Source: an uncultured Chromatiales bacterium
GTDB taxonomy: Bacteria; Pseudomonadota; Gammaproteobacteria; Steroidobacterales; GCA-2729495
DNA length: 14,903 bases
Assembly: GCA_913058165.1 (NCBI GenBank)
Contig: CAJXQV010000004.1
Coordinates: 1-14,903 of the forward strand
Direction: 5' to 3'
Made by a program: the position numbers and the translations under genes. Positions 1-14,903 of the stretch are shown here, one piece after another; within the stretch, counting starts at the first letter, position 1, and every line of letters starts with the position of its first letter. Under the pieces are notes generated by a model. That model searched no databases. It was given only the letters and a program-made list of their open reading frames with translations, and was not told where the DNA came from.

Positions 1-31
1 GTCGGCAGCGTCAGATGTGTATAAGAGACAG
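1..31. other. Nextera Read 1 adapter (library artefact)
   Basis: These 31 bases match the 3' part of the Illumina Nextera Read 1 transposase adapter and end in the 19-bp Tn5 mosaic end AGATGTGTATAAGAGACAG. They are not genomic. The smc reading frame is cut exactly where they begin, so the assembly used untrimmed reads. Confidence 0.98.
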
Positions 32-462
32 ATAATGGAATAACTGCGAGGACCCAAACCGGTGCCGAGGAAAATACTCACAATGTCCTTGCGGCGACAA
101 CGCACATTATTCAAAAAATACTGGGAAGTGCCGTCACGGGAGACCTTGCGACGGATCGATATTTCGGCGTAGCCGGCAAACTGCCCGGTGATGGTGCCAT
201 CACTGTTATCAAAGAACAGCTCGATAGAAGCCGAACCAACCGGCTTACGCTGCGAGGAACCGTTAAAGATAACGTCAGTCATGTTATCGCCACGAAGGTT
301 CTTGGCGGAGCTTTCACCCATCACCCAACGTATGGCATCAATAACATTCGACTTACCACAACCGTTCGGTCCGACAACGCCCACGAGATTGCTAGGCAGC
401 AAAATGGTGGTTGGATCGACGAATGATTTGAAGCCTGCCAGCTTAAGTTTGCTTAGACGCAC
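32..462 (-). CDS. smc: Chromosome partition protein Smc, N-terminal part (3'-truncated by contig end)
   Basis: The first 143 residues of the SMC ATPase, which compacts and segregates chromosomes with ScpA/ScpB. The protein begins [14 protein letters not shown], the typical opening of bacterial Smc. It carries the Walker A P-loop GPNGCGKSN near residues 33-41, then [20 protein letters not shown], and later CRRKDIV and [13 protein letters not shown], all hallmarks of the SMC N-terminal head half. Full Smc is usually about 1150-1200 residues; the coiled coils, hinge and C-terminal head lie beyond the contig end. The start is the GTG at 462-460: an in-frame TAA lies two codons upstream (468-466) and no ATG lies between, with only a weak ribosome site. 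It is divergent from queF. Family assignment is very secure; the start is likely. Confidence 0.95.
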
Positions 463-493
463 TATTTATTAACCCGCTAATTTGAAGCCTAAT

Positions 494-550
494 GGCTATC
501 TGACAACATCGGAAAGCTGATAGCCTGAATGCTGATCAGGACGATCAGCA
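494..550. repeat. Two inverted repeats in the smc-queF intergenic region
   Basis: GGCTATC at 494-500 pairs with GATAGCC at 519-525 (7-bp stem, 18-base loop). Next to it, 530-537 pairs with 543-550 around a 5-base loop (8-bp stem, core GCTGATC/GATCAGC). Neither is followed by a T-run, so they do not look like terminators. They would lie in the 5' leader of smc, or could be operators for smc or queF. The pairing is seen directly; the function is unknown. Confidence 0.4.
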
Positions 551-551
551 G

Positions 552-581
552 GTCACACCCCCCAATGATGCCTATTATAAT
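552..581 (+). promoter_or_regulatory. Possible queF promoter
   Basis: A perfect -10 box TATAAT at 576-581 is preceded, after 18 bases, by GTCACA (552-557), which matches four of six -35 consensus bases. It would give a leader of about 100 bases before queF. The overlapping ATTATA at 574-579 also reads TATAAT on the minus strand, toward smc, but no fair -35 is seen for that direction. Confidence 0.35.
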
Positions 582-687
582 AATCCTATGAACGGCATCC
601 GCTCATGGTCGACAACAGTTGTGTAGTGTAAAGTAAAAAAAACGACTTGGCACACGATTGTGAGCCACATCCACAGGGTAAAGATTC

Positions 688-1107
688 ATGTCAAAAGCGA
701 CACCGCAGCCAACGCCGGAAAATGCGGTTCTCGAAACATTTGAGAACCCCAATCCATCACGGGACTATATTATTCGGATCGAAACCCCCGAGTTCACCTG
801 CCTCTGCCCCAAAACCGGACAACCCGACTTTGCCACCATCAGGCTTGAATACGTGCCAGCAGAGCACTGTATCGAATTGAAAGCATTGAAACTCTACTTC
901 TGGTCTTATCGCAATGAAGGGGCGTTCCATGAGGCCGTTACCAACAAAATACTCGAGGACCTGGTTGCCGCCATTGCCCCCAGATACCTGCGGGTGACAG
1001 CCGATTTCAACGTGCGCGGCGGCGTCTATACCGACGTAATAGCTGAACACACTGCTGCTGATTGGACTCCGTCAGACAGCTTGATCAATTCACTTAATAA
1101 TCCCTAA
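688..1107 (+). CDS. queF: NADPH-dependent 7-cyano-7-deazaguanine (preQ0) reductase QueF, short type
   Basis: QueF reduces the nitrile of preQ0 to the amine of preQ1 using two NADPH, the last free-base step of queuosine synthesis before insertion into tRNA, in the cytosol. The 139-residue length and single T-fold domain match the short (unimodular, B. subtilis-type) form rather than the longer E. coli type. The catalytic block [15 protein letters not shown] is present as [15 protein letters not shown], with the nucleophile Cys40 and proton donor Asp47. The QueF motif ELKALKLY (63-70) is followed by His81-Glu82. The spacings equal those of Cys55, Asp62, His96 and Glu97 in B. subtilis. The ATG at 688 follows an AGGG-type ribosome site at 675-678. 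It appears monocistronic, between smc and dksA. No preQ1 riboswitch consensus was recognised upstream. Confidence 0.96.
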
Positions 1108-1220
1108 CGGTGATATCTGAGACGCACTCATCGGGTTAAACCCGCGTAATGCTAAGACTGAGTCTAGGGTGCTACAAGCACCAAAAAGCACCAAAATCAG
1201 CAACTGCTATAAATTAAGGC

Positions 1221-1254
1221 TTCACTAGCGCCGCTGCCTATGTATAATGCCGCG
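1221..1254 (+). promoter_or_regulatory. dksA promoter with GC-rich discriminator
   Basis: TTCACT (1221-1226, four of six -35 bases), a 16-base spacer and a perfect TATAAT (1243-1248) are followed at once by GCCGCG (1249-1254). Transcription would start near 1255, leaving a leader of about 29 bases that contains the ribosome site AAGGG before the ATG at 1284. A GC-rich discriminator is the sequence feature of promoters inhibited by ppGpp and DksA, and dksA is known to repress itself in E. coli. Regulation here is inferred. Confidence 0.6.
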
Positions 1255-1283
1255 TTTTCAGACTTTTTAGTAAGGGATTCCGC

Positions 1284-2336
1284 ATGGCTTCTAGGAAGAA
1301 ATCTCCCAAAAAATCAGCGAGCAAGAAATCGCCTGTAAAGAAGGCCGCTACCGCCAATAAGAAGGTGGGCAAGGTCAGTACCAAGAAAGCGACCAAAAAG
1401 GTTGCTAATAAACCTGCGGGCAAGACAAAGGCAGCTTCTAAGAAGAAAGTGGTCAAGAAGGTCGATAAAAAGACCCCTTCTAAGAAGAAAGTGGCCAAGA
1501 AGGTCGAGAAAAAGGCCTCTTCTAAGAAAAAAGTCATTAAGAAAGCCGACAAAAAGACCTCTTCTAAGAAGAAAGTGGCCAAGAAGGTCGATAAAAAGGC
1601 CTCTTCTAAGAAGAAAAGCGCCAAGAAGATCGACAAAAAGGTCTCTTCTAAGAAGAAAGCCGTAAAAAAAGCCTCGACTAAGAAAACAGCTTCCAAGAAG
1701 AAAGCTGTAAGTACGACTAAGGCCGCCGCTAAGAAAAAGGCCGTGGCAAAACCTGTCGTTAAAAGCGTCAGTAGTAAAAAGGTTAGCACCAAGAAAAAGG
1801 CCGTTAAAAAGCCTAAAGAGAAGCGAGTTATTAATAAACCCACCCCGCCCAAACGCATTCGCGTTTCGGAACGTAAACGCAACGTTCAGTTCAGCGATGC
1901 AGAAGATGCAATCCATGGTATTGCACCTTATAAATCAACGGCTGGCGAACACTACATGAATGATGATCAGCTCGACCACTTCGAGGGCATTTTGCTAGCC
2001 TGGAAAGCCGAACTGATGCAGGAAGTCGATCGCACTATGCACCATATGCAGGACGAAGCCAGCAACTTCCCCGACCCTACCGACCGTGCAACCCAGGAGT
2101 CTGAATTCGGACTGGAGCTGCGCACCCGTGACCGAGAACGTAAGTTGATCAAAAAGATCGACTCAACGCTCAAACGCATTGAACAAGGTGACTATGGCTA
2201 CTGCGAAGAAACCGGTGAAGAAATCGGTCTGCGTCGCCTGGAAGCCCGTCCCGTAGCAACACTTTCGGTCGAGGCTCAGGAACGCCGTGAACTTGCGGAA
2301 AGACAATTCCGTGACAATGACGATCGTTACCGGTAA
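1284..2336 (+). CDS. dksA: RNA polymerase-binding transcription factor DksA with long lysine-rich, histone-H1-like N-terminal extension
   Basis: DksA enters the RNA polymerase secondary channel and, with ppGpp, adjusts transcription in the stringent response. Residues from about 194 to 350 align with the whole of E. coli DksA at a constant offset of 193. The coiled-coil tip NFPDPTDRA has Asp264, Asp267 and Ala269 (E. coli D71, D74, A76), and Arg284, Leu288, Lys291 and Arg322 match ppGpp-site residues R91, L95, K98 and R129, while K139 is Gln332. Of the four zinc cysteines only Cys307 remains; the others are Thr310, Ser328 and Ala331, as in zinc-independent DksA types. Residues 1-190 are an extra domain with about 79 lysines in the first 185 residues, rich also in Ser, Ala and Val, with five exact-length 14-residue repeats at 52-121; it resembles AlgP and histone-H1-like proteins. 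The ATG at 1284 has a good ribosome site; the internal Met225 has none, so the long form should be made. Confidence 0.95.
   Translation: MASRKKSPKKSASKKSPVKKAATANKKVGKVSTKKATKKVANKPAGKTKAASKKKVVKKVDKKTPSKKKVAKKVEKKASSKKKVIKKADKKTSSKKKVAKKVDKKASSKKKSAKKIDKKVSSKKKAVKKASTKKTASKKKAVSTTKAAAKKKAVAKPVVKSVSSKKVSTKKKAVKKPKEKRVINKPTPPKRIRVSERKRNVQFSDAEDAIHGIAPYKSTAGEHYMNDDQLDHFEGILLAWKAELMQEVDRTMHHMQDEASNFPDPTDRATQESEFGLELRTRDRERKLIKKIDSTLKRIEQGDYGYCEETGEEIGLRRLEARPVATLSVEAQERRELAERQFRDNDDRYR
1437..1646 (+). repeat. Five tandem 42-bp repeats inside dksA
   Basis: Five consecutive 42-base units encode residues 52-121, consensus SKKKVAKKVDKKAS, each with one acidic residue (Asp or Glu) at position 10. 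Units 2 (1479-1520) and 4 (1563-1604) differ by a single base. A degenerate sixth unit of 15 residues follows at 1647. Near identity at DNA level points to recent expansion and possible length variation. Confidence 0.92.
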
Positions 2337-2366
2337 ATCACTGCTACAGACTCCCTGCGGTTGCAA

Positions 2367-3314
2367 ATGACCAGCCGGGAGGAGCCTAACCGGCCGCAAG
2401 CCTCGCAGAATAAAGGCTACCGGGGTCGTTTCGCTCCTTCACCAACAGGGCCCCTGCACTTTGGGTCATTGGTCACAGCCATTGCCAGCTATTTAGAAGC
2501 GCGCTGCAATGATGGTGAGTGGCTTGTCCGGATAGAAGATCTCGACCCTCCACGCGAAGTTGCGGGTGCCGATACGGATATTCTTCGCGCACTCGATGCG
2601 CACGGCTTTGAATGGGATGAAGAACCCCTATGGCAAAGCACCCGCTTAGACATATACGCTAGCGCGCTGAGTGAACTTCACGCGGGTGATCTCGCCTACG
2701 TCTGTCACTGCACCAGGAAGCAACTTAGTGGTTTGGCGAAGCCCGGTCCGCTGGGGCTAATTTACCCAGGCATCTGCAGTAAAAAAAACCATTCATTCGA
2801 TACGCGACATGCCATCAGACTGCGCACCGACGAACATGCGGTTAGCTTCAACGATAAATTACAGGGTCATACCGAACTAAATCTGCATAAAAATGTTGGC
2901 GACTTTCTGCTTCGTCGTGGCGATGGCCTCGCGGCTTACCATTTAGCCGTTACTGTCGATGATGCCCTGCAGAATATCACTGATGTCGTTCGCGGCAGCG
3001 ATCTGCTGATGTCGACCGCTTGCCACATTCACTTGCAACAACGCCTCGGCTATGTCGAACCAAGCTATATGCATCTTCCGATAGCGACCGATGCCAGCGG
3101 TAAAAAGCTCTGCAAACGCGGCGGTGCCGATGAACTGGACCTCGCACTCGCCGGGGTCAATTTACTGCGGGGAATGCGGTTTCTAGGACTGAGTCCACCC
3201 ATTGAACTCGAAAATGCCGGAATCGCCGAAATCTGGCTCTGGGCAAGGGATAGCTGGAGCATAGAGCCGCTGCGAGGGGTTCTGGAAAGACCTGAAATTG
3301 GACATCTTAAGTAA
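2367..3314 (+). CDS. gluQ: Glutamyl-Q tRNA(Asp) synthetase
   Basis: GluQ-RS is a GluRS-like enzyme without an anticodon-binding domain. It activates glutamate and attaches it to the queuosine at position 34 of tRNA(Asp). From the ATG at 2367 it has 315 residues, near the family's usual 290-310. FAPSPTGPLHFGSL (22-35) holds the HIGH-type signature; the zinc site is Cys113, Cys115, Tyr133 and Cys137, with a longer loop than in E. coli. The KMSKS-type motif reads KKLCK (246-250), with Cys where Ser is usual. It lies 30 bases after dksA, the conserved dksA-gluQ arrangement, and is probably co-transcribed. It also needs queuosine, the product of the pathway that includes the nearby queF. A TTG two codons upstream (2361) is an alternative start; neither start has a strong ribosome site. 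Confidence 0.95.
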   Translation: MTSREEPNRPQASQNKGYRGRFAPSPTGPLHFGSLVTAIASYLEARCNDGEWLVRIEDLDPPREVAGADTDILRALDAHGFEWDEEPLWQSTRLDIYASALSELHAGDLAYVCHCTRKQLSGLAKPGPLGLIYPGICSKKNHSFDTRHAIRLRTDEHAVSFNDKLQGHTELNLHKNVGDFLLRRGDGLAAYHLAVTVDDALQNITDVVRGSDLLMSTACHIHLQQRLGYVEPSYMHLPIATDASGKKLCKRGGADELDLALAGVNLLRGMRFLGLSPPIELENAGIAEIWLWARDSWSIEPLRGVLERPEIGHLK

Positions 3315-3350
3315 AATGGACGAACTTAGTGCTGCTATCAAGTGTCCATT
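3315..3350 (+). other. Hairpin after gluQ
   Basis: AATGGAC (3315-3321) pairs with GTCCATT (3344-3350), and just inside them ACTT pairs with AAGT. There is no T-run after it, so it is at best an inefficient terminator or an mRNA 3'-end protector. Confidence 0.3.
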
Positions 3351-3435
3351 ATATATGGGTTGCGCGATGGTGCAGACCCGATAATTAATCTCGCCGGAAT
3401 TCTATAACCTGCGATTAAAACAGGGGTTTATAATT

Positions 3436-3762
3436 ATGGACAGTAACCCAAGACTCATTCGGAAATACGCAAACCGGCGACTTTATGACACGGCGCAAAG
3501 TCGCTATGTCAATCTTCACGATGTTCGGCTCCTTATCCTGGCTGGCAAATACATAAAAGTTGAAGACCAGGCGACGAAGAGCGACATCACCAACAGCATT
3601 CTGTTGCAGATTATTGCCGCACAGGAGCCGGAAACAGGTCCACTACTCTCCTCGGACATACTGACGGACCTGATCCGTACCAGTGCAACCAATCAGGATC
3701 CGGCACTGGCGGGAAAGCTGCAGCAGGCCTGCCGGGGCGTTCTAAGCATTCATAATCATTAA
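3436..3762 (+). CDS. Short PhaR-like polyhydroxyalkanoate synthesis regulator (DNA-binding domain)
   Basis: The first 65 residues are a clear PhaR/PHB-accumulation regulator DNA-binding domain: RLIRKYANRRLYDTAQSRYVNL, then the block IKVEDQATKSDITNSILLQII. PhaR represses phasin and PHB genes and senses PHB granules. This protein has only 108 residues, against about 180-200 for typical PhaR. The rest (66-108) is a shortened version of the following region, LLSSDILTDLIRTS, so it keeps DNA binding but little of the C-terminal part. The ATG at 3436 has the ribosome site AGGGG (3422-3426). No PHB synthesis genes are in the window, so a link to PHB is inferred from family only. Ends before a bidirectional terminator. 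Confidence 0.85.
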   Translation: MDSNPRLIRKYANRRLYDTAQSRYVNLHDVRLLILAGKYIKVEDQATKSDITNSILLQIIAAQEPETGPLLSSDILTDLIRTSATNQDPALAGKLQQACRGVLSIHNH

Positions 3763-3850
3763 TTTGATAATGGCTCACAGAGCATCCGGGCCTGCATAAA
3801 GTGCTGGGACTCGAATTACAGCCGTTACTTAATGCGTACTTCCAAACATA

Positions 3851-3887
3851 AAAAAGCCGCAAAGCTCAGGGAGCGATGCGGCTTTTT
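3851..3887. terminator. Bidirectional intrinsic terminator between the phaR-like gene and pnp
   Basis: AAAAAGCCGCA (3851-3861) pairs perfectly with TGCGGCTTTTT (3877-3887), and the loop holds a further GCTC/GAGC stem. The flanking A- and T-runs make it work on both strands, closing the plus-strand phaR-like transcript and the minus-strand pnp transcript. A second hairpin, GCCCTG/CAGGGC (3891-3907), lies on the pnp side. Confidence 0.92.
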
Positions 3888-3927
3888 ATTGCCCTGAGTA
3901 ACAGGGCAAAGCGAGGGTTAAATTAGT

Positions 3928-6057
3928 TTAACCCTGCTCTACTTCTTTCATGCTAAGACGCACACGACCCTGACGGTCTACTTCCAGCACCTTAACTTTC
4001 ACGATATCGCCTTCCTTAAGCTTGTCACTAACCTGCTCAACGCGCTCTTCAGAAATCTGCGAGATGTGCACCAGACCGTCTTTACCCGGCAGAATGGTAA
4101 CAAACGCACCAAAGTCCATCAGACGCGCTACGCGGCCTTCATAGACGGTGCCAACGGCAACCTCAGCGGTTATCAGTTCGATACGCTTCAGCGCCTCACG
4201 GCCGTGTGTGGCCATTACAGAAGCAATCTTCACAGTACCGTCATTGTCGATATCGATGCTAGCACCGGTCTCTTCAGTGATTGAACGAATAGTTGCACCA
4301 CCTTTACCAATGACGTCACGGATCTTCTCAGGATCAATTTTGATCGTGATGATGGTCGGAGCGTAATCAGACATTTCATTACGGTGGGTGCTAATGACTG
4401 CGTTCATTTCATTCAGAATATGCAGACGTGCCGCCTTAGCCTGAACCACTGCGTCTTTCATGATATCGCTGGTAATACCAGTAATTTTGATATCCATCTG
4501 CAGAGCTGTAATACCGTTCGCGGTTCCGGCAACCTTAAAGTCCATGTCGCCCAGATGATCTTCATCACCCAGAATATCGGTCAGCACTTTATAGCGATCG
4601 CCATCTTTAACCAGACCCATCGCAACACCAGCAACGGGCGCCTTAATTGGCACACCGGCGTCCATAAGAGCAAGGCTGGTGCCACAAACACTGGCCATAG
4701 AACTTGAGCCGTTAGACTCAGTGATTTCAGAAACCACACGAATCACATACGGAAACTCATCACCAGGAAGAACTGACTCAATACCACGACGTGCCAAACG
4801 GCCATGACCGATTTCACGACGCTTAGGTGAGCCGACAAAACCGGTTTCGCCTACGCAGTATGGAGGGAAGTTGTAGTGAAGCATGAAGCGATCACGACGC
4901 TCGCCTTCCAGCGCATCAATAATCTGTGCATCACGGTCAGTACCCAGAGTCGCCACAACAATGGCCTGAGTCTCACCACGGGTGAACAGCGCAGAACCAT
5001 GAGTACGCGGCAGCACACCAGTGCGGACAGAAATCGGACGAACGGTGGTGGTATCACGACCGTCAATACGCGACTCACCTGCCAGAACGCGTTCACGAAC
5101 GATGTTGCTTTCTAGCTTACCGAAAGCACCTTTAACATCGTCTGAGCTCCAACCGTGTGCATTACCATCACCAGAATCTTGGTGCCAGCTCCAACCCTTT
5201 TCATTATCATGACCAGCAAGCTGAGCAGCCAGAGCTGACTTAAGCTCACCAATACGCTCATAACGAGCCTGCTTTTCGGTGATCGCGTAAGCGGCAGTCA
5301 AATCTGCGCTTGCAGCGGCGGCAACAGCATCAACCAATGCTGAATCGACAGCAGGTGCAGACCACTCCCAATCGACTGTGCCAACTTCGGCTTTCAGTTC
5401 ATTGATGGCCTTAATCACAACCTGTGACTGTTCATGACCGAACATCACCGCACCAAGCATGACTTCTTCAGAAAGCTGATCAGCTTCTGACTCAACCATC
5501 AGCACAGCATCGCCGGTACCCGCTACAACCAGATTCAGACTCGATTCTGTAAGCTGTGAGTAACTCGGGTTCAGCACATAGGCGCCGTCAATATAGCCCA
5601 CGCGCGCACCACCAATAGGACCAGCAAACGGTGCGCCGGTCAGAACTACAGAAGCAGATGCGCCAATGATGGCAGGAATATCAGGATCAATATCAGGGTT
5701 CATGGAAACGACAGTTGCGATGATCTGCACTTCGTTCATGAAGCCTTTGGGAAACAACGGACGTAAGGGGCGATCGATAAGACGTGAGGTCAGCGTTTCT
5801 TTCTCGCTCGGACGACCTTCCCGCTTAAAGAAGCCACCGGGGATTTTACCCGCTGCGTATGTTTTTTCTTGGTAGTTAACCGTAAGGGGGAAAAACGGCT
5901 GACCAGGCTTTGCATCTTTACGCGCAACTGTTGTCACTAAAACAACTGTCTCTGCCATGGTTACCATTACTGCGCCACCGGCCTGTCGTGCGATCTCACC
6001 GGTTTCGATGGTTACTTCGTGTTCGCCATACTGAAATACTTTCTTAATTGCTGCCAC
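3928..6057 (-). CDS. pnp: Polyribonucleotide nucleotidyltransferase (PNPase)
   Basis: PNPase degrades RNA 3' to 5' with phosphate, releasing nucleoside diphosphates, and is part of the degradosome in relatives. At 709 residues it has both RNase PH-like domains, the helical linker, a KH domain with VIGKGG (about 583-588) and a C-terminal S1 domain (about 637-703). Catalytic residues Asp500, Asp506 and Lys508 in [12 protein letters not shown] match D486, D492 and K494 of E. coli. The linker carries an unusual Trp/Gly/Asp-rich insertion at about 282-305 (Trp289, Trp291, Trp303); the C-terminal tail is correspondingly shorter than in E. coli. The start is GTG at 6057-6055: the codon before it is an in-frame TAA, and AGG lies just upstream. 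It is last in the rimP-to-pnp block and sits 167 bases after rpsO. Confidence 0.97.
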
Positions 6058-6078
6058 TTAACCTATTCCTATTTTAAT

Positions 6079-6121
6079 GTCCCGGAAGCCTGTTTCCGAC
6101 AGGCATACCAATTTCCGGAAC
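6079..6121 (-). promoter_or_regulatory. pnp leader stem-loop, probable RNase III/PNPase autoregulation site
   Basis: In the minus-strand transcript the outer arms (6121-6113 with 6087-6079) form nine pairs including one G-U. The inner arms GCCTGT/ACAGGC (6104-6099 with 6093-6088) form six pairs around the loop CGGAA, with an 8-base bulge on one side. It ends 21 bases before the pnp start. E. coli pnp has a long leader hairpin at this place that RNase III cuts and PNPase then degrades, giving autoregulation. Structure is seen; function is by analogy. Confidence 0.6.
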
Positions 6122-6143
6122 TGTGTTGAGGTTACATACCACT

Positions 6144-6190
6144 AAAAAAAATAAGAAAACCGGCAGGTAACAAAACGCTACGTGCCGGTT
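6144..6190 (-). terminator. Intrinsic terminator after rpsO
   Basis: On the minus strand AACCGGCA (6190-6183) pairs with TGCCGGTT (6165-6158), followed by TTCTTATTTTTTT. It lies between rpsO and pnp, where E. coli also has a leaky terminator, so pnp would depend on read-through or its own promoter. Confidence 0.85.
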
Positions 6191-6224
6191 AACTGAATAT
6201 TTTTTATATCAGCGAATGCAGAGC

Positions 6225-6494
6225 CTAACGACGCAGACCAAGACGTGAAATTAATTCACGATAGCGTTCCCTATCTTTACCCTTAAGGTAATCAAGAAGC
6301 TTACGGCGACGGTTTACCATGCTTAAAAGACCACGACGAGAATGGTGATCTTTCTTATTGCTCTTAAAGTGATCCTGAAGCTCATTAATACGAGTCGTCA
6401 ACAAAGCAACCTGAACCTCTGGTGAACCGGTGTCTTTCGGGTTCACGGCATAATCTTTAACTAACTGGACCTTCTGGTCTCCGGAGAGAGACAT
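6225..6494 (-). CDS. rpsO: 30S ribosomal protein S15
   Basis: S15 is a primary 16S rRNA-binding protein of the small subunit platform. The 89 residues equal the usual length, and the conserved features are all there: [19 protein letters not shown], the core DHHSRRGLL (about 49-57) and the basic [10 protein letters not shown]. The ATG at 6494 has a good ribosome site, AGGAG, about 7-9 bases upstream. It lies between truB and pnp as in most gammaproteobacteria. It has its own possible promoter at 6551-6578 and its own terminator, so it is probably both part of the long operon and separately expressed. In E. coli S15 represses its own translation; no matching pseudoknot was worked out here. Confidence 0.98.
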
Positions 6495-6550
6495 TGGCTA
6501 TTACTCCTGTCTTATTACTTTTCAATACTTGCCCATTGCATGCGCGCAGT

Positions 6551-6578
6551 ATTCTAACCGCTGTTGCACACATGTAAC
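6551..6578 (-). promoter_or_regulatory. Possible rpsO promoter
   Basis: On the minus strand GTTACA (6578-6573, four of six -35 bases), a 16-base spacer and TAGAAT (6556-6551, five of six -10 bases) stand about 57 bases before the rpsO start. The position agrees with the separate rpsO promoter known between truB and rpsO in E. coli. Confidence 0.45.
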
Positions 6579-6632
6579 ACCCTGATTTTTATTTATTTCC
6601 AATAAATCATGCAATCGGATTAGCAAACACCG

Positions 6633-7571
6633 CTACGCCGACATAAAAAGTCGCTTTGGAGCGACTTCCAAATAACCTTCCGGCAGTGACAAAACCTGCC
6701 CAAGGCCAATAAAATCACCACTATCATCGTACATCCGGACATCTGCACCGGATTCAGCAAGGCCCGCACCGTTCGCGACTTGACCCTGCAATAACCGCCT
6801 TACGTTAAGTGCATCAAACGATACGCCAGCCAAGTGCTGTAAAGCCATATCTGCACCAGTCAAGAGCTGGTCCAGCGCTGCCTCACCTTGCTCTGCAAGC
6901 GCCTCTAGCTGCTCCAGCGTCACCATCGGCATATCGGCGAACGGTTCTACCCAAACGCGATGCAGCTCTGTAACGTAGCCCAGCGTGCCTGCAGCAGCAG
7001 CAATATCCTCTGCCAACGAACGTATATACGTGCCTTTACTGCAGTGAACAAACAGTTTCGGCTCTGCAGGGTCAGCGTCCAGAACCCGCAAATCAAAAAT
7101 ACGGATATGCCGCGGCTTGCGCTCTACTTCTATGCCTTCCCGCGCTAACTTATACAGCCGCTGGCCATCTTGCTTTAGCGCTGAGTACATCGGTGGAATC
7201 TGCTCAGAATCACCAACAAACCCCTTCAGCAGCTGCTCCAGAATCCCAGCCTCAACCGATTGCACCGCGCACTCTTCAATAATCTCGCCTTCAGCGTCGG
7301 CCGTATTCGTTTTGGCTCCGAAGCGAATGCGCACTTCATAAGCCTTATCCGACTCCAGAAGCAAACCTGACACTTTGGTCGCATGACCAAAGCACAGGGG
7401 TAACATGCCCGTTGCCAGGGGATCAAGGCTGCCGGTATGTCCGGCCTTTCGCGCAGCGTAAAGGCGTTTGGCAATCTGTAGCGCGCGGTTTGAAGAAATA
7501 CCCCGCGGCTTATCCAGAATCAAAATACCGTTGACGTCGCGCTTAGACTTCCTCGTCACCGTCTGATTCAT
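6633..7571 (-). CDS. truB: tRNA pseudouridine(55) synthase TruB
   Basis: TruB isomerises U55 in the T-loop of nearly all elongator tRNAs and also acts as an RNA-folding chaperone. The 312 residues match the E. coli length (314). The N-terminus has VNGILILDKPRGISSN, then the catalytic motif GHTGSLDPLATGMLP with the catalytic Asp50; KAYEVRIRFG and CSKGTYIRSLAEDIA follow, and a PUA-like C-terminal domain closes the protein with GEYLEV-type residues (GLGQVLSLPEGYLEVAPKRLF). The ATG at 7571 lies inside the end of rbfA, a 29-base overlap that points to coupled translation. A later GTG at 7559 is a less likely start. Confidence 0.97.
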   Translation of the reverse strand: MNQTVTRKSKRDVNGILILDKPRGISSNRALQIAKRLYAARKAGHTGSLDPLATGMLPLCFGHATKVSGLLLESDKAYEVRIRFGAKTNTADAEGEIIEECAVQSVEAGILEQLLKGFVGDSEQIPPMYSALKQDGQRLYKLAREGIEVERKPRHIRIFDLRVLDADPAEPKLFVHCSKGTYIRSLAEDIAAAAGTLGYVTELHRVWVEPFADMPMVTLEQLEALAEQGEAALDQLLTGADMALQHLAGVSFDALNVRRLLQGQVANGAGLAESGADVRMYDDSGDFIGLGQVLSLPEGYLEVAPKRLFMSA

Positions 7572-7932
7572 GTTCTCTGTCTTTTGCTACGGCGGAGTCA
7601 ATAAGGCTTTCAAGTTCCGCGCCGCGAATACCCGAATCGTCATACTCAAAACGCAACTCAGGCACGCGGCGAATAGTGAGTTCTTTGGCTAAACGTGTGC
7701 GCAAAAAACCGCCCGCCTTCACAAAGGCCTCATTGACGTCCTCAGGCGACACATCCTTATCGAGCAGGCTGTAATAAACCCACGCGACACTCAAATCTTT
7801 AGTCACCCGAGCGTCTGTCACAATCACATTGAGCAGACGCGGGTCGCGGGTTTCACTGCGCAGCACATCGCTCAAAGTACGCTGAACCTGCTCTTCAAGA
7901 CGACTGCTGCGATAAAAATCCCGTGACGACAT
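7543..7932 (-). CDS. rbfA: 30S ribosome-binding factor RbfA
   Basis: RbfA binds the immature 30S subunit near 16S rRNA helix 1 and is needed for 16S 5'-end maturation, mainly in the cold. The protein has 129 residues and one KH-like domain. Typical blocks are RSSRLEEQVQRTLSDVLRSETRDPRL, VTDARVTKDLSVAWVYYSLL and RTRLAKELTIRRVPELRFEYDDS. The tail is acidic (ESDGDEEV), as is common. The start is the ATG at 7932, seven bases after the infB stop and matching the family's N-terminus (MSSRDFYRSSR). A longer in-frame opening up to 8133 would run through infB and has no family support. The 3' end overlaps truB by 29 bases. Confidence 0.96.
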   Translation of the reverse strand: MSSRDFYRSSRLEEQVQRTLSDVLRSETRDPRLLNVIVTDARVTKDLSVAWVYYSLLDKDVSPEDVNEAFVKAGGFLRTRLAKELTIRRVPELRFEYDDSGIRGAELESLIDSAVAKDREHESDGDEEV

Positions 7933-7939
7933 ATCGGTT

Positions 7940-10507
7940 CTACATTGAATCGAGCGTGCGGGCGATTTCGACACGCTGGAAGCACTCGATCTGATCACCA
8001 GGCTGCACATCATTGTAGTCTTTAACGCCAATACCGCATTCAGTACCGGAGCGAACTTCGTTGACGTCATCTTTGAAGCGACGCAATGATTCGAGCTCAC
8101 CTTCGTAAATAACAACGCTATCACGCAGCACACGGATCGGATTATCGCGCTTCACAAGGCCCTCTGTAACAAGGCAACCGGCGATATCGCCAAACTTCGG
8201 TGAAGTAAAGACATCACGCACCTCAGCAAGACCAACAATCTCTTCGCGAATCTCGGGTGCCAGAAGTCCGGTAACTGCAGCCTTAACAACGTCAATGGCT
8301 TCATAAATAATACTGAAGTATTGAATATCAATACCCTGATCTTTAATAGCATCGCGGGCTTTGCCATCGGCACGAACATTAAAGCCAATGATGATCGCTT
8401 TAGATGTAGCGGCCAGATTTACATCGGTTTCGGTAATGCCACCAACGCCAGATGAAACAATTTTAACCTTAACTTCGTCGTTGGATATATCTTCCAACGC
8501 TTCGCAAAGGGCTTCAGCACTGCCGTGCACATCGGCCTTCACCAGCAATGTCACAGATTTCATCGCGCCAGCCTTCAGCTGACCAAACACATCATCAAGC
8601 TTCGCAGCCTGCTGCTGTGACAATTTAATTTCACGCGCACGTGTGTGACGGAACTCAGCAACTTCACGCGCCTTACGCTCGTCCTCAAGCACAATCGCAT
8701 CATCACCTGAAACCGGAGTGCCGGAAAGTCCGAGCACAGCCACCGGAGTACCGGGGCCAGCTTCGCCAACCGTTGCACCAGTATCGTCATGCATACGGCG
8801 CACCTTGCCGTGCACCTGACCCGCGACGAGAACATCACCCTGGCGCAAAGTGCCACGGGTAACCAGCACAGTAGCCACTGGACCACGTCCCCGTTCAAGG
8901 CTGGATTCAATCACCACACCTGTCGCACGGCAGTCGGCAAACGCTTTCAGCTCAAGCAACTCTGCCTGCAGAGAAATTGCAGAAAGCAAAGCATCAATAC
9001 CGTCGCCGGTATGCGCCGATACATTTACAAACTGCGTGTCGCCGCCCCACTCTTCAGAAATAACTTCCAGCTGAGACAGCTCATTACGAACACGATCAGG
9101 ATCAGCTTCAGGCTTATCCATTTTATTAATAGCAACGATGATCGGCACGCCAGCAGCTTTCGCATGCTTAACGGCCTCTTCAGTCTGCGGCTTAACACCG
9201 TCATCACCGGCAACCACCAGAATCACCACGTCGGTAACCTTGGCACCGCGTTCACGCATTGAGGTAAATGCAGCATGTCCCGGAGTATCTAGGAATGTAA
9301 TGGCGCCGGAATCTGTGTGAACTTTATACGCGCCGATATGCTGAGTAATGCCACCGGCTTCATCGGCTGTTACTTTGGTACGACGAATATAGTCGAGCAA
9401 CGATGTCTTACCGTGATCCACGTGACCCATAATTGTCACCACCGGAGAACGAGGAACTTCCTCACCCGTTTCTTCGTCGGTGATGTTGATGATTTGCTCA
9501 TCCAGCAACGCAGGATCTTCTGGCTTAGGAATATGACCCAGCTCTTCAACCAATAGAATCGCAGTATCCTGATCAAGAGGCTGATTGATGGTAACCATCA
9601 TGCCCATGCCCATCAGCGACTTAATAACTTCACCGCCTTTTACCGCCATGCCCTGTGCGAGCTCGCCAACGGTCATGCCATCGATAACGCTAACCTCACG
9701 GACTACCGGAGCGGTTGGCAATTCAAAACCATGCTGCGAATCGACATTAACTGAGCTGCCACGCCGACGCGATGATTTGCGTGTAGACGCGCTTGTGCGA
9801 CGCTTGCCACGCATATCTGATGCGACATGCAATTTTTTGCGGCCCGAACGATCCGGTGTGTTGCCACCACCGCCAGACTCACGCTTGTCAGTCTTAACCC
9901 GACCACGAACCGGCTTATCACCAGGCTTAGTTGTTGGCTTGGCCGCTTCAGTTTTTGGTGCGGCTACAGCCTGATTCTGTTCATCTTTACGTCGTGCTTC
10001 AGCCAAACGCTCTTCGCGTTCAACATCACGACGAGCCACATCTTCATCTTTGACGCGCTGCTCGGCTTCCTTCTCTGCCTTACGGGCAGCGATGCGATCG
10101 GATTCCGCTTTCTCAACGGCCAAACGAGCTTCGTCTTCTTCGCGAAGCTTAGAGTCGGTCTCTTCCTGCTGAGCACGATTCTGCTCTTCGATGACATCAC
10201 GCTTTACATAGGTGCGCTTCCGGCGAACCTCAACATTCACTGTGCGGGCTCTACCGGCAGAACCGGAAACCTTTAGCTCACTGCGATCGCGGCGATTCAA
10301 CGTCACCTTTGTCGGAGTGGATGCTGCCGCATCATCATTGCCATGACGGCGCTGCAGATGGTTCAACAAAACCATCTTTGTATCGTCATCGACCAACGCA
10401 TCCGCGTCTTTAATATCGACACCAGCTTCTGCCAATTGCTCAAGCAGCCGTTCGACGGGCACCTTAAGAACATCAGCAAATTGCGCTACAGTTACAGCAG
10501 CTGCCAT
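7940..10507 (-). CDS. infB: Translation initiation factor IF-2
   Basis: IF-2 is the GTPase that brings fMet-tRNA to the 30S subunit and helps subunit joining. The 855 residues include an IF2-N domain (1-50, [21 protein letters not shown]), a charged, Glu/Arg/Lys-rich probable coiled coil (about 105-175), a basic linker, and a second IF2-N domain (about 274-325). The G domain has GHVDHGKT (361-368), DTPGH (407-411) and NKMD (461-464), followed by domains II-IV ending in EIARTLDSM. The ATG at 10507 has the ribosome site GGAG. It is 27 bases after nusA and 7 before rbfA, all one operon. Its partner, initiator tRNA, is encoded upstream at 13183-13259. Internal starts, known for IF2-2 in E. coli, cannot be judged here. 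Confidence 0.98.
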
Positions 10508-10534
10508 ACAGTTTCTCCGTTTACCTGCGCAGAG

Positions 10535-12067
10535 CTACAGCTCTTGCGCTTCCTCTTCTTCAAACCAGTGTGCGCGGGCAGCCATGATCAACTTACCTGC
10601 GCTCTCTTCGTCCAGACCAGCGATTTCAAGCAGGTCATCAACAGCCTGCTCGGCTAACTCTTCGCGGTCTTTAATACCTTTTTTAGCCAGTTCTGCTGCA
10701 AGCTCAGGTGTCATACCCTCAAGCGACAGCAGGTCTTCGGCAGGCTCAGCAGCCTCTTCGCTCACAATCGCACGGGTCAACAGAAGATCACGTGCGCGGT
10801 TACGCAACTCAGCGACAATAGTCTCGTCGAACTCTTCAATCGCCAATAACTCGCTCTCGGGAACATAGGCCAGTTCTTCAATAGAGGTAAAACCCTCCTG
10901 AACCAGAATCAAAGCAACTTCTTCATCGACATCGAGCGCTTCTTTGAAGCTATCAAGAATAGTTTTAGCTTCCTGCTCGCCTTTCGCATCGGCGTCGGCT
11001 TCGGTCATCACATTCAAAGCCCAACCGGTAAGCTCACTCGCCAGGCGAATATTCTGCCCACCGCGACCGATTGCTTGCGACAACTTATCTTCTTCAACAG
11101 CGATATCCATACTGTGCTTGTCTTCATCAACAACGATGGAGGTAACTTCAGCAGGTGACATGGCATTAATAACAAACTGTGCTGGCTCATCATCGGCAAG
11201 AATAATATCGACACGCTCACCAGCCAACTCATTGGAAACAGCCTGGACACGCGAACCACGCATACCCACACACGCACCAACAGGATCAATACGCTTATCA
11301 TTGCTCTTAACAGCAATCTTGGCCCGCAACCCCGGGTCGCGCGCAGCACCACGAATTTCGATTAAGTCCTGACCGACCTCAGGGACTTCGATCTTAAACA
11401 GCTCAATAAGAAATTCAGGGGAGTTACGGGTCATGAACAACTGTGGACCACGCAATTCGCTGCGCACTTCATACAACAGGGCCTTAATGCGGTCGTTCGG
11501 CCGTGCAGCCTCGCGTGGAATCATCTGCTCACGGGAGATAAAGCCTTCGGCAGTGCCACCCAGATCAATATAAATGCCTTTGCGATCAACGCGCTTGACG
11601 CTGCCATTAATCAGCTCGCCAACGCGATCCTGGAACGCTTCGACGACTTGAGCACGCTCGGCTTCGCGAACCTTCTGCACAATAACCTGCTTCGCGGTTT
11701 GTGCCGCAATACGGCCAAACTCAGCAGACGAAGTCTCACTGTTTGAGTCTTCTTCAGGCATTGGCTCTTCAACGAAATCACCTGGCTGGGCATCCGGATT
11801 AATATCCAGGGCATCAATCATGCGCAACTCACACTCGGGAGTTTCAAGCTCAGTTGATTCGTCAGCGAAAACCTTCCATTGACGGAATGCTCTGTAATCA
11901 CCATTTGTTCGATCAATCTCGACGCGAACGTCGATACCCTCTTCATCGTTACGACGACGAATGGCAGAAGCCAATGCAGCTTCCATTGCTTCGAAAATAA
12001 TTTCTTTTTCTACGCCCTTCTCGTTGGAGACAACTTCAACAACGTTCAGGATATCTTTGTTCATCAT
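10535..12067 (-). CDS. nusA: Transcription termination/antitermination protein NusA
   Basis: NusA binds RNA polymerase, promotes pausing and intrinsic termination, and joins Nus antitermination complexes on rRNA operons. The 510 residues show the NTD (MNKDILNVVEVVSNEKGVEKE), an S1 domain (about 148-212), and KH1 and KH2 with GMRG (268-271) and GRGG (334-337). Two C-terminal acidic repeats follow, around 365-430 and 443-505, as in E. coli (495 residues). An acidic stretch at about 100-115 (EEPMPEEDSNSETSS) is longer than in E. coli. The start has two consecutive ATG codons (12067 and 12064); the family N-terminus MNK favours the second. Only a weak ribosome site is seen. It follows rimP by about 38 bases and precedes infB. 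Terminators ahead of the operon may give NusA feedback. Confidence 0.97.
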   Translation of the reverse strand: MMNKDILNVVEVVSNEKGVEKEIIFEAMEAALASAIRRRNDEEGIDVRVEIDRTNGDYRAFRQWKVFADESTELETPECELRMIDALDINPDAQPGDFVEEPMPEEDSNSETSSAEFGRIAAQTAKQVIVQKVREAERAQVVEAFQDRVGELINGSVKRVDRKGIYIDLGGTAEGFISREQMIPREAARPNDRIKALLYEVRSELRGPQLFMTRNSPEFLIELFKIEVPEVGQDLIEIRGAARDPGLRAKIAVKSNDKRIDPVGACVGMRGSRVQAVSNELAGERVDIILADDEPAQFVINAMSPAEVTSIVVDEDKHSMDIAVEEDKLSQAIGRGGQNIRLASELTGWALNVMTEADADAKGEQEAKTILDSFKEALDVDEEVALILVQEGFTSIEELAYVPESELLAIEEFDETIVAELRNRARDLLLTRAIVSEEAAEPAEDLLSLEGMTPELAAELAKKGIKDREELAEQAVDDLLEIAGLDEESAGKLIMAARAHWFEEEEAQEL

Positions 12068-12105
12068 TTCAACGTACTCACAATTACATTGTCCGGCTAC
12101 CTGAG

Positions 12106-12561
12106 CTACTCAGGCACCACCCGTGCAACATCCACATCAGCCAGCGGCAAACGAATATCTTCTTCATCTTCTCTTACGAGTATTTCGTCGCCATCTAGGC
12201 CGATCAAAACACCCTTAACATTCCGCCGCCCATTGACCAAACGATGCAGCTTAACTTTCACTATTCTGCCAGCGAACTGCTCAAAATGAGCGGGCTTCAC
12301 CAGCTTACGATTCATACCCGGCGATGAAACCTCAAGGTTGTAATCATCCGGAATCGGGTCTTCTACATCGAGTATGGCGCTGGCCTGACGGCTAACCTTC
12401 TCGCAATCTTGCAGACCAATGCCATTGGGACTGTCTATATACAAGCGCAACAACCCCCGCCCGTTACCCAACCGCACTTCTATATCCGTCAACTCGTAGC
12501 CCAATGCCAGAACCTCAGGTTCGAGCAGTTTCAACAGGGCATCACGACTCGCAGCAACCAC
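12106..12561 (-). CDS. rimP: Ribosome maturation factor RimP
   Basis: RimP assists early 30S assembly, mainly the binding of S12 and neighbours. From the GTG at 12561 it has 151 residues, equal to E. coli (150). Family features are ALLKLLEPEVLALGYELTDIEV at the N-terminus, GLLRLYIDSPNGIGLQDCEKVSR, and DYNLEVSSPGMNRKLVKPAHF, followed by a C-terminal SH3-like barrel. The GTG at 12561 is preferred because GAGG (12570-12567) stands 5 bases upstream of it; a GTG at 12567 in the same frame would give 153 residues but overlaps that ribosome site. It is the first gene of the operon, with two terminator-like hairpins just upstream (12594-12615 and 12668-12693). Confidence 0.95.
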   Translation of the reverse strand: MVAASRDALLKLLEPEVLALGYELTDIEVRLGNGRGLLRLYIDSPNGIGLQDCEKVSRQASAILDVEDPIPDDYNLEVSSPGMNRKLVKPAHFEQFAGRIVKVKLHRLVNGRRNVKGVLIGLDGDEILVREDEEDIRLPLADVDVARVVPE

Positions 12562-12593
12562 AAACACCTCAACAAAACCAATAGGTTAAACAC

Positions 12594-12615
12594 AAAAAAT
12601 GGGCCGTAGGCCCAT
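12594..12615 (-). terminator. Intrinsic terminator/attenuator just upstream of rimP
   Basis: On the minus strand ATGGGCC (12615-12609), loop TAC, and GGCCCAT (12605-12599) form a perfect 7-bp stem followed by a run of Ts (TTTTT, 12598-12594). It lies only about 33 bases before the rimP start, so full-length operon transcripts must read through it. Confidence 0.8.
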
Positions 12616-12667
12616 CCGTAGCGGCACTTGCCGCACCCACTAATGAGCGTGCAAATCCGAACCCTAG

Positions 12668-12693
12668 AAAAACAAAAAGCCCCTACTGGAGCT
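12668..12693 (-). terminator. Second terminator-like hairpin upstream of rimP
   Basis: On the minus strand AGCTCC (12693-12688), loop AGTA and GGGGCT (12683-12678) form six pairs including one G-U, followed by TTTTTGTTTTT. The stem is short but the U-tract is long. It is a tandem partner of the hairpin at 12594-12615. Confidence 0.65.
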
Positions 12694-12962
12694 ATCTCTA
12701 TCGGCCGTAACAAAATAACCGACAGCCAATATCCGTTTTTCCGATGAGCATAAGCTATTGATCTATAAGCAAATCAGGTGCCCAAAGCGCGCCATACTTC
12801 AGCGCGCGGAGCATTGTATCAAAGCCGCAGCCTAAATGGCAGAGACAAACGCACGAAAGTCAGCTAAAGCGTACTGAACACGCATAACTGGCTGGTCGCC
12901 AACCCGGTCCTCGCGGAACACCTGCCTTACTGAAATTCGCAGTCTTACCAGGCTTACATGGG
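12694..12962. other. Non-coding spacer between tRNA region and rimP leader
   Basis: No credible coding frame was found. It contains a GC-rich inverted repeat, GCGCGC at 12787-12792 and 12802-12807 with a 9-base loop. This would lie just downstream of the candidate promoter at 12813-12842. Apart from these, nothing is recognised. Confidence 0.5.
12813..12842 (-). promoter_or_regulatory. Possible second promoter of the rimP-nusA-infB operon
   Basis: On the minus strand CTGCCA (12842-12837, four of six -35 bases), an 18-base spacer and TACAAT (12818-12813, five of six -10 bases) are followed by a GC-rich discriminator (GCTCCGCGCGC). E. coli also has a promoter between the initiator tRNA gene metY and nusA. 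Prediction by eye only. Confidence 0.35.
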
Positions 12963-13032
12963 GCAATAAAAAAGCCCCGGAGTTACTAAGAACTCAGGGG
13001 CTTCGGTATTTGTTGGTAGCGTGGGTAGGATT
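12963..13032 (-). repeat. Partial duplicate of the tRNA-fMet 3' end plus its terminator
   Basis: These 70 bases resemble the 68 bases at 13134-13201 from end to end. Both start with GCAATAAAAAA, then carry a terminator hairpin, then TCG(G)TATTT, TTGGTAGCG and GGGTAGGATT, the complement of the tRNA 3' end and CCA. The copy has one change in the acceptor run (GTGGG for GGGGG) and stops resembling the tRNA within the T-loop, so it cannot fold as a tRNA. It is either a decayed second tRNA gene or a recombination scar at the tRNA 3' end. Confidence 0.8.
12966..13003 (-). terminator. Intrinsic terminator in the duplicated segment
   Basis: On the minus strand 13003-12991 pairs with 12984-12972 (13 positions, one G-A mismatch) around a 6-base loop, followed by TTTTTTATT. 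It is a second strong terminator downstream of the tRNA gene. Confidence 0.88.
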
Positions 13033-13134
13033 GGGTCGCTGCGCTCCCCGTTCTCCCCATCTGCTGGCCTACGGCCATCAATCGGACCCGAATCGAACCT
13101 TACTTGTCTGATTTGTCGTAGGTTCCAATTATTG

Positions 13135-13172
13135 CAATAAAAAACCCCTGAGTCGTTTCCAACTCAAGGGTT
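13135..13172 (-). terminator. Intrinsic terminator of the initiator tRNA gene
   Basis: On the minus strand AACCCTTGAGT (13172-13162) pairs with ACTCAGGGGTT (13153-13143), 11 pairs with one G-T, around an 8-base loop and followed by TTTTATT. It starts about 10 bases after the CCA end of the tRNA. Confidence 0.92.
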
Positions 13173-13182
13173 TCGTATTTAT

Positions 13183-13259
<77 letters not shown>

Positions 13260-13271
13260 CCGGAAAACGGC

Positions 13272-13299
13272 ATACTACTGACATTGGTGGTTTTTGCAA
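13272..13299 (-). promoter_or_regulatory. Possible tRNA-fMet promoter
   Basis: On the minus strand TTGCAA (13299-13294) and TAGTAT (13277-13272), each matching four of six consensus bases, stand 16 bases apart, about 12 bases before the mature tRNA 5' end. Transcription would start only a few bases before the tRNA. Prediction by eye. Confidence 0.4.
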
Positions 13300-13370
13300 G
13301 CAATCCTTTGGCTTTCTGAAGATTTTCAGTCGACCGCGAGCCAGAAATAACCCACAGCGGATGCGCTGCA

Positions 13371-14831
13371 TTACATGAAGGCAGCCGTGCATAAAGCCAG
13401 CAGCTGGTTGGGGAAAATACCCAAAGCAAGCAGAGCCAGAGCGTTCAAACTGAACACCAGCTTAACGTCGAAGCCTGCCACTATCGGAACCAACTCAGCG
13501 CCATCAGTTGATACACGCTCGGGCGGATCGAAATACATCAGCCGTATTACCCGCAGGTAATAAAACGCGCCTATCACCGAAAATAGCACCGCCACTATCG
13601 CAATCCAGATTTCGCCGCGCTCCACAATTGCCGAGAGCACCGCCCACTTCGCGTAAAAGCCGGCGAACGGCGGTATGCCTATCATGCTGGCCATAACCAA
13701 TAACATCATGGCAGCAAGCCACGGACTGCGCTCATTCAAACCCTTGAATGAATCAAGCTGATCTGCTTCAGCCTCTTTAGTGCCGAGCAGAATAATGCCA
13801 CCAAAAGCAGCGGCGCTCATTAGCACGTAGATGATCGAATAAAACAGCGATGCCGCAAGCCCCATCGGACTGCCGGCAATAAAGCCGATTAAAATAAAAC
13901 CGACATGCGCAATGGTTGAATAAGCCAGCATGCGTTTAATGTTGGTCTGAGCGATAGCGACAACATTGCCCACTCCCAGTGAAAGCAGCGCCAGCACAAT
14001 CATCATTGACTGCCAATCGGCCGCGACTGGCGCCATAGCCTCGACCAACAATCGCACTGCCATAGCAAAGCCGGCCAACTTAGGCACCGTCGCAACGAAT
14101 AATGTCACGCTGGTTGGCGCACCTTCATAGACGTCCGGAAGCCACATGTGGAAAGGCACGGCGCCTAATTTAAATCCTACCCCGACCAGAATAAATGCAA
14201 GGCCCAGCAACACACTAAGATAATTCGACTGCCCTGCCGCTAGCGATGTCGCAATTTCGTCCAACTGCAAGCTGCCGGTAACACCATAGATGATGGACAT
14301 GCCATAGAGCAGCACGCCCGAGGCAATAGCACCCAGCACAAAATATTTCATTGCGGCCTCAGCCGCTTTCGGCGAGTCGCGGTCAAACGCGACCATCGCG
14401 TACAAACTCAGCGACATCAATTCCAAGCCCAAAAATACTGTCAGCAGACTGTTGGCCGAAATGAGCACGAATACACCAAGCAACGCGAACAGACTCAGCA
14501 GAAAAAACTCGCCTTTATAGAGGCCGCGTTCCTTGAGGTATTTACGTGAATACAAAAACACCACAGCAACCGTCAATAAACTGAACAGTTTTAGCACGCG
14601 CGTCATCGGGTCAACCACGAAGCTTCCGTAAAACGTCACTTCGCGCCCGTCCATGCCGATTGGCGCAGAGAGCCATGCCGTCACTGCAAGAACGGCCAGA
14701 CTTAACCCGTAAGTGATGTCACGATCCTTGTCACGAACAAATAGATCAACCACCAACACCAGGCAAATGCCCACCGCCAATGCGATCTCTGCAGCGGCCA
14801 ATCCGTAATTCAATATATCGGTCTGCGGCAT
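13371..14831 (-). CDS. nuoN: NADH-quinone oxidoreductase subunit N (complex I)
   Basis: NuoN is one of the three antiporter-like membrane subunits that pump protons in respiratory complex I. The 486 residues form about 14 membrane helices, like E. coli NuoN (485). Proton-path residues are visible: Glu137 in LGLELMSLSLYAMVA, Lys221 in GFKLGAVPFHMWLPDVYEGAP, Lys251 in VPKLAGF, and Lys395 in GFYAKWAVL, corresponding to E133, K217, K247 and K395. The ATG at 14831 overlaps a TGA (14833-14831) in the frame likely to be nuoM, a TGATG junction that suggests coupled translation. It would be the last gene of a nuo operon, and no terminator is seen between it and the tRNA 111 bases later, so nuo transcripts may run into the tRNA. 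Confidence 0.97.
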   Translation of the reverse strand: MPQTDILNYGLAAAEIALAVGICLVLVVDLFVRDKDRDITYGLSLAVLAVTAWLSAPIGMDGREVTFYGSFVVDPMTRVLKLFSLLTVAVVFLYSRKYLKERGLYKGEFFLLSLFALLGVFVLISANSLLTVFLGLELMSLSLYAMVAFDRDSPKAAEAAMKYFVLGAIASGVLLYGMSIIYGVTGSLQLDEIATSLAAGQSNYLSVLLGLAFILVGVGFKLGAVPFHMWLPDVYEGAPTSVTLFVATVPKLAGFAMAVRLLVEAMAPVAADWQSMMIVLALLSLGVGNVVAIAQTNIKRMLAYSTIAHVGFILIGFIAGSPMGLAASLFYSIIYVLMSAAAFGGIILLGTKEAEADQLDSFKGLNERSPWLAAMMLLVMASMIGIPPFAGFYAKWAVLSAIVERGEIWIAIVAVLFSVIGAFYYLRVIRLMYFDPPERVSTDGAELVPIVAGFDVKLVFSLNALALLALGIFPNQLLALCTAAFM

Positions 14832-14856
14832 CAGAGCTTAGACTCCAGAATATGAG
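14831..14856 (-). CDS. Probable extreme 3' end of nuoM (only a few codons)
   Basis: Only 26 genomic bases remain before the adapter. One frame reads HILESKL and ends in a TGA that overlaps the nuoN ATG by one base, the junction expected for nuoM-nuoN. Another frame ends in TAA at 14840-14838. The identity rests on nuo gene order, not on similarity. Confidence 0.35.
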
Positions 14857-14903
14857 CTGTCTCTTATACACATCTCCGAGCCCACGAGACAAGAGGCAAT
14901 CTC
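14857..14903. other. Nextera Read 2 adapter with i7 index (library artefact)
   Basis: The Tn5 mosaic end CTGTCTCTTATACACATCT (14857-14875) is followed by CCGAGCCCACGAGAC (14876-14890), then the 8-base index AAGAGGCA (14891-14898), which I recognise as Nextera N711, then ATCTC, the start of the P7 sequence. This is read-through into adapter, not genome. Confidence 0.98.

Follow-up and report, generated by a model that had tools for sequence, protein, structure and literature searches.

Does the long dksA frame at this locus encode a single protein in which a lysine-rich, histone-H1-like tail is joined to a DksA body, and what could such a tail contribute to a factor that, to our knowledge, is usually cited as binding RNA polymerase and not DNA? 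Mechanistic work on DksA has been carried out mainly on the form of about 150 amino acids from Escherichia coli. In the stretch analysed here (the window; 14,903 nucleotides of contig CAJXQV010000004.1 from an uncultured Chromatiales bacterium), dksA is a single open frame on the forward strand (1284..2336; ATG start, stop codon at 2334-2336) with a predicted product of 350 amino acids and 39.3 kDa. It is separated by a gap of 176 bases from a queF-like gene (688-1107) and lies directly upstream of a gluQRS-type glutamyl-tRNA synthetase-like gene (2361..3314, forward strand; PF00749), a conserved neighbour that accompanies dksA in 74 of the 98 loci spanning 3.3 kb or more, a count in which some genomes appear twice. 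The frame comprises the tail (residues 1-190; 1284..1853), a linker (residues 191-208; 1854..1907) and the DksA body with the stop codon (residues 209-350; 1908..2336), delimited by Pfam, TIGR02420 and the alignment to E. coli DksA, which begins only at residue 209. The initial annotation had described a DksA fused in frame to a 190-residue lysine-repeat domain, and this description holds, the body being complete by Pfam and TIGR02420. It was the only DksA match in the source genome (73% complete), and a RelA/SpoT match was present in all six genomes tested, the source genome among them. At the start of the contig, an SMC-like open frame on the reverse strand (1..462) runs into positions 1-31, which we take to be Nextera transposase adapter, and its terminal residues are adapter-coded. 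Two genes past dksA, a PhaR-like regulator of polyhydroxyalkanoate accumulation (PF07879) is encoded at 3436-3762; PhaF-type granule proteins likewise bear H1-like tails (PMC9239181, in excerpt).

Residues 1-190 contain 80 lysines, 26 alanines, 24 serines and 22 valines, together with two arginines, four aspartates and two glutamates, in agreement with the earlier count of about 79 lysines and very few acidic residues (six). The tail has a net charge of +76, compared with −10 for residues 225-350, and its lysine density reaches 11 per 20 residues, with at least nine lysines in 91 of 187 20-residue segments. The 14-residue repeats that had been reported were recovered as an array of 42-nucleotide units on the forward strand (1385..1715), with six in-register places at 42-nucleotide spacing that are 63-86% identical to a 121-nucleotide reference copy. 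The proposed likeness to AlgP and to bacterial H1-like proteins stood as far as composition is concerned (net charge of +55 for the AlgP tail according to excerpts of PMC9239181, vs. +76 here) and failed at the level of family and repeat motif. The histone H1-like model HC2 (PF07382) gave no match in the window protein at E 0.001 nor in genome G000 at E 0.01, and was discarded as a family label for the tail, although some homologues carry it. No KPAA repeat of the AlgP/PhaF type was found in the tail sequence, which is N-terminal whereas the AlgP/PhaF repeats are C-terminal. Pfam at E 0.001 detected only DksA_N and zf-dskA_traR in the window protein, and no CarD_CdnL_TRCF domain.

As had been claimed, the frame is preceded by a promoter and a ribosome site, at least in sequence: a promoter-like TTCACT-16-TATAAT (1221..1248, forward strand), whose TATAAT starts 41 nucleotides before the ATG at 1284, and a ribosome-site-like AAGGGA (1272..1277, forward strand), six bases ahead of it. 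Two promoter-like sites were found between 1050 and 2450, compared with 0.7 expected from shuffled sequences. Among 145 tailed genes with sufficient sequence ahead of them, 72 had TATAAT within 80 nucleotides of the tailed start, all 72 belonging to the 97 from the order of the window; it was absent from all 145 control stretches of 80 nucleotides taken inside genes, which are coding DNA of different base composition. A Shine-Dalgarno-like motif was found at 123 of the 145 starts. In both counts the tailed start was recognised as a start codon followed by a small residue and then by lysine or arginine within two residues. In most of the 72 genes the TATAAT (1243-1248 in the window) is placed 38-54 nucleotides ahead of the start codon, and as a consensus promoter element it is unusually well kept.

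In-frame start codons occur at residues 1, 28, 56, 70, 98, 154, 225 and 237, with none between GTG154 and Met225, and the gene call P0002 (197 amino acids) starts at GTG154, inside the tail. Met225 is implausible as the true start because it aligns with Met32 of E. coli DksA, inside the fold, and does not vary among 46 aligned proteins, while coding constraint upstream and the position of the promoter argue against GTG154. Over the same 570 bases one antisense frame has no stop and another has a single one; since lysine codons leave antisense frames nearly as open, the open frame alone is little proof, and the case for the tail rests on conservation across species and not on openness. The antisense open frames 1238..1882 and 1314..1916 were taken as shadows of the lysine codons.

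A DksA longer than annotated has been documented in Xanthomonas euvesicatoria by means of peptides, start-codon mutants and western blot, the long protein being translated from the first GTG with a processed form also present (PMC5559785, in excerpt). That protein is N-terminally extended as well (listed as 256 vs. 147), and the likeness drawn here to the window protein concerns this extension and its translation from an upstream start. Both cases indicate that automatic start calls (P0002 here) can truncate such tails. The fusion, previously judged to be probably real, is supported at sequence level by its retention in relatives and by its own promoter-like and ribosome sites, and the long tailed DksA is very probably translated; given the P0002 call and the processed form in X. 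euvesicatoria, some tail-less molecules may exist beside it.

Comparison with the same-genus genome G001 showed 72% identity of the tail over 182 aligned codons (pS 0.46, pN 0.19), vs. 99% identity of the body. The dN/dS values of the tail, 0.30 over the 182 codons and 0.27 ahead of GTG154, indicate coding constraint but are rough, as they were computed on an alignment of repeats. Lysine was preferentially retained: of the 77 tail lysines aligned between the two genomes 73 were kept, compared with 49 of 95 other residues; with shuffled tails the kept fractions were 0.69 for lysines and 0.26 for other residues, so that the aligner accounts for some of the difference. In G002, of the same genus, the gene is divided between two contig ends, one carrying the first 53 tail residues and the other the body, as if the assembly had broken within the tail. 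The tailed architecture recurs in many relatives, but the sequence of the tail is conserved only inside the genus: among six genomes searched, residues 1-190 matched G000, G001 and G002, all of the genus, and not G007, G010 or G012.

Every one of the 157 tails that reach 60 amino acids or more has a net positive charge, which exceeds +20 in 131 of them. Against third-position GC, rho was −0.52 for lysine, 0.32 for arginine, 0.37 for alanine and −0.44 for charge per residue. Positive charge is thus favoured in the tails, but bent by base composition. A strongly charged tail is not a general requirement, since charge falls with GC and the weakly charged tails of family f11 have a median of +14.

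In order to describe the distribution of the tail, it was classed by the lysine count of its most lysine-rich 20-residue segment (strong, at least 9; moderate, 6-8; none, fewer than 6), measured from the first in-frame ATG, GTG or TTG, which overshoots in some genomes. The 227 genomes classed were 122 from the order of the window and 105 sampled elsewhere in the class, after removal of second copies, of sequences scoring under 120 bits and of ten loci with a frame running to the edge of the stretch. Within the order 65 genomes had a strong tail, 36 a moderate one and 21 none, vs. 31, 17 and 57 in the rest of the class. The latter sample leans towards window-like DksA, as it was made up of the best 30 loci outside the order and others hand-picked among the matches listed (336 of 369 genomes matched), with 80 class stretches chosen to spread over families. 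A strongly tailed member was found in 11 of 15 families within the order and in 22 of 75 outside it. The tailed DksA is not confined to the source genome, strong or moderate tails being carried by 101 of the 122 order genomes and 48 of the 105 sampled elsewhere. When the label (strong or not strong) was mapped on a FastTree phylogeny of the bodies, it changed 31 times, compared with a mean of 72.5 and a minimum of 61 in 100 shuffles, a pattern of inheritance combined with recurrent gain or loss.

DksA-family proteins with tails were also seen in one MAG from the Alphaproteobacteria (L074) and in one from the PVC group (L076); both loci were retrieved by means of lysine-rich words, so that no frequency can be derived from them. 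No lysine-rich tail was present in the seven classed f13 genomes and the two classed f14 genomes (e.g., L181 and L132), the latter family having small genomes of 1.1-1.6 Mb; both families are natural controls for the tail. Many tailed DksA proteins stand in the protein database under plain DksA names or under none, and no description of a lysine-rich DksA tail was found in the titles and abstracts listed from the open-licence literature. The lysine-rich tail of DksA is widespread and apparently unremarked, and it may be in print elsewhere.

The body itself was assigned by Pfam to DksA_N (residues 229-299) and zf-dskA_traR (302-336), and it scored 161.5 bits with TIGR02420 (dksA), above the cut-off of 115.5. 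The narrower model NF008045 gave 184.9, under its cut-off of 289, and the TraR model TIGR02419 gave 19.3 bits vs. a cut-off of 59.7, so the protein is not a TraR. It aligns to residues 16-149 of E. coli DksA, window residue 209 corresponding to residue 16. The acidic tip of the coiled coil (D71, D74 and A76) is identical, as are R91, L95, K98 and R129 of ppGpp site 2, where Gln replaces K139 (four of five residues kept); Thr stands in place of Asn88. The zinc positions C114, C117, C135 and C138 read Cys-Thr-Ser-Ala, that is, one of four cysteines is kept, which places the protein outside the four-cysteine zinc-finger subtype as a zinc-finger-degenerate DksA. The changes in the finger and at position 139, which the initial annotation had passed over, fall at 2202-2300 in the window (DksA residues 307-339).

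In an alignment of 173 relatives, which takes the whole upstream open segment as tail, counts one genome under both L060 and G001 and holds a second copy from each of two genomes, position 117 is Thr in 127 and Cys in 46, position 138 is Ala in 127 and Cys in 46, and position 139 is Gln in 127 and Lys in 46. The equal splits make it appear that these changes go together, and a coupling of zinc loss to a change at ppGpp site 2 is possible, judging from equal counts and not from row-by-row linkage. In E. coli DksA, K98, R91 and K139 coordinate the ppGpp phosphates, L95 and R129 making further contacts (PMC7676912, in excerpt). Strong tails were found on one-cysteine (27 of 66), two-cysteine (37 of 61) and four-cysteine (26 of 46) proteins alike, so the tail is not tied to the loss of the finger, and compensation for that loss is not supported as its explanation.

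Relative to E. coli DksA (TIGR02420; PDB 1tjl and 7khi), the window protein thus has the same body, tip, R91/L95/K98/R129 and gluQRS-type neighbour, and differs in the added 190-residue lysine tail, in the single remaining cysteine, in Gln139 and in Thr88. A finger depleted of cysteines, in which Thr and Ala occupy two of the zinc positions, is shared with PDB 4ijj, a sequence match which we take to be the zinc-independent DksA2 of Pseudomonas aeruginosa. In contrast to the window protein, the 136-residue sequence of 4ijj is tail-less and carries Cys and Lys where the window protein has Ser135 and Gln139; DksA2 also has a paralogue, whereas the window protein is the only DksA found in its genome, at the completeness given above. 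Zinc-independent DksA2 is accepted as a DksA and can replace its paralogue, according to excerpts of PMC10393844.

Precedents for the tail come from other proteins. The tails of AlgP and PhaF are long, disordered, lysine-rich and H1-like and are reported to bind DNA, and AlgP sits on polyphosphate granules (PMC9239181, in excerpt). They differ from the window tail in being C-terminal, built of KPAA repeats and attached to unrelated bodies, whereas the window tail is N-terminal, has Ser/Val-rich repeats and is attached to a polymerase-binding factor. A comparable architecture is that of CarD of Myxococcus, in which a polymerase-binding domain is joined to a disordered DNA-binding tail (PMC8156234 and PMC4182748, both in excerpt). 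The DNA-binding domain of CarD can be replaced by HMGA, by H1 or by the H1 C-terminal region, and CarD retains some function without it, as the available part of PMC8156234 states. However, CarD has an unrelated fold that sits on the beta subunit and a C-terminal AT-hook tail, and is restricted to myxobacteria.

In view of the AlgP/PhaF and CarD precedents and of the opposite charges of tail and body, we lean towards reading the tail as a disordered polycation that would tether DksA to nucleic acid, the disorder, the binding and the tethering all being inferred. The gene would make one long DksA, whose body would enter the secondary channel of RNA polymerase and act with ppGpp like an ordinary DksA. 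The tail, of the H1 type, would bind nucleic acid without sequence specificity, DNA in the first place and RNA in the second, and would hold DksA near transcribing polymerase, raising its local concentration, while its charge would offset the negative body. Any effect on the strength or the kinetics of the stringent response is likewise inferred. Counting against this reading, the tail sequence diverges outside the genus, f11 tails are weakly charged, 21 of the 122 order genomes have no such tail, and comparable tails stand on other proteins of the family.

The tail might instead mainly strengthen the complex of DksA with polymerase, or with polymerase and ppGpp, by electrostatic docking on the polymerase or the nascent RNA, perhaps offsetting a zinc-less Gln139 body, nucleoid tethering then being incidental. 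In its favour, three zinc cysteines are missing from the body and Gln replaces Lys139, one of the ppGpp-phosphate contacts of E. coli (PMC7676912, in excerpt), but strong tails also occur on 26 of the 46 four-cysteine, Lys139 proteins, compared with the 27 of 66 and 37 of 61 for one- and two-cysteine proteins, and we regard this explanation as improbable, though worth keeping in view.

Hardly different in standing, and if anything a touch less probable, is a habit of the lineage or near-neutral drift, by which basic low-complexity tails would be added to many proteins and DksA would gain little beyond solubility or a mild affinity for RNA. This is a real rival. Similar tails are present on other proteins in the family of the window, namely an N-terminal H1-like Lys/Arg tail on an Hsp20-like protein of G007 (L275:1504-2328) and a Lys/Ala-rich C-terminal stretch on an S2-like ribosomal protein of G010 (L276:1474-2433, reverse strand), both names being read from the sequence, so the tail need not be specific to DksA. 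The tracking of GC by tail composition and the 31 changes of the tail label on the tree point in the same direction, but the frame, the start, the lysines and the position of the promoter are all kept, and clustering of the label on the tree far exceeds that in the shuffles (31 vs. a mean of 72.5 changes).

A tail that binds polyphosphate, and thereby links DksA to the granules or to the level of this polymer, is less probable still. The lysine density of the tail (up to 11 in 20 residues, at least nine in 91 of 187 segments) compares with nine lysines in 20 in the polyphosphate binders EngA and SrmB, and a title cited in the same source says that DksA regulates polyphosphate accumulation in E. 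coli (PMC12077175, in excerpt); the granule localisation of AlgP (PMC9239181, in excerpt) also agrees with this reading. The polyphosphate kinase PPK1, the one polyphosphate enzyme covered by the comparison, was matched in 51 of 60 strongly tailed order genomes; it was not matched in the other nine, which include all four classed f10 genomes. Among the 48 strongly tailed genomes that are at least 90% complete, five had no match, and PPK1 was present in 17 of 21 order genomes without such a tail. G002 (94% complete) has no PPK1 match and yet has the start of the tail. These tailed genomes without a PPK1 match (9/60) weaken the polyphosphate partner suggested earlier, if taken as required, and disfavour the tail as an obligatory polyphosphate binder.

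That the tail is untranslated and the real protein begins at GTG154 or Met225 is very improbable, since the P0002 call at GTG154 and the processed DksA of X. euvesicatoria (PMC5559785, in excerpt) are outweighed by coding constraint ahead of residue 154, the conserved TATAAT and Shine-Dalgarno-like motif at the long start, the location of Met225 inside the fold and the use of the upstream start by X. euvesicatoria itself (same excerpts).

Returning to the tail as a nucleic-acid tether, a broader proposal, which we put forward only tentatively, is that the tailed DksA of many Gammaproteobacteria is putatively chromatin-bound, retained on the nucleoid by its H1-like tail, that nucleoid compaction and competing polyanions would set the amount reaching the polymerase, and that gene calls starting inside the tail have contributed to hiding it. 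Should many DksA proteins of the Gammaproteobacteria bear a polycationic tail, they may differ in search, residence time and dose response at the polymerase. If the reading of the tail is true, DksA would connect the state of the nucleoid to the stringent response.
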